From Pseudomonas protegens (GTDB lineage Bacteria > Pseudomonadota > Gammaproteobacteria > Pseudomonadales > Pseudomonadaceae), in NCBI RefSeq assembly GCF_013407925.2, contig NZ_CP060201.1, forward strand, positions 2,790,001-2,854,000: 64,000 nucleotides of DNA, written 5' to 3'. Position 1 is the first letter of the stretch. Each line of letters starts with the position of its first letter. Below are positions 1 to 64,000 of this stretch, one piece after another. The notes under the pieces are model-generated. The model made no database searches. It was not told the DNA's origin and saw only the letters and a list, made by a program, of their open reading frames with translations. The position numbers and the translations under genes were made by a program.

Positions 1-280
1 TGCGGCGGATCGGCGGCGTGGCCTTGAGGCAGACCCGGCCTTCGGCGTCGACACCGAGCATCTGCGCTTCTTCGAGTTCAGCGGCGGTGCTCATGTTCAG
101 GCGCTGGCCCACCGAGGCCTGGGCGGCATCGGCGGGGGCGTCGAAGGTGCTTGACGACAGGCGTTGGTGCAGTTCGCTGAAGGACTGGCAGCCCGCGAGT
201 TCCGCGCGCTGCGCATCCGACATCGGCAGGTGCGCCAGGTACTCGGCAAGAGACTCTGGCTGTAGTTGAGAGTTACTCAT
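1..280 (-). CDS. opgH: Glucan biosynthesis glucosyltransferase H, N-terminal part (cut by window edge)
   Basis: Only about the first 93 codons are present; the rest lies beyond position 1. The reading begins [19 protein letters not shown] and continues as a soluble, cytoplasmic N-terminal segment. OpgH is the inner-membrane glycosyltransferase that polymerises UDP-glucose into the backbone of osmoregulated periplasmic glucans. The start ATG (278-280) lies inside the last codons of opgG, an 8-base overlap (ATGAGTAA serves both), so the two genes are translationally coupled. The catalytic domain cannot be seen here; the call rests on the N-terminal sequence and the opgG neighbour. Confidence 0.85.
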
Positions 281-2096
281 CGGCAGGCAACTGATAGCTC
301 CAGGTCTCGGTCAGGACTTGTTCAGTTTTAACCGGTTCCGGTGTGGCAGGGGCCGCTTCGGCAGCAGCAGGCTGCTTGGCGTCTTTGTGGTCCTTGTCCT
401 TGGTGCCCTTGGCATCCTTGGCCGGCTTGGCTTCCGCCTGCTTGGCGGCGGCTGCGGCGGCTTCCTTGTCCTTCTTCTCCTGCTGCTTGGCGGCGAGCTT
501 GTCGGCCTTGGCCACGGAGGAGTTGGAGTTCGGCATCGACGCCTTGGCCGGCTCCGGCTGGGCAATGTCACGGACCAGGGCGGCGCGCATCTCGGTGGAC
601 TTGCTCGCGTCCTTGATCTTCATCCGCAGGGTCAGGCGCCAGCCCTTGGTTTCCGGGTTGTAGCGCACGCTGTTTTCCACCAGCTCGGCGTTGTCGCCGA
701 CACTGACCTGGCTGCGAACTTCGGCGTTCTCCGGCAATGCCGCCAGGGACGGGCCCTGGAAGTCCACCAGGTAAGCCACGCTGCCATCGGGTTGACGGAT
801 CAGGTTGGACTGCTTGACGTCGCCGGTGGAACGCAGGGTCTGTTGCACCCAGGCGCTGTCTGGGGAATGCAGGGCGGCTTCGTCGATGGTCCAGTGCAGG
901 CGATAGGCGTAGTCCAGCGGCTGGCCGGGCTCCGGTTGTTTTTCCGGGTTCCAGAACGCCACGATGTTGTCGTTGGTTTCATCCGCGGTCGGGATCTCGA
1001 CCAGGTCGACGGTGCCCTTGCCCCAGTCGCCCTTGGGCTCGATCCAGGCGCTTGGGCGCTTGTCGTAGCGGTCATCGAGGTCTTCATAGTGGCTGAAGTC
1101 GCGGCCACGCTGCAGCAGGCCGAAACCACGCGGGTTTTCCACCGAGAAGTTGCTAACGGCCAGGTGTTTCGGGTTGTTCAGCGGACGCCAGATCCACTCG
1201 CCGTTGCCGGCGTGGATCGACAGGCCGCTGGAGTCATGCAGCTCGCGACGGTAGTTGAGGACTTTCGACGGCTGGTTGGCGCCGAACAGGTACATGCTGG
1301 TCAGCGGGGCCAGGCCCAGCTTGCCGACCTTGTCCCGCAGGAACACCCGGGCCTTGACGTCGACAATGGTGTCGGCGCCCGGACGCAGGGTCAGGCGATA
1401 GGCGCCGGTGGCCCGTGGCGAGTCCAGCAGGGCGTAGATCACCAGGTGCTTGTCGGTCGGCTTGGGCTGCTGGATCCAGAACTCGCTGAAACGCGGGAAC
1501 TCTTCGCCGGACGGCAAGGCGGTGTCGATCGCCAGGCCGCGGGCGGACAGGCCATAGGTATGACCCTTGCCAACGACGCGGAAGTAGCTGGCGCCGAGCA
1601 TGGTCATGATTTCGTCTTGCTTGTCAGCCTTGTTGATCGGGTACAGCACACGGAAACCGGCATAGCCGAGTTTCTCGGTGGCCTTGGGATCGAACTTGAC
1701 GTCGCCGAAATCGAAACGGTTCGGGTCGTACTTGATCTCGGATACGGTATTGGCGCTGATCTCGTTGATCTTCACCGGCGTGTCGAAGTGCATGCCCTGG
1801 TGATAGAACGACAGCTTGAACGGGGTCTTCTGATCGGCCCATTCGGCTTTTTCGCTGAGGAAGCGGATTTTCTGGTAGTCCGCGAACTTCATCTCACGGA
1901 ACTCGTTCGGCAGGTTACTGCGCGGGGCCTCGTACTTCTGCCCGGCCAGGTCCTTGGCCTTGGCCGACACATCATCCAGATTGAATGCCATGAGTTGACC
2001 GGCACCGAACAGGCAGACCAGAGCAGAGCCCGTCACCAGTGCGTTTCGTAACCGTTTGGCAAACAAGTTTGGTGCATTACAGGGACTAACAATCAC
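273..2096 (-). CDS. opgG: Glucan biosynthesis protein G (periplasmic)
   Basis: Periplasmic protein that works with OpgH to build and branch osmoregulated periplasmic glucans. I chose the GTG at 2094-2096 ([10 protein letters not shown]...) because a GAGGG ribosome site sits just upstream; an ATG 9 codons earlier is also open. The product is 607 residues, with a Sec signal of about residues 1-37 ending LMA before FNLDD. The MdoG beta-sandwich domains follow. Residues about 523-592 form a Lys/Ala/Asp/Pro-rich low-complexity stretch, after which the conserved-looking tail [14 protein letters not shown] resumes. The protein is much longer than the roughly 510 residues of the E. coli protein, and most of the excess is this insertion. 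It overlaps opgH by 8 bases. Confidence 0.93.
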
Positions 2097-2372
2097 GAGC
2101 AACCCTCGCCGAAAACAGATCAAAAAACCAACGGCCAGCTATCTATATGCCAGGTTGGCGAGCATTGTTCCGACTCCGATGGGGCTAAATGATTCCCCAA
2201 GCGGCCGTGGACAAGTCTCTACTTAAGTCAAAATGGACCAACGAACGCTGATCCCCGTAGCGCGCGATTATCTAGTAGCCCGCGTTACAACGCATCAGGG
2301 GTAACAAAGTATTTATTGCGAAAAACAGCCGTTTGCGCCGCATTTCGGTGGAAAAAGCTGTTTCAGGCGTTT
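2097..2372. other. Non-coding gap upstream of opgG, downstream of dtd
   Basis: About 276 bases lie between the opgG start and the dtd stop. The opgG promoter must lie here, and the stretch is more AT-rich than its surroundings (around 2225-2345), but I cannot assign a clear -35/-10 pair, operator or terminator. No convincing ORF is seen. Confidence 0.5.
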
Positions 2373-2810
2373 TCAGGTCTGTAACAGGAAGGTTACCGGG
2401 CCGTCATTGACCAGATGCACCTGCATGTCCGCGCCGAAACGCCCTGATGCCACTTTGCCATGCAACTGTTGCGCCTTCACTACCAGGTAGTCAAAAAGCT
2501 CCTCGCCAAGGGCGGGTGGCGCGGCCGTGGAAAAGCTCGGGCGCAACCCGCTCTTGGTGTCCGCTGCCAGGGTGAACTGCGACACCAGCAGCAACCCGCC
2601 CTGCACATCGCTCAGGGACAGGTTCATCTTGCCTTCAGCATCGCTGAACACCCGATAGTTAAGCAGCTTATGCAGAAGTTTGTCGGCGCTGGCCCGAGTG
2701 TCCTCGGGCTCCACCGCCACCAGCACCAGCAACCCCTGGTCCACCGCGCCGACGATTTCCCCGGCCACCTCGACCCGCGCGCCGGTTACGCGCTGCAACA
2801 GCCCCTTCAT
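2373..2810 (-). CDS. dtd: D-aminoacyl-tRNA deacylase
   Basis: Removes D-amino acids (and glycine from tRNA-Ala) mischarged on tRNAs, a cytoplasmic translation-proofreading role. The 145-residue product is the family's usual length. It begins [15 protein letters not shown] and contains the [12 protein letters not shown] region and a C-terminal [19 protein letters not shown] segment; the SQFTL and NDGPVT motifs are typical of Dtd active sites. Its start overlaps the pip stop by 4 bases (ATGA), so it is the second gene of a pip-dtd operon, an arrangement also known in P. aeruginosa. Confidence 0.95.
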
Positions 2811-3778
2811 GCTTCTTCGGGCGGCAGATCGAGAAGGCGCCGTGCCATCTGATCAGTGGCACGCACCAGAGCATCGGTGATACCCGGTTCGGAAGCGGCG
2901 TGACCGGCGTCGCGAATCACCTGCAGCTCGCTGTTGGGCCAGGCCTGATGCAGCTCCCAGGCATTGTCCAGCGGGCAGATCACGTCGTAGCGGCCATGCA
3001 CGATGACCCCGGGCAGATGGGCGATCTTGCCCATGTCGCGGATCAGTTGGTCGGGTTCGAGGAAGGCATTGTTGATGAAGTAATGGCATTCGATCCGGGC
3101 AATCGACAGCGCTCGCTGCGGCTCGGAGAAACGGTCCACCACCAACGGATTGGGACGCAGGGTAGCGGTGCGCCCTTCCCAGCCCGACCAGGCCTTGGCC
3201 GCATGCATCTGGGCGATCTGGTCGGTGCCGGTCAGGCGCTTGTGGAAGGCGCTGACCAGATCGTGACGCTCTTCCAGGGGAATCGGCGCCACATAGTCCT
3301 GCCAGTAGTCGGGGAACAGGCGGCTGGCGCCACACTGGTAGTACCACTGGATTTCCTGGGGACGGGCCAGGAAGATCCCCCGCACGATCAGCCCCAGCAC
3401 CCGATCGGGATGGGTTTGCGCGTAGGCCAGGGCCAGGGTCGAACCCCAGGAACCGCCGAACAGCACCCATTTGTCGATGCCCAGGTGCTGGCGAATCCGC
3501 TCCAGGTCCGCCACCAGGTCCCAGGTGGTGTTGTTTTCCAGGCTGGCGTGAGGGGTGGAGCGCCCGCAACCGCGCTGGTCGAAGGTGACGATACGGTACA
3601 GGTTCGGATCGAAGTAGCAGCGACTGGACGCGTCGCAGCCGGCCCCCGGCCCGCCATGAATGAACACCACCGGCAACCCTTCCGGTGAACCGCTTTCGTC
3701 GACATACAGCACATGAGGCTCGTCGACGGCCAGATCGTGCCGGGCATAGGGTTTGATCTGCGGGTACAAAGTCTGCAT
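2807..3778 (-). CDS. pip: Proline iminopeptidase
   Basis: Alpha/beta-hydrolase that releases N-terminal proline from peptides (family S33). The start was chosen at [15 protein letters not shown], giving 323 residues, the usual length, with GGAGCGCGTA before the ATG; an upstream in-frame extension of 22 codons is probably not translated. Visible motifs are the oxyanion HGGPGAG at residues 41-47, the nucleophile elbow GGSWGS with Ser110, the acid in HGRYDVICP and the catalytic His in [11 protein letters not shown]. It overlaps dtd by 4 bases. Confidence 0.95.
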
Positions 3779-3920
3779 TACGCGCTCCGTGGAGGTCGGG
3801 TTCATCCCTGGTGGGACTTCATTTATTCTGCCGTTCGGCATCATAAACCCGAATCACGCAATCAGCATGTCCTTGAAGAAAACAGGGTTGTTCGGGGGAT
3901 TGCGACGCGTAGCGCAGGGT

Positions 3921-3946
3921 GCTTCGCGAGCAAGCTCGCTCCTACA
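3921..3946. repeat. REP-like sequence
   Basis: Reads GCTTCGCGAGCAAGCTCGCT followed by CCTACA, the common Pseudomonas REP pattern (imperfect palindrome GCGAGCAAGCTCGC followed by TCCTAC). It lies in the gap between pip and hutG. Confidence 0.7.
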
Positions 3947-3994
3947 TGAAGGCGTGCATCAGCGGTAGGAACCAGCCTGCTGGCGCAAGCAATG

Positions 3995-4795
3995 TCAGCG
4001 GTAACGCTCCTGCCCCCAGTCCAGCAGCCCTTGCAGCAGCGCCTTGAGCACCACCTGGGTCGGTGCCGCCAGGTCCTCGCGATAGCGGAACGGTTCGAAC
4101 TCCTCCATGTAGGCACTCTGCGCCAGCTCCAGCTGCACCGCATGAATGTGCTCGGACGGGTTGCCGTAATGCCGGGTGATGTGCCCGCCCTTGAAACGCC
4201 CGTTGAGTACATGGGTGTAATCGCCGTGGGCCGCGCAAATGCTCTCCAGGCGGCTGGCCAGTTGCGGATCGCAGCTGGCGCCATTGAAGGTGCCGAGATT
4301 GAAGTCCGGCAGCTTGCCCTCGAACAGGTGCGGAATCAGCGAGCGGATGGAGTGGGCATCGAACAGCAAGGCATAGCCGAACTCGGCCTTGAGCCGCGCC
4401 AGCTCCTCCTGCAGGGTGCGGTGATAGGGCACCCAGACCTGCTGCAGGTACTGCTGCCGCTCCTCACTGGACGGTGCCTGCCCCTCGACGAACAGGGGCT
4501 GGCCATCGAACAGCGTCGCCGGATACAGCCCGGTGGTGGCGCCCACGTACAGCGGCTTGTCGTCGGACGGCCGGTTCAGGTCGATGACGAAGCGCGAATA
4601 CTCGGCGGCCAGGGTGCTGGCCCCCAGCGCCTCGGCAAACTCATACAACCGCGGAATGTGCCAGTCGGTATCCGGCAGGCTCTGTGCCTGGGGCACCAAC
4701 CCGGCCGCCACGTCCGGGGTCAGGCGCGTACCGGCGTGGGGCATGCTGATCAGCAGCGGCACCCGGCCTTGTTTGAACGTCAGAACCTTATCCAC
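3995..4795 (-). CDS. hutG: N-formylglutamate deformylase
   Basis: Last step of the five-enzyme histidine pathway: hydrolyses N-formyl-L-glutamate to glutamate and formate. The 266-residue product begins MDKVLTFKQGRVPLLISMPHAGTRL. The HAG near residue 20 and the DAHSIRS segment in the middle are typical metal-binding positions of the N-formylglutamate amidohydrolase family. It is the last gene of the leftward hut operon, 10 bases after hutI. Its pairing with hutF in the same locus shows that this organism uses the formylglutamate route rather than a one-step formiminoglutamase. Confidence 0.94.
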   Translation of the reverse strand: MDKVLTFKQGRVPLLISMPHAGTRLTPDVAAGLVPQAQSLPDTDWHIPRLYEFAEALGASTLAAEYSRFVIDLNRPSDDKPLYVGATTGLYPATLFDGQPLFVEGQAPSSEERQQYLQQVWVPYHRTLQEELARLKAEFGYALLFDAHSIRSLIPHLFEGKLPDFNLGTFNGASCDPQLASRLESICAAHGDYTHVLNGRFKGGHITRHYGNPSEHIHAVQLELAQSAYMEEFEPFRYREDLAAPTQVVLKALLQGLLDWGQERYR

Positions 4796-4805
4796 AAGCC
4801 TTCTC

Positions 4806-6011
4806 CTACACAGTCACTTCAACGCCGTGTCGCACGACGCGTTTTTCCAGGTCGCCGCCCAGCCAGTAGGCCAGGTCGGCGGGACGATCGATCTGCCAGG
4901 CGACGAAGTCCGCCACCTTGCCCACTTCCAGCGAGCCATGGGTCTTGTCCATGCCCAGGGCCTGGGCCGCGTGCAGGGTCACCCCGGCCAACGCCTCTTC
5001 CGGCGTCATCCGCAAACAGGTGCAGGCCATGTTCAGCATCAGGCGCAGCGACAGCACCGGCGAAGTCCCGGGATTGAGATCGCTGGCCACCGCCATCTTC
5101 ACCCCGTGCTTGCGCAGGGCGTCCATCGGTGGCAGCTGGGTTTCCCGAAGAAAATAGAACGCCCCCGGCAGCAGCACCGCGACGGTTCCCGAGGCCGCCA
5201 TGGCGATGGCATCGTCCTCGTTCATGAACTCCAGGTGGTCGGCGGACAGCGCCCGGTAGCGCGCCGCCAGGCTCGAACCATGCAGCGACGACAGCTGCTC
5301 GGCATGCAACTTGACCGGCAGTCCGAGCTGCTGCGCGGCAATGAATACCCGCTCCACCTGGGCCGGGGAAAACGCCAGGTATTCACAGAAGGCATCCACC
5401 GCATCCACCAGCCCCTCGGCCGCCAGGGCCGGAAGCATCTCGCTGCAGATATGCTCGATGTAGTCGTCGCTGCGCTCGGCATATTCCGGCGGCAGGGCGT
5501 GGGCCGCCAGGCAGGTGCTGCGCACACTGACCGGCAGTTCCTCGCCAAGACGACGGATCACCCGCAGGATCTTGCGCTCACTGGCCAGATCCAGGCCGTA
5601 GCCGGACTTGATCTCGACGCTGGTCACACCATCGCGCAGCAGGCTCAGCAGACGCTTGCGGGCGCTGACGAACAGTTCTTCTTCAGTGGCCGCACGGGTC
5701 GCCCGCACGGTGCTGGCGATACCGCCACCGGCGGCGGCGATCTCGGCATAGCTCACGCCTTGCAGGCGCTGTTCGAACTCGCCGCTGCGGTTGCCGCCAA
5801 ACACCGTGTGGGTGTGGCAATCGATCAGCCCCGGGGTGACCCAGGCGCCGCCCAGGTCCTGGACCTGGTGGTCATCGGCGACCGGCGCCTGCTGGCGCCG
5901 GCCGATCCACTCGATGTGCGCCCCTGACGTCACGATGGCCGCGTCCTCGATGATCGAGTAAGTACCCTGGGCCATGCTGGCGACGTTGCAGTGTTGCCAA
6001 AGAGTTTTCAT
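4806..6011 (-). CDS. hutI: Imidazolonepropionase
   Basis: Third step of histidine breakdown: opens 4-imidazolone-5-propionate to N-formimino-L-glutamate. The 401-residue product has the amidohydrolase metal motif CHTHTVFGG (His66 and His68), a central KLHAEQLSS and SADHLEF with further metal ligands, and the DLNPGTSP segment with the metal-binding Asp. Length and order are normal for HutI. It lies 12 bases after the permease gene and 10 before hutG, in the middle of the operon. Confidence 0.96.
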
Positions 6012-6023
6012 CCAAGGCCTCCG

Positions 6024-7436
6024 TTAATGATCAGTAGGTAAAGAAGAATCGGCGCGGATCTGCTGAGCCTGCCCCGCCGCCGGCTTGACCCACAACAGAT
6101 AGGCCACCACCAGCAGAACGATCCACACCACGCCCACCATCAGCGCCGCTTGAGTTTTCGGGAAGTAGCCCAGCACGCCAAAGATGAACAGCATGAAGGC
6201 GATCGCCGCCGCCGGCGCCCAAGGCCAGAACGGCACCTTGAACTGCAACCGGGCCACCTGCTCGGCGGTCATGGAGCGGCGCATGGCCACATGGGTCAGC
6301 AGAATCATCAGCCACACCCAGACCGTGGCGAAGGTGGCCAGGGAAGCGATCAGCAGGAAGATGTTTTCCGGGATCAGGTAGTTCAGCACCACCCCGCCCA
6401 ACAGCGTAACGGCCATCACCACCACGGTCATCCACGGCACCCCGGCCTTGGAAATCTGGGCAAAGCCCTTGGGTGCCTGCCCTTGCTGGGCCAGGCCGTA
6501 CATCATGCGCCCGGCACCGAAGATGTCGCTGTTGATCGCCGACACCGCCGCCGAAATCACCACGATATTGAGGATGGTGGCCGCCGAGCTGATGCCCAGG
6601 CTGTCGAAGATCTGCACGAACGGGCTGCCCTGGGTGCCAATCTGCGGCCAGGGGAAAATCGACATCAGCACGAACAGGGTCAGTACGTAGAACAGCAGGA
6701 TGCGCAGCGGCACCGCGTTGATCGCCTTGGGAATGACCCGCTGCGGGTCCTTGGCCTCGCCGGCGGTGACGCCGATGATCTCGATGCCGCCAAAGGCGAA
6801 CATCACCACCGCAAAGGAGGCGATCACCCCGCCAATGCCGTTGGGCATGAAGCCGCCATGGGTCCAGAGGTTGCTGGCGCCGGTGGCCTGCTCGGTGAGC
6901 GCGCTGCCAACGCCGAACAGCATGATGCCGAAGCCGCCGAGGATCATGGCGATGATCGCCCCGACCTTGAGCAGCGACAGCCAGAACTCCATCTCGCCGA
7001 AGACCTTGACGCTGCACAGGTTCAACCCGCCGATGAGCAGGACGATGCCCAGCACCCAGATCCAGCGCGCCACCTCGGGAAACCAGAAGCCCATATAGAT
7101 GCCGAAGGCCGTGACGTCCGCCAGGCAGACAATCAGCATCTCGAACGCATAGGTCCAGCCCAGGATGAAGCCCGGCAAGGGTCCCAGGTACTGACTGGCG
7201 TACTGCCCGAAGGAGCCGGACACCGGGTTGTGCACCGCCATCTCCCCCAGGGCGCGCATCACCATGAACACGGCCGCGCCACCAATCAGGTAGGCCAGCA
7301 GCACCGCCGGACCGGCCATCTGGATGGCGGAGGCCGAGCCGTAGAACAATCCGGTGCCAATGGCCGACCCCAGGGCCATGAAGCGAATGTGGCGGGCGGT
7401 CAGCCCCCGACGTAATCCTGTTTCTTGCGATTGCAT
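6024..7436 (-). CDS. hutT: APC-family amino acid permease, probable histidine transporter
   Basis: Inner-membrane permease of the amino acid-polyamine-organocation family with about 12 membrane helices. The N-terminal [21 protein letters not shown] signature is that of the AAT subfamily. I chose the ATG giving [11 protein letters not shown] (470 residues) because AGGGA sits 8 bases upstream; an ATG 10 codons earlier is possible. Its position between hutH and hutI makes histidine the likely substrate. P. fluorescens hut loci are described as carrying separate histidine and urocanate permeases, and this would be the histidine one. The substrate is inferred from context. Confidence 0.88.
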
Positions 7437-7592
7437 GTCATCGTCCCTTTTATTGTTATCGGACAAGTGCGCCCCACGCCGGAGCGCGGGGCGACATAAG
7501 CGGACGCTCCGCGCCCGTCTTGCAGGTACAGCGAACCCACTCGGGCCACCGCTCTCGGCCGAGCGCGGAGTGATCGGGTGGCCCGGCGTGCA

Positions 7593-9131
7593 TTACAGGC
7601 TCGGCAACAACTGAGCTGGCAGCAGCCCATTCAGGCAGCGCGAAGCCAACAACTCGCTGGCCGCGTTGATATCCGGTGCAAAGAAACGGTCCTTCTCGTA
7701 GTACGCCACCTTCTCGCGCAGGATGGCGCGGGCTTTTTCCAGGGTTGGCGAGGTTTTCAGGCCTTCGCGCAGGTCCAGGCCCTGACAGGCCGCCAGCCAT
7801 TCCACGGCCAGCACACCGCGGGTGTTGTCGGCCATTTCCCACAGGCGCTTGCCGGCGGCCGGCGCCATGGACACGTGGTCTTCCTGGTTGGCGGAAGTGG
7901 GAATGCTGTCCACCGAGTGCGGGTGGGCCAGGGCCTTGTTCTCGCTGGCCAGGGCCGCAGCGGTGACCTGGGCGATCATGAAGCCGGAGTTGACCCCGCC
8001 ATTGGCCACCAGGAACGGCGGCAGCTGGGACATGTGCTTGTCCATCATCAGCGAGATACGACGCTCGCTCAGGGACGCGATCTCGGCGATGGCCAGGGCC
8101 ATGTTGTCGGCCGCCATGGCCACGGGTTCGGCGTGGAAGTTGCCACCGGAAATCACATCGCCTTCGGCGGCGAACACCAGCGGGTTATCGGACACCGCGT
8201 TGGCTTCGATCACCAGCACTTCGGCGGCCTGGCGGAACTGGGTCAGGCAGGCGCCCATCACTTGCGGCTGGCAACGCAGGGAGTACGGGTCCTGGACCTT
8301 GTCGCAGTTCTGGTGCGAGGCGGACACCTCGGTGCTCTCGCCGAGCAAGGCGCGATAGGCCGCGGCGGTATCGATCTGCCCGCGCTGACCACGCGCGGCG
8401 TGAATCCGTGGGTCGAACGGCGAGCGCGAACCCAGCACCGCTTCCACCGTCAGGCCGCCGCACACCAGGGCACCGGCAAACAGGTCTTCACCTTCGAACA
8501 GCCCGCGCAAGGCGAACGCGGTGGACACCTGGGTGCCGTTGAGCAGCGCCAGGCCTTCCTTGGCGGCCAGGGTCAGCGGCTTGAGGCTGGCGATTTCCAG
8601 GGCCGCGGTCGCTTCCAGCCACTGGCCCTTGTAGCGCGCCTTGCCCTCGCCCAGCAGCACCAGGGACATGTGGGCCAGAGGCGCCAGGTCGCCGGAAGCG
8701 CCCACCGAGCCCTTGAGCGGGATATGCGGATAGACCTCGGCGTTGATCAGGGCGATCAGGGCGTCGATCACTTGGCGACGGATGCCGGAGAAGCCGCGGC
8801 TCAGGCTGTTGACCTTGAGCACCATGATCAGGCGCACCAGATCGTCGCTGATCGGCTCGCCCACGCCAGCGGCATGGGACAGCACGAGGGAGCGCTGGAG
8901 GTTTTCCAGGTCGGCGCTGGCGATGCGGGTCGAGGCCAGCAGGCCGAAACCGGTGTTGATCCCGTAGGCGGTGCGGTTCTCGGCGAGGATCTGTTCGACA
9001 CAAGCGACGCTGGCATCGATCTGCGCCGAGGCGCTGTTGTCCAGGGTCAGGGTCAGCGGCTGCTGATAGATGGCCCGCAGTTGGGCCAGGGTCAGTTGGC
9101 CGGGAATCAGGTTAAGCGCAGTCACATTCAT
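7593..9131 (-). CDS. hutH: Histidine ammonia-lyase (active copy)
   Basis: First step of histidine catabolism: removes ammonia from histidine to give urocanate. The 512-residue product carries the Ala-Ser-Gly triplet that cyclises to the MIO cofactor ([14 protein letters not shown], residues 145-147). It also has the Tyr in AYGINTG (56), the His in LSHAAGVG, the Asn in LLNGTQ, Tyr283/Arg286 in QDPYSLR, the Phe in GGNFHAEP and the Glu in QEDHVSM. All catalytic residues known for the P. putida enzyme are therefore present. Compare the adjacent paralogue at 9248-10771, which lacks several of them. Confidence 0.97.
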
Positions 9132-9247
9132 GCTCCTTTTGAGAGTTTTGTAATAACTACCAGTCGCTCCGGAAGCTTCCGTTATCCGTCGTCATTCGCG
9201 GTTTTGCGCGAGTGACGCCTTGGCACGCTGGTGATGGAAAAAACGGT

Positions 9248-10771
9248 TCATTGCACCTTGGAAAAACGTTTGTGCAGCAGCTCCGGGTCCTTGAGCAGGG
9301 CCGCAGCGCTGGCAATGTCCGGCGCCAGCCAGCGGTCCTGGTCATAGGCCGGGACCCGCTCGCGCAGCAGGCACCAGGCGATACCGGTGCCGGTGCCGAA
9401 GCGCTGCGCCTTGAGAAACTCGAAAGCCTGGGCCGCCAGCAGGTACTCGATGGCGAGGATCTGGGTGCAGTTCTCCAGCACCTGATGCAGCTTCAGGGCG
9501 GCATTGGTGCCCAGGCTCAGGTGGTCTTCCTGCAGGCCCGAGGTCACGTAGTTGTCCAGCACCGCCGGCTGGGCCAGCTGACGGTTCTGCGCACACAGCG
9601 AGGCGGCCACGTATTGCACGATCATCATTCCGGAGTTGACCCCGGGCTCGCTGACCAGAAACGCCGGCAAGCCACTGACATGGGGGTTGATCAGGCGGTC
9701 CAGGCGCCGCTCGGCGATCGAGCCGATCTCGGCCATGGCGATCGCCAGCAGGTCCGCCGCCAGGGCCACCGACTGGCCATGGGGATTGGCCTGGGACACC
9801 ACCCGGTAGTGGTCCGGGGTGCCCAGCAGCAACGGGTTGTCGGTGGCGCCATTGAGCTCGGTTTCCACCTGCCGGACGGCGTGGGCCAGTTGATCCCGGG
9901 CAGCGCCATGCACCTGGGGAATGGAACGGATGCTCAAGGCGTCCTGGGTGCGGATGCCCCGGCTGCTGGCGATCACTTCGCTGCCGTCGAGCAAGGCGCG
10001 CAGATTGCTGCCCACCACCTGCATGCCGGGGTGCGCCTTGAGGGCGATGATCTGCGCATCGAAGGCGTCGATCTGGCCGCGCTGGGCCTCGAAACTCATG
10101 GCGCCGATCACGTCGGCCCACTGCAACAGGCGACTGGCGTCGGCCAGGGCCAGACAGCTGAGGCCGGTCATGCACGGCGTGCCGTTGACCAGGCACAGGC
10201 CGTCCTTGGCCCCCAGTTGCGCCGGCTGCAGCCCTTCCTCGGCCAGGGCCTGTTCGGCGCTGACAATACGACCGCGATAGCTGACCTGACCGACGCCGAG
10301 CAAGGCGATGCCAATGTGGGCCATATGGGTCAGATAACCCACCGAGCCCTGGGATGGCACCTGTGGAGTGATGCCGCGATTGAGCAGGTTCAGCAGCGCC
10401 TCGACCACCTGGCGGTGGATACCGGATTTGCCGTGGCTGTAGTTGATGAGGGCGGCGCAGAGAATCGCTCGGGTCTGCTCATCGGCCAAGGCCGGGCCCA
10501 CGCCGCAGGCATGGCTGAGCAAGGTGTTGCGCGACAGCTGGCTGAGTTGCTCACCAGCCAGCAGCACATTGCACAAGGCGCCAAGGCCGGTGCTGATGCC
10601 ATAGGCACGCTCGCCGCTGTCCACCACCTGGCGCACGATGGCCTGGGCATTGTCGATACGCGCCCAGGCCTGGGCCGACAGCTCAAGCTGCGAGCCATGA
10701 CGGGCGACGGCGACAACATCCTGCCAACCCAGGGGGGCGTCGGCGATAACGATTTTTTCAGCCTGGGACAT
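9248..10771 (-). CDS. Histidine ammonia-lyase paralogue lacking the MIO triplet; probable pseudoenzyme
   Basis: Full-length (507 residues) member of the aromatic amino acid lyase family, clearly homologous to its downstream neighbour hutH. The conserved GSVG (residues 142-145) is followed directly by YLTHMAH. Aligned to [14 protein letters not shown], exactly the three residues Ala-Ser-Gly are missing, so no MIO cofactor can form. The catalytic Tyr of QDPYSLR is Leu279 here (QDALSIR) and the active-site Phe is Pro330 (SQANPHGQ). Tyr58, the His of LSHACGVG, Asn196 and the Glu of QEDHLSL are kept. The frame is intact, with no stop or frameshift, so the gene appears to be maintained. Tandem hutH genes are known in the P. 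fluorescens hut locus. A regulatory or hetero-oligomeric role with HutH is only an inference. Confidence 0.9.
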   Translation of the reverse strand: MSQAEKIVIADAPLGWQDVVAVARHGSQLELSAQAWARIDNAQAIVRQVVDSGERAYGISTGLGALCNVLLAGEQLSQLSRNTLLSHACGVGPALADEQTRAILCAALINYSHGKSGIHRQVVEALLNLLNRGITPQVPSQGSVGYLTHMAHIGIALLGVGQVSYRGRIVSAEQALAEEGLQPAQLGAKDGLCLVNGTPCMTGLSCLALADASRLLQWADVIGAMSFEAQRGQIDAFDAQIIALKAHPGMQVVGSNLRALLDGSEVIASSRGIRTQDALSIRSIPQVHGAARDQLAHAVRQVETELNGATDNPLLLGTPDHYRVVSQANPHGQSVALAADLLAIAMAEIGSIAERRLDRLINPHVSGLPAFLVSEPGVNSGMMIVQYVAASLCAQNRQLAQPAVLDNYVTSGLQEDHLSLGTNAALKLHQVLENCTQILAIEYLLAAQAFEFLKAQRFGTGTGIAWCLLRERVPAYDQDRWLAPDIASAAALLKDPELLHKRFSKVQ

Positions 10772-10822
10772 CGGGGACCTCTTCTTGCAAACCTTGGGTT
10801 GTCTGCCGCTTTGCCGGACCTT

Positions 10823-10847
10823 TGGCCGGCAAGTCGGCTCCTACACG
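10823..10847. repeat. Decayed REP sequence between the hutH paralogue and hutV
   Basis: Reads GGCCGGCAAGTCGGCTCCTA near position 10825, one base off the usual GCCGGCAAGCCGGCTCCTA. It is inside the operon, in the 69-base gap between two genes, where such hairpins can lower read-through or protect the upstream message. Confidence 0.6.
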
Positions 10848-11671
10848 GTGGCGGCGCGGCGCTGGACAAAACGATCGACGTATTCATCCGCCGGCGAATG
10901 CAGGATCTCTTTCGGCGTACCCACCTGGATCAGGCGGCCGTCCTTGAGGATCGCGATGCGGTTGCCGATGCGCACCGCCTCGTCCAGATCGTGGGTAATG
11001 AAGACGATGGTCTTGTGCAGGGTCTTCTGCAGCTCCAGCAACTGGTCCTGCATCTCGGCGCGGATCAGCGGGTCCAGGGCGCTGAAGGCTTCATCCATGA
11101 GGATGATGTCGGTGTCCGCGGCCAGGGCCCGGGCAAGGCCGACCCGTTGGCGCATGCCGCCGGACAGCTGGTGCGGGTACTTCTTCTCGTAGCCCTTGAG
11201 GCCCACGGTGTTGATCCAGTGCAGGGCCCGTTCGGCGCACAGCGCCTTGCTCTCGCCGCGCACCTTGAGGCCATAGGCGACGTTGTCCTGCACGTTGCGG
11301 TGGGGCAGCAGGCCGAAGCTCTGGAACACCATGCTGATCTTGTGCCGGCGGAATTGGCGCAGGGCTTCCATGTCGTATTGCAGGATGTCTTCGCCGTCCA
11401 CCAGGATCGCCCCGCTGGTGGGGTCGATCAGACGGTTGAAGTGGCGCACCAGGGTCGACTTGCCGGAACCGGACAACCCCATGATGACGAAGATCTCACC
11501 GGTGCCGATGCTCAGGGACAGGTCATTGACCCCCACCACGCAGCCGGTCTGGGCCAGTACCTGATCCTTGCTCTGGCCCTGGCGGATCATCGCCAGGGCG
11601 TCAGAGGGGCGGTTGCCGAATATCTTGAAGACGTTCCTGACTTCGATCTTGCTCACGGCAGCACTGCTCAT
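10841..11671 (-). CDS. hutV: ABC transporter ATP-binding protein, histidine/quaternary amine type
   Basis: Energises the HutXWV importer at the inner membrane. In the 276 residues, Walker A is GLSGSGKST (65-73), the signature is [15 protein letters not shown], Walker B is [13 protein letters not shown], and the switch His is in [10 protein letters not shown]. The N-terminal extension with [15 protein letters not shown] is typical of the glycine betaine/proline (ProV-like) family rather than the HisP family. The start overlaps hutW by 4 bases. It lacks the long C-terminal CBS regulatory domains of ProV. Confidence 0.92.
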
Positions 11672-12519
11672 TTGCTCACCTCATGACGTGGACGACCGTA
11701 GGCCTGGGTAATGCGGTCGATCACCACCGCCAGAATCACGATCGCCAGTCCCGCTTCCAGGCCACGCCCGACGTTGAGGGTCTGGATCCCCACCAGCACG
11801 TCCTCGCCCAGGCCACGGGCCCCGATCATCGAGGCGATCACCACCATCGACAGGGCCATCATGGTGGTCTGGTTGATCCCGGCCATGATGCTCGGCAGGG
11901 CCAGGGGCAGTTGCACGCCGAACAGCTGCTGCCAGCGGTTGGCGCCAAAGGCATTGATCGCTTCCATGACTTCACCGTCCACCTGGCGGATCCCCAGGTC
12001 GGTGAGGCGGATCAGCGGCGGCGCGGCGTAGATCACCGTGGCGAAGATCGCCGGCACCTTGCCCAGGCCGAACAGCATCAGCACCGGGATCAGGTACACG
12101 AAGCTGGGCATGGTCTGCATGATGTCCAGCAGCGGCATCAGTACCGAACGCAAGCGGTTGCTGCGGGCCGAAAGGATCCCCAGGGGGATGCCGATCAGTA
12201 CCGAGATCAGCGTGGCCACCAGCATCAGGGCCAGGGTCTGCATCAGCTTGTCCCACAGGCCGACAGCGCCCACCAGGAACAGCAGGCCGACGATCACCGC
12301 CGTGGTCAGCAGCTTGCGGGTCGCATGCCAGGCGATGCCGCCGACAATCGCCAGCATCAGCCACCAGGGCGCCAGGCGCAGCAGGCCTTCAAGGTTGACG
12401 ATGGCCCACAGCAGGGTGTCGGAGATGTGCCGGAACACATCACCGTAATTGGTCACCAGGGCGTCGACCCAGCCGTTGACCCAGTCGGCGATGGAAAAAG
12501 TGAAACGGTCTGGAAACAT
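11668..12519 (-). CDS. hutW: ABC transporter permease, histidine/quaternary amine type
   Basis: Membrane subunit of the HutXWV importer, 283 residues with about six to seven helices. The ProW-type EAA-like loop is seen as [19 protein letters not shown], followed by [14 protein letters not shown]. It sits between hutX and hutV, overlapping hutV by 4 bases. The histidine role is inferred from the operon; the fold family is that of proline/betaine importers. Confidence 0.92.
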
Positions 12520-12554
12520 AAGAAACTCTCGATCAAAGGAGGTTGTGGTCCGGC

Positions 12555-12582
12555 TTCCGGCGGTGCTTGCGAACCGCCGGAA
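12555..12582 (-). terminator. Perfect stem-loop between hutX and hutW
   Basis: Arms TTCCGGCGG (12555-12563) and CCGCCGGAA (12574-12582) pair over nine bases around a ten-base loop. The hairpin lies just after the hutX stop and before the hutW start. There is no T-run, so it is more likely a message-stabilising or attenuating hairpin than a full terminator. Such a structure would keep the binding protein in excess over the membrane subunits. Confidence 0.65.
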
Positions 12583-12591
12583 AGGCTCGAC

Positions 12592-13557
12592 CTACAAGGC
12601 CGCGTCGATTTTCCTGGCCGCGTCTTCGCTGACCCATGGGTGCCAGACTTCAGGATGTTCCTTGAGAAAGAGTTTCGCCAGTTTCGGCGACTCGATGCGC
12701 TCGCGGGTCATGCGCGCCAGGTTCTGGTTGAGCAGGTCGATGGGCAGGTTGGCCTTTTCCAGCACCGCCACCAGTTCCGGGGCCTCGTCGTGGAAGGTCT
12801 TGGACAGGCCGACCTTGATGCTCACGCTCTTGTCGACGCCGGGTTTCTCCTCCAGCTTGACCAGGTCCACCTGGCCCATGAGCGGGGTTGGCGACCAGTA
12901 GTAGAAGAGGATAGGTTCGCCCCGCTTGTAGCTCGACAGCACCGCCGCATCCAGGGCCGGGCCGGTGCCGGGACGGAAGTTGGTGTAGCTGCTTTCCAGG
13001 CCGTAGCTCTTGAGCATCTCGCTGTTGTCCAGCTCACAGGTCCAACCGGCCGGGCAGTTGTAGAAGCGGCCCTTGCTGGGTTCTTCCGGGTCTTTGAACA
13101 GGCTGGCGTACTGGCCCAGGTCGGCGATGTTTTTCAGGTTCGGCGCCTTGGCTTCGAGCTTGCGCTTGGCGTCGCCCTCGATCACATAGCGCGGCACGTA
13201 CCAGCCTTCGACGGCTCCCACCACCGGCGCGCCAACACCCACCACCTTGCCGGCCTTCTCGGCCTTGTTCCACACCTCGCTGCGGCCCACCCACTCTTCG
13301 GCGAAGACCTGGATGTCATTGCTGCCCAGGGCGTTCTCCATGGTGATGGAGTTGCCCGGCAGGCTGTCGGTCTTGCAGTCGTAGCCCTTCTCCAGGACGA
13401 ACTGCAGAACATCAGTGAGCAACATGCCGCTTTCCCAGTTCAGGCCGGCGAACTTCACCGGTTTGCCCGACTCGCACCAGCCGGCCGCCTGGGCACCGGA
13501 GGCGGCCGCAAGGCCCATGGACAGCAACGTGGTCAGCAGGGTCTTATGCATTTTCAT
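12592..13557 (-). CDS. hutX: ABC transporter substrate-binding protein, histidine uptake
   Basis: Periplasmic binding protein of the HutXWV importer, 321 residues, OpuAC/ProX-like family. The Sec signal is residues 1-24 (MKMHKTLLTTLLSMGLAAASGAQA) with cleavage before AGWCESG. Segments typical of this family are FAEEWVGRSEVW and PILFYYWSPTPLMGQVDLVKLEE, with aromatic residues expected to line the pocket. It is first of the X-W-V order, followed by a hairpin before hutW. Confidence 0.9.
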   Translation of the reverse strand: MKMHKTLLTTLLSMGLAAASGAQAAGWCESGKPVKFAGLNWESGMLLTDVLQFVLEKGYDCKTDSLPGNSITMENALGSNDIQVFAEEWVGRSEVWNKAEKAGKVVGVGAPVVGAVEGWYVPRYVIEGDAKRKLEAKAPNLKNIADLGQYASLFKDPEEPSKGRFYNCPAGWTCELDNSEMLKSYGLESSYTNFRPGTGPALDAAVLSSYKRGEPILFYYWSPTPLMGQVDLVKLEEKPGVDKSVSIKVGLSKTFHDEAPELVAVLEKANLPIDLLNQNLARMTRERIESPKLAKLFLKEHPEVWHPWVSEDAARKIDAAL

Positions 13558-13632
13558 TGTGTGACGCTCCTAATCGTGAGTTGGCTTACGGCAGTTAAGA
13601 GGCATCCAGCCCTGTCCACGTCCCATCAAGAC

Positions 13633-15102
13633 TCACACCGCTGTAGCGCGGCCGGTCCCACTCAGTTGTTGTTCGATCGGCGCAACCTGCTCTTGCGGCA
13701 GGATCAGGTGCTCGGGCACCGCGCCATGCCACTTCTTCGCGCAGACGTAGTACAACGCCGCCGGCACCACCAGGCCGATGATCCAGGAGATGTCGGTGTC
13801 GCCCAGACTGGCCACCAGGGGGCCGGTGTAGAAGTGGGTGGAGATGAACGGCATCTGGACCAGCACGCCGAACACATAAATGCTGATGCCCATGACATTC
13901 CAGCGACCGTAGCGACCGTCCGGGTTGGACAGTGCCGGGATGTCATAGCGCTCTTTGGTGATGCAGTAGAAATCCACCAGGTTGATCGCGCTCCAGGGCG
14001 TGAAGAACGCCAGCAGGAACAGGATGAAGGACTTGAATGCGCCGAGGAACGAGTGCTGGCCCAGCAGCGCGATCAGGGTCGCGGCACCGACGATCAGCAA
14101 CACGAAGACCAGCCGCTGCAAGCGCGTCACTTTCAGCTCGCCGCGAAAGCCGCTGATGATGGTGGCGATGCACATGAAGCTGCCGTAGGAGTTCAGCGTG
14201 GAGATGGTCACCTTGCCGAAGGCGATGCTGAAGTAGAGCAACGCGGCAATCGCGCCACTCCCGCCCAGGCCGACGATGTAGGCCACTTCACGACCGGCGA
14301 ACTGGCCCTGGGACAGGGCCGCGGCGAACACCCCGAGCACCATCGCCACCTGGGCACCGATCACCGAACCTGCGCCAGCGGCGAAGAAGGTCTTCAATGG
14401 CGACGTCTTGCTCGGCAGGTAGCGCGAATAGTCGGCGACATAAGGACCGAAAGCGATCTGCCAGGACGCGGCCAGCGACACGGCCAGGAGGAAACTGCTC
14501 CAGCTGAAGTGCCGAATGGCCAGCAAGGCGCTGACGTCGGTCTGCCCCAGCAGGCGACTGAACAGGTAGAAGAAGGCGACCACGCCGATCACGCTGGCGA
14601 CCCGGCCGATGTAGTGAATCACCCGATAGCCAAGCACCGTGACCAGCACAATGACGCTGGCGAACATCAGGATGCCGAGACTGTCGCTGACACCGAACAT
14701 CTGGCCCAGCGCCTGACCGGAAAGCACCGTGCCGGTCGCGGTGAACCCCAGGTACATCAGGCACACCAGCACCATCGGGATGGCCGCGCCATAGACCCCG
14801 AACTGCACCCGACTGGAAATCATCTGCGGCAGGCCGAGCCTCGGCCCTTGCGCCGCATGCAGGGCCATCACTCCGCCGCCCAGCAGTTGGCCGATCAGCA
14901 GCCCGATCAACGACCAGAACACATCGCCGCCCAGCACCACCGCCAGCGCGCCGGTGACGATCGCCGTGATCTGCAGGTTGGCACCCAGCCACAGGGTGAA
15001 CTGGCTCAAGAGACGACCGTGTCTTTCCGCTTCCGGGATGTAGTCGATCGAACGCCTTTCGATCAACGGTTTGTTGCTTGCACGATCATTCGCTAAGGCC
15101 AT
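13633..15102 (-). CDS. NCS1-family (cytosine/purine-type) permease, probable urocanate transporter
   Basis: Inner-membrane symporter of about 489 residues with 12 predicted helices. The start was chosen at MALANDRASNKPLIERRSIDYIPEAERHG, with GAGG 11 bases upstream. The Q-rich GQTDVSALLAIRH and FGPYVADYSRYLP segments are typical of NCS1 permeases (PucI/CodB). It lies between hutU and hutX. P. fluorescens hut loci are described as having a dedicated urocanate permease (hutTu), and this gene fits that position; hydantoin, cytosine or purine transport cannot be excluded from sequence alone. Confidence 0.85.
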   Translation of the reverse strand: MALANDRASNKPLIERRSIDYIPEAERHGRLLSQFTLWLGANLQITAIVTGALAVVLGGDVFWSLIGLLIGQLLGGGVMALHAAQGPRLGLPQMISSRVQFGVYGAAIPMVLVCLMYLGFTATGTVLSGQALGQMFGVSDSLGILMFASVIVLVTVLGYRVIHYIGRVASVIGVVAFFYLFSRLLGQTDVSALLAIRHFSWSSFLLAVSLAASWQIAFGPYVADYSRYLPSKTSPLKTFFAAGAGSVIGAQVAMVLGVFAAALSQGQFAGREVAYIVGLGGSGAIAALLYFSIAFGKVTISTLNSYGSFMCIATIISGFRGELKVTRLQRLVFVLLIVGAATLIALLGQHSFLGAFKSFILFLLAFFTPWSAINLVDFYCITKERYDIPALSNPDGRYGRWNVMGISIYVFGVLVQMPFISTHFYTGPLVASLGDTDISWIIGLVVPAALYYVCAKKWHGAVPEHLILPQEQVAPIEQQLSGTGRATAV

Positions 15103-15140
15103 GGACGTCAAACCTCTATGGGCACTGCAGACGATTTCCA

Positions 15141-15220
15141 CTGTAGGAGCGAGCTGGCTCGCGAGGCGGTGCAGCTGATGTACCTCGGTGCTTGCTTGGC
15201 CAGCAAGCCGGCTCCTACAG
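15141..15220. repeat. REP pair (inverted) between the NCS1 permease and hutU
   Basis: One REP on each strand: TGTAGGAGCGAGCTGGCTCG from about 15142 and CCAGCAAGCCGGCTCCTACA ending about 15219. The two can fold as a BIME-like hairpin inside the hut operon. Confidence 0.75.
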
Positions 15221-15247
15221 GGAGGGTGGGGTGAACCGATGCTGCGG

Positions 15248-16930
15248 CTACTTGCCGGTGATCATCGGCAGGTTCAGGCCCTGTTCCTTGGCGCAGTCGA
15301 TGGCGATCTGGTAGCCAGCGTCGGCGTGACGCATGACCCCGGTGGCCGGATCGTTGTGCAGCACCCGGGCAATCCGCTCGGCCGCTTCATCGGTGCCGTC
15401 GCAGACGATCACCATCCCCGAATGCTGGGAGAAGCCCATGCCGACACCGCCGCCGTGGTGCAGGGAAACCCAGGTCGCACCGCTGGCGGTGTTCAACAGG
15501 GCGTTGAGCAGCGGCCAGTCGGACACGGCGTCGGAGCCGTCCTGCATGGATTCGGTTTCACGGTTCGGGCTGGCCACGGAACCGGAGTCCAGGTGGTCGC
15601 GACCGATGACGATCGGCGCCGACAGCTCGCCGCTGCGCACCATTTCGTTGAACGCCAGGCCGAGCTTGGCGCGCTGGCCCAGGCCGACCCAGCAGATCCG
15701 TGCCGGCAGGCCCTGGAAGCTGATGCGCTCGCGGGCCATGTCCAGCCAGTTGTGCAGGTGGGCGTCGTCGGGGATCAGTTCCTTGACCTTGGCGTCGGTC
15801 TTGTAGATGTCCTGCGGGTCACCGGACAGCGCCGCCCAACGGAATGGACCGACGCCACGGCAGAACAGCGGACGGATGTAAGCCGGGACGAAACCCGGGA
15901 AGTCGAACGCGTTTTCCACGCCCTCTTCCTGGGCCATCTGGCGGATGTTGTTGCCGTAGTCGAAGGTCGGGACGCCCATTTTCTGGAAGGCCAGCATGGC
16001 TTTGACGTGTTCGGCCATGGACTGCTTGGCGGCCTTGATCACGGCGGCGGGCTCGGTCTTGGCGCGGTCGCGGTACTGCTCCCAGGTCCAGCCTTTGGGC
16101 AGGTAGCCGTTGAGTGGGTCGTGGGCGCTGGTCTGGTCGGTGACCATGTCCGGACGCACGCCACGGCGTACCAGTTCCGGCAGGATTTCCGCAGCGTTGC
16201 CGCACAGGGCGATGGAGATCGCGCGGCCTTCGGCGGTGTACTTCTTGATGCGTGCCAGGGCGTCGTCCAGGTCGGTGGCCTGCTCGTCGACGTAGCGGGT
16301 CTTGAGGCGGAAGTCGATGCTTGTCTGCTGGCACTCGATGTTCAGCGAGCAGGCCCCGGCCAGGGTCGCGGCCAGCGGTTGAGCGCCACCCATGCCACCC
16401 AGGCCGGCGGTCAGGACCCAACGGCCCTTGAGGTTGGAGTCGTAATGCTGGCGACCGGCTTCGACGAAGGTTTCATAAGTGCCCTGGACGATGCCCTGGC
16501 TGCCGATGTAGATCCAGCTGCCGGCGGTCATCTGGCCGTACATGGCCAGGCCCTTGGCGTCCAGCTCGTTGAAATGCTCCCAGCTGGCCCAGTGCGGCAC
16601 CAGGTTGGAGTTGGCGATCAGCACCCGCGGCGCGTTGCTGTGGGTCTTGAACACGCCCACCGGCTTGCCGGACTGCACCAGCAGGGTTTCGTCGTCATTC
16701 AGGTGGGTCAGGGCGTCGACGATCTTGTCGTAGCACTCCCAGTTGCGCGCGGCACGGCCAATGCCACCGTAGACCACCAGCTCCTTGGGGTTTTCGGCCA
16801 CTTCCGGGTCGAGGTTGTTCATCAGCATGCGCAGCGGCGCTTCGGTCAGCCAGCTCTTGGCGGTCAGCTTGTTGCCACGTGCGGCGCGGATTTCGACGTT
16901 GCGGAATTTAGTGGGTTTGCTATCAGTCAC
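15248..16930 (-). CDS. hutU: Urocanate hydratase (urocanase)
   Basis: Second step of histidine breakdown: adds water to urocanate to give imidazolonepropionate, using tightly bound NAD+. The start was set at the GTG 16928-16930 ([19 protein letters not shown]), which has a strong GAGGAG seven bases upstream; this gives 560 residues, close to the P. putida enzyme. Family segments include [50 protein letters not shown] glycine-rich NAD loop ([16 protein letters not shown]) and the [10 protein letters not shown] region with the conserved Cys. It is the first gene of the long leftward hut operon, behind a sigma-54 promoter and a HutC operator. Confidence 0.96.
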
Positions 16931-16999
16931 GGAAAAACTCCTCGGCGATGAGTCCAAGGTGCGAAGAGGATTCCATCGACTCTTACGCACACATATTTA

Positions 17000-17013
17000 C
17001 TTGTACATACAAG
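17000..17013 (-). promoter_or_regulatory. HutC operator of the hutU operon
   Basis: On the minus strand this reads CTTGTATGTACAAG, a near-perfect palindrome with half-sites TTGTA and TACAA, the form known for HutC operators in pseudomonads. Its centre is about 12 bases downstream of the sigma-54 -12 element, so it covers the expected transcription start. Binding of HutC there would block initiation until urocanate accumulates. Confidence 0.85.
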
Positions 17014-17017
17014 CATA

Positions 17018-17033
17018 TGCAATCAAGCGGCCA
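17018..17033 (-). promoter_or_regulatory. Sigma-54 promoter of the hutU operon
   Basis: Minus strand TGGCCGCTTGATTGCA: GG (17031-17032) and GC (17019-17020) are separated by exactly ten bases, and the -12 block is TTGCA as in the consensus. Sigma-54 control of hutU with the enhancer-binding protein CbrB (and NtrC under nitrogen limitation) is established in related pseudomonads; here it is inferred from the sequence. Confidence 0.8.
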
Positions 17034-17145
17034 ACTTGTATGAGACTTCACTGAAAAGCCTGGGGATAAAACTGCAACCCTTGTGGAACAAGGCTTTCAA
17101 AGGAGCGAGATTTTTCGAGAAGGGGATTTTGTTCAGCCGCGAGGC

Positions 17146-17191
17146 TGTTACCAAACAACGGTTTCGCGCTGTTCTGGGGCGTTCGGTAACA
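17146..17191. promoter_or_regulatory. Candidate enhancer site for CbrB (inverted TGTTAC/GTAACA)
   Basis: TGTTAC (17146-17151) and GTAACA (17186-17191) form an inverted pair 34 bases apart, with an inner TGTTCT (17170-17175) that pairs with the same GTAACA at a 10-base gap. It lies about 115-160 bases upstream of the sigma-54 core, a normal enhancer distance. It resembles reported CbrB half-sites, but the spacing is not identical, so this is tentative. Confidence 0.45.
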
Positions 17192-17347
17192 AATGGGTGC
17201 GCGGGAGACAGCGCCCCGGCCGGGAAGGATGCACGGCACGAACCCGCGCCGCGGACCAGCATCCGGGGGCAATCGAAGGACGGATATAAGGAAGGAAAAC
17301 CTGCAACCGTCGCCGTCCGTGTCCCGGCCAGCGACGGCCCATGGGAA

Positions 17348-17920
17348 TCAGCGGGCGCTGAGCTCGATGACGCAGCAGCGTCCGTCGGTGGCGATCTCCA
17401 GCACTCCGGCATTGCCATCCAGACGCAGGCAATCGTAACGACCCAGGGCCTGCAACGGGGTGCTGCCCGTGTCGACCCAGGCTTGCTCGGCGGCACTGAA
17501 CACCAGCACGGTGTGGGCCTGGGTAAAGAAGCGCTGCTGACCATCGAACCACTGCAAACGAGCGGCATAACGCTCAGGGCAGTAGATCAGGTTGAAGTCG
17601 CGGATCGCCCCGTCCAGCAGCGTGCAGCTCACCTGGCTGGCGCCACTGAAGGCGAAGGGGTCCAGCGCCAGCAAGGGCCGCCCAGCCTGACCATCCACCG
17701 TCAGTTGCATGCCCGCACCTTGCAACACGGTGATGATCCGCTGATAACCGGCAAAGCTGGAGAAGCCGCCGGACTCGCCAATGTCGGCAATCGACAGGCG
17801 CCAGCCAAAACCTTCCAGGCCGGTGCCGGCGTCACGGGTGATTTCTTCGGTGCTGCCGCCGCCGTTTTTCCAGGGCATGCGCGGGTAGTCGGCGGCGCGT
17901 AACAGGGTGGGCTGGATCAT
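17348..17920 (-). CDS. hutD: HutD family protein (cupin-like)
   Basis: 190 residues, start at MIQPTLLRAADYPRMPWKNGGGSTEEITR. The WKNGGGSTEEI segment is the family hallmark of HutD/Ves. HutD is a bicupin-like protein thought to limit or fine-tune hut expression in P. fluorescens, possibly by binding formylglutamate; its exact chemistry is not settled. It overlaps the hutC stop by 4 bases, so hutC-hutD form one transcript. Confidence 0.9.
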   Translation of the reverse strand: MIQPTLLRAADYPRMPWKNGGGSTEEITRDAGTGLEGFGWRLSIADIGESGGFSSFAGYQRIITVLQGAGMQLTVDGQAGRPLLALDPFAFSGASQVSCTLLDGAIRDFNLIYCPERYAARLQWFDGQQRFFTQAHTVLVFSAAEQAWVDTGSTPLQALGRYDCLRLDGNAGVLEIATDGRCCVIELSAR

Positions 17921-18666
17921 TTGTGAAAGCGTCCTTCCAGGCGATGACGGGAACCGGGGTGGATCAACCGGGCGGCGGTCACCGGCTGACGCCCGGACCA
18001 GGTGCGCCGGCGAATCAGCAGGCACGGCTCGCCACGTTCGATCTGCAGCAGCCGGCACTCCTCGGGCTCGGCGAGGATCGCCTCGACCACATGCTCGCCC
18101 TCGGTCAGCGGCGCCACCTGGGACAGATAGGCGTAAGGGGTTTGCAGGGTGAAGTCCTGCTTGAGGTACTCCGGCGCCACCAGGGCGTTGACGAAGCGGT
18201 CCTCGATCTGCACCGGGATATCGTTTTCGAAATGCACGATCAGCGAGTGGAAGACCTTCTGCCCTTCACGCATGTCCAGGGCCAGGGCGCGCTCGGAACC
18301 GGCGGCCTCTTCGCCCAGGGTGATGACCTGGCAGGTGTGGCGATGACCGCGGGAGGCGATCTCGTCAGCAATGTTGTGCACTTCGAACAGGGCCGACTGG
18401 CTCTTGGGCTCGGCGACGAAAGTCCCCACGCCCTGCATGCGCACCAGCATGCCTTCGGCGGTCATCTCGCGCAGCGCGCGGTTGATGGTCATGCGGCTGA
18501 AACCCAGCTGGTTGACCAGCTCGCTTTCCGAGGGAACCCGGTAGTGCGGCGGCCAGTTTCCGCTCTCGATCTGCTGGGTGATCATCTGTTTGACGCGGGC
18601 ATACAAGGGCGCCGGACTATCGCCCAGATGGGCAGCCAGCGGCGATTTGGCAGGCGGAGTCGGCAC
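17917..18666 (-). CDS. hutC: Histidine utilisation repressor, GntR family
   Basis: Urocanate-responsive repressor of the hut genes. The start was chosen at the GTG 18664-18666 (MPTPPAKSPLAAHLG) with AAGGAT upstream, giving 249 residues, close to the P. putida HutC. The N-terminal winged helix has YRVPSESELVNQLGFSRMTINRALREMTAEGMLVRMQGVGTFVAE, followed by a C-terminal UTRA ligand domain from about residue 90. It overlaps hutD and is divergent from hutF, with its own operator between them, so autoregulation is likely. Confidence 0.95.
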   Translation of the reverse strand: MPTPPAKSPLAAHLGDSPAPLYARVKQMITQQIESGNWPPHYRVPSESELVNQLGFSRMTINRALREMTAEGMLVRMQGVGTFVAEPKSQSALFEVHNIADEIASRGHRHTCQVITLGEEAAGSERALALDMREGQKVFHSLIVHFENDIPVQIEDRFVNALVAPEYLKQDFTLQTPYAYLSQVAPLTEGEHVVEAILAEPEECRLLQIERGEPCLLIRRRTWSGRQPVTAARLIHPGSRHRLEGRFHK

Positions 18667-18730
18667 AGGAAATCCTTGTTGAGCAAAAAAGGTGACTAGC
18701 TTGCCGGAGTTTACCGGGCAGGCAAACGTC

Positions 18731-18746
18731 TGTATATGTATATACA
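18731..18746. promoter_or_regulatory. HutC operator between hutC and hutF
   Basis: TGTATATGTATATACA: arms TGTATA and TATACA around TGTA, followed by AAAT, so the complementary strand also reads TTGTATATACA. It closely resembles the operator at 17000. It lies 28 bases before the hutF ATG and in the hutC leader, so it can control both. Confidence 0.8.
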
Positions 18747-18773
18747 AATAACACACGATAGGGTGCTTGAACC

Positions 18774-20138
18774 ATGTCCGCCTTCTTCGCCGAACGCGCG
18801 CTGCTGCCTGATGGATGGGCCAATCATGTACGTCTTGAAGTCAGCCCCGATGGCCTGTTGACACAGATCCAGGCCAACGCCAGCGCCGAAGGTGCACAAC
18901 GGCTCAAGGGCCCGCTGCTACCCGGCATGCCCAACCTGCACTCCCACGCGTTCCAGCGAGCCATGGCCGGGCTGGCGGAAGTGGCCGGCAACCCCAACGA
19001 CAGCTTCTGGACCTGGCGCGACCTGATGTACCGCCTGGTAGGCAAGATCAGCCCCGACCAGCTGCAGATCATCGCTCGCCAGCTGTACATCGAAATGCTC
19101 AAGGCCGGCTACACCTCGGTGGCCGAATTCCATTACGTGCACCACGACAGCGACGGCCAGCCCTACGCCGACCCCGCCGAGCTGTCCCGACGCATCAGCC
19201 AGGCGGCCGCCAGCAGCGGCATCGGCCTGACCCTGCTGCCCGTGCTGTACAGCCATTCGGGCTTTGGCGGCCAGGCGCCGAATGACGGCCAGCGCCGTTT
19301 CATCAACAGCACGGAACACTACCTGCAACTGCAACAGCGCCTGCAACCGGTGCTGGCGCAACAGGCCAACCAGCAACTGGGCCTGTGCTTTCACTCATTG
19401 CGCGCGGTCACGCCCCAGCAGATCAGCGAAGTGCTGGCCGCCAGCGACCGCCAGATCCCGGTGCATATCCACATCGCCGAGCAGCAGAAGGAAGTGGACG
19501 ACTGCCTGGCCTGGAGCGGACGCCGCCCGCTGCAATGGTTGTATGAAAACGTCGCGGTGGATCAACGCTGGTGCCTGGTTCATGCCACCCACGCCAACCC
19601 GGAAGAAGTCAGCCTCATGGCCGAAAGCCGGGCCATTGCCGGCCTGTGCCTGACCACCGAGGCCAACCTGGGCGACGGCATCTTCCCGGCGGTGGACTTC
19701 CTCGCCCAGGGCGGACGCCTGGGCATCGGCTCCGACAGCCATGTGTCTTTGAGCGTGGTGGAAGAACTGCGCTGGCTGGAGTACGGCCAACGCCTGCGGG
19801 ACCAGCGCCGTAACCGTCTGTACCGCGCGGACCAGCCCATGGTCGGCCGCACTTTGTACGATGCCGCGCTGGATGGCGGCGCCCAGGCGCTGGGGCAACA
19901 CATTGGCACCCTGGCCGTGGGCAAGCGCGCCGACTGGCTGGTGCTGGATGGTAACGACCCTTACCTGGCCACGGCCGAGGGCGACGGGATTCTCAACCGC
20001 TGGCTGTTCGCCGGCGGCGACCGTCAGGTGCGGGATGTGATGGTGGGCGGGCAATGGGTGGTGCGTGACGGGCATCACGCCGCCGAAGAAGACAGCAACC
20101 GGGCCTTCACCGAGGTTCTGCGCGACCTGCTCAACTGA
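18774..20138 (+). CDS. hutF: Formimidoylglutamate deiminase
   Basis: Fourth step of the five-enzyme histidine pathway: hydrolyses N-formimino-L-glutamate to N-formyl-L-glutamate and ammonia. 454 residues, amidohydrolase superfamily: MPNLHSHAFQRAMAG carries the two N-terminal zinc His residues, HIHIAEQQKEVDDC the third, LVHATHANPEE the fourth, and GSDSHVSLS the metal Asp. It is transcribed rightward from the region shared with hutC and is not part of the main leftward operon. Confidence 0.95.
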   Translation: MSAFFAERALLPDGWANHVRLEVSPDGLLTQIQANASAEGAQRLKGPLLPGMPNLHSHAFQRAMAGLAEVAGNPNDSFWTWRDLMYRLVGKISPDQLQIIARQLYIEMLKAGYTSVAEFHYVHHDSDGQPYADPAELSRRISQAAASSGIGLTLLPVLYSHSGFGGQAPNDGQRRFINSTEHYLQLQQRLQPVLAQQANQQLGLCFHSLRAVTPQQISEVLAASDRQIPVHIHIAEQQKEVDDCLAWSGRRPLQWLYENVAVDQRWCLVHATHANPEEVSLMAESRAIAGLCLTTEANLGDGIFPAVDFLAQGGRLGIGSDSHVSLSVVEELRWLEYGQRLRDQRRNRLYRADQPMVGRTLYDAALDGGAQALGQHIGTLAVGKRADWLVLDGNDPYLATAEGDGILNRWLFAGGDRQVRDVMVGGQWVVRDGHHAAEEDSNRAFTEVLRDLLN

Positions 20139-20148
20139 CCCATAGGCA

Positions 20149-20216
20149 CAGGAGCCGGCTTGCCGGCGAAAGCGTCCATGAGAGCGCCTTCGCCGGCAAG
20201 CCGGCTCCTACAGGTC
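20149..20216. repeat. REP pair (inverted) between hutF and blc
   Basis: GGAGCCGGCTTGCCGGCGAA (20151-20170) and its inverse TTCGCCGGCAAGCCGGCTCC (20189-20208) with CTAC/AG ends form a long hairpin between two convergent genes. It may also serve as the transcription end for both. Confidence 0.85.
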
Positions 20217-20785
20217 TACTTCGAGGTCTTGGCCATGGCCGAGTCCGACACCCGCCAGATCAAACGCGTGGTGTCATAGCCCTGCTGACGCGCCTTGCTC
20301 AGCAACTCTTCACGCACCGTTTCGTTGACTTCCGGCGTGCGCGACAGCAACCACAGGTAGCGCCGGTTCGGGTTGCCGACAATCGCGGTCTTGTAGTCAT
20401 CACTGACATACAGCACCCAGTAGTCGCCCTTGGTCGCTCCCGGCAGCAGCCGCGAGAACCAGTTATCGAACTCGACCCACAGCTTGTCGGTCTTGCCCGG
20501 CACCTGAGGCGTGGCGGTACCACGGGCCTCTTCCCACTTCCACTCCGGGGTCAGGCAGCGATTGAGCACTGCCACGTTGCCCTCGGGCAACAGGGTGTAA
20601 CGCGCCTCGGATTGCGCACAGTTACGCTGGAAATACATCGGCAGCCGCGCCAGCTCGTACCAGGTCCCCTGGTAACGCTTGAGATCGACGTGGTTGACGG
20701 TCTTGGGCGCCAGCGAATCGTCCCGGGACGTGGCGCAGCCGGCCAAGAGCAGGCCGACCAGAAGAGTGAAAACAAAACGCATCAT
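20216..20785 (-). CDS. blc: Outer-membrane lipoprotein of the lipocalin family
   Basis: 189 residues. Lipoprotein signal with lipobox LLAGC (MMRFVFTLLVGLLLAGCATSRDD). The lipocalin signature KRYQGTWYELARLP follows, and DYWVLYVSDDYKTAIVGNPNRRYLWLLSRTP is the bacterial Blc second motif. Blc is thought to bind lysophospholipids or fatty acids at the outer membrane. A second ATG directly follows the first and could be the start. It is followed upstream by another small lipoprotein gene on the same strand (33-base gap), probably one transcript. Confidence 0.92.
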   Translation of the reverse strand: MMRFVFTLLVGLLLAGCATSRDDSLAPKTVNHVDLKRYQGTWYELARLPMYFQRNCAQSEARYTLLPEGNVAVLNRCLTPEWKWEEARGTATPQVPGKTDKLWVEFDNWFSRLLPGATKGDYWVLYVSDDYKTAIVGNPNRRYLWLLSRTPEVNETVREELLSKARQQGYDTTRLIWRVSDSAMAKTSK

Positions 20786-20818
20786 TATTTTTCTCCCGTG
20801 GGCCCAAGGCCCCGGTTC

Positions 20819-21073
20819 TTACTTCAGGCCTTGCCCGGAAAACATCAGAACCTTGTCACCGGCATACTGCACGCTGATAAAGCTGTTCTTGTCGCCCCAG
20901 GTGCAACTGGACATACCCAGCGCGCCCGAACAGTCGGTCGGTTTACCCAGGAGTTGTTCGACCTCGGCCTTGGGCATGCCCGCCGAGAGTTTGGAATAGT
21001 TTTCCTGATTGACCTTGCTGCACGCGGCCAGCAGCACGCAGAAGGACAACAGAGCGAGAGAACGCAGGGACAT
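20819..21073 (-). CDS. Small lipoprotein with BamE/SmpA-like DUF3862 pattern
   Basis: 84 residues. Signal with lipobox LLAAC (MSLRSLALLSFCVLLAACSKVNQ). The body, YSKLSAGMPKAEVEQLLGKPTDCSG, has the short helix-turn pattern seen in BamE-like and DUF3862 lipoproteins. Two Cys residues (DCSG and SSCTWG) could form a disulfide. It is upstream of blc on the same strand. Function unknown. Confidence 0.85.
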   Translation of the reverse strand: MSLRSLALLSFCVLLAACSKVNQENYSKLSAGMPKAEVEQLLGKPTDCSGALGMSSCTWGDKNSFISVQYAGDKVLMFSGQGLK

Positions 21074-21168
21074 GGTGAACTCCTGGACGAAGGGGGGAAG
21101 GCCTGTCAGCCAACCAGAAGCTTAGAAGAGAAAACCCCCTTCTGGTTCCCCGCGCGGCCGGGTATTTC

Positions 21169-21351
21169 TTACCCGGCGAGCAAGGCATTTTCCCGGTAAA
21201 TCAAGCACCTCTTCGGACCGCCCTGCAGTTCGTCGGTTTTCCCAGCCCGGCCCTCATCTTCCTTGATGGCCAGTCGACATAACTGCAGCGCAAAGCCTTC
21301 CACTGTGGCAAATTGACGCCCCTCGTTGACCAGCCCATCGCGGTAGTTCAC
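21169..21351 (-). CDS. Possible small hypothetical protein
   Basis: A 60-residue reading (GTG start, [20 protein letters not shown]...) rich in charged residues and without low-complexity sequence. No clear ribosome site is seen before the GTG. It lies divergently from the chemoreceptor gene in an otherwise empty 281-base gap. I do not recognise a family; it may be real or chance. Confidence 0.35.
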
Positions 21352-21354
21352 TTA

Positions 21355-23247
21355 ATGACCAGAAATATGAAATTCAGCCACAAGATCCTGCTCGCCGCCG
21401 CCCTTGTGGTGGCCGTCGCGTTCGCCTGTTTTATTCTGTTCAACGACTACCGACAGCGCGAAGCCCTGCGCAACAGCACCGAGTCAACCATGCAGGAACT
21501 GGGCAGCCTGACCACCAGCAATATCCAGACCTGGCTGGAAAGCCGAATCCAGCTCCTGCAGTCCCTGGCCCAGCAGATCGCCGTGGACGGCAGTGGCGCC
21601 GAGAGCCTGAAACGCAGCGTCGGCCTGCCCGCCTATACCGGCAACTTCCAGCTCAGCTACTTCGGCGGCCAGGACGGCGTGATGTTCTCGGTGCCGGCCG
21701 GCAATCGCGCCGCCGACTACGACCCCCGCGCCCGCGGCTGGTACAAGGCGGCCACCGGCGCGCAACGGACCATCGTCACCGAACCCTACATCGCCGCGTC
21801 GTCCGGCAAGCTGGTGATCACCGTGGCCACCCCGGTGCAGCATCAGAACCAGATGATCGGCGTGGCCGGCGCCGACATCGATCTGTCGAGCATCAGCGCC
21901 ATCATCAACTCGCTGAACTTCGGCGGTCATGGCCAGGCCTTCATCGTCAGCGCCGACGGCAAGATCCTCATCCACCCCGACAGCAAGCTGGTGCTCAAAA
22001 GCCTCGCCGAGGCCTATCCCGCGGGTGCCCCGAACATCAGCCCCGGCCTGAAGGAAGTGCAGCTCAATGGCAAGACCCAACTGATCTCCTTCACCCACGT
22101 CAACGGCGTGCCTTCGGCCGACTGGTACGTGGCCCTAGTGCTGGACAAGGACACCGCCTTCGCTGTGCTCAGCGAGTTTCGCACCTCGGCGATCATCGCC
22201 ATGCTGATCGCGGTGGTGATCATCATCAGCCTGCTGGGCATGCTGATCCGCATGCTGATGCAGCCGCTGCACGTGATGGGCCGGGCCATGCACGACATCG
22301 CCGAAGGCGAAGGCGACCTGACCAAGCGCCTGGTGATCCATGGCCACGACGAGTTCGGCACCCTGGGGCTGTCGTTCAACCGTTTCGTCGAGCGCATCCA
22401 CAGCTCGATCCGCGAAGTGTCCTCGGCCACCGGCCAGGTCAACGAAGTGGCCCTGCGCGTGGTCGCCGCCTCCAACTCGTCGATGTTCAACTCCGACCAA
22501 CAGGCTTCGCGCACCAGCAGCGTGGCCGCGGCCATCAACCAGCTGGGCGCCGCCGCCCAGGAAATCGCCCAGAACGCCGCCCTCGCCTCGCAGCACTCCA
22601 GCGAGGCCCGCAGCCTGGCGCAAGACGGCCAGCAAGTGGTGGATCAGACCATCGCCGCCATGCACCAGCTGTCGGCCAAGATCAGCAGCTCCTGCGACAA
22701 CATCGAGACCCTCAACAGCAACACGGTGAACATCGGGCAGATCCTCGAAGTCATCACCAGCATCTCGCAGCAGACCAATCTGCTGGCGCTCAACGCCGCC
22801 ATTGAAGCGGCCCGCGCCGGCGAGGCCGGGCGCGGCTTCGCGGTGGTGGCGGACGAAGTGCGCAACCTGGCCCACCGCACCCAGGATTCGGCGCAGCAAG
22901 TGCAGAAGATGATCGAAGAACTGCAGGTCGGTGCCCGTGAAGCGGTGGGCACCATGACCGAGAGCCAGCGCGAGAGCGAAAGCAGCGTCAGCATCGCCAA
23001 CCAGGCCGGCGAGCGCCTGGGCAGCGTGACCCAGCGCATCGGCGAGATCGACGGCATGAACCAGTCGGTGGCCACCGCCACCGAGGAGCAGACCGCGGTG
23101 GTGGAGTCGATCAATGTCGACATCACCGAGATCAACACCCTGAATCAGGAAGGGGTGGAAAACCTGCAAGCCACCCTGCGCGCCTGCGCCGACCTGGAAC
23201 AACAGGCCAAGCGCCTGCAGCACCTGGTGGGCAGCTTCCGTATCTGA
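21355..23247 (+). CDS. Methyl-accepting chemotaxis protein, PctA/B/C-like amino acid receptor
   Basis: Membrane chemoreceptor, 630 residues from [13 protein letters not shown] (MKFSHK four codons later is also possible). Order: first membrane helix (about 10-30), periplasmic double-Cache domain (about 35-275), second membrane helix (about 280-302), HAMP, then a signalling domain with the hairpin tip [20 protein letters not shown]. The periplasmic pattern YDPRARGWY ... TEPYIAA ... GVAGADIDL keeps the Tyr, Arg, Trp, Tyr, Tyr and Asp positions described as the amino-acid-binding signature of dCache domains. Overall similarity to P. aeruginosa PctA/PctB/PctC is clear. It ends with no CheR/CheB-tethering pentapeptide. 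Confidence 0.93.
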
Positions 23248-23255
23248 GGAGCAGC

Positions 23256-23312
23256 GTCGCCGGCAAGCCGCCTCCTACCAGTATTCGTAGGAGCCGGCTT
23301 GCCGGCGAAATC
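23256..23312. repeat. REP pair (inverted)
   Basis: GTCGCCGGCAAGCCGCCTCC (23257 on) and GTAGGAGCCGGCTTGCCGGC (23287 on) oppose each other just after the chemoreceptor gene. The first copy has one changed base in the arm. Confidence 0.8.
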
Positions 23313-23415
23313 ATTCGATTGCGGACATCCGGCAATACAGTCGCTGGTCTGCACGCCCCCAACAGAACTGGATTAAGACTAAACTCAGGCCTGCCTTTCC
23401 AGTCGAGCCCGCCCC

Positions 23416-23688
23416 ATGAAGCTTTCATCCCAGGTCAAGCCCATCAGTTACCTGAAAAGCCACACCGCCGAGATCGTCAAGCAACTGACGGAAAGCCGCG
23501 AGCCTCTGGTTATTACCCAGAATGGCGAAGCCAAGCTGGTGGTTATGGATGTACAGAGCTTTGAGGAACAGGAAGCGACCCTGGCCATGTTGAAACTTCT
23601 GGCCTTGGGCAACCGGGAGATTGAAGCCGGCCAGTTCCGTGATGCAGAGCAGGTGTTTGCCGACCTGGAGCGGGACGACCCGCAATGA
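23416..23688 (+). CDS. Antitoxin of the Phd/YefM family
   Basis: 90 residues, start MKLSSQVKPISYLKSHTAEIVKQL. The pattern KSHTAEIVKQLTESREPLVITQNGEAKLVVMDVQSFEE is the DNA-binding N-terminal fold of Phd/YefM antitoxins, and the C-terminal part (EAGQFRDAEQVFADLERDD) would wrap the toxin. It overlaps the toxin start by 4 bases (ATGA), the usual antitoxin-first order. It is expected to repress its own promoter together with the toxin. Confidence 0.92.
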   Translation: MKLSSQVKPISYLKSHTAEIVKQLTESREPLVITQNGEAKLVVMDVQSFEEQEATLAMLKLLALGNREIEAGQFRDAEQVFADLERDDPQ

Positions 23689-24017
23689 GATTCAAGGTGG
23701 TCATTCTGCATTCGGCAGAACATGACCTGAAAGAAATCAGACACTACCTGATCAGTCGATTCTCTCCCCAAGCCTGGCACAGCACCTTCCAGCACTTGAA
23801 ATCCACCGTGGCTCAACTGGCGACCTCGCCCTACGCTGGCGTGATACCTGACGAAATTCAGCAGCTCAATCTGCGCCACTATCGCCAGGTACTTTGCGGC
23901 ATGAACCGGGTGATCTACGAAGTGCGGGAGAACACCGTCTTTATCCACATCATTGCCGATACACGCAAAGACCTGCAGTCGTTGCTGATGAAGCGCCTGT
24001 TGCGAGCGGACAGGTAA
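23685..24017 (+). CDS. Toxin of the RelE/ParE superfamily
   Basis: 110 residues, MRFKVVILHSAEHDLKEIRHYLISRF, with the typical ParE/RelE pattern of an N-terminal SAEHDLKEI helix and a C-terminal VIYEVRENTVFIHIIADTRKDLQSLL strand and tail. The RelE catalytic set cannot be assigned with confidence, so an mRNA-cleaving (RelE) versus gyrase-blocking (ParE) action is open. It is paired with the upstream Phd/YefM antitoxin by a 4-base overlap. The frame is intact. Confidence 0.9.
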   Translation: MRFKVVILHSAEHDLKEIRHYLISRFSPQAWHSTFQHLKSTVAQLATSPYAGVIPDEIQQLNLRHYRQVLCGMNRVIYEVRENTVFIHIIADTRKDLQSLLMKRLLRADR

Positions 24018-24030
24018 TGCTTGCCGGCCG

Positions 24031-24633
24031 TCAGAAACGCGAACCAGGCTCGCGCAGGAAAGCCAGCTCTTCGGCAGTGGATTCACGGCCGAGAATGGCA
24101 TTGCGATGGGGAAAGCGCCCGAAGCGGGCAATGACTTTCTGGTGCCGTTCGGCGTAGTCCAGCTGATCGGCGAACACCGGACGATCGTCCTCGGGCTGTT
24201 CGTCATGCAGGGCGGCAAAGCGCGAAACCCCTTCGTTCTGCACCGCCAGGTGCTCGCAATGCTCGAACACCAGGTAGATGAAACTGCGCTGCATGGCCGA
24301 CAGGCGCCGGTCAAAATCCGCCGCGATGCCTTGCGCCACCAGGGCCTGGGCCCGGGCATCGCCGGAAAAGGCCTTGGGCGTATCGCGGTGGATCATGCGC
24401 GGTAACTGATCAAGCAACAGCACCAAGGCCAGCCAACCGTGGGGACTTTGCGTCCACTCGGTCAATCCGCCGGCCAGTGCCTGCTCCGTCAAGTCGCCAA
24501 AGCGCTGGCGCGCTTCGAGGTCCTGACTGTCGCGCTTGCCAAACCACAACCGGCCCTTGGCAGCGACCATCTCTGCCGGCTTTTCGGCTGAACCGAACCA
24601 CCAATCAAGCAGAGGCTGCCAAGGCGCGGCCAT
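24031..24633 (-). CDS. DUF924 family protein
   Basis: 200 residues, beginning MAAPWQPLLDWWFGSAEKPAEMV. The family pattern WFG...RLWFGK...LALVLLLDQLPRMIHRDTPKAF, and FGRFPHRNAILGRESTAEELAFL at the C-terminus, mark a DUF924 protein, all-helical and of unknown function, with a TPR-like fold in solved relatives. It is 3 bases downstream of fbp on the same strand, so it is co-transcribed with it. Confidence 0.9.
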   Translation of the reverse strand: MAAPWQPLLDWWFGSAEKPAEMVAAKGRLWFGKRDSQDLEARQRFGDLTEQALAGGLTEWTQSPHGWLALVLLLDQLPRMIHRDTPKAFSGDARAQALVAQGIAADFDRRLSAMQRSFIYLVFEHCEHLAVQNEGVSRFAALHDEQPEDDRPVFADQLDYAERHQKVIARFGRFPHRNAILGRESTAEELAFLREPGSRF

Positions 24634-24636
24634 GTC

Positions 24637-25647
24637 TTACTCCTTGTGGTAGCCCGTCACGCGAGCCACTTCTTCTTTCGAACCGAGGAACACCGCTACG
24701 CGCTGGTGCAGGCCTTCAGGCTGAATGTCGAGGATGCGCTGGTGACCGTCGGTGGAAGCACCACCGGCCTGCTCAATGAGGAAGGACATCGGGTTGGCTT
24801 CGTACATCAGGCGCAGTTTGCCCGGCTTCTCCGGCTCGCGGCTGTCGCGTGGGTACATGAACAGGCCGCCACGGGTCAGGATACGGTGCACGTCGGCGAC
24901 CATGGCCGCGACCCAGCGCATGTTGTAGTTCTTTTTCAGCGGACCGGTGTCGCCGGCCAGCAGCTCACTCACGTAGCGCTTGACCGGGGCTTCCCAGTGA
25001 CGCTCGTTGGACATGTTGATGGCAAATTCCTGGGTGGACTCCGGAATCTGGATGTCTTCGTGGGTCAGGACGAAGCTGCCCATTTCACGGTCCAGGGTGA
25101 AGCCCTTGACGCCGTGGCCCAGGGTCAGGATCAGCATGGTCTGCGGACCATAGATGGCGTAACCGGCAGCCACCTGCTGGGTGCCCGGCTGCAGAAAGGC
25201 CTTTTCGTTCAAGGCTTCGTTCTGGCTCAGGTACTCGTTCGGGCAGCGCAGTACGGAGAAGATGGTGCCGACCGGCGCGTTGATATCGATGTTCGACGAA
25301 CCGTCCAGCGGGTCGAATACCAGCAGGTAGGCGCCTTTCGGGTATTTGCCCGGGATCTGGTAGGCATTGTCCATTTCCTCGGACGCCATGCCGGCCAGGT
25401 GACCGCCCCATTCGTTGGCTTCCAGGAGAATCTCGTTGGAGATCACATCGAGCTTCTTCTGCACTTCGCCCTGCACGTTTTCCGTGCCCATGCTGCCCAG
25501 GACACCGCCCAGGGCGCCTTTGGACACGGCGTGGCTGATCTCCTTGCAAGCACGCGCCACCACTTCGATCAGGAAGCGCAGATCGGCAGGAGTATTGTTG
25601 CTGCGGGTCTGCTCAATCAAATAGCGACTCAGGGTAACGCGGGACAT
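24637..25647 (-). CDS. fbp: Fructose-1,6-bisphosphatase, class I
   Basis: Gluconeogenic enzyme: hydrolyses fructose 1,6-bisphosphate to fructose 6-phosphate. 336 residues, the family's usual length. The metal-binding motif [21 protein letters not shown] is the class I signature, and [24 protein letters not shown] contains the substrate-phosphate and metal residues near the C-terminus. It forms a short operon with the DUF924 gene downstream. Confidence 0.97.
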
Positions 25648-25780
25648 GGACGGCTCCGGAGGAATGGGGGAGGTTGAAAACCCGCGCAGTTTAACGCGAG
25701 TCGGGGCGCATTTCCTCCTCTCAGACAGGGAACTGGCAGATAGAGTTCAGGCGCCGGTTTTCAGCGTAGACGGATTCGTC

Positions 25781-25800
25781 GCGGGGGCGCTTGCCCCCGC
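25781..25800 (-). terminator. GC-rich hairpin after the DUF3999 gene
   Basis: Arms GCGGGGGC and GCCCCCGC around GCTT. It lies 9 bases past the stop of the DUF3999 gene. No T-run follows on the minus strand, so it may be an end-of-message hairpin rather than a complete terminator. Confidence 0.5.
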
Positions 25801-25808
25801 CACGGTGA

Positions 25809-27188
25809 TCAGGATCTGGCCGCCGGTTTGCGCAGCAGGCTCACCGCCATGCCGCCCAGGGCCAGCACCCCCAGCAGCAGCACGGCCCACAGGCCGATCT
25901 TCTTCCAGTCCGGCCCGCCGGCCACGGCGGCGGCCGGCGACGTAGCAGTGGCTGGTGGCAATGGCGTCGCGCCTTCGACCTTGGCCTGGCCCAGCGCCTT
26001 GAGGCGCTGCGGACTGTAATCGGGAATCAGGGTGGTCAGCGGCAGGTTGGCCGCCGTCGCGCTCGGGTTGCCCAGCGCCAGCGTGTAGGGCCCGGCGCCA
26101 CGGGCCAGGAACACCAGCTGCGTACCGCGCACGGCAAACGCCAGGGTCGGCGCCTCGGCCCCCAGGCCACCGCCCCGCTCGTCCACCGCCAGTTTCAACT
26201 GCTGCACGGTCTGCCCCGGCACTTGCAGTTCGTTCTGCTGCACGTCCTGGCCATTCTGAGTCAGGCGGTACAGCAGGCCGTTGTTCAGGGTCTGCCAGGG
26301 CAGGCTGCTTTCACGGCGGCCATACAGGGTCGCCGGCGCCAGGGTGTTGGCCTCTTTGAGATCGATGCGCACCCGCTCGACATTCAGCCCCATGGGCAAC
26401 TGCCAGGTGTATTCACCGGCCTTGGCGGCGGTGCCGCGCAGCGGCTGGGACCACACCAGCGGCGACGGCAGGCTGGTAGTGCTGCTGCTCTGCAGTTGTG
26501 CCGAGGTCAGCACCGGCGCCGATTGCGGGGTGTTCCACAGCAGGCGCAGGTAGCGCGCCGACTGCCCGGGCAAGGCCACTTCGTGCTGCTCGATCCGCTC
26601 GTCGGCGAATGACAGGCGCGCCACCTGGCCGTCGCCCCAGGATTGCCAGTGCTGCAGGTCGTCGCTGGCCTCGATGCTGAAACGCTGGAAACCGTCGCGC
26701 TCGCTGGTCCAGTCCAGCACCAATTGCTGCAGCGGGGCCTTGATGCCACTGGCATCCAGCAGCCAGCCGCGCAGCACTTCCTCGCCGGCCTCCAACTGCG
26801 TGGCAGGCTGCACCTCCACCAGGGTGCCGTTGGCGCTGGATTGCACGCGCACGCTGGGGGTGCTGTCGCCGGCTTGCGCCGAGCTGTACAGCGGGAACCA
26901 CTTCACCTCGGTAAGGCTCTGCTGCTCGCGGGTCTGGGCCTGTTGACGGGCCAGGGCATAGGCCTGGGGCTCGCCGGCGGCGTTGAACACGCGAATATCC
27001 CGCAGATCGGTCTGGCTGGCATGCAGCTGCGCGTCCAGCGGCAGCTCCAGGCGATACCAGGGACCCTCGCCACTCAGGGTCAAGGGCACCTGGGACTTGA
27101 AGTCCCCCGGCTTGTCCTGGGCCACGGCGGACAGCGCCACACACAGGCTCACAGTGCCCAACCAGCCCAGGCTCAGCTTCGAACTCAC
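25809..27188 (-). CDS. DUF3999 family envelope protein
   Basis: 459 residues with a Sec signal (MSSKLSLGWLGTVSLCVALSAVAQ), a long periplasmic beta-rich region and a single C-terminal membrane helix near residues 430-452 (KIGLWAVLLLGVLALGGMAVSLL) ending in a short basic tail. DUF3999 proteins are commonly encoded next to DUF2339 membrane proteins, as here, with a 4-base start/stop overlap. The function is not established; a joint envelope role with the DUF2339 protein is inferred from the conserved pairing. Confidence 0.88.
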   Translation of the reverse strand: MSSKLSLGWLGTVSLCVALSAVAQDKPGDFKSQVPLTLSGEGPWYRLELPLDAQLHASQTDLRDIRVFNAAGEPQAYALARQQAQTREQQSLTEVKWFPLYSSAQAGDSTPSVRVQSSANGTLVEVQPATQLEAGEEVLRGWLLDASGIKAPLQQLVLDWTSERDGFQRFSIEASDDLQHWQSWGDGQVARLSFADERIEQHEVALPGQSARYLRLLWNTPQSAPVLTSAQLQSSSTTSLPSPLVWSQPLRGTAAKAGEYTWQLPMGLNVERVRIDLKEANTLAPATLYGRRESSLPWQTLNNGLLYRLTQNGQDVQQNELQVPGQTVQQLKLAVDERGGGLGAEAPTLAFAVRGTQLVFLARGAGPYTLALGNPSATAANLPLTTLIPDYSPQRLKALGQAKVEGATPLPPATATSPAAAVAGGPDWKKIGLWAVLLLGVLALGGMAVSLLRKPAARS

Positions 27189-30100
27189 GATGACACTCCT
27201 TCATCCAACGGTTTTCCGGGCGCGGATTCGGCCTCGGCGCGCTTGGGCGGCAATGGCGCGAAATAGCCCACCACCAGCAGCAGTCCCCCCACCCCGATGA
27301 ACGAGACGATCCGCGCCAGTCCACCACGGTTGCTCAATTCCACCAGGAACAGCTTGGCCACCACCACGGCGATCAGCACCGCGCCGATCAGCCAGACTTC
27401 GCGACGATGGCGCAGATGCCCGCCGATCATCAGGCCCAGGGCAATCAGGGTCCAGACGATGGACAGCCCGGCCTGGACCATCATCGACGCCAGCAAGGCT
27501 TCGGCCTGGAACGGCACGCCGCTCCAATGGTGGGCGGCGCGCATCACCAGCACGGTGAAGAAGGCGAACAGGGAAATCCCCGCCAGCAACTGCGTGCCAC
27601 GCTCGGCGTAATCGACGCGGATCGCCAGTTGCTGCAGCGCACTGCGAGACCAGACATAGACGCCGAACAGGGCAAACAGCAGCCCCAGTTCAAGGGGGTT
27701 GAGCAGCGGCAGGTACGGCAGCGGTTCGGCGCGACCATCACTGAAGGTATTGGCCAGCCAGAACCAGCCCAGCATCAGCAGCGCCAGGGGCAGCGCGGCA
27801 TACAGACGATATTCACGGGAATGCGCACTGACCGGCCACGGCCAGTGGCGCGGCGCGGCCATCGCCACCAGGTACAGGCTCGGCAGGATCGCCCAGCCCA
27901 GCCAGCGCCAGGCGTTGTACTGCTCGGACAACAGCAGCAAGCCATAGCGCAGCTCCAGCGCCAGCACGCCGATCAGCAACCAGCAGCCCAGCACATGGGC
28001 GATGCTCAAGACCCGCTTCGGCAGCCAGGCTTCCAGGCGCCGCACACTGAAGAAGTGCACGGCGAACAACAGGGTCCAGGCCAGCCAGCCCAGATTCGCC
28101 GCCGGGTGATAGCGCGACGTCCAGGAGGCCAGCAGCACCAGGGCCGCCGCCGGTATCAACAGGCTGCACGCCAGCCCCAGGGACTTCCACCGCAGGCGCC
28201 GGGCCAACATCGCACAGAGCAGCACGCTGAGGGCAATGATCAACAGCAACAGGCTCGCCTGCCAATGGGCCGGGGCGAAACGCAGCACTTCCTGGAGCCA
28301 GGTAAACGCCCACCAGCAAACGCCCCAGGCCAGCAGCAGATCGGACAGATGGCCCAGGCTCAAGGCGTCGAAAGCCGAGCCGTGATTGCCCCGCTGCAAG
28401 CGCCACGCCCCGAGCAATGCCGCCAGCGCCAGGACCATCGGCGTCCAGAAATCGCCATTGGCCAACGGCCGCACGCCCTCGACCAGGCCACTGAAGAAGC
28501 CGTCCGTGCCGGCCAGCAGGAAAGTGCTGCCGCCGATCACCTGCAACAGCAGGCCGAAGGCAAAACTGGCGCGCTGCTGCAGGTACAGGCTGAGCCAGAT
28601 GATCAACAGGCCACTGGCAGCCCAGACGCCGCTGGCGGTGCGCCAGGGCAGCACGAACAGCACCGCCAGGTTGATCATCATCAGCCCGGCCAGCAGCACC
28701 ACCGACAAGCCCCGCAGCAGGCGCGGGTCATGGCGCACCATGTCGTTGCGCGCGGCCAGGAGCATGCCACCGATCAGGGTCAGGCCAATCAGCGAAGCAC
28801 TCATCAGGCCGTTCCAGCCGGCGTTGAATACCGCGCCGGCATCGCCGTCCGCGCCTTGCAGGCGCATCAGGAACAACCCTCCGCCCAACAACTGCACGGC
28901 AAAGGCGGTGAACAGGAAGGTCCGCGATTGCAGGCGCAGGCCGACAAACAAGGTCGCCAGCCCAGCCAGGGCCCAACTGATGGCCGTGCCCTGGGTCAAC
29001 AAGAACAGCGGCGCCAGCAGGTACAGGAAGCCCAGCCCGGCCACTGCCAGGATCGGCGCCATGCCCTGCTCCCAGCTCGCCGACCAGGCCTTATCGGCCC
29101 GGCGCAGTTGCTCGAAACAAAACAGCAACGCCGCGCCCAGCAACAGCGCGCCCAAGGGTGCACCGTCCAACAGACTGGAGTCGCCGGGGCGCAGCTCACT
29201 GAGGAAGGCCAGGGCCGAACCCAACTGCAGCAGCAGGGCGAAGACCCGGGCCAGGGGACGCTGCTGACGCAGGCCGAGCCAGAAGATCCCCGCGCCCTCC
29301 ACCGCCCAGGCCGCAGACGTCCAGCGCGCATCCAGGCCCAGCGCAATGGCCAGGGTGGCGAAAATCACCCCCAGGGCCAGGCAGGTTTCACCGAGCAACA
29401 GCGCGCGACCGCCCAGCAGTAGCCGCGCCAGGACCATGTAGATCAGGCCCAAGGCCAGGGCACTGAAGGAGGCGGCGAACTCCAGGTGCTGGACCAGCGC
29501 CAGTTGCAGGCCAAAGCCCACCAGCGGCGGACCGAACAGCAGGCTGCCGTCGACGTAGTCGCCCTTGCGCGCGGACCAGTGCAGCAGCGCCTGACGATCG
29601 GCGTCCGCCGGCGCATCGCTGAGTTCCAGCAACTTGCGCCGGGTAAACAGCAGACCGATGGCCAGGTACATGAAGAAGAACAGGATCAGGAACGGCTCGG
29701 TGCTCCACAGCAGCTCCGGGGTATAGGAACGCAGGCCCCAGGCCAGGCCAATGCCGAAGGTGCCGACAAAACCGATCAGGTTGAGCAGGCGCCAGGCCTT
29801 GAACCAGGCGATGGCCAGAATGCCGGCATTGAGCAGCGCGAAGTAGCTGAACAGCGCCACATGGCTGCCGGCACCGGTGGAGGTCAGGATTGGCGCGGCG
29901 AAACCGCCGAGGGCCGCCGCGGCCGCCAGCCCCAGGGCATCCTGGGTGATGGCCAGAATCGCCGAAAACAGCGTGACCGCCACCAGCAGGCCCAGGGCCG
30001 CGGAAGGGTCGAGCAGTGGGTGCAGGCGCATGGCGGCGAACACCGTCAGGTACAGCACGGCGATGCCGGTGCCCTGCAGCATCAGGGCGTAGTTGCTGTT

Positions 30101-30814
30101 GCGCCGCCGCAGCCACCAGCCCAGCCCCAACAGGCCCAGGGAGCTGGCCGCAACCCCGGCGTAACGCAGTTCGATGGGCACTACCATGCCTTCGGTGGCG
30201 TAGCGCAGCAGGAAGGCCAGGCCGAGGAACAGCAGCACCACGCCGACTCGCAGCACGGTGTTGCCGCCGAACAGCCAGTTGCGCGCCCCGCTGATGGCGC
30301 GCTCCATCAGGTTCGGCTCCCGCGGCTGCGCCACGGCAGGCTCACGGGCCGCTGCCTGGGGCTGCCAGACCGACTCCGGCAGCGGCTGGCTGGCTTCGAT
30401 TGCCGCACCGGGCGGCGGCGCGGCGGGCAACTCCCAGACCAGCTCGGGAGCCGGCGCTGCCGGTTCCACCGGCCGCACGTCGTCAAGAATGAATTCGGGC
30501 AGGTCCTGCAGGTCCGGAGCGGCGCTCAAGCCGCTGCTTGCCTCGGCAGGTGGGTTGCTGACCTGGGCTTCTGCAAGCGCCTGGGCCGTGCCGCCGGGGC
30601 TTTCCAGCAGGGCCAGGCGCTGGCCCAGGGCTTCGAGGGTGCTTTTCGCCCGCTCCAGCTCACGGTGCTGGTCGAGCACCTGTCGCTGCAGGGCACCGAA
30701 ACGAATGGCCAGGCCAAGCACCAGGCCCAGCAGCGCGCCAATCAGGGCGTCGCTGATGGACTGGTCGACGATCCAGCCCAGCAAGGCACCCAGCAGCATG
30801 AACATCCATTGCAT
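27185..30814 (-). CDS. DUF2339 family giant polytopic membrane protein
   Basis: 1209 residues, almost all hydrophobic, with about 25 to 30 predicted membrane helices. The N-terminus is short and glycine-zipper-like (MLLGALLGWIVDQSISDALIGALLGLVLGLAI). A coiled coil (about residues 38-72) and a Pro/Ala-rich cytoplasmic linker (about 75-160) follow, before the helices begin near FGGNTVLRVGVVLLFLGLAFLL. Its start and stop are normal for the family. It is translationally coupled to DUF3999 downstream. No catalytic motif is recognised; transport or cell-envelope polymer handling are guesses only. Confidence 0.88.
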   Translation of the reverse strand: MQWMFMLLGALLGWIVDQSISDALIGALLGLVLGLAIRFGALQRQVLDQHRELERAKSTLEALGQRLALLESPGGTAQALAEAQVSNPPAEASSGLSAAPDLQDLPEFILDDVRPVEPAAPAPELVWELPAAPPPGAAIEASQPLPESVWQPQAAAREPAVAQPREPNLMERAISGARNWLFGGNTVLRVGVVLLFLGLAFLLRYATEGMVVPIELRYAGVAASSLGLLGLGWWLRRRNSNYALMLQGTGIAVLYLTVFAAMRLHPLLDPSAALGLLVAVTLFSAILAITQDALGLAAAAALGGFAAPILTSTGAGSHVALFSYFALLNAGILAIAWFKAWRLLNLIGFVGTFGIGLAWGLRSYTPELLWSTEPFLILFFFMYLAIGLLFTRRKLLELSDAPADADRQALLHWSARKGDYVDGSLLFGPPLVGFGLQLALVQHLEFAASFSALALGLIYMVLARLLLGGRALLLGETCLALGVIFATLAIALGLDARWTSAAWAVEGAGIFWLGLRQQRPLARVFALLLQLGSALAFLSELRPGDSSLLDGAPLGALLLGAALLFCFEQLRRADKAWSASWEQGMAPILAVAGLGFLYLLAPLFLLTQGTAISWALAGLATLFVGLRLQSRTFLFTAFAVQLLGGGLFLMRLQGADGDAGAVFNAGWNGLMSASLIGLTLIGGMLLAARNDMVRHDPRLLRGLSVVLLAGLMMINLAVLFVLPWRTASGVWAASGLLIIWLSLYLQQRASFAFGLLLQVIGGSTFLLAGTDGFFSGLVEGVRPLANGDFWTPMVLALAALLGAWRLQRGNHGSAFDALSLGHLSDLLLAWGVCWWAFTWLQEVLRFAPAHWQASLLLLIIALSVLLCAMLARRLRWKSLGLACSLLIPAAALVLLASWTSRYHPAANLGWLAWTLLFAVHFFSVRRLEAWLPKRVLSIAHVLGCWLLIGVLALELRYGLLLLSEQYNAWRWLGWAILPSLYLVAMAAPRHWPWPVSAHSREYRLYAALPLALLMLGWFWLANTFSDGRAEPLPYLPLLNPLELGLLFALFGVYVWSRSALQQLAIRVDYAERGTQLLAGISLFAFFTVLVMRAAHHWSGVPFQAEALLASMMVQAGLSIVWTLIALGLMIGGHLRHRREVWLIGAVLIAVVVAKLFLVELSNRGGLARIVSFIGVGGLLLVVGYFAPLPPKRAEAESAPGKPLDEGVSS

Positions 30815-30900
30815 GTGTCGATATCCCTAAGCGGTCCACGGACGGACGGGTACGGCGGTGTTGAGGTTTTCACCGGCACTCAGGCTCCGACCAATCACTG

Positions 30901-30924
30901 CAGGAGCCAGCGTGCCGGCGAAGA
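30901..30924. repeat. Single REP-like sequence between glgP and the DUF2339 gene
   Basis: AGGAGCCAGCGTGCCGGCGA, a two-base variant of the REP head. It lies inside a 240-base gap that otherwise shows only AT-rich sequence (30960-31020), where the DUF2339 gene promoter probably lies. Confidence 0.6.
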
Positions 30925-31054
30925 TCTCTCCCCGATTGGAAGCCGAGCGCGGCCCAAAAGACACCCGATGGGAGATAAAATCGCCTCCCAGTATATCGAC
31001 CCGACCCAACAAACGTTGGGCCTTGTGCACAGTTCAAGCATTTTTCCGGGCCCG

Positions 31055-33505
31055 TCAGTCCAGGGCCTTCCAGATTTCCGTGGCGTATTCGCGGATGGTC
31101 CGGTCCGAAGAGAACCAGCCCATGCGCGCCGTGTTGAGCACCGCCGAGCGCCACCATTCCTTGGAGTCGTGCCAGCGCTCCTCGACCCGGGCCTGGGCGT
31201 CCCAATAGGCGTCGAAATCGGCGCAGACCAGGAACCGGTCATAGTCGATCAGCGAATCGATCAGCCCGGTGTAGCGCGACGGATCATCCGGGGAGAACAC
31301 CCCGCCGCGAATCGCCTGCAGCACATCGTTGAGCCGGTGGGAGGCGGCGATGTCCGGCACCGCGCTGAACTCGCCATTGCGCTTGCGCGCCTCCACCTGC
31401 TGGGCACTGAGGCCGAAGATGAACATGTGTTCGGCGCCGACCTGCTCGCACATCTCGACGTTGGCGCCGTCCAGGGTGCCGATGGTCAGGGCGCCGTTGA
31501 GGCCGAACTTCATGTTGCTGGTGCCCGAAGCCTCGAAGCCGGCGGTGGAAATCTGCTCCGACAGGTCGGCGGCGGGAATGATGCTTTCCGCCAGGCTGAC
31601 GTTGTAGTTGGGCAAAAACACCACCTTGAGCAAACCGCGCACGGTCGGATCGCTGTTCACCGTGCGGGCGATGTCGTTGGTCAGCTTGATGATCAGTTTG
31701 GCCTGGTGATAGCTGGCCGCCGCCTTGCCGGCGAAGATCTTCACCCGCGGCACCCAGTCGGTTTCCGGCTCGGCGCGGATCGCCTGATACAGCGCCACGG
31801 TGTGCAGCAGGTTGAGCAACTGGCGCTTGTACTCATGGATGCGCTTGACCTGCACATCGAACAGCGCCGCCGGGTTGATGGCGATGCCCAGGCGCTCGTG
31901 GATCAGCGCCGCCAGGGCGCGCTTGCTGTGCAGGCGCTGCTCGGCGAACTGCTTGCGAAACGCCGGCTTCTCGGCAAAGGGCTCAACCCCCCGCAACAGC
32001 TGCTCGGGGCTGTCCAGCAGTTCGGGACCCAGGGCATCCACCAGCATTTCGGTGAGGGGCGGGTTGGCCTGGTACAGCCAGCGGCGAAAGGTGATGCCGT
32101 TGGTCTTGTTGTTGATCCGCTCCGGGTACAGCTTGTGCAACTCGGAGAACACCGTGCTGCGCATCAGTTGGGTATGCAGGCCAGACACGCCATTGACGCT
32201 GTGGGAGCCGAGGAACGCCAGGTTGCCCATGCGCACCCGACGCCCGTTGTCCTCCTCGATCAGCGACACCGCCCGCAGCACGTCGAAATCGTGCAGGCCC
32301 TTGGCCCGCAAGGCATCGATGTGCTGGGCGTTGATCAGGTAGATGATCTGCATGTGCCGCGGCAGCATGCGCTCCATCAAGCCCACCGGCCAGGTTTCCA
32401 GGGCCTCGGGCAGCAGGGTGTGGTTGGTGTAGGCCAGGGTGTCCACGGTGATCTGCCACGCCGCGTCCCAGGCGATGCCGTGCAGGTCCACCAGCTGGCG
32501 CATCAGCTCGGCCACGGCGATCGACGGATGGGTGTCGTTGAGCTGGATCGCCGCATGCTCGCCGAGGCTGAGCACCGAGTCGTGCATGTTCTTGTGGCGC
32601 CGCAGCAAGTCCTGCAGCGAGGCCGAGACAAAGAAGTATTCCTGGCGCAGGCGCAATTCCTGGCCGGCTTCGGTGCTATCGGCCGGGTACAGCACCCGGG
32701 AGATGCTCTCGGCGCGAGCCACTTCCGCCACCGCGCCCAAGTGGTCGCCGGCGTTGAAACGCTCCAGGTGCAGGTCTTCCATGGCCCGGGCCCGCCACAG
32801 GCGCAGGGTGTTGACGCTGGCCCCGCGCCAGCCCACCACCGGGGTGTCGTAGGCCACCGCGCGCACCGTCTCCGCCGGCCACCAGACCTGGCGCGTATTG
32901 CCCGCCTCGTCGGTCACGCTGTCGACGCTGCCGCCGAAGCCGATGGAATAGATCACCTCGGGACGCTCGAACTCCCAGGGGTTGCCGAAATCCAGCCAGT
33001 GCTCGGTCTGCTCCTGCTGCCAGCCATCGACGATCGCCTGGCGGAACAGCCCGTGCTCGTAACGAATACCGTAGCCGTGACCGGCCAGGCCCAGGGTCGA
33101 CATGCTTTCCATGAAACACGCCGCCAGGCGTCCCAGGCCGCCATTGCCCAGGGCCGCGTCGGGCTCCAGCAGGCGAATGCGCTCCAGGTCCACCCCCAGG
33201 TCGGTCAGGGCTTCGCGGGCCACGTCCAGCAGGCCAAGATTGCTCAGGCTGTCGAACAAGAGCCGGCCGATGAGGAACTCCAGGGACAGGTAGTACACCC
33301 GCTTCTGCCCCTTGCGGTACATCTGCCGCGTGTGATCCATCCAGTGGTCGACCATGTGGTCCCGCGCGGCCAGGGCAATGGCCTCGAACCAGTCGTGATC
33401 AAAGGCGTGGTCCGGATCTTTGCCGACCGCGTAGGTGAGTTTGGTCAAGACCGCTTCGCGAAAAGCGGCCACCTCAGCGTCACGAGCTAGGGGTTCCTGA
33501 GTCAT
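31055..33505 (-). CDS. glgP: Glycogen/starch phosphorylase
   Basis: Releases glucose 1-phosphate from glycogen or maltodextrin with a PLP cofactor. 816 residues, family GT35. The PLP site EASGTSNMKFGLNGALTIGTLDGANVE (Lys in NMKF) is complete and near-identical to the consensus. The N-terminal domain shows YYLSLEFLIGRLL and ALGNGGLGRLAACF. The other glg genes are not in this window, so it stands alone here, next to DUF2339. Confidence 0.96.
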   Translation of the reverse strand: MTQEPLARDAEVAAFREAVLTKLTYAVGKDPDHAFDHDWFEAIALAARDHMVDHWMDHTRQMYRKGQKRVYYLSLEFLIGRLLFDSLSNLGLLDVAREALTDLGVDLERIRLLEPDAALGNGGLGRLAACFMESMSTLGLAGHGYGIRYEHGLFRQAIVDGWQQEQTEHWLDFGNPWEFERPEVIYSIGFGGSVDSVTDEAGNTRQVWWPAETVRAVAYDTPVVGWRGASVNTLRLWRARAMEDLHLERFNAGDHLGAVAEVARAESISRVLYPADSTEAGQELRLRQEYFFVSASLQDLLRRHKNMHDSVLSLGEHAAIQLNDTHPSIAVAELMRQLVDLHGIAWDAAWQITVDTLAYTNHTLLPEALETWPVGLMERMLPRHMQIIYLINAQHIDALRAKGLHDFDVLRAVSLIEEDNGRRVRMGNLAFLGSHSVNGVSGLHTQLMRSTVFSELHKLYPERINNKTNGITFRRWLYQANPPLTEMLVDALGPELLDSPEQLLRGVEPFAEKPAFRKQFAEQRLHSKRALAALIHERLGIAINPAALFDVQVKRIHEYKRQLLNLLHTVALYQAIRAEPETDWVPRVKIFAGKAAASYHQAKLIIKLTNDIARTVNSDPTVRGLLKVVFLPNYNVSLAESIIPAADLSEQISTAGFEASGTSNMKFGLNGALTIGTLDGANVEMCEQVGAEHMFIFGLSAQQVEARKRNGEFSAVPDIAASHRLNDVLQAIRGGVFSPDDPSRYTGLIDSLIDYDRFLVCADFDAYWDAQARVEERWHDSKEWWRSAVLNTARMGWFSSDRTIREYATEIWKALD

Positions 33506-33773
33506 CGATACGACCTCTGACGAGATACACAGTGAGCATGGAATGGTCTGAGCCTAGTCGGTCTGACACGAGGCGAAGGCTCTGGTTCGGCGCTGCTGCA
33601 AATGGCTCGGCTCAAGGGGGAGTCTTCGGCGCCTGCGGGGAAAAAGATGCAGATGCCGTGCCGCCGGGCGTAAATCCGACGCCCTCTAAGAAAAATCCGA
33701 CCCAAAGTCGTTCAAAAATCCATCAGTCCCGGTATGATCGCGCGCCCTGGAACATGCCGGAATAACCACCTTG

Positions 33774-34214
33774 ATGAAGTCCAACCTGATCGCCGCCGCG
33801 GAAATCGATCGTCTCGATACCTGGGCCAAATACTCCGCGCCCATGTGCGGTTCCTGCATGTCCAGTTGCTGCACCCTGCCGGTGGAAGTGAAGATCAAGG
33901 ACTTGATCCGGATTGGCATCGTCGATGAATTCGAGCGCGGCGAGCCGGCGAAGAACATCGCCAAGCGCCTGCAGAAAGAAGGCATCGTCGAGCGCTACAA
34001 CCAGAAATCGGAAATCTTCACCCTGCAGCGCATGAGCAACAACGATTGCCTGTATCTGGATCGTAAAAGCCGCCTGTGCACCATTTATGACAAGCGCCCG
34101 GACACCTGCCGCAACCATCCGAAGATCGGTCCGCGTCCGGGCTACTGCGCCTACAAGCCCAAGCCCCTGGAGCGTCCGACCAATACCAGCAGCCGGACCC
34201 TGGAACGCTTCTGA
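33774..34214 (+). CDS. YkgJ-type cysteine-rich metal-binding protein
   Basis: 146 residues from MKSNLIAAAEIDRLDTWAKYS. The Cys spacing MCGSCMSSCCTLPVEV, followed by NNDCLYLDRKSRLCTIYDKRPDTCRNHP and GYC, is the zinc/iron-chelating YkgJ/CxxCxxCC pattern (UPF0153). Function unknown; metal binding is inferred from the conserved cysteines. It is convergent with typA. The start ATG follows an in-frame TTG. Confidence 0.9.
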   Translation: MKSNLIAAAEIDRLDTWAKYSAPMCGSCMSSCCTLPVEVKIKDLIRIGIVDEFERGEPAKNIAKRLQKEGIVERYNQKSEIFTLQRMSNNDCLYLDRKSRLCTIYDKRPDTCRNHPKIGPRPGYCAYKPKPLERPTNTSSRTLERF

Positions 34215-34243
34215 GCCCCTGCCCCTCAGGCTGGCTGGCACTG

Positions 34244-34379
34244 CTGTAGCCGCTGCCGAGCAGCGCGAGGCTGCGAACCCGCAAGACGGCCAGCGCGGTA
34301 GCTCAGGCACTAGGCGCCGCCTGGGTTGACGGCCGCTGCGCGCCCGGTCGCAGCCTCGCAGGCTCGGCAGCGGCTACAG
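34244..34379. repeat. Long inverted repeat, arms CTGTAGCCGCTGCCGAGC
   Basis: CTGTAGCCGCTGCCGAGC at 34244 and its inverse GCTCGGCAGCGGCTACAG ending 34379 enclose about 100 bases, including further inner pairs (GAGGCTGCGA / TCGCAGCCTC). A related element lies at 51819-51922. Both sit in gaps between convergent genes. This is a second repeat family, distinct from the GCCGGCAAGCCGGC REPs. Confidence 0.75.
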
Positions 34380-34396
34380 GTTTTCTCCAGGCGAAA

Positions 34397-34431
34397 AAAA
34401 ACGCCCCCGGTCTCGCGACCGGGGGCGTTTT
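34397..34431. terminator. Bidirectional terminator between YkgJ gene and typA
   Basis: Arms AACGCCCCCGGTC and GACCGGGGGCGTT with loop TCGC, A-run before and T-run after, so it works on both strands. It ends typA on the minus strand. Confidence 0.85.
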
Positions 34432-34452
34432 CATTCAGCCGGAACTAAAGAC

Positions 34453-36273
34453 TCAGTTCTTGGCTTTCTTGGCAGCGCGGGTACGCTCGCCTTCGTCCAG
34501 GATCTTCTTGCGCAGACGAATGGACTTAGGAGTCACTTCGCACAGCTCGTCGTCCTGGATGAATTCCAGAGCCTGTTCCAGGGTGAAGCGAACCGGTGGA
34601 ACCAGGGCGATGGTTTCGTCTTTGCCCGAAGCACGCATGTTGTCGAGCTTCTTGCCTTTTGTTGGGTTCACACCCAGGTCGTTGTCACGGCTGTTCAGAC
34701 CAACGATCTGACCGTTGTAGATCTCCTGGCCGTGCTCGACGAACAGCTTGCCGCGCGCCTGCAGGGTTTCCAGGGAGTAGGTCAGGGCCTTGCCGGTTTC
34801 TACCGATACCAGTACGCCGTTCTGACGGCCGGACATGTGGCCGGACTTCATCGGAGCGTAGCGATCGAAGATCGAGGTCAGGATGCCTGCACCGTTGGTC
34901 AGGGTCAGGAACTGGTTACGGAAACCGATCAGACCACGGGCTGGAATGTTGTATTCCAGGCGTACACGGCCCTTGCCATCCGGAACCATGTTGCTCAGGT
35001 CGCCCTTACGCAGGCCCATTTCTTCCATGACCTTGCCCTGGGATTCTTCAGGGATGTCGATGGTGACGTTTTCGAACGGTTCCTGCTTCACGCCATCCAC
35101 TTCACGGATGATCACTTCAGGACGGCCAACGCCCATCTCGAAGCCTTCGCGACGCATGGTTTCGATCAGTACCGACAGGTGCAGCTCACCACGGCCGGAG
35201 ACCTTGAACTTGTCAGCCGAGTCGCCTTCTTCAACGCGCAGAGCAACGTTGTACAGCAGCTCCTTGTCCAGACGTTCCTTGATGTTACGGGAAGTCACGA
35301 ACTTGCCTTCTTTACCGCAGAATGGCGAGTCGTTGACCTGGAAGGTCATGGAAACGGTTGGCTCGTCGACGCTCAGTGGCTTCATCGCTTCGACAACAGT
35401 CGGATCGCACAGGGTGTCGGAGATGAACAGCTCGTCGAAACCGCTGATGCAGACGATGTCGCCGGCAGCAGCTTCTTCAACGTCTACACGGTGCAGGCCG
35501 TGGTGACCCATCAGCTTGAGGATACGACCGTTACGGCGCTTGCCGTTGACGTCGATGGCCACAACCGGGGTGTTGGGCTTGACGCGACCGCGAGCGATAC
35601 GGCCAACGCCGATCACACCCAGGAAGCTGTTGTAGTCCAGAGCGGAAACCTGCATCTGGAACGGACCGTCACGGTCAACGGCCGGTGCGGGTACGTTGTC
35701 GACGATCGACTGGTACAGCGGGGTCATGTCTTCGGCCATGTCGGTGTGGTCCAGACCGGCGATGCCGTTCAGGGCCGAGGCGTAGACGACTTTGAAGTCC
35801 AGCTGTTCTTCGGTGGCACCCAGGTTGTCGAACAGGTCGAAGATCTGGTCCAGAACCCAGTCAGGACGCGCGCCCGGACGGTCGACCTTGTTGATCACCA
35901 CGATTGGACGCAGGCCGGCTTCGAACGCCTTCTTGGTCACGAAACGGGTTTGCGGCATCGGGCCGTCTTGAGCGTCGACCAGCAGCAGCACGGAGTCGAC
36001 CATGGACATTACGCGCTCAACTTCGCCGCCGAAGTCGGCGTGGCCCGGGGTGTCCACGATGTTGATGTGGTAGCCGTTCCAGTTGATGGCGGTGTTTTTC
36101 GCCAGGATGGTAATACCGCGCTCTTTTTCCTGGTCGTTGGAGTCCATCACGCGCTCGTCGTTGAGCTCGTTGCGCTCCAGGGTGCCGGATTGACGCAGGA
36201 GTTTGTCTACCAGGGTGGTCTTACCATGGTCAACGTGGGCAATGATGGCGATGTTGCGTAGATTTTCGATCAC
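34453..36273 (-). CDS. typA: Ribosome-associated GTPase TypA/BipA
   Basis: Translational GTPase of the EF-G family that helps large-subunit assembly at low temperature or stress. 606 residues, start at the GTG 36271-36273 ([21 protein letters not shown]); an upstream in-frame reading of 19 codons is unlikely to be used. G motifs: AHVDHGKTT (G1), [12 protein letters not shown] (G3), [13 protein letters not shown] (G4), ASALNGI (G5). The C-terminus [33 protein letters not shown] is typical. It is convergent with the YkgJ gene. Confidence 0.97.
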
Positions 36274-36412
36274 TTGTGTATCTCGATCAGAGGATTCGGT
36301 GTGCTGACAAATGCTGGCAGCGATTAACAATAGAGTCAGGCCTGGCCGTTACAGCTGGACGGCGGCGTCGGGGGGCCGGTGACGCAAGCCACAGGCGAAC
36401 ATCCCCGGGCAC

Positions 36413-37867
36413 TTAGCTCGGTCTATAAACGCGCACATTGGCATGTCCCTCACTGAGCAGATGGTGAGCATGCAGGCGACTCATGACGCCTTTGTCGCAA
36501 TACAGCAGGTACTGGCGCGTAGGATCCAGTTCCTTGAAGCGGGCGTTCAATGCATAGAACGGCAGCGCTTGTACTTCGATGCCAGCAAGCTCCAGCGGGT
36601 CGTCTTCCTGGGCATCCGGGTGACGGATGTCGATGACGATCTGACCGGCCAGCGCCTCGCTGACTTCTTCAATCTGCAAATCCTGGCCCAACTCGTCGAT
36701 CACCCGATCGATCGGCACCAGCTTGGCCCGCTCGATCGCACGCTCGAGCACCGCCATATCGAATTCTTTCTCTTCATGCTCGACGCGATGGCGCTTGGCA
36801 TGGGTCTTGGGGTTCACCGAGATGACCCCGCAGTACTCCGGCATGTGTTTGGCGAAGTCGGCGGTGCCGATCTGTTCGGCCAGGTCGATGATGTCTTGCT
36901 TGTGGCTGGCGATCAGCGGACGCAGCACCAGCTTCTCGGTCACGCAGTCGATCACCGACAGGTTCGGCAGGGTCTGGCTGGACACCTGGGAAATCGCCTC
37001 GCCGGTCACCAGTGCATCGATGTGCAGGCGGTCGGCGATGCTCGAGGCGGCACGCAACATCATACGCTTCAAAATGACGCCCATATGACTGTTGTCGACT
37101 TTGCCGAGAATTTCCCCGAGCACTTCCTCGAACGGCACGCTGACGAACAGCACGCGCTGGGAGCTGCCGTACTTCTTCCATATATAGTGCGCGACTTCCA
37201 TCACGCCCAATTCGTGGGCACGGCCGCCCAGGTTGAAGAAGCAGAAGTGGCTCATCAGGCCGCGGCGCATGATCTGGTAGGCCGCCACCGTGGAATCGAA
37301 ACCGCCGGACATCAGCACCAGGGTCTGTTCCAGGGCACCCAGCGGGTAGCCGCCGATACCATCGTGCTGGCTGTGGATCACGAACAACCGTTGGTCGCGA
37401 ATTTCCATCCGCACTTCGATTTCCGGCTCTTTGAGGGAGATTCCGGCGGCGCCGCACTGCCGACGCAGCCGGCTGCCGACGTACTTTTCCACGTCCATGG
37501 AGCTGAATTCATGCTTGCCGGCACGCTTGCAGCGCACGGAGAAAATCTTCCCGGGCAAGGCCTCGCCGAAGTGCTGCTGGCACTTGGCGACGATGTCGTC
37601 GAAGTCGCCCAGCGGGTATTCGTCGACCTGCAGGAAGTGCGCGATACCGGGCATGCAGCAGAGGCGCTCGGCCAGCTCCTTCAGGGCCTTGGGCTCGCTG
37701 AGGGTGGTTTCCAGCTCAAGGTTGTCCCACACACCATTGACCACCACGGCCGGGTCCAGATCGCGGAGCACGGCACGGATGTTCTTGGCCAACTGACGGA
37801 TGAAACGCATCCGTACCGGGCGGCTCTTGATGGTGATTTCCGGGAAAACTTTAACGATTAGTTTCAT
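36413..37867 (-). CDS. thiI: tRNA 4-thiouridine sulfurtransferase, rhodanese fusion type
   Basis: 484 residues. Transfers sulfur to tRNA uridine 8 and, in the thiamin route, to ThiS. The start is [22 protein letters not shown]; the 21-codon upstream extension is not supported. Order: N-terminal ferredoxin-like and THUMP regions, PP-loop [13 protein letters not shown], an [13 protein letters not shown] loop, and a C-terminal rhodanese domain with Cys in [18 protein letters not shown]. The presence of the rhodanese domain marks the E. coli-like long form. Confidence 0.96.
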
Positions 37868-37963
37868 GAAAACTGTGCGCGCTGGGCCAGCCGAAAAAGG
37901 GGGGCGCGGATTATAGCGGAAATTGCTCAAGGTTTAACCAATTAATGTGCAGAAGGTTTTCAG

Positions 37964-37980
37964 TGCACCAAAACAGGTCA
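37964..37980 (+). promoter_or_regulatory. NtrC-like binding site upstream of glnA
   Basis: TGCACCAAAACAGGTCA: the left half is a perfect TGCACC, the right half is weaker. A second element on the minus strand at 37993-38013 (GGCGC...GCGCC with GCACT inside) may be a companion site. They lie about 75-120 bases upstream of the sigma-54 core, the usual enhancer distance. Confidence 0.6.
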
Positions 37981-38083
37981 TTTATCGAGTAAGGCGCTAC
38001 ATTGCAGTGCGCCACAGGCCGAAATTTAGCCGAATCCGCCGCACAAAGCCTGATTTTGGGGCAGAAAACCCATCACAGGGCAC

Positions 38084-38099
38084 TGGCATGCAATTTGCT
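38084..38099 (+). promoter_or_regulatory. Sigma-54 promoter of glnA
   Basis: TGGCATGCAATTTGCT: GG (38085-38086) and GC (38097-38098) with ten bases between, matching TGGCAC-N5-TTGCW. A transcription start near 38110 gives a leader of about 90 bases. It shows that glnA is under NtrC/RpoN control. Confidence 0.85.
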
Positions 38100-38199
38100 C
38101 CCTTGTGAGGCAGGTTGCCATGGCAGAGTATTCGCGCCGGCATCACCCACATTCTAAGGGCACTCCAACACCAAGCCCGAAGCCACCCCGGAGGACACT

Positions 38200-39606
38200 A
38201 TGTCGAAGTCGGTTCAACTCATCAAAGATCATGACGTCAAATGGATTGATCTGCGCTTCACTGACACCAAGGGCACTCAACATCACGTGACCATGCCGGC
38301 CCGTGATGCGCTGGATGAAGACTTCTTCGAATCCGGCAAGATGTTCGACGGTTCCTCCATCGCTGGCTGGAAAGGCATCGAAGCCTCCGACATGATCCTG
38401 ATGCCGGACGACGAAACCGCCGTGCTGGACCCGTTCACCGAAGAACCGACCCTGATCCTGGTCTGCGACATCATCGAACCTTCGAGCATGCAAGGTTACG
38501 ATCGCGACCCACGGGCCATCGCCAAGCGCGCTGAAGAGCACCTGAAAGCCACCGGTATCGGCGACACCGTATTCGCCGGTCCAGAGCCAGAGTTCTTCAT
38601 CTTCGACCAGGTGAAATTCAAGTCCGACATCTCCGGCTCGATGTTCAAGATCTACTCCGAACAAGGTTCGTGGATGTCCGACCAGGACATCGAAGGCGGC
38701 AACAAGGGCCACCGTCCAGGCGTCAAAGGCGGCTACTTCCCGGTTCCACCGTTCGACCACGACCACGAAATCCGTACCTCCATGTGCAACGCACTGGAAG
38801 AAATGGGCCTGACCGTTGAAGTTCACCACCACGAAGTGGCGACTGCCGGCCAGAACGAAATCGGCGTCAAGTTCAACACCCTGGTGAAGAAAGCCGACGA
38901 AACCCAGACCCTGAAATACGTCGTGCACAACGTGGCCGACGCCTACGGTCGCACCGCCACCTTCATGCCTAAGCCACTGTACGGCGACAACGGCTCGGGC
39001 ATGCACGTGCACATGTCGATCTGGAAAGACGGCAAGAACACCTTCGCTGGCGAAGGCTATGCCGGCCTGTCCGATACCGCTCTGTACTTCATCGGCGGCA
39101 TCATCAAGCACGGTAAGGCCCTGAACGGCTTCACCAACCCGGCCACCAACTCCTACAAGCGTCTGGTTCCAGGCTTCGAAGCCCCGGTGATGCTGGCCTA
39201 CTCGGCACGCAACCGTTCCGCTTCGATCCGTATTCCTTACGTGTCGAGCCCTAAAGCCCGCCGTATCGAAGCCCGTTTCCCGGACCCGGCTGCCAACCCG
39301 TACCTGGCCTTCGCCGCTCTGCTGATGGCCGGCCTGGACGGTATCCAGAACAAGATCCACCCTGGCGACGCCGCTGACAAAAACCTGTATGACCTGCCGC
39401 CTGAAGAGGCCAAAGAGATCCCACAAGTTTGCGGCAGCCTGAAGGAAGCCCTGGAAGAGCTGGACAAAGGTCGTGCGTTCCTGACCAAAGGCGGCGTTTT
39501 CAGCGACGACTTCATCGACGCCTACATCGCCCTGAAAAGCGAAGAAGAGATCAAGGTTCGTACCTTCGTACACCCACTGGAGTACGAGCTGTACTACAGC
39601 TGCTGA
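38200..39606 (+). CDS. glnA: Glutamine synthetase type I
   Basis: Makes glutamine from glutamate and ammonia, the entry point for nitrogen. 468 residues, normal for the GS I-beta class. Metal and substrate motifs: [47 protein letters not shown], the [10 protein letters not shown] segment, and the adenylylation Tyr in [11 protein letters not shown] (about residue 397). The gene is preceded by a sigma-54/NtrC promoter and followed by a strong terminator, so it is a single-gene transcript separate from ntrBC. Confidence 0.98.
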
Positions 39607-39638
39607 TCCGCTAGCGCCGGCGCACGCCGCGTGATCGA

Positions 39639-39665
39639 GAGGCCTCCTTCGGGAGGCCTTTTTTA
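39639..39665 (+). terminator. Rho-independent terminator of glnA
   Basis: Arms AGGCCTCC (39640-39647) and GGAGGCCT (39652-39659) with a TTCG tetraloop, then a T-run. Strong, about 30 bases after the stop. Confidence 0.92.
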
Positions 39666-39740
39666 TGCCCGCCCACTGGCCCGGCCCGCGGTGGTTGCGT
39701 GCATCATGGGCGTCCTCCTTCCCATCAGCCGAGCCCGCCC

Positions 39741-40295
39741 ATGACTTCGCGCCTCAACCTGTGCCTCGCCCTGACTTGCAGCCTGCTCACCAGCGCCGCC
39801 TGCGCCAGCGATGCCCCGCCCACCCTCGCCCCACTGCTGCAGAGCATCAGTGAGCGCCTGACCATGGCCGATCAGGTGGCCCTGAGCAAATGGGACAGCC
39901 ACAAGGCCGTGGAAGACCGCCCGCGAGAGCAGCAAGTGATTGCCGGCGCCACGGCCCAGGCCGCGACCTATCACCTGAGCGAAGAAACGGTGGCGCAGTT
40001 CTTCGCCGCCCAGATCGAAGCCAACAAGCTGGTGCAATACGCCCGACTCTCGGCCTGGCACCTGCAAGGCCGGGCGCCGGACACCCCGCGCCAGGACCTG
40101 GCCGGACAGATCCGCCCACAACTCGATCAGTTACAAAAACGCCTGCTGCAGCAACTGGCTGACTTCGCCCCGTACCAGACCGACCCACAATGCCCGCAAT
40201 GGCTGGCCCGGGCCAATCAGGCCGCCAGCAACGACCCTTTGCGGCAGCTGACGATGGTCCGCGCCACCGCCGAGTTATGTGTGTTCAAAGGTTAA
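39741..40295 (+). CDS. Periplasmic chorismate mutase, AroQ-gamma type
   Basis: Converts chorismate to prephenate, here probably in the periplasm. 184 residues from MTSRLNLCLALTCSLLTSAACASDA, with a Sec signal of about 23 residues. The helical core LLQSISERLTMADQVALSKWDSHKAVEDRPREQQVI is the *AroQ pattern (Arg, Lys and Glu ligands in the SERLTMADQVALSKW and VEDRPREQQV segments). Two Cys near the C-terminus (QCPQW and AELCVFKG) match the disulfide of secreted AroQ proteins. The physiological reason for an exported chorismate mutase is not known. Confidence 0.85.
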   Translation: MTSRLNLCLALTCSLLTSAACASDAPPTLAPLLQSISERLTMADQVALSKWDSHKAVEDRPREQQVIAGATAQAATYHLSEETVAQFFAAQIEANKLVQYARLSAWHLQGRAPDTPRQDLAGQIRPQLDQLQKRLLQQLADFAPYQTDPQCPQWLARANQAASNDPLRQLTMVRATAELCVFKG

Positions 40296-40370
40296 CCACG
40301 CCCGCGCCATGCCCGGTCGCACCCTATGCTGGAGCCTTTCAACCGCAGCCCTTCAACGAGCTGACTCAGC

Positions 40371-40721
40371 ATGATGCGCATTGCTGCCTTTTGCCTGCTG
40401 TGGATAACAGCCCTACCCGCCTGCGCAGAGCCCTATGCGCAATTGCAGGTGCTCGGCGTGCCCGAGCACGGCGCGCTGCGGGCCAACAACGGTAGCTTCA
40501 ATGTGCGGGTGCTATTGGCCCCGGACCTGCAACCGCAGCATCGTCTGCGCCTGCTGCTGGACGATAGGGCGTATGGCGCCACCAGCCGGGGCCCCGAGCT
40601 GGCGCTGGTGAACATCGACCGTGGCCAACATCGCCTGGCGGTACAGATCCTTGAGGGCACGCGGGTGCTGCAACAGAGCCCGAGCATCACCTTCACCCTG
40701 CTGCGCGCCCACCGTCGCTGA
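40371..40721 (+). CDS. Small exported protein, unknown function
   Basis: 116 residues with a Sec signal (MMRIAAFCLLWITALPACAEPYAQ) and a single beta-rich domain (FNVRVLLAPDLQPQHRLRLLLDDRAYGATS ... GQHRLAVQILEGTRVLQQSPSITFTLLR) that looks like an Ig-like carbohydrate- or peptide-binding module. Similar small exported proteins are found near glnA-ntrB in pseudomonads, often fused to DUF4124 domains; I cannot see a DUF4124 part here. It lies 75 bases after the chorismate mutase on the same strand and is convergent with the CoA-transferase. Confidence 0.8.
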   Translation: MMRIAAFCLLWITALPACAEPYAQLQVLGVPEHGALRANNGSFNVRVLLAPDLQPQHRLRLLLDDRAYGATSRGPELALVNIDRGQHRLAVQILEGTRVLQQSPSITFTLLRAHRR

Positions 40722-40730
40722 TCAGGGGCC

Positions 40731-41918
40731 TCAACCGCGCACCACGCCACTGGCCAGCAATTTGGCAATCGTCGGCTCATCCAGCCCCAATCCCTGCAGC
40801 ACCGCGCGGGTGTCCTGGCCCAACCTGGGTGGCGCAGTGCGATAGCTGGCCGGCGTTCGCGAGAGCTTCAGCGGTGAACCAACGCCGCGATAATCGCCTA
40901 TCTCCACCAGCAGGCCGCGATGCCGGGTATGGGGATGAGCCACCACCTGGTCCACCGTGGCGATCGAGCCGCACGGCACCCCCAGGCCAATCAACCGCGG
41001 CGCCAGCGCGGCCCCATCGTGAGCGGCCAGATGCTGCTCCAGCGCCTGCTTCAAGGCCTCGCGATTAACCGAACGCTGGCCGTTGTTGGCAAACCGCGGG
41101 TCTTGCAGCAACGCGCCGGCCCCCAGTTCCTGGCACAGCCTAGCGAACTGCCGATCATTGCCCACCGCGAGGAAGATCGGTTCGCCGGCGGTGCGATAGC
41201 TGTCGTAGGGGGCGATGTTGGGGTGGGCATTTCCCGTGCGCTTCGGGGTCTTGCCGGCGGCGAAGTAGTTCGGCAAATGAGGATGCAGCAAGGACACGCC
41301 GCAATCGTACAGGGAGATGTCCAGCGACTGCCCGCGGCCGCTGCGCTGGCGCTCGTTGAGGGCCAGCAGGATCCCCGCCAGGGCATTCAGGCCGGTGACC
41401 ATATCGACAATCGGCAAGCCGATGCGCAGCGGCCCGCCCTCGCCTTCGCCGTTGACGCTCATCAAGCCGGCCATGGCCTGGATCACCGCGTCGTAACCAG
41501 GCAGCCCGCCCAGCGGGCCATCGGCGCCAAAGCCGGAAATCCCACAGTGGATCAATGCCGGAAAACGCTGGCTCAGCACCTCCTCGAAACCGATGCCCCA
41601 ACGCTGCAGGGTGCCCGGCTTGAAGTTCTCGATCAGTACATCGGCGCCTTCCAGCAGCTGCATCAGCAGCTCCAGGCCTGCGGGGCGCGACAGGTCGACC
41701 GCAATCCCCTGCTTGTTGCGGTTGATACCGCGAAAGTACGAGGCGTCATCGCCTTCGAACGGCGGCCCCCAACCACGGGTCTCGTCACCACTCAAGGGCT
41801 CCAGCTTGATCACTTCGGCGCCATGGTCAGCCAGGGCCTGGGAACAGTAGGGACCGCCCAGCACGCGGCTGAGGTCGATGATTTTCAGGCCCGCCAGGGC
41901 CCCTTGGGCTTGCTTCAT
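40731..41918 (-). CDS. CoA-transferase, CaiB/BaiF family (class III)
   Basis: 395 residues from MKQAQGALAGLKIIDLSRVLGGPYCSQALADHGAEVIKLEP, with GGAG seven bases before the ATG. Class III CoA-transferases move CoA between organic acids. The N-terminal motif, NRNKQGIAVDLSRPAGLELLMQLLEGADVLIENFKPGTL with the catalytic Asp expected in GLPGYDAVIQAMAGLMS, and the IGLPIVDMVTGL segment all fit. It is 35 bases after the acyl-CoA dehydrogenase stop, so the pair is probably one operon. The substrate is unknown; a carboxylic acid activated to CoA and then dehydrogenated would be consistent. Confidence 0.87.
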   Translation of the reverse strand: MKQAQGALAGLKIIDLSRVLGGPYCSQALADHGAEVIKLEPLSGDETRGWGPPFEGDDASYFRGINRNKQGIAVDLSRPAGLELLMQLLEGADVLIENFKPGTLQRWGIGFEEVLSQRFPALIHCGISGFGADGPLGGLPGYDAVIQAMAGLMSVNGEGEGGPLRIGLPIVDMVTGLNALAGILLALNERQRSGRGQSLDISLYDCGVSLLHPHLPNYFAAGKTPKRTGNAHPNIAPYDSYRTAGEPIFLAVGNDRQFARLCQELGAGALLQDPRFANNGQRSVNREALKQALEQHLAAHDGAALAPRLIGLGVPCGSIATVDQVVAHPHTRHRGLLVEIGDYRGVGSPLKLSRTPASYRTAPPRLGQDTRAVLQGLGLDEPTIAKLLASGVVRG

Positions 41919-41953
41919 GTGAGGACTCCGGAAAATCGGCAAGGGGCGCGCCT

Positions 41954-43675
41954 TCAGGCCGGCAGCAATTGCATGGCTTCGGCCTGGGACAACGGGCCTT
42001 CATTGGCCAGCCGCGCCAGCAGTCCGGCATCGATAACCGGTTCCAGGCTCAGGGGATCGCGCGGCAGGACCTTGTGCGCCAGCACCAGATGAGCCAGGGC
42101 CAGGCGTCGATAATCCGCGGCCTGGCGCGTGGCCTCCCAGGCCATGAAGATCGCACTGGTCAGGTGATAGAGCACACTGCCGGCCTGGCGCACCTGTTCG
42201 TCCCGGCGCTGCTGCGCCACCGTGTGAAAGCTGGTCACAGTGCGCAGCAGCGCCGAGTCGAACAGCTTGCGGCTGGCTTCCGGCAAATCGGCCTCGGCCA
42301 ACAGCCCGGCCAGATAGCCCCGCAACGGCTCCAGCGCCTGCTCCCGGGTCGCCGCCCGGGCTATGTCCAGGGCGACGATGTTGCTGGTGCCCTCCCAGAT
42401 CGACCCCAGGTGGGCATCACGCACCAGCCGGGCATCGCTCCACTCCTCGATGTAGCCGACCCCGCCTCGCACCTCCATGGCATCGCCGGTCACCCGGCGC
42501 GCATCGCGGCAGGCGCGGAACTTGATCAGCGGCGTAAGAATCCGCACGCACTTGCGCGCCATCTCCTCGCCGCCATCGGCCCGGGGCAGCAAGGTGGCGA
42601 TCTGCATGAACATCGAGCGCGCCTGTTCGGTAGGCAGCATCATCTTCAGCAACTGGCGCTGCATCAGCGGCATCTCGATCAAGTACTTGCCAAACGCCCG
42701 ACGCTGGCGGGCGATGTACAGCGCCTCGCTCAGGCCCCGGCGCATCAACCCCGCCGCGCGCACGCCGTTGGACAGGCGCGACATGTTGATCATGTCGGCC
42801 ATCTGTTGAAAGCCGCGGCCGATCTCACCGATCAGGTAGGCCGTGGCGCCTTGCAGGGTGATCTCGCCACTGGCCATGGAACGACTGCCCAACTTGTCCT
42901 TCAGGCGCTGGATCCGGTACAGGTTGCGCGAACCATCGGGCAGCATTTTCGGCAGCAGGAACAGGGTCACCCCGGCCATGCCGGACGGTGCGTCTTCCGG
43001 CCGTGCCAGGACCATGGCCAGGTCCGCGTCCGGGTTGGAACAGAACCATTTCTCGCCATACAGGCGCCACTGGCCCTCTTCCAGCCGGGCACGGGTTTCG
43101 GTGCGTGAGACGTCGGAGCCGGCGGCTTGCTCGGTCATGAACATCGCCCCCTGGAACAGCTCGTCGAAATCCTGGGATTGCAACTGCGGCAGGTAGCGCT
43201 GCACCAGCTCGGGCGCGCCGAACTTGCGCAGCGTGCGGGTCAGGGAGTCGGTCATGCTCACCGGGCAGCACAGGCCGAACTCGGCCTGGACGAACAGGTA
43301 GGTCAGGGCGTACTTGACCAGCGGCAGCGGAGCATCGGGGCGATGGCTCATGGCGGCCAGGCCCAGTTCGGCGTAGGCCACCCGCTCCAGGGCCACGTAG
43401 TCCGGGTGCTTGGCAATGCTTTGCAGGTTCTCGCCGCGCCGGGTACGGGGCTGCAACACCGGCGGGTGCTTGTCGGCGCACAGGGCCAGCACATCCAGCT
43501 CGCCACCGGCCCGGGCGCCCAGGCGCTGCAGGGTCGGCAACCACTGCTGATAGACCGCCGGTGGCAGGTAGACCTGGAGCAGCGCGGCCAGGCCGGCGTC
43601 ACATGCAAACAGGTTGATGCCACGGCTGTCGGGGATATTCAGGCTGTCTTCGATGGGGCGGGGCTCGGCGGTCAT
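41954..43675 (-). CDS. Acyl-CoA dehydrogenase, AidB-like
   Basis: 573 residues, longer than ordinary acyl-CoA dehydrogenases (about 380), in the range of AidB/isovaleryl-type proteins. Motifs: QGAMFMTEQAAGSDVSRTETRA, WFCSNPDADLAMVLARPE, GRGFQQMADMINMSRLSNGVRAAGLMRRGLSEAL, and VRGGVGYIEEWSDARLVRDAHLGSIWEGTSNIVALDI, the last being the AidB-like flavin region. AidB itself is an alkylation-protection protein; the operon with a CoA-transferase and the divergent LysR suggest a catabolic role instead. It is divergent from the LysR gene. Confidence 0.9.
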   Translation of the reverse strand: MTAEPRPIEDSLNIPDSRGINLFACDAGLAALLQVYLPPAVYQQWLPTLQRLGARAGGELDVLALCADKHPPVLQPRTRRGENLQSIAKHPDYVALERVAYAELGLAAMSHRPDAPLPLVKYALTYLFVQAEFGLCCPVSMTDSLTRTLRKFGAPELVQRYLPQLQSQDFDELFQGAMFMTEQAAGSDVSRTETRARLEEGQWRLYGEKWFCSNPDADLAMVLARPEDAPSGMAGVTLFLLPKMLPDGSRNLYRIQRLKDKLGSRSMASGEITLQGATAYLIGEIGRGFQQMADMINMSRLSNGVRAAGLMRRGLSEALYIARQRRAFGKYLIEMPLMQRQLLKMMLPTEQARSMFMQIATLLPRADGGEEMARKCVRILTPLIKFRACRDARRVTGDAMEVRGGVGYIEEWSDARLVRDAHLGSIWEGTSNIVALDIARAATREQALEPLRGYLAGLLAEADLPEASRKLFDSALLRTVTSFHTVAQQRRDEQVRQAGSVLYHLTSAIFMAWEATRQAADYRRLALAHLVLAHKVLPRDPLSLEPVIDAGLLARLANEGPLSQAEAMQLLPA

Positions 43676-43747
43676 GGCGCGTCTCCTGGTTTTTGTAGGC
43701 CGAGACTAGAGTCGCCATCGATAACTATCTAATACAAAATTCATCCA

Positions 43748-43772
43748 CTACGATAAGAAAATCATATCGTAG
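43748..43772. promoter_or_regulatory. Palindromic operator between acyl-CoA dehydrogenase and LysR genes
   Basis: Perfect eight-base arms CTACGATA (43748-43755) and TATCGTAG (43765-43772), with AGAAAATCA between. It starts 73 bases upstream of the dehydrogenase ATG and ends 14 bases before the LysR ATG. It shares a GATA...GAAA...TCA...TATC pattern with the site at 44699-44716, on the other side of the LysR gene, so it is likely the site of the LysR regulator. Confidence 0.65.
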
Positions 43773-43786
43773 AGGGCAGCCTCCCC

Positions 43787-44686
43787 ATGGACCTCAAACA
43801 ACTGCGCTACTTCGTCGCCGTGGCCGAGGAACTGCACTTCGGGCGCGCCGCGGAGCGGCTGTGCATTTCGCAACCGGCGCTGAGCTTCGACATCAAGAAG
43901 CTTGAAGGGCAGTTGGACATCCAGTTGCTCAACCGCAACAACAAGTCCGTGAGCCTGACCAATGCCGGCCAGGTGCTGCTGGGCGAAGCGCGCTACCTGC
44001 TGCTGCGGGCCGACCAGGCTCGGCGCCTGACCCAGCGCTCGGCCGAGGGTTTTGCCGGGCGCCTGAGCCTGGGCTTCGTCAACTCGATCCTGCACCGTGG
44101 CCTGCCCCAGGCGGTCAAGGCCTTCGAGCGCGATCATCCGGACACCGAGATCGTGCTGATGGAAATGAACAGTGCCGACCAGGCTCAGGCCCTGCAACGC
44201 GGGCAGATCGATATCGGCTTCGTTCATGCCGGCACCTTCGCCGCCGGCATCCACAGTGAAACCCTGCTGACCGAACCCTTTCTCTGCTGCCTGCCCCAGG
44301 GTCACCCGCTGGCCGGGCAGGCGCGGGTCGACCTGAAACAGTTGGCCCATGATGATTTCATCCTGTTTCCACGGGAGGTTTCGCCGCACTACCACGACCT
44401 GATCATCGCCCGTTGCGTGGCCGCCGGGTTCAGCCCACGCATTCGCCACGAAACCCGGCTCTGGCAAACCGTGGTGGCGATGGTGGCCCATGAGATGGGG
44501 GTGGCACTGGTGCCCCAGACCCTGGCCCTGCTCGGCCAATCGGGGGTGACGTGCTGCGAGATTGAAGGCCAGGGCGCGCCTTCGGAGATTCTGGCGATCC
44601 ACCTGGCGGACAAACCCTCGGCCGCCGCCGACAGTTTCCTCGCCTTGTTCAGATCCTTGCTGCAACCGCCAACCACCCAGGGCTGA
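43787..44686 (+). CDS. LysR-family transcriptional regulator
   Basis: 299 residues. N-terminal helix-turn-helix MDLKQLRYFVAVAEELHFGRAAERLCISQPALSFDIKKLEGQLDIQLLNRNNKSVSLTNAG, then a periplasmic-binding-protein-like effector domain. Divergent from the dehydrogenase/CoA-transferase operon and upstream of the MFS transporter. Palindromes on both sides carry a common pattern, which suggests it controls both units. Its inducer is unknown; CatM/BenM-like and CbbR-like relatives bind organic acids. Confidence 0.94.
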   Translation: MDLKQLRYFVAVAEELHFGRAAERLCISQPALSFDIKKLEGQLDIQLLNRNNKSVSLTNAGQVLLGEARYLLLRADQARRLTQRSAEGFAGRLSLGFVNSILHRGLPQAVKAFERDHPDTEIVLMEMNSADQAQALQRGQIDIGFVHAGTFAAGIHSETLLTEPFLCCLPQGHPLAGQARVDLKQLAHDDFILFPREVSPHYHDLIIARCVAAGFSPRIRHETRLWQTVVAMVAHEMGVALVPQTLALLGQSGVTCCEIEGQGAPSEILAIHLADKPSAAADSFLALFRSLLQPPTTQG

Positions 44687-44698
44687 GCGCTGCCCGGC

Positions 44699-44716
44699 GA
44701 TACGAAATCACGTATC
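44699..44716. promoter_or_regulatory. Palindromic operator upstream of the MFS gene
   Basis: GATACGAAATCACGTATC: perfect arms GATACG and CGTATC around AAATCA. It is 13 bases after the LysR stop and 126 bases before the MFS start. It shares the GATA-GAAA-TCA-TATC pattern with the 43748-43772 site. The AT-rich stretch after it (44725-44755) is a likely promoter. Confidence 0.65.
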
Positions 44717-44841
44717 AAACCATAAGATTTAATCATTATATTTTTCGATTCCTGCCTGTATAGGCTCCCAGCGGTCGGGTCTTGCATGAAGCCCATGCGC
44801 CCTGCCGGGGCGCCCATAACAATAACAAGCAGGAGTTGCAC

Positions 44842-46266
44842 ATGACCGCCGCCCTGGAAGCTGCCGCCCACAAGAAAGCCCGCAAGGCGGGCATCGCCTC
44901 GTTCATCGGCACCACCATCGAGTGGTACGACTTCTACGCCTACGGAATCGCCGCCGCCCTGGTGTTCGGCAAAGTCTTCTTCCCCGCCGACCTGCCCCCG
45001 GGCACCGCGACCCTGCTGTCCTTCCTGACCCTGTGGGCCGGCTTTGTCGCGCGCCCCATCGGCGGCATCATCTTCGGCCACATGGGCGACAAGATCGGCC
45101 GCAAGACCACCCTGGTGATCACCCTGATCATGATGGGCGTAGCCACCACCTGCATCGGCCTGCTGCCCAGCTACCTGCAGATTGGCATCTGGGCGCCCAT
45201 TGCCCTGGTGACCCTACGCATCATCCAGGGCATCGCGGTGGGCGGCGAATGGGGCGGGGCGATCCTGATCGCCAGCGAGAGTGCGCCCAAGGGCAAGGGC
45301 ATCCTCTATGCCGCCTTCGCCCAACAGGGCTCACCGGCCGGCAACCTGCTGGCGACCCTGGTGTTCTTCGCCCTCAGCGCCCTGCCCGCGCCGGACTTCC
45401 TGCTCTGGGGCTGGCGCATTCCGTTCCTGCTCTCGGCACTGCTGGTGATCGTCGGCATGGTCATCCGCCTCAAGCTCGAAGAATCCGATGACATGCAGCG
45501 CCTGATGGCGCAGAAAAAGACCGTCAAACTGCCGATTCTCGAAGTGCTGCGCGACCACTGGCGCCTGGTGCTGCTAGGCGCCGGGGTGCTGCCGATCATC
45601 CACGTCACCTACTTCAAGAGCACCTTTGCCCTGTCCTGGGCCACCAAGGAGCTGGGCTACAGCCAGAGCAGCTTCCTCAGCGTGATCGTCATCGCCCTGG
45701 TGGTGCAGTTCATTACCCAACCCCTGGGGGCGGTGCTGGTGTCGCGCATCGACATGCGCAAGGCCATGGTGCTGATGGTGGTGCCGGAGCTGTTGCTGAT
45801 GCCGGCGATGTTCTTCGCCGTGGAAACCGGCAACTACTGGATTGCCGTGCTCGGCATGTGCCTGGCCACGGTGCCCCACTCGATGTTCTATGGCGCGGTG
45901 GGCGGCATCCTGGCCCGCGCCTTTCCAACCCGGGTGCGCTACAGCGGGCTGTCGATCTCCTACCAGCTGTGCTCGCTGCTGGTCGGCGGCGCCACCCCGA
46001 TGCTGGCGCAAAGCATCCTCAATGGCACCGGCAGCATCATCGGCGTGGCCATCGCCTCGGCCTGCTACGCCCTGGTTTCGCTGCTGTGCATGCTGGCCCT
46101 GCTCAAGCGCATCGGCCACAACGCCGCCGAACTGTCCACGGCAGAACAGGCGGATGCTGACGAACTGGCACGCGAAGCCAATCACCAGGGTTCGGCTCAG
46201 TGGCCTGTGGATAAGCTTCCAGCCGCCGCGGCCACTCCCGCGCCCCCTTTACAACCCGCTCGCTGA
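44842..46266 (+). CDS. MFS transporter of the metabolite:H+ symporter (MHS) family
   Basis: 474 residues from MTAALEAAAHKKARKAGIASFIGTTIEWYDFYAYG, with a strong AGGAG seven bases upstream. Twelve helices; MHS signatures are GTTIEWYDFYAYG near the N-terminus and GDKIGRKTTLVITL in the 2-3 loop, with LRIIQGIAVGGEWGGAILIASES in helix 4. MHS members carry citrate, alpha-ketoglutarate, shikimate, proline/betaine and similar acids. It probably imports the substrate of the neighbouring CoA-transferase and dehydrogenase; the substrate is inferred only from context. It overlaps the ada end by 18 bases, tail to tail. Confidence 0.9.
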   Translation: MTAALEAAAHKKARKAGIASFIGTTIEWYDFYAYGIAAALVFGKVFFPADLPPGTATLLSFLTLWAGFVARPIGGIIFGHMGDKIGRKTTLVITLIMMGVATTCIGLLPSYLQIGIWAPIALVTLRIIQGIAVGGEWGGAILIASESAPKGKGILYAAFAQQGSPAGNLLATLVFFALSALPAPDFLLWGWRIPFLLSALLVIVGMVIRLKLEESDDMQRLMAQKKTVKLPILEVLRDHWRLVLLGAGVLPIIHVTYFKSTFALSWATKELGYSQSSFLSVIVIALVVQFITQPLGAVLVSRIDMRKAMVLMVVPELLLMPAMFFAVETGNYWIAVLGMCLATVPHSMFYGAVGGILARAFPTRVRYSGLSISYQLCSLLVGGATPMLAQSILNGTGSIIGVAIASACYALVSLLCMLALLKRIGHNAAELSTAEQADADELAREANHQGSAQWPVDKLPAAAATPAPPLQPAR

Positions 46267-47343
46267 CCCACCGGCCAAAGGGCGCAAGCGGCGCTCATGC
46301 TCCAGTAGCCAGCGCTTGCGCCACAGTCCGCCGCCGTAGCCAGTGAGCGTACCGTCGCTGCCGATCACCCGGTGGCAGGCAATGACGATGGCGATCTGAT
46401 TGGCGCCGTTGGCCCGGGCCACCGCGCGCACCGCCGATGGCGAACCGATCCGGCTCGCCACCTCGGCATAACTGCAGGTGCTGCCCAGGGGAATGGCGCG
46501 CAAGGCCTGCCATACCGTGCGCGTGAAGGGCGAGGCGTTCATCGCCAGAGGCGTGTGGAAACCGCCCGGCTCACCGGCAAAATAGCGCTGCAGTTCGGCC
46601 TCGATCTGGTCGATCGGGGCGAAACGCCCGAAACCTATGCTGGAACCGCTGCGCTTTTGCAGGGCCTGCAGCTCACTGGCCAGCGCCGGGCGATCGAAGA
46701 ACTCCAGCAGATGCAGGACCTGGGCGTCGGCCACCGCCAGCATCACGCCGATGGGGGTTTGCAACCAGTCCACCTTGAGCAGCTCACGCCCCCGCAGGTT
46801 CGACGGCGGCTGGCCGGCCAGACGGGAAAAAGCCCGGCGAAAGCCGCTGTCGGAATCAAAGCCGGCGCTGATCTGCGCCGCAATCACCGACTCTCCGCCT
46901 GCCAACTGCTGCATGCCCTGGCCCATGCGCCGCAGGCGGGCCATTTCCAGGAAAGTCACCCCGAAGTAGCGCTTGAAGGCGCGACGCACGGTGGACGGGT
47001 CCAGCCCCAGCCGGGTCAGATCGTCTTCGTACCAGCGACGTTCGGGGTCGCCGTGCAGTTGCTCCAGCAGGGTCTGGACCCAGGGTTCCTGCACCCCGGC
47101 CCGTTCCAGCGGACGACAACGCAGACAGGCACGAAACCCGGCTTCGACACAGCCCTTGATCGAGCCGAAAAACACCGTGTTCTCGCGCTTGGGCTTGCGC
47201 GCGGCGCAGGTCAGGCGGCAGAACACCCCCGTGCTCTTGACCCCGACGAACGCAAAGCCCTCATAAGCCGGGTCGCGGTCCAAAAGGGCCTGATACAGGG
47301 TGTCGTCATCGGGGAGCTGGAACAGCAAAGTGGCGTTTTCCAT
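46249..47343 (-). CDS. ada: Bifunctional methylated-DNA repair protein and regulator Ada
   Basis: 364 residues. Repairs O6-alkylguanine and methylphosphotriesters and activates alkylation-response genes. Order: N-terminal zinc domain with Cys42, Cys46, Cys73 and Cys76 (GVFCRLTC...ACLRC), where the first Cys accepts the phosphotriester methyl group; AraC-type helix-turn-helix region (STVRRAFKRYFGVTFLEMARLRRM); C-terminal methyltransferase with active-site Cys323 in VIACHRVIGSDG. The residue before the Cys is Ala instead of the usual Pro of PCHRV. It is tail-to-tail with the MFS gene. Confidence 0.94.
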   Translation of the reverse strand: MENATLLFQLPDDDTLYQALLDRDPAYEGFAFVGVKSTGVFCRLTCAARKPKRENTVFFGSIKGCVEAGFRACLRCRPLERAGVQEPWVQTLLEQLHGDPERRWYEDDLTRLGLDPSTVRRAFKRYFGVTFLEMARLRRMGQGMQQLAGGESVIAAQISAGFDSDSGFRRAFSRLAGQPPSNLRGRELLKVDWLQTPIGVMLAVADAQVLHLLEFFDRPALASELQALQKRSGSSIGFGRFAPIDQIEAELQRYFAGEPGGFHTPLAMNASPFTRTVWQALRAIPLGSTCSYAEVASRIGSPSAVRAVARANGANQIAIVIACHRVIGSDGTLTGYGGGLWRKRWLLEHERRLRPLAGGSASGL

Positions 47344-47468
47344 GGCCGCATCCTAAACCTTGAAGCGTCGGGTTCGAGCACTCTAAACCCGCGCTCTATG
47401 CGCTGCCGCTGAAAAACGGGCGTTGATTCTCGCCGATCCGGGCAGCCGCCAAGCGCCCTGCCGACTCA

Positions 47469-47485
47469 TGCACTATATTGGTGCA
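47469..47485. promoter_or_regulatory. NtrC binding site upstream of ntrB
   Basis: TGCACTATATTGGTGCA: both half-sites and the spacing are identical to the consensus TGCACT-N5-GGTGCA. It lies about 130 bases upstream of the sigma-54 core. It implies autoregulation of ntrBC by phosphorylated NtrC. Confidence 0.9.
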
Positions 47486-47612
47486 ACAGCGTGCACCGAC
47501 AGACCATTCCCAGCCCATTTTGGTTCGAAAATACCCGGCAAAGCTGGCAAAGCGCCACGTAAGCGGGCTTCAAACGCCTGTTTCAGGGCGCTAACGCTTC
47601 TTTTCGGAGCCT

Positions 47613-47628
47613 TGGTTTGGTTTTTGCA
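47613..47628 (+). promoter_or_regulatory. Sigma-54 promoter of ntrBC
   Basis: TGGTTTGGTTTTTGCA: GG (47614-47615) and GC (47626-47627) are ten bases apart; the -12 block TTGCA is perfect, the -24 block is weaker (TGGTTT rather than TGGCAC). Transcription would start about 67 bases before the ntrB ATG. Confidence 0.75.
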
Positions 47629-47706
47629 TTTTCTCCACATCAGCGCTTTAACCCCGCGCGCGATCCCGGACCGGCTCCGGCTCGCCCTGCTCCAAAAGAG
47701 GTCCGA

Positions 47707-48788
47707 ATGACCATCAGCGACCCACTGCACCGTCTGCTTCTGGACAACCTGACCACCGCCACCATCCTGCTCAACGCCGACCTGCGCCTTGAGTACATGA
47801 ATCCGGCGGCGGAGATGCTGCTGGCCATCAGCGGCCAGCGCAGCCATGGGCAATTCATCAGCGAGCTGTTCACCGAATCCGCCGAGGCCCTGAGCTCCCT
47901 GCGCCAGGCGGTGGAACAGGCGCATCCGTTTACCAAGCGCGAGGCCATGCTCACCGCCCTGACCGGCCAGACCCTGACCGTCGACTACGCGGTAACACCG
48001 ATCCTCAGCAATGGCGACACCTTGCTGCTGCTGGAAGTCCACCCCAGGGACCGGCTGCTGCGCATCACCAAGGAAGAGGCCCAACTGTCCAAGCAGGAAA
48101 CCAGCAAGATGCTGGTGCGCGGCCTGGCCCACGAAATCAAGAACCCGCTGGGCGGGATTCGCGGCGCCGCCCAATTGCTGGCTCGCGAGCTGCCCGAGGA
48201 AAGCCTCAAGGACTACACCAACGTCATCATCGAAGAGGCCGACCGCCTGCGAAACCTGGTGGACCGCATGCTCGGCTCGAACAAGCTGCCGTCCCTGGCG
48301 CCGACCAACATCCACGAAGTGCTGGAGCGGGTCAGCAGCCTGGTGGAAGCCGAAAGCCAGGGCTGCATCACCCTGGTGCGCGATTACGACCCGAGCATTC
48401 CGGACGTGCTGATCGACCGCGAGCAGATGATCCAGGCGGTGCTCAACATCGTGCGCAACGCCATGCAAGCCATCAGCAGCCAGAACGAAATGCGCCTGGG
48501 GCGCATCACCCTGCGCAGCCGCACCATGCGCCAGTTCACCATCGGCCATGTGCGTCATCGCCTGGTGACCAAGATCGAAATCATCGACAACGGCCCGGGC
48601 ATTCCCGCCGAGCTGCAGGACACCCTCTTCTTCCCCATGGTCAGCGGCCGCCCGGACGGCACCGGGCTGGGCCTGGCCATTACCCAGAACATCATCAGCC
48701 AGCACCAGGGCCTGATCGAATGTGACAGCCATCCCGGCCACACCACCTTCTCGATCTTTCTGCCTCTGGAACAAGGAGCCCCATCGAC

Positions 48789-48792
<4 letters not shown>
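47707..48792 (+). CDS. ntrB: Nitrogen-regulation sensor histidine kinase NtrB
   Basis: Phosphorylates or dephosphorylates NtrC under the control of PII. 361 residues from MTISDPLHRLLLDNLTTATILL. An N-terminal PAS domain (about 8-110) carries no membrane helices, so the protein is cytoplasmic. The H-box AHEIKNPLGGIRGAAQLL has His142, and there is an ATP-binding domain with NIVRNAMQAI, IIDNGPGIP and GTGLGLAIT boxes. It overlaps ntrC by 4 bases. Confidence 0.96.
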
Positions 48793-50225
<1,433 letters not shown>

Positions 50226-50241
50226 AGCACCGCCCCACGGC

Positions 50242-50328
50242 ACGTAGGAGCTGGCTTGCCAGCGAAAAGACCCCTGAGCCTTGCAGAGCGCTGACCGGCG
50301 CTTTCGCCGGCAAGCCGGCTCCTACGAC
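50242..50328. repeat. REP pair (inverted) after ntrC
   Basis: CGTAGGAGCTGGCTTGCCAG (from 50243) and TTCGCCGGCAAGCCGGCTCC followed by TACG, ending about 50325. They face each other across about 40 bases. Confidence 0.8.
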
Positions 50329-50339
50329 GAGGATGTGCG

Positions 50340-50358
50340 TGCACCAGGATGGGGTGCA
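50340..50358. promoter_or_regulatory. NtrC-like site upstream of the NrsZ-type RNA
   Basis: TGCACC (50340-50345) and GGTGCA (50353-50358) are perfect half-sites, but with seven rather than five bases between. A second overlapping TGCATGCACTG follows. It lies about 150 bases upstream of the sigma-54 core. Confidence 0.6.
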
Positions 50359-50443
50359 TGCACTGCCCGAAGGCGCGCTGCAGCGCCATCGAGCCCGGGC
50401 ACACCCCGGGCCTCAGCGCTGAAAAGCCCTCCGCCGAAAACCC

Positions 50444-50478
50444 AAAAGCCCCGGATTACGGGGCTTTCAAATTTTTTC
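50444..50478 (+). terminator. Terminator of ntrBC
   Basis: Arms AAAGCCCCG (50445-50453) and CGGGGCTTT (50459-50467) around GATTA, followed by CAAATTTTTT. It lies just before the NrsZ-type promoter, so the RNA is not simply a tail of the ntrBC message. Confidence 0.85.
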
Positions 50479-50507
50479 ACGGCAGCACGCGCGACTATCG
50501 CGAAAAC

Positions 50508-50523
50508 TGGCACGCCCTCTGCA
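50508..50523 (+). promoter_or_regulatory. Sigma-54 promoter of the NrsZ-type RNA
   Basis: TGGCACGCCCTCTGCA: GG (50509-50510) and GC (50521-50522) are ten bases apart; TGGCACG is a perfect -24 block and CTGCA differs by one from TTGCA. It is the best sigma-54 match in the window. Transcription would start near 50533. Confidence 0.9.
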
Positions 50524-50532
50524 TTAATCCAG

Positions 50533-50920
50533 TCACCACCCAGTTTAGGGGACCTTGGTACAGGCAGGCCGGGGATTCCCCTCTTTAACACCCGGCCCAT
50601 CCCGCTCACAGCGACGGGCCACGTTTTCGGGAATCTCGGTACAGGCAGGCCGGGAATTCCCTCTTTAACACCGGGCTCAGCACGCTGCGAGCGACGCGCC
50701 CAAGCTTTCGGGAACCTCGGTACAGGCAGGCTGGGGCTTCCCTCTTTAACACCGGGCTGATCACGCTTTGAGCGACGCGCCCACAACCCTTTCGGGGACC
50801 CTGGTACAGGCAGGCCTGGAATCCCCCTCTTTACACCGGGACTCATCGCCCGCCCAGGCGATCAGCCCCTCCCGCTTTTGGGGGCCTTGGTACAGGCAGG
50901 CCGGGGTTTCCCTCTTTTAT
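50533..50920 (+). ncRNA. nrsZ: NrsZ-type nitrogen-regulated small RNA with five repeat units
   Basis: A non-coding array between ntrC and the next gene. The core GGTACAGGCAGG starts at 50557, 50638, 50719, 50803 and 50889 (spacing 81, 81, 84, 86). Each core is followed by a G-run, TTCCC-CTCTTT and, in units 1-4, a variable hairpin. The stems keep pairing while sequences differ, for example GGGC/GCCC in units 2 and 3 and ATCGCC/GGCGAT in unit 4. The start is set by the sigma-54 promoter; the end is estimated at the last TCTTTT. In P. aeruginosa, NrsZ lies at the same place after ntrC, is made from an NtrC/RpoN promoter and is processed into repeated stem-loop units that act on rhlA and swarming. 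Here the number of units is five. Identity with NrsZ is by position, promoter type and repeat architecture, not by alignment. Confidence 0.85.
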
Positions 50921-51357
50921 TCCTCCTGCAGGTGGATCGCCAGGCGCCAGCGCCCGTCCACCTGGCTGGCACTCCACTGGCCCCGCAGCGGCCGGGCAGC
51001 CACCAGGTTCAGCAGCAAGCCCTGGTCCGCCAGCCGCACCCGCCAGTTCACGGTCTTCTGATTGACCTGCAACTGACCGTTCTGCGCCCGTCCTTGCGCA
51101 TCGAACAGCAAGGCGACGGTGCCATCGATATGTTCGCCGTGAACCTTGGGCTCGTGGTTGAACCAGACCACCAGGCCATCGGCCGCCACCTCGACCTGTT
51201 GCAACTCCACCGGATCGGGCTGGGTCAGTCGACCAATCATCAGTCCCACCATCATCCCGACAATCGCCAGCGAGCCGAACACCCGCAGCATAAGCTTCGG
51301 TCGCGGGTCCTCTTCAGGCGTAGAATGCAGCCCATCTTTTTCTTCGGAGCCGTGCAT
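50917..51357 (-). CDS. Hypothetical single-pass membrane protein
   Basis: 146 residues. MHGSEEKDGLHSTPEEDPRPKLMLRVFGSLAIVGMMVGLMIGRLTQPDPVEL has one membrane helix (about residues 24-44), then a beta-rich outer domain of about 100 residues (LQQVEVAADGLVVWFNHEPKVHG...HLQEE), which would face the periplasm. Its ATG (51355-51357) overlaps the trmL ATG on the other strand; a later start at MLRVFG (51291) is possible. The stop is within the 3' end of the NrsZ-type RNA on the opposite strand. A gene of this kind is found next to trmL in P. aeruginosa. Function unknown. Confidence 0.8.
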   Translation of the reverse strand: MHGSEEKDGLHSTPEEDPRPKLMLRVFGSLAIVGMMVGLMIGRLTQPDPVELQQVEVAADGLVVWFNHEPKVHGEHIDGTVALLFDAQGRAQNGQLQVNQKTVNWRVRLADQGLLLNLVAARPLRGQWSASQVDGRWRLAIHLQEE

Positions 51358-51811
51358 GTTTCACGTCATCCTCTTTCAACCAGAAATTCCGCCGAATACC
51401 GGCAACGTTATCAGGCTGTGCGCCAACAGCGGCTGCCACCTGCATTTGATCGAGCCACTGGGTTTCGAAATGGACGACAAGCGCCTGCGCCGTGCCGGCC
51501 TCGACTATCACGAATACGCCACCCTGCAACGCCACGCCGACCTCGCCAGTTGCCTGGAAAGCCTCGGCCATCCGCGCCTGTTCGCCTTCACCACCAAGGG
51601 CTCGCGGCCCTTCCATGACGCCAGCTTCAAGGAGGGCGACGCCTTCCTGTTCGGCCCCGAGAGCCGCGGCCTGCCGGCGGACGTGCTGAACGCCCTGCCC
51701 GGCGAGCAGCGCCTGCGCCTGCCCATGCGCGAAGGCTGCCGCAGCCTGAACCTGTCCAACACCGTGGCGGTGGCGGTCTATGAAGGCTGGCGGCAACTGG
51801 GCTTCAAGTAA
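51356..51811 (+). CDS. trmL: tRNA (cytidine/uridine-34 2'-O)-methyltransferase
   Basis: SPOUT-class methyltransferase that modifies the wobble base of tRNA-Leu. 151 residues from MFHVILFQPEIPPNTGNVIRLCANSG, with GGAG eight bases before the ATG. Knot region: FGPESRGLPADVL, RLPMREGCRSLNLSNTVAVAVYEGWRQLG, the last being the trefoil SAM-binding signature. The upstream in-frame extension (from 51146) is not used. It is divergent from the hypothetical membrane protein, with overlapping start codons. Confidence 0.96.
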   Translation: MFHVILFQPEIPPNTGNVIRLCANSGCHLHLIEPLGFEMDDKRLRRAGLDYHEYATLQRHADLASCLESLGHPRLFAFTTKGSRPFHDASFKEGDAFLFGPESRGLPADVLNALPGEQRLRLPMREGCRSLNLSNTVAVAVYEGWRQLGFK

Positions 51812-51818
51812 CCCTTCT

Positions 51819-51922
51819 CTGTAGCCGCTGCCGCAGGCTGCGACAAGGCCCGAAGGGCCTTCTTGGGTGCACCATCGCGGCGCCCACTTCGTGGTCGATC
51901 GCAGCCTGCGGCAGCGGCTACA
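51819..51922. repeat. Long inverted repeat, arms CTGTAGCCGCTGCCGCAGGC
   Basis: CTGTAGCCGCTGCCGCAGGC at 51819 and its inverse GCCTGCGGCAGCGGCTACAG ending 51922, with inner pairs (CGAAGGGCCT). Same family as 34244-34379 (the first 14 bases of the arm, CTGTAGCCGCTGCC, are identical), again between convergent genes. Confidence 0.8.
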
Positions 51923-51950
51923 GGGTTTGCACAGCTAAGGCTCACGCATG

Positions 51951-51978
51951 AAAAAAGCGCCGTTACAGGCGCTTTTTT
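51951..51978. terminator. Bidirectional terminator between trmL and secB
   Basis: AAAAAAGCGCC and GGCGCTTTTTT around GTTACA: a perfect 11-base pairing with A-run and T-run, so it works for both convergent genes. Confidence 0.9.
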
Positions 51979-51995
51979 CGTACCGCGGGCCGCTC

Positions 51996-52478
51996 TTATT
52001 GAACGGTGTTTTCGCCGGCGGACTGCAGACGTTGCAGCTCCTGGGCGTACAGCGCGTCGAAGTTCACCGGGGCCAGCATCAGGGCCGGGAACGAACCACG
52101 GGTCACCAGGCTGTCCAGCGCTTCGCGAGCGTAAGGGAACAGGATGTTCGGGCAGAAGGCACCCAGGGTGTGGCTCATGGAAGCCTCGTCCAGGTTCTTG
52201 ATCAGGAAGATACCGGCCTGTTGCACTTCAGCGATGAAGGCCACTTCGTCGCCGTTCTTCACGGTCACGGACAGGGTCAGCACCACTTCGTGGAAGTCGG
52301 CTTCCAGAGCCTTCTGACGGGTGTTGAGATCCAGGCCGACGCTTGGCTCCCACTGCTGACGGAAGATCGCCGGGCTTTTCGGCGCTTCGAAGGACAGGTC
52401 ACGCACGTAGATGCGCTGCAGGGAGAATTGCGGTGCGCTTTCGTCTTCGGCAGCAGCAGTGTTCTGTTGGTCAGTCAT
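51996..52478 (-). CDS. secB: Protein-export chaperone SecB
   Basis: Cytoplasmic homotetramer that keeps pre-proteins unfolded for SecA. 160 residues: [39 protein letters not shown], then [45 protein letters not shown], and [40 protein letters not shown], all diagnostic. It is third in a rhodanese-like/grxC/secB transcript that matches the conserved grx-secB order in proteobacteria. Confidence 0.98.
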
Positions 52479-52520
52479 CTCAGATCCTTCTTGATCTTGG
52501 GTCTAATAGGGTTAGGAATT

Positions 52521-52775
52521 TCAGGCCGCCAGCAGCGCGTCGAGCTTGCCGGCGCGCTCCAGGGCAAACAAATCATCACAACCACCTACATGGGTGGCGC
52601 CGATCCAGATCTGCGGCACGGACGTGCGTCCGGCCTTCTGGGCCATGTCGGCGCGCACCTGCGGCTTGCCATCGACCTTGATCTCTTCGAAGGCTACGCC
52701 TTTGCTCCCGAGCAGTTGCTTGGCCCGCGAGCAGTAAGGGCAGTAATCACTGGAGTAGACGATGACCTTGGGCAT
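52521..52775 (-). CDS. grxC: Glutaredoxin 3
   Basis: 84 residues, MPKVIVYSSDYCPYCSRAKQLLGSKGVAFEEIKV. Redox motif CPYC at residues 12-15; the TSVPQIWIGATHVGGCDDLFAL segment supplies the glutathione site. Reduces protein disulfides or glutathionylated proteins with glutathione. It overlaps the rhodanese-like gene by one base and is 42 bases before secB. Confidence 0.96.
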   Translation of the reverse strand: MPKVIVYSSDYCPYCSRAKQLLGSKGVAFEEIKVDGKPQVRADMAQKAGRTSVPQIWIGATHVGGCDDLFALERAGKLDALLAA

Positions 52776-53188
52776 TACTTCACCAATGGCAGGTTGTCGG
52801 CTTTCCAGCTGGCTACACCACCGGACAGCTTGGCGGCGGTGAAACCGGACTTCAGCAGCTCACGGGCATGGGTGCCGGCGTGCTGGCCTTGGGCGTCCAC
52901 CAGGATGATGGTCTTGGCCTTGTGCTTTTCCAGCTCGCCGACACGGGCGGCCAGCTTGTCCTGGGGAATGTTCAGCGCGCCGACGATATGGCCGGCGGCG
53001 TAGTCCTTGGACGGACGAATATCGATCACCACGCCCTGCTCGCTGTTGACCAGCGCGGTCAGTTCACGGGTGCTGAGGCTGCGGCCACCGCGGCTCAATT
53101 CATGAGCGATCAACAGAGCCAGCAGGATGGCGAAGGCGCCGACGAGCAAGTAGTGTTCAGTGGCGAATTGAATCAGGTGAGCAACCAT
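52775..53188 (-). CDS. Membrane-anchored rhodanese-like protein, no catalytic Cys (YibN-like)
   Basis: 137 residues. An N-terminal membrane helix (about residues 12-30, TEHYLLVGAFAILLALLIAHEL) is followed by a rhodanese domain (LVNSEQGVVIDIRPSKDYAAGHIVGALNIP is the CDC25/rhodanese N-motif). The active-site loop reads TIILVDAQGQHAGTHARELL: no Cys lies where YC-x-x-G-x-R is expected, so it cannot transfer sulfur in the usual way. The gene order rhodanese-grxC-secB is conserved in gammaproteobacteria, where the E. coli relative is YibN. A role in membrane protein handling rather than sulfur chemistry is therefore inferred. Confidence 0.9.
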   Translation of the reverse strand: MVAHLIQFATEHYLLVGAFAILLALLIAHELSRGGRSLSTRELTALVNSEQGVVIDIRPSKDYAAGHIVGALNIPQDKLAARVGELEKHKAKTIILVDAQGQHAGTHARELLKSGFTAAKLSGGVASWKADNLPLVK

Positions 53189-53353
53189 CTAAGGAGGTTC
53201 CAGGGCGTTAAAATGTCGGCCAGTATACACAGCCCTCAAGGTCGGCCAAACCCCGCCCGGCGGTGACGCCACCGGAACTTCGCTTTAAACTGCCACTCCG
53301 TTTTTCCACACCTCCTTTTTCAACACTTTCCTATCCAGCCACGAGTGGACGCC

Positions 53354-54895
53354 ATGACTACCACGCCTAAACCTTTGGTCCTGATGATTCTGGATGGCTT
53401 CGGTCACAGCGAGAGCCACGAATCCAACGCCGTCTATGCGGCCAGGAAGCCAGTCCTGGACCGCTTGTGCGCCAGCATGCCCAACGGCCTGATCTCGGGC
53501 TCGGGCATGGACGTCGGCCTGCCGGATGGGCAGATGGGCAACTCCGAGGTCGGCCACATGAATCTGGGCGCCGGTCGCGTGGTGTACCAGGACTTCACCC
53601 GGGTGACCAAGGCCATCCGTGACGGCGAGTTCTTCGAGAACCCGACCATTTGCGCCGCCGTGGACAAGGCCGTGGCCGCCGGCAAGGCGGTGCACATCCT
53701 CGGCCTGCTGTCGGATGGCGGCGTGCACAGCCACCAGGACCACCTGATCGCCATGGCCGAGCTGGCCTTCAAGCGCGGCGCCGAGAAGATCTACCTGCAC
53801 GCCTTCCTTGATGGTCGCGACACGCCGCCGAAAAGCGCCCAGTCGTCCATCGAACTGCTGGACGAAACCTTCAAGACCCTGGGCAAGGGCCGCATCGCCA
53901 GCCTGATCGGCCGCTACTTCGCCATGGACCGTGACAACCGCTGGGACCGCGTGGCCCAGGCCTACAACCTGATCGTCGACGGCCAGGGCCAGTTCAACGC
54001 CGCCACCGCCCAGGAAGGCCTGCAAGCCGCCTACGCTCGCGATGAAAGCGACGAATTCGTCAAGGCCACCACCATCGGCGAGCCGGTCAAGGTCGAAGAC
54101 GGCGACGCCGTGGTGTTCATGAACTTCCGCGCCGACCGCGCCCGCGAGCTGACCCGGGTCTTCGTCGAGGACGACTTCAAGGACTTCGAACGCGCGCGCC
54201 AGCCCAAGCTGGCCGGTTTCGTCATGCTCACCCAGTACGCCGCCAGCATCCCCGCGCCGGCGGCCTTTGCTCCGGGCAGCCTGGAAAACGTACTGGGCGA
54301 CTATTTGGCGAAAAACGGCAAGACCCAGCTGCGCATCGCCGAAACCGAAAAGTACGCCCATGTGACCTTCTTCTTCTCCGGTGGCCGTGAAGAGCCGTTC
54401 CCGGGGGAGGAACGCATCCTGATCCCGTCGCCGAAAGTCGCCACCTACGACCTGCAGCCGGAAATGAGCGCTCCTGAAGTCACCGACAAGATCGTCGATG
54501 CCATCGAGCACCAGCGTTATGACGTGATCATCGTCAACTACGCCAACGGCGACATGGTCGGCCACAGCGGTGTCTTCGAAGCGGCGGTGAAAGCCGTGGA
54601 ATGCCTGGACCTGTGTGTCGGGCGCATCGTCGATGCCCTGGAAAAGGTCGGTGGCGAAGCCCTGATCACTGCCGACCACGGCAACGTCGAGCAGATGTCC
54701 GACGCCTCCACCGGTCAGGCCCACACCGCTCACACCACCGAGCCGGTGCCCTTCATCTATTACGGCAAGCGCGCCCTGAAAGTCCGCGAAGGCGGGGTGC
54801 TGGCGGACGTGGCGCCGACCATGCTCAAGCTGCTGGACCTGCCCCAACCCGAGGAAATGACCGGCACCTCGATCCTGGTCGACCCCACGCACTGA
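53354..54895 (+). CDS. gpmI: Phosphoglycerate mutase, 2,3-bisphosphoglycerate-independent
   Basis: Interconverts 3- and 2-phosphoglycerate in glycolysis. 513 residues from [27 protein letters not shown], of the alkaline-phosphatase superfamily. Metal and nucleophile motifs: DGFGHSE (Asp14), [12 protein letters not shown] (nucleophile Ser64), [43 protein letters not shown], and [10 protein letters not shown]. It is followed by a clear terminator. It is divergent from the rhodanese-grxC-secB transcript. Confidence 0.97.
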
Positions 54896-54917
54896 AACAG
54901 CCCGGTGACCGTTGCAT

Positions 54918-54952
54918 GAAAAACGCCCGATGCAGCCCATCGGGCGTTTTTC
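54918..54952 (+). terminator. Terminator of gpmI
   Basis: Arms CGCCCGATG (54924-54932) and CATCGGGCG (54938-54946), loop CAGCC, flanked by an A-run and T-run. About 25 bases after the stop. Confidence 0.92.
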
Positions 54953-55034
54953 ATCGCGACCCCGCCGCCCTCAAGGCACGGCGCAAAGGCTCAAGCGCAT
55001 GACCGCGGCAACAGACAAACCCTGCCACTTGCTG

Positions 55035-55053
55035 AATAATGATTATCGTTATC
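55035..55053. promoter_or_regulatory. Fur box upstream of the DUF1460 lipoprotein gene
   Basis: AATAATGATTATCGTTATC matches the 19-base Fur consensus GATAATGATAATCATTATC at 16 of 19 positions by my count. It lies 26 bases before the ATG, where binding would block the promoter. The gene is predicted to be repressed by iron. Confidence 0.8.
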
Positions 55054-55078
55054 AGAGATGCCCGCAGAGAGAATCCCC

Positions 55079-55999
55079 ATGAACAAGATGGCTACGCTGT
55101 TCCTAGCCTCCCTCCTCTCAGGCTGCGCAAGCCAGGTCCCGGCAAAACCGTCGGTAGATCCCCGTGGCAGCACGCCCGAGCAGCCACACACCCGGGTGAC
55201 CATGGACCCGCTGACCGCCGACAAACTGCGCGCGCTGTTGCAGATCCAGCCCCAGCAGCACGCGGCCGACATCGGGCAGATGAACGACCTGATTTCACGG
55301 GAGTTCCTGCAGACGCCCTATGTGCCGAACAAACTGCAAGGCTCCGCGACCCTGGCCGAGAAACTGGTGGTCGACTTCAGAGGCCTGGACTGCTTTACCT
55401 ACCTGGATTACGTCGAGGCCTTGCGCCAGTCCCACGACGAGGCTGGCTTCATCAACAACCTGGTGCAGATTCGCTACGTCAACGGCGAGATCAATTTCCT
55501 CAACCGCCGGCACTTCTTCAGCGACTGGGCCCAGGCCGGGCAACCCTTGGCCGATGACGTCACCGCCCTGCTCGGTGCCGATGCGGTGACCGTCGCCAAG
55601 CACCTCAATCAAAAGGCCGATGGCGGCCATTACCTGTCGGGCCTGCCCGTGGCCGAACGCGACATCACCTACATTCCCAGCGCGCGGATCGACCAGCATG
55701 TGCTCAGCCGCCTGCGCACCGGCGACTACATCGGCATCTACACCCCGCTCGCGGGCCTGGACGTCACCCATACCGGGCTGTTCATCCAGACCGCCCAGGG
55801 CCCGGTCCTGCGCAATGCGTCCTCGAAGCAAAACCAGCGCGTGGTGATCGACTCGCCGTTCATGGAGTACGTCCACGACGTTCCGGGCATCGTGGTCCTG
55901 CGCGCCCGGCCAACCGACCTGGCCGGTCCCCCTGCCTCCACCTCAGAGAGCAGCGCCCAGGCGCAACAGCATCCGCCCCACGCGCAAGCGTCTGGCTGA
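55079..55999 (+). CDS. DUF1460 lipoprotein, amidase-like
   Basis: 306 residues from MNKMATLFLASLLSGCASQVPAK; lipobox LLSGC puts the lipidated Cys at 16. DUF1460 proteins have an NlpC/P60-like papain fold; characterised members cleave N-acetylmuramoyl-L-alanine links. A probable catalytic Cys105 is in FRGLDCFTYLDYVEALRQS, and the His could be in VTHTGLFIQ. A strong Fur box precedes it, and a terminator follows at about 56071-56108. It lies beside other cell-wall genes (envC-like, ctpA). Its role in iron limitation is not known. Confidence 0.85.
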   Translation: MNKMATLFLASLLSGCASQVPAKPSVDPRGSTPEQPHTRVTMDPLTADKLRALLQIQPQQHAADIGQMNDLISREFLQTPYVPNKLQGSATLAEKLVVDFRGLDCFTYLDYVEALRQSHDEAGFINNLVQIRYVNGEINFLNRRHFFSDWAQAGQPLADDVTALLGADAVTVAKHLNQKADGGHYLSGLPVAERDITYIPSARIDQHVLSRLRTGDYIGIYTPLAGLDVTHTGLFIQTAQGPVLRNASSKQNQRVVIDSPFMEYVHDVPGIVVLRARPTDLAGPPASTSESSAQAQQHPPHAQASG

Positions 56000-56070
56000 T
56001 CAGCCCGGGAATCGGCGGCGTGCTGATAGCAAATCGCCCAATAACCGCCCGGAAACGGCTTTTTATGACG

Positions 56071-56108
56071 AACGCCGCAAAGCAGTTGGCCTTGAGGCGT
56101 TTTTTTTG
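56071..56108 (+). terminator. Terminator of the DUF1460 gene
   Basis: AACGCC and GGCGTT pair around a 19-base loop (GCAAAGCAG...), followed by seven Ts. It separates the gene from the envC-like gene. Confidence 0.7.
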
Positions 56109-56161
56109 CCGCGATGGGCGGGCATACTAGGCCGTCCCTTTCCCTGGTGTCGCCCGCCTCT

Positions 56162-57448
56162 ATGCTTCGCGCCCTGATTGCCCTTGCTCTGATCTGCCTG
56201 CTCCAACCGGCCTTTGCCGACGAGCGCGCGCAAACCCAACAACAGTTGGACGCCACGCGTCAGGACATTGCCGAGCTGAAGAAACTGCTGGGCAAGCTGC
56301 AGGAAGAAAAATCCGGGGTGCAGAAAGAACTGCGCGGCACCGAAACCGAGATGGGCAAGCTGGAAAAGCAGGTCGAAGCCCTGCAGAAAGAGCTGAAGAA
56401 AAGCGAAACCGAGCTGCAGCGACTCGATGAGGAGAAAAAAAAACTCCAGAGCGCGCGCACTGAACAACAGCGACTGATCGCCATCCAGGCCCGCGCGGCC
56501 TACCAGAACGGGCGCCAGGAATACCTCAAGCTGCTGCTCAACCAGCAGAACCCGGAAAAATTCGCCCGCACCCTGACCTACTACGACTACCTGAGCCAGG
56601 CGCGCCTGGAGCAGTTGAAGAATTTCAACGAAACCCTGCGTCAGCTGGCCAATGTGGAAAAGGACATTTCCCTGCAGCAGGCCCAGTTGCTGGTGCAGAA
56701 GAGCAGCCTCGACACCCAGCGCGAAGAACTCGACAAGGTGCGCAAGGAGCGGCAACTGGCCCTGGCCAAGCTCAATGACGACGTGAAGGCCCGGGACGAC
56801 AAGCTCAAGGCCCGCGAACAGGACCAGGCCGACCTGGCCAAGGTCCTGAAAACCATTGAAGAAACCCTGGCCCGCCAGGCCCGCGAGGCAGAGGAAGCGC
56901 GCCAGAAAGCGCTGATCGCCCAGCAGGAAGCCGAAAAAAAGCGTTTGCGTGAGGCCCAGGCCGACGCCAGCGATGCGCCGCGCAAACCCGCAAGATCAAG
57001 CCCCGGCGCCCTGGTTTCCAGCGCCGGCCCGTCCTTTGGTGGTGCATTTGCTGCGGCCCGGGGAAAACTTCCATGGCCGGTTGATGGTCGATTGCTGGCA
57101 CGCTTTGGTGAAACCCGCGGTGACGACTCCCGTTCCAAGTGGGACGGGGTGATGATCAGCGCCGCCGCCGGCAGCCAGGTGCACGCCGTGCACGGTGGCC
57201 GGGTGGTGTTCGCCGACTGGCTGCGCGGCGCCGGGCTGCTGGTGATCCTCGATCACGGCAACGGCTACCTGAGTCTCTACGGACACAACCAGACCCTGCT
57301 CAAGGAAGCGGGTGATGTGGTCAAGGCCGGAGAGTCCATCTCCACCGTGGGTAATAGTGGCGGACAGGACACTCCTGCGCTGTACTTTGCAATTCGTCAG
57401 CAGGGCCGCCCCAGCGACCCGGCACAGTGGTGCCACGCGCAAGGATAA
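56162..57448 (+). CDS. Murein hydrolase activator EnvC-like, with degenerate LytM domain
   Basis: 428 residues from MLRALIALALICLLQPAFADERAQTQQQLDA, with a Sec signal of 19 residues. A long coiled coil occupies residues about 20-240 (repeated Glu/Lys/Gln heptads), then a Pro-rich linker, then a C-terminal LytM (M23) domain from about 305. The LytM metal ligands are missing: SKWDGVMI replaces the first metal-binding His motif, and LYFAIRQQG replaces HLHFE. As in E. coli EnvC, it should activate amidases rather than cut peptidoglycan itself. It is 31 bases before ctpA on the same strand. Confidence 0.9.
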   Translation: MLRALIALALICLLQPAFADERAQTQQQLDATRQDIAELKKLLGKLQEEKSGVQKELRGTETEMGKLEKQVEALQKELKKSETELQRLDEEKKKLQSARTEQQRLIAIQARAAYQNGRQEYLKLLLNQQNPEKFARTLTYYDYLSQARLEQLKNFNETLRQLANVEKDISLQQAQLLVQKSSLDTQREELDKVRKERQLALAKLNDDVKARDDKLKAREQDQADLAKVLKTIEETLARQAREAEEARQKALIAQQEAEKKRLREAQADASDAPRKPARSSPGALVSSAGPSFGGAFAAARGKLPWPVDGRLLARFGETRGDDSRSKWDGVMISAAAGSQVHAVHGGRVVFADWLRGAGLLVILDHGNGYLSLYGHNQTLLKEAGDVVKAGESISTVGNSGGQDTPALYFAIRQQGRPSDPAQWCHAQG

Positions 57449-57479
57449 GCGCTGCATCTAAATTAGGAGTTCGTTCGAC

Positions 57480-58790
57480 ATGCTGCATTTGTCCCGCCTT
57501 ACCTCGCTGGCCCTGACGATCGCCCTGGTGATCGGAGCGCCTCTGGCGTTTGCCGCCGAAACCGCTCAATCAGCGACCGCCGCGACCACCAAGGCACCTT
57601 TGCCGCTGGAAGAACTGCGCACCTTTGCCGAGGTCATGGACCGGATCAAGGCGGCCTATGTCGAACCCGTGGACGACAAGACCCTGCTGGAGAATGCCAT
57701 CAAGGGCATGCTCAGCAACCTCGACCCGCACTCGGCCTACCTGGGGCCGGAAGACTTCGCCGAACTGCAGGAAAGCACCAGCGGCGAATTCGGCGGCCTG
57801 GGCATTGAAGTCGGCGCCGAAGACGGCTTTATCAAAGTGGTCTCGCCGATCGACGACACCCCGGCGTCCAAGGCCGGGATCCAGGCCGGCGACCTGATCG
57901 TCAAGATCAACGGCCAACCGACCCGCGGCCAGACCATGACCGAAGCCGTGGACAAGATGCGCGGCAAGATCGGCCAGAAAATCACCCTGACCCTGGTGCG
58001 CGACGGCGGCACGCCGTTCGACGTGACCCTGGCCCGCGCCACCATCCAGGTGAAAAGCGTGAAGAGCCAGTTGCTGGAATCCGGCTACGGCTACATCCGC
58101 ATCACCCAGTTCCAGGTCAAGACCGGCGAGGAAGTCTCCAAGGCCCTGGCCAAGCTGCGCAAGGACAACGGCAAGAAGCTCAACGGCATCATCCTCGACC
58201 TGCGCAACAACCCGGGCGGCGTGCTGCAGGCCGCGGTGGAAGTGGTCGACCACTTCATCACCAAGGGCCTGATCGTCTACACCAAGGGCCGCATCGCCAA
58301 CTCCGAGCTGCGCTTCTCTGCCACCGGCAAGGACGAAAGCGAAGCGGTGCCGATGGTGGTGCTGATCAACGGCGGCAGCGCCTCGGCATCGGAAATCGTC
58401 GCCGGCGCCCTGCAGGACCAGAAACGCGCGGTGCTGATGGGCACCACCAGCTTCGGCAAGGGCTCGGTACAGACCGTGCTGCCGCTGAACAACGACCGCG
58501 CGCTGAAGATCACCACCGCGCTGTACTTTACCCCCAACGGCCGCTCGATCCAGGCCCAGGGCATCGTTCCGGACATCGAAGTGCGCCGCGCCAAGATCAC
58601 TAGCGAGGCCCAGGACGGCGAGTACTTCAAGGAAGCCGACCTGCAGGGTCACCTGGGCAACGGCAACGGCGGCGCCGACAAGCCAAGCGGTTCGGCCAGC
58701 AAGGCCAAGCCGATGCCGCAGGATGACGACTACCAGCTGGCCCAGGCCCTGAGCCTGCTCAAGGGGCTGAGCATTACCCGCGGCAAGTGA
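57480..58790 (+). CDS. ctpA: Carboxy-terminal processing protease, S41 family
   Basis: 436 residues. Sec signal (about 1-25), N-terminal LEELRTFAEVMDRIKAAYVEPVDDKTLLENAIKGMLSNLDPHSAYL, a PDZ domain (about 90-170), then the peptidase core with the catalytic Ser in NGGSASASEIVAGALQD and Lys in TSFGKGSVQTVLPL. In P. aeruginosa, CtpA cuts peptidoglycan hydrolases with LbcA as partner. The gene is next to the envC-like gene, as expected. Confidence 0.95.
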   Translation: MLHLSRLTSLALTIALVIGAPLAFAAETAQSATAATTKAPLPLEELRTFAEVMDRIKAAYVEPVDDKTLLENAIKGMLSNLDPHSAYLGPEDFAELQESTSGEFGGLGIEVGAEDGFIKVVSPIDDTPASKAGIQAGDLIVKINGQPTRGQTMTEAVDKMRGKIGQKITLTLVRDGGTPFDVTLARATIQVKSVKSQLLESGYGYIRITQFQVKTGEEVSKALAKLRKDNGKKLNGIILDLRNNPGGVLQAAVEVVDHFITKGLIVYTKGRIANSELRFSATGKDESEAVPMVVLINGGSASASEIVAGALQDQKRAVLMGTTSFGKGSVQTVLPLNNDRALKITTALYFTPNGRSIQAQGIVPDIEVRRAKITSEAQDGEYFKEADLQGHLGNGNGGADKPSGSASKAKPMPQDDDYQLAQALSLLKGLSITRGK

Positions 58791-58798
58791 TTGAACCC

Positions 58799-58860
58799 TT
58801 CGCCGGCAAGCCGGTTCCTACAGGAGCCGGCTTGCGTAGGAGCTGGCTTGCCAGCGAAGC
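58799..58860. repeat. REP cluster between ctpA and the deacetylase gene
   Basis: TTCGCCGGCAAGCCGGTTCC, then GGAGCCGGCTTGC and GGAGCTGGCTTGCCAGCGAA follow closely, making three REP-type heads in about 60 bases. Confidence 0.8.
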
Positions 58861-58905
58861 GCCCGCCAGGGCGCCCATTGCCCTGAAGGCCTGATCCCTA
58901 TTCCC

Positions 58906-59712
58906 ATGATTTCCCGCTGCCCACCCCTGTTACGCTCGCTCCGCGCCCCGCTGCTCAGCCTGCTGTGCCTCTTGCCCCTGATCACCCAAGCCGCCGAACC
59001 CACCGCCAGCGCGCCCAAGGCCTACCTGAGCCTGATCATCGACGACCTCGGCCAGAACCTGCCCCGCGACCGCCGCGTACTGGCCCTGCCGGGCCCGGTG
59101 ACCACGGCGATCATGCCCGACACGCCCCACGCCACCGAATTTGCCCGCGAAGCCCATCGCGCCGGCAAGATCGTCATCCTGCACATGCCCATGGACCCGG
59201 CCACCGGGCCCTTCGCCTGGCACCCCGAGCTGCCCATCGAAGAGCTGCAAAAACGCCTGGAAGCCGCCTTCCAGGCCGTGCCCTACACCAGCGGCCTGAA
59301 CAACCACATGGGCAGCCGCATGACCGCCCAACCCCAGGCCATGGCCTGGCTGATGGCCGACTTGCAGCGCCGCCACAAATTCTTCGTCGACAGCCGCACC
59401 AGCGCCCAGACGGTCGCCGCCGCCGAAGCGCAGAAAATCGGCCTGGCCAGTGTTTCCCGGGATGTGTTCCTGGACGACGAGCGCACCGAAGCGGCGATTG
59501 CCCAGCAGTTGCAGACGGCGATCAAGCTGGCGCGCAAACAGGGCTCTGCGGTGATGATCGGCCACCCTTATCCACAGACCCTGGCCGTGCTCGAACGCGA
59601 ACTGCCCAAGCTCAAGGCCCAGGGCATCGAGTGGATCGATATCAAGTCGATGATCAGCCTGCGCAGCAACGAAGCCATGGCCGGGCACGGCAAGAATGGC
59701 AAGTACAGATAG
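58906..59712 (+). CDS. Divergent polysaccharide deacetylase family protein (YibQ-like)
   Basis: 268 residues with a signal peptide (MISRCPPLLRSLRAPLLSLLCLLPLITQAAEP). The DUF610 core is present: LSLIIDDLGQN (metal Asp), ALPGPVTTAIMPDTPHATEFAREAHRAGKIVILHMPMDP, GLNNHMGSRMT (His), FFVDSRTSAQT, MIGHPYPQTL. It is homologous to YibQ, a divergent member of the CE4 superfamily; its substrate is unknown. It belongs to the envC-ctpA region, a conserved arrangement, but sits beyond a REP cluster. Confidence 0.9.
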   Translation: MISRCPPLLRSLRAPLLSLLCLLPLITQAAEPTASAPKAYLSLIIDDLGQNLPRDRRVLALPGPVTTAIMPDTPHATEFAREAHRAGKIVILHMPMDPATGPFAWHPELPIEELQKRLEAAFQAVPYTSGLNNHMGSRMTAQPQAMAWLMADLQRRHKFFVDSRTSAQTVAAAEAQKIGLASVSRDVFLDDERTEAAIAQQLQTAIKLARKQGSAVMIGHPYPQTLAVLERELPKLKAQGIEWIDIKSMISLRSNEAMAGHGKNGKYR

Positions 59713-59795
59713 GGCAGCGGCAAGCCTCACGCTGCAAGCCGAAGCGCCGCCGACCTGCTGTTACTTGTAGCTTGCCGCTTGCAACTTGCCGCTGA
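59713..59795. repeat. GCTTGC-rich short repeat, first of three in the his region
   Basis: Contains GCGGCAAGCCTCACGCTGCA and TAGCTTGCCGCTTGCAACTT: alternating GCAAG/CTTGC blocks. The same pattern occurs in the gaps at 61405-61479 and 62247-62328. Opposing blocks can pair as hairpins. It lies between convergent genes. Confidence 0.65.
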
Positions 59796-59796
59796 T

Positions 59797-60552
59797 CTAG
59801 AGATAGCGCCCCATGATCTCTTCCACCAGCCCCTCTTCGCGCATCGCGTCCAGGGCCGCCTGGAGCTTGGCCACCACCTCATCGGACACGTCCTTGTTCA
59901 GGGCCAGGTACAGCTCGGCGCTGTTGAAGCGCAGCACGGTCTTGAGGCCGCTGATGCCTTCCTGCTTGGCCAGGTAACGTCCCGCCGGATCGCCGGTGGC
60001 CCACAGGTCGATCTGCCCCGCCACCAGCTTTTTGGCGTTGTCCTGGTCCCGCAGCACCACCTGGGGCGCCAGGCCCTGCTTGGCCAGGGTCTGGGCAATG
60101 GCATCGCCCTTGTAGGCGCCGATCTTGTACTTGCGCGCCTGCTCCAGGGATTCGAGGCTGATGGTGCTACCGGCCTTGGCCAGCATGATCCAGTCATCCG
60201 GGCCGATGGGACCGACCCACTTGAACAGCGGCTCGCGGTCCGGCAGGCGGGCCATGACGAACACGCCATAGCCCGGCTGCTCCAGGGCCATCTTGTAGAT
60301 GCGCTCCCAGGGAAACCGCAGGGTCAGGCTGTAATTGATCCCGGCACGCTTGAACATTTCGCGGACGATATCCACGGCAATGCCGTCGATGTTCTCGCCT
60401 TGGGCGAAGTTCTTGCCGTTCTTGGCCATGTTGTAGGGGGGGAAGTTTTCCGTCAGCAACACCAGGGAGGTGTCGGCGGTATCAGCGGCGCGGGCCAGGG
60501 TGCTCAGCAGCAGCGCGGCGCTGGCGACAACCACAAGAAGAGGTTTGAACAT
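59797..60552 (-). CDS. Periplasmic solute-binding protein, amino acid-like type
   Basis: 251 residues. Sec signal MFKPLLVVVASAALLLSTLARA. A type 3 SBP fold: VLLTENFPPYNMAKNGKNFAQGENIDGIAVDIVREMFKRAGINYSLTLRFPWERIYKM is the family pattern; the ligand Arg/Asp of polar amino acid binders is not clear, so its substrate is unknown. Single gene with no permease nearby. A related gene next to hisF is found in P. aeruginosa. Confidence 0.88.
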   Translation of the reverse strand: MFKPLLVVVASAALLLSTLARAADTADTSLVLLTENFPPYNMAKNGKNFAQGENIDGIAVDIVREMFKRAGINYSLTLRFPWERIYKMALEQPGYGVFVMARLPDREPLFKWVGPIGPDDWIMLAKAGSTISLESLEQARKYKIGAYKGDAIAQTLAKQGLAPQVVLRDQDNAKKLVAGQIDLWATGDPAGRYLAKQEGISGLKTVLRFNSAELYLALNKDVSDEVVAKLQAALDAMREEGLVEEIMGRYL

Positions 60553-60615
60553 GACGGGATACCAGAATCCATGGCGTGCTCAAGAGTGCCGTGAGCACGC
60601 CATGCTGTCCAGTGG

Positions 60616-61386
60616 CTATCGCACCACGATCCCGCGCTGCGTCATGTAGGCCTTGGCCTCGGGAACCGTGTATTCGCCGAAGTGGAAAATACTCGCCGCC
60701 AGCACCGCGCTGGCGTGGCCTTCGAGGATGCCGTCGGCCAGATGCTGCAGGTTGCCGACGCCGCCGGAGGCAATCACCGGAATCCCCAGGGCATCGCTGA
60801 TGGCTCGGGTCACGCCCAGGTCGAAGCCGTTTTTCATGCCGTCCTGATCCATGCTGGTGAGGAGGATTTCACCGGCGCCCAGGCCTTCCATCTTCTTCGC
60901 CCACTCCACCGCGTCCAGCCCGGTGGGCTTGCGTCCGCCGTGGGTGAAGATTTCCCAGCGCGGGGTTTCGCCCGGGCCGGAGACTTTCTTCGCGTCGATG
61001 GCGACCACGATGCATTGCGAGCCGAAATGCTGCGCCGCTTCACCGACGAACTCGGGGTTGAACACCGCCGCGGTGTTGATCGAAACCTTGTCCGCGCCGG
61101 CATTGAGCAGGTTGCGGATGTCCTGCACGGTGCGCACGCCACCGCCCACGGTCAGCGGAATGAACACCTGGCTGGCCATGCGCTCGACGGTATGCAAGGT
61201 GGTATCGCGGCCATCGACGCTGGCGGTGATGTCGAGGAAAGTGATTTCGTCGGCACCCTGCTCGTCGTAGCGACGGGCGATTTCCACCGGATCGCCAGCG
61301 TCACGGATGTTCTCGAATTTGACGCCCTTGACCACCCGGCCGTTGTCCACGTCCAGGCAAGGGATGATGCGTTTGGCTAAGGCCAT
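60616..61386 (-). CDS. hisF: Imidazole glycerol phosphate synthase subunit HisF
   Basis: Cyclase subunit of the glutamine-amidotransferase complex with HisH, forming imidazole glycerol phosphate and AICAR. 256 residues, (beta/alpha)8 barrel: [15 protein letters not shown] with catalytic Asp12, [22 protein letters not shown], the second catalytic Asp in LLTSMDQDG, and [11 protein letters not shown]. Length is normal. It is last in the leftward hisB-hisH-DUF2164-hisA-hisF group. Confidence 0.97.
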
Positions 61387-61404
61387 AGGCTTAATCTCCG
61401 ATTA

Positions 61405-61479
61405 AGAGTTGCAAGCGACAAGCTTCAAGCGGCAAGCAGGAGCGGATCGCGGTCACGCTGCCAACTGGCCGCTGCCCGC
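61405..61479. repeat. GCAAGC-type short repeat between hisF and hisA
   Basis: AGAGTTGCAAGCGACAAGCT and AAGCGGCAAGCAGG, with CCGCTTAAGGCTTGGAGCTG on the hisA side. It is one of three such gaps around the his genes. Confidence 0.6.
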
Positions 61480-62229
61480 TTAAGGCTTGGAGCTGGCCGC
61501 GTAGCCATCACAAAAGGCCTGGGCCTCTGCCACATCCAGCGTGCCCTCATAAATCGCGCGGCCCGTGATGGCGCCGATGATCCCCGGAGCCTTGGCATCC
61601 AACAGGGCCTTGATGTCGCCCAGGTTGTGAATGCCGCCGGAAGCGATCACCGGGATCTTGGTGGCCGCCGCCAGGGCTGCGGTGAACGGCACGTTGCAGC
61701 CCTGCATCATGCCGTCTTTGGCGATGTCGGTATAAACGATGGCGGACACACCGTCGGCTTCGAAGCGCTTGGCTAGGTCGATCACTTGCACGCTGCTGAC
61801 TTCAGCCCAGCCGTCGGTGGCGACGAAACCGTCCTTGGCGTCCAGGCCGACGATGACCTTGCCCGGAAACGCGCGGCAGGCCTCGGCGACGAACTCCGGC
61901 TCCTTGACCGCCTTGGTGCCGATGATCACGTAGCTCACGCCAGCCTTGACGTAGTGCTCGATGGTTTCCAGGGAACGGATGCCGCCACCGATCTGGATCG
62001 GCAGGTTCGGGTAGCGCTTGGCGATGGCCGTGACCACCTCGCCGTTCACCGGCTGGCCTTCGAAGGCGCCGTTGAGGTCCACCAGATGCAGACGACGGCA
62101 ACCCCCTTCAACCCACTTGGCGGCCATGCTCACCGGGTCATCGGAGAACACCGTGGAATCTTCCATGCGGCCCTGACGCAGACGTACACAGGCACCGTCT
62201 TTAAGATCGATAGCGGGAATGATTAGCAT
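61480..62229 (-). CDS. hisA: ProFAR isomerase HisA
   Basis: Opens and isomerises the ribosyl ring of ProFAR to PRFAR, the fourth step of histidine synthesis. 249 residues, (beta/alpha)8 barrel with [19 protein letters not shown] (catalytic Asp8), [52 protein letters not shown] (second catalytic Asp), and IASGGIHN. It is the middle of the his group. Confidence 0.97.
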
Positions 62230-62246
62230 GCTTTTCCTTCGTCAAA

Positions 62247-62328
62247 GAGCTGCAAGCTGCAAGCCATAAGCTGCAAGCGCGCACGCGTGTCTACTTCTTG
62301 CAGCTTGCAGCTTGAAGCTTGCCGCTGC
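62247..62328. repeat. GCAAGC-type short repeat between hisA and DUF2164
   Basis: AGAGCTGCAAGCTGCAAGCC, AAGCTGCAAGCGCGCA and CTTGCAGCTTGCAGCTTGAA facing each other across GCACGCGTGTC, giving a long hairpin. The clearest copy of the three. Confidence 0.7.
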
Positions 62329-62329
62329 C

Positions 62330-62590
62330 CTAATTTTTCTCGAGCGCCCACAGGTCGCTTTCGATGCTTTCGAACCTCTCTTTGAGGTGCGCCTGCACAT
62401 CGAAAATCGCCCGGTTGTAATAGTGCGGAGCAATTTCCCGGGTAAACAGCTCAAGAATCTCCGCCGCCTCGAACGAGCCCAGGTCGAGCTCGAAGCGCTC
62501 CTCCATGAAGCGCTTGATCTTGTGCGTCGCCTCACTCTCCTGTTCGGCAGTGAGGTTCAGGATCGGCGGCTTGGATTTCTTGATCGCCAT
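62330..62590 (-). CDS. DUF2164 family protein
   Basis: 86 residues: MAIKKSKPPILNLTAEQESEATHKIKRFMEERFELDLGSFEAAEILELFTREIAPHYYNRAIFDVQAHLKERFESIESDLWALEKN. The E-rich helical body and IAPHYYNRAI signature identify DUF2164. It is placed immediately after hisH (one base between) and before hisA; this placement in the his operon is common in pseudomonads, but no role is known. Confidence 0.92.
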   Translation of the reverse strand: MAIKKSKPPILNLTAEQESEATHKIKRFMEERFELDLGSFEAAEILELFTREIAPHYYNRAIFDVQAHLKERFESIESDLWALEKN

Positions 62591-63229
62591 TTACCAGCGA
62601 CCGTCCCAGGCGGCGAAGTTCTGCAGCAACTGCAGGCCGTGGGTGTGACTCTTTTCCGGGTGGAACTGCACGGCGAAACGCGAGCCGTCGGCCAGCGCCG
62701 CGGCAAAGTCCACCCCGTAGTGACCGCTGCCCACCACCTGCCGCGCGTTACCGGCATGGATGTAGTAGCTGTGCACGAAGTAGAAGCGCGCCCGGTCCGC
62801 AATGTTGTGCCACAGCGGGTGATCCACCGCTTGCTGCACTTCGTTCCAGCCCATGTGCGGCACCTTCAGGTGCTCGCCGTCCTCGATCAGGCCCTTGCCG
62901 AAGAACTTCACCTGGCCGGGAAACAGGCCGATGCAGTCGACGCCCTCGTTTTCTTCGCTGTGGTCGAGCAAGGCTTGCATGCCCACGCAAATGCCGAGGA
63001 AGGGACGATCCTGGCTGACTTCACGCACCAGGGAATCGAAGCCCAGGCGACGGATCTCGGCCATGCAGTCGCGAATCGCGCCCACGCCGGGAAACACCAC
63101 CCGGTCGGCTTCGCGAATCACGTTGGCATCGCTGGTGATCAGTACCTTGCCGGCGCCCACGTGCTCCAGGGCCTTGGCCACCGAGTGCAGGTTGCCCATG
63201 CCGTAGTCGATAACGGCGACGGTCTGCAT
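62591..63229 (-). CDS. hisH: Imidazole glycerol phosphate synthase subunit HisH
   Basis: Glutaminase that supplies ammonia to HisF. 212 residues, class I amidotransferase: [25 protein letters not shown], catalytic Cys in [14 protein letters not shown], the [29 protein letters not shown] motif with catalytic His and Glu. Its start overlaps the hisB stop by one base, so they are translationally coupled. Confidence 0.97.
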
Positions 63230-63822
63230 TACAGCACGCCCTTGGTGGACGGCATCTGGCCGGCCATGCGCTCGTCCAGCTCCACCGCCATGCGCAGTGC
63301 ACGGCCGAAGGCCTTGAACACGGTCTCGATCTGGTGGTGCGTGTTGGTGCCGCGCAGGGTGTCGATGTGCAGGGTCACGTTGGCGTGGTTGACAAAGCCC
63401 TGGAAGAACTCCTGGAACAGGTCAACGTCGAAACCGCCGACGGTGGCGCGGGTGAAGGGTACGTGCATCTGCAGGCCGGGACGGCCGGAGAAGTCGATCA
63501 CCACGCGGGACAGGGCTTCATCCAGCGGTACATAGGCATGGCCGTAGCGACGGATGCCTTTCTTGTCGCCGATGGCCTTGCTGAACGCCTGGCCGAGGGT
63601 GATACCGACGTCCTCCACGGTGTGGTGGTCGTCGATATGCAGGTCGCCCTTGCTTTCGATGTCCAGGTCGATCAGCCCGTGCCGGGCGATCTGGTCCAGC
63701 ATGTGCTCAAGGAAGGGCACGCCGATATCGAATCGGGCCTTTCCGGTGCCATCCAGGTTGATCGAGGCTTTGATCTGGGTTTCCAGAGTGTCGCGCTCGA
63801 CAGATGCCTTACGTTCGGCCAT
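63229..63822 (-). CDS. hisB: Imidazoleglycerol-phosphate dehydratase HisB
   Basis: Dehydrates imidazole glycerol phosphate, the sixth step of histidine synthesis. 197 residues from [25 protein letters not shown]; the 34-codon upstream extension is not used. Motifs: [29 protein letters not shown] (metal His/Glu), [24 protein letters not shown] (second metal site). Single-domain form, as in pseudomonads, without the phosphatase of the E. coli fusion. It is the first gene of the his group here. Confidence 0.97.
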
Positions 63823-63963
63823 CACCAGCTCCGCAAAATCATTGGGCGAAAAAGGCGAATAGTATAGGCCCGACGGCGGCCAAACAGAAACACGCTGGAC
63901 AATATCCTGACGGGCGCCAGCCAATGGCTACGGGGCTGTACCTGTCATGACAAGCAGTGTGAT

Positions 63964-64000
63964 GCGTTCGCCGGCAAGCCGGCTCCTACGCAGGAGCTGG
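63964..64000. repeat. REP pair (cut by window edge)
   Basis: GCGTTCGCCGGCAAGCCGGC followed by TCCTACG and then the start of an opposing CAGGAGCTGG copy, at the end of the window. Confidence 0.7.

Follow-up and report, generated by a model that had tools for sequence, protein, structure and literature searches.

We find support for the locus at 50537-50927 as nrsZ of this Pseudomonas, the gene for the small RNA NrsZ (Rfam RF02695), here predicted to consist of five hairpin modules on the forward strand of the window (the whole 64,000-nt stretch of Pseudomonas protegens DNA that was analysed). As a joint explanation, we consider it highly probable that this is an nrsZ gene under NtrC and sigma-54 control, with five modules, whose RNA is cleaved, whose loop pairs with mRNA and whose array length turns over in evolution. 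The RNA family itself is known, and the locus is ordinary in being a further member of it. What our comparison of related sequences appears to add is a range of one to eight modules, rapid change in that number, a probable terminator role for the last module and the constancy of the loop.

Two stretches of the window match the RF02695 covariance model far beyond chance and above its gathering score of 76.9, at 50698-50927 (157.5 bits, E = 5.2e-40) and 50537-50678 (111.9 bits, E = 4.3e-27); besides NrsZ, no Rfam model reached its gathering score anywhere in the 64 kb. The array is divided between two matches because the model, with 236 positions, covers three ACAGGCAG hairpins in its consensus and the array has five. 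RF02695 had no match in any of 21 genomes taken from the order's other families. In P. aeruginosa PAO1, the accessible portions of the published accounts describe NrsZ as an RNA of about 226 nt that comes from the ntrC-PA5126 interval, requires NtrB/C and RpoN and occurs mainly as products of about 40 and 140 nt; the first 60 nt are sufficient, and rhlA is activated by it (PMC8395346, PMC9308961). The locus studied here is like PAO1 NrsZ in its place after ntrC, its predicted sigma-54/NtrC-type promoter, its tandem ACAGGCAG hairpins and its covariance-model match, and unlike it in having five modules over about 390 nt, rather than 226 nt with three hairpins in the Rfam consensus, and in having an N9-spaced palindrome. 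GlnZ of the Enterobacteriaceae is likewise a small RNA under nitrogen regulation and connected with the glnA-ntrBC region, but it is described, in the part of the account available, as cut from the glnA 3'UTR, whereas NrsZ is a sigma-54-driven tandem array after ntrC (PMC9731577). Additionally, the accessible part of a 2026 report has PA14 ntrB and ntrC mutants swarming like wild type, yet without halos on blue plates (PMC13390351); thus, the published link between NrsZ and swarming may depend on strain or medium and is perhaps not general.

The gene setting agrees with this identity. The array, from 50544, lies downstream of ntrC, the nitrogen regulator NR(I) gene at 48789-50225 on the forward strand (NCBIfam TIGR01818, 797.7 bits against a cutoff of 558.6), with ntrB just upstream of ntrC and ending at 48792 (NF008293, 398.5 bits). 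A sequence-only reading of this DNA had placed an NrsZ equivalent directly after ntrC, and both the placement and the equivalence are borne out, the latter by the Rfam match, the position, the sigma-54 core, the NtrC-like site, the ACAGGCAG hairpins and the covariation of the linkers. For comparison, 112 loci were fetched; ntrC was found in 101, and the 11 with no ntrC in the examined stretch were dropped. High module number was one of the grounds on which the 101 were picked, and module numbers among them are thus not distributed as in a random sample; two of them (L032 and L238) seemingly come from the same genome, with identical ntrC and contigs of equal length, leaving 100 distinct arrays. 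Two other origins were considered and rejected: a mobile element, since blastn of 50500-50930 gave no match among 72,556 plasmid and 50,697 phage records, and a paralogous array elsewhere in this genome, since a one-module model matches just the five modules. Between ntrC and the NtrC-like site, at 50246-50327, lies an inverted pair, GTAGGAGCTGGCTTGCCAGCG ... CGCCGGCAAGCCGGCTCCTAC, which looks to us like a pair of Pseudomonas REP sequences.

Ahead of the array, a sigma-54 core promoter with GG-N10-GC spacing, TGGCACGCCCTCTGCA, is recognizable from sequence at 50508-50523 on the forward strand, where it had first been noted, and we infer an RNA start near 50533. Such a core precedes the first module in all 101 loci and scores at least 10/12 in 100 of them, against 63 of 2,020 control windows within upstream sequence, the scoring consensus having been derived from these same 101 loci. 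A palindrome of the form TGCAC-N9-GTGCA, TGCACCAGGATGGGGTGCA, lies at 50340-50358, 168 nt upstream of the core, and is a candidate enhancer that matches what we take to be the NtrC half-site consensus at 10 of 10 positions. An intrinsic-terminator-like hairpin of nine pairs with a T-rich tail (50445-50467, forward strand) sits between this palindrome and the promoter and would close ntrBC; the terminator and NtrC-like site that had been claimed ahead of the core are therefore both present.

The spacing of the candidate enhancer is exceptional. Across the 101 loci, NtrC-type half-sites spaced by N7 score at least 8/10 in 90 (60 of 505 shuffles) and at least 9/10 in 61 (7 of 505 shuffles), and in 63 the best-scoring N7 site is 155-162 nt upstream of the core. 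The genus is thus enriched in N7, whereas the window carries N9 with 10/10 half-sites, and no N7 site scoring at least 8/10 was found upstream of its array. The N9 site is a feature of the window's clade, scoring 10/10 in L200, L207 and L208 and 9/10 in L206 and L204. We grade NtrC binding at the window's site as likely and not as settled, because its spacing is N9 and not the commoner N7. From these motifs and the published P. aeruginosa work, we suggest that the promoter at 50508-50523 would be used when nitrogen is limiting, sigma-54 RNA polymerase there being activated by phosphorylated NtrC bound some 170 nt upstream, and that the transcript would run from near 50533 through all five hairpin modules.

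The five loops ACAGGCAG start at 50560, 50641, 50722, 50806 and 50892, at spacings of 81, 81, 84 and 86, each with a G-run before it and CTCTTT after it, as the sequence-only reading had described. Pairing of the G-run with a C-run leaves ACAGGCAG as a loop of eight bases, and CUCUUU is single-stranded in the module structure. The longer segment TTCCCTCTTT had been taken as exposed; this stands for the constant unpaired part, the loop ACAGGCAG, and falls for the TTCCC half, which is the 3' side of the stem and pairs with the G-run. The modules of 44 nt begin at 50544, 50625, 50706, 50790 and 50876, and the linkers of 37-42 nt between them are able to form hairpins of their own. Along the forward strand, module 1, a core hairpin with a CTCTTT tail (50544-50587, loop 50560-50567, fold z -1.84), matches both the one-module model and Rfam; linker hairpin 1 (50586-50624, z -2.40) shows covariation; module 2 (50625-50668, loop 50641-50648, z -3.76) matches the one-module model; linker hairpin 2 (50667-50705) belongs to the covarying linker class; and module 3 (50706-50749, loop 50722-50729, z -2.23) falls in the Rfam match at 50698-50927. 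Linker hairpin 3 (50748-50789), module 4 with its weak stem (50790-50833, loop 50806-50813), linker hairpin 4 (50832-50875, z -2.97) and module 5 (50876-50923, loop 50892-50899) complete the array. Units 4 (z 0.15) and 5 (-1.06) and linkers 2 (-0.01) and 3 (-1.40) fold little or no better than shuffles, and the fold of the full-length array is uninformative, being not more stable than its shuffles (z -0.66).

Pairing was also compared across loci. Among 90 core hairpins, 61 of them distinct, pairing holds in 99.0% of cells and drops to 30.8-74.6% when the partner is shifted, and one pair changes from G-C to A-U in nine distinct rows. For the linkers, we aligned the 150 of 177 distinct sequences with a period of 76-90, leaving out 27; here the paired share of cells is 84.1%, falling to 34.7-41.7% when the partner is shifted by one to three columns, and both sides have changed in 114 cells, where shuffling gives a mean of 43.1. 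The proposal, made from the window, of linker stems that change in sequence yet remain paired is confirmed by these counts; core and linker stems both covary, the proposal having named an absence of base-pair covariation as the result that would speak against it. RNAalifold predicted no pair on the linker alignment, although the named pairs covary. Tested against mononucleotide shuffles at the 5% level, 163 of 212 linkers of at least 20 nt fold. Some arrays do without a linker (in L014 the five modules repeat every 43 nt, and in L011 and L217 the periods are 61-63 nt), and thus the linker hairpin is not essential to an array.

This conservation, which follows pairing, also bears on whether the repeats are instead translated as a repetitive peptide, a reading to which we give almost no credence. 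Long frames at 50281-50760 (forward) and 50322-50846 (reverse) overlap parts of the array, the periods 81 and 84 are multiples of three, and in 54 of the 77 arrays with at least three modules one forward frame is open throughout. However, the window array has stops in every forward frame (1, 3 and 2), and periods are rarely multiples of three, being so throughout in just 4 of the 77 arrays and in 98 of 245 periods overall. On these two grounds, the coding reading was rejected for the window.

The last module differs from those before it in the T-run that follows its hairpin. Among internal modules, the longest run is three in 217 of 245 and at least four in 28, whereas it is at least four in the last modules of 88 of 90 arrays and in all 11 single modules. 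In the window, modules 1-4 have the tail CTCTTTA and module 5 has CTCTTTTATT, picked up by the terminator scan. Because T-runs are mostly three internally and four or more at the end, the last module looks like a terminator: RNA polymerase would read through modules 1-4, with their weak T-runs, and module 5 would probably end the RNA. A convergent gene for a protein of 146 amino acids, found in the open reading frame listing and without a Pfam or NCBIfam family by profile search, lies on the reverse strand at 50917-51357, and its stop codon (50917-50919) is inside the T-run of module 5. The same arrangement, with the stop codon at positions +24 to +26 relative to the last loop, is found in 91 of the 95 loci having an aligned gene, and thus the T-run serves two ends at once. 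One genome (G058) matches window positions 50540-51340 (E = 2.6e-57) and has no module by the model, a possible loss of nrsZ.

Since a G+C-rich hairpin and trailing T are common to all modules, with the last one stronger, the modules might all be partial terminators that set how far transcription reaches, for instance guarding the convergent gene from antisense reading, and the stop codon within the terminator T-run in those 91 loci would suit such a role. We consider this very unlikely, as it leaves unexplained both NtrC control and an invariant loop carried on varying stems.

That loop is constant across loci. A scan allowing one mismatch found it exact in all 346 modules of the 101 loci, with AGGCAGG in 345, and this constancy agrees with the ACAGGCAG motif in the available part of a published NrsZ account (PMC9308961). 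In distant genera the 5' side of the loop drifts, to TCAGGCAG in g26 and one g37 genome and to TTAGGCAG in g34, and the other g37 genome has an inserted base in the loop; in all three genera AGGCAGG survives with a different stem. Stems and linkers vary around an invariant loop, which singles the loop out; these comparisons point to it as a functional contact and the part whose partner is to be sought, as ACAGGCAG here and as AGGCAGG at family level. Outlying copies were also seen. In a g35 genome, two NrsZ-like modules stand alone, one on each of two contigs (L301, G431:C1:734009-734052; L321, G431:C8:62356-62399); a sigma-54-like core precedes both, a second hairpin with a T-run comes after each, and neither has ntrC within the 1.5 kb examined. 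In g37, a single diverged module after ntrC (L312, G433:C1:280282-280326), by eye with no GG-N10-GC core, is possibly a decaying copy.

The contact could be with RNA or with protein. NrsZ of PAO1 is said to be cut into three similar modules (Wenner et al., 2014). By analogy with P. aeruginosa, cleavage of the window's transcript in the single-stranded CUCUUU/ACACC joints would yield short modules, which would offer ACAGGCAG as a rigid loop for pairing with target mRNAs. Alternatively, the loop (AGGCAGG family-wide) would be bound by a protein and the array would be a multivalent decoy resembling RsmZ or CrcZ and would not act by base pairing. CrcZ, under the CbrA/B two-component system, and CrcY titrate Hfq-Crc, and RsmY and RsmZ titrate RsmA; like NrsZ, these are Pseudomonas regulatory RNAs with repeated short motifs. 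Unlike theirs, the NrsZ motif ACAGGCAG is, on our understanding, neither an A-rich CA motif nor a GGA motif. We regard a protein sponge as improbable. It would account for one loop in 346 of 346 modules, for AGGCAGG on other stems in distant genera, for several loop copies per RNA and for our finding no shared mRNA target; however, about a quarter of genus genomes (102 of 398) have a single module, which is poor for a decoy, and the target search was narrow. The available portions of the literature, in which CrcZ and CrcY are decoy RNAs of Pseudomonas (PMC9049629), also give rhlA as a base-pairing target of NrsZ for which the first 60 nt suffice (PMC8395346, PMC9308961).

Complements of the loop were sought. 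The 10-mer complement occurs at 19 places in the genome, five of them the modules themselves; of the other 14, we judged one (window 44751-44760) to fall within a leader preceding an evident gene. This perfect ten-base complement, CCTGCCTGTA, precedes an MFS transporter-like gene, 91 nt from its ATG (44842), and may be chance. An 8-mer complement ahead of a ribosome-binding-site-like motif and ATG gave 41 rows in six genomes; in the 30 loci examined, a single pair of proteins was shared between genomes, and there the site falls within an open frame. This narrow search of six genomes found no mRNA leader with a loop complement common to them, and we propose no target.

Module number varies widely. 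The one-module covariance model, built from 90 modules picked by exact ACAGGCAG and run in Infernal with stricter filters on one genome per species, found modules in 389 of 398 genus genomes, one to eight in each. Three modules are commonest (150 genomes), followed by one (102), two (71), four (42), five (17), seven (5), six (1) and eight (1), with none in nine; the five of the window are therefore a minority state. Across the family, modules were found in 208 of 248 genomes and in 15 of 19 genera. On a quick ntrC tree of the 101 loci, in which 42 of 97 inner branches are under 80, module number needs at least 40 changes, against a mean of 58.2 and a lowest value of 49 in 500 shuffles, and thus it follows descent but changes often. 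Where a tip has a neighbour closer than 0.1 on this tree, the two differ in module number in 12 of 37 cases.

The window and its relatives indicate where such changes fall. L206, L207 and L208 have five modules each, and the nearest neighbour by ntrC DNA, L200 (96% over 1152 columns), has seven. Set against their L200 counterparts, module 1, the penultimate module and the last module of the window match at 96%, 95% and 98%; for window module 3 and L200 module 5 the figure is 96%, so the difference lies mid-array. Additionally, two periods are at least 90% identical in 18 of the 77 arrays of three or more modules. Comparison shows array length to have shifted by tandem duplication and loss of middle modules. 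We regard this turnover as the moderately interesting part of the locus. Within the accessible parts of the literature on NrsZ/RF02695 and on repeat number in small RNAs, we found no account of module number across species; Wenner et al. (2014) may discuss it.

Although we lean against it, module number may act as a rapidly evolving dial that sets the yield or valency of the AGGCAGG loop per transcription event, with a family-wide partner, RNA or protein, that is not rhlA. The sequence-only reading had likewise suggested that unit number could tune dose; the comparative results make the idea testable without proving it. Close relatives with five and seven modules stand behind the same promoter, and single-module species offer the minimal form. 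Thus, the general question of whether repeat number inside a small RNA sets regulatory dose is now directly testable. A very recent duplication can also be seen in L018 (G008), a five-module array with periods of 93-101 nt, in which modules 2 and 3 are identical over a 101-base period.
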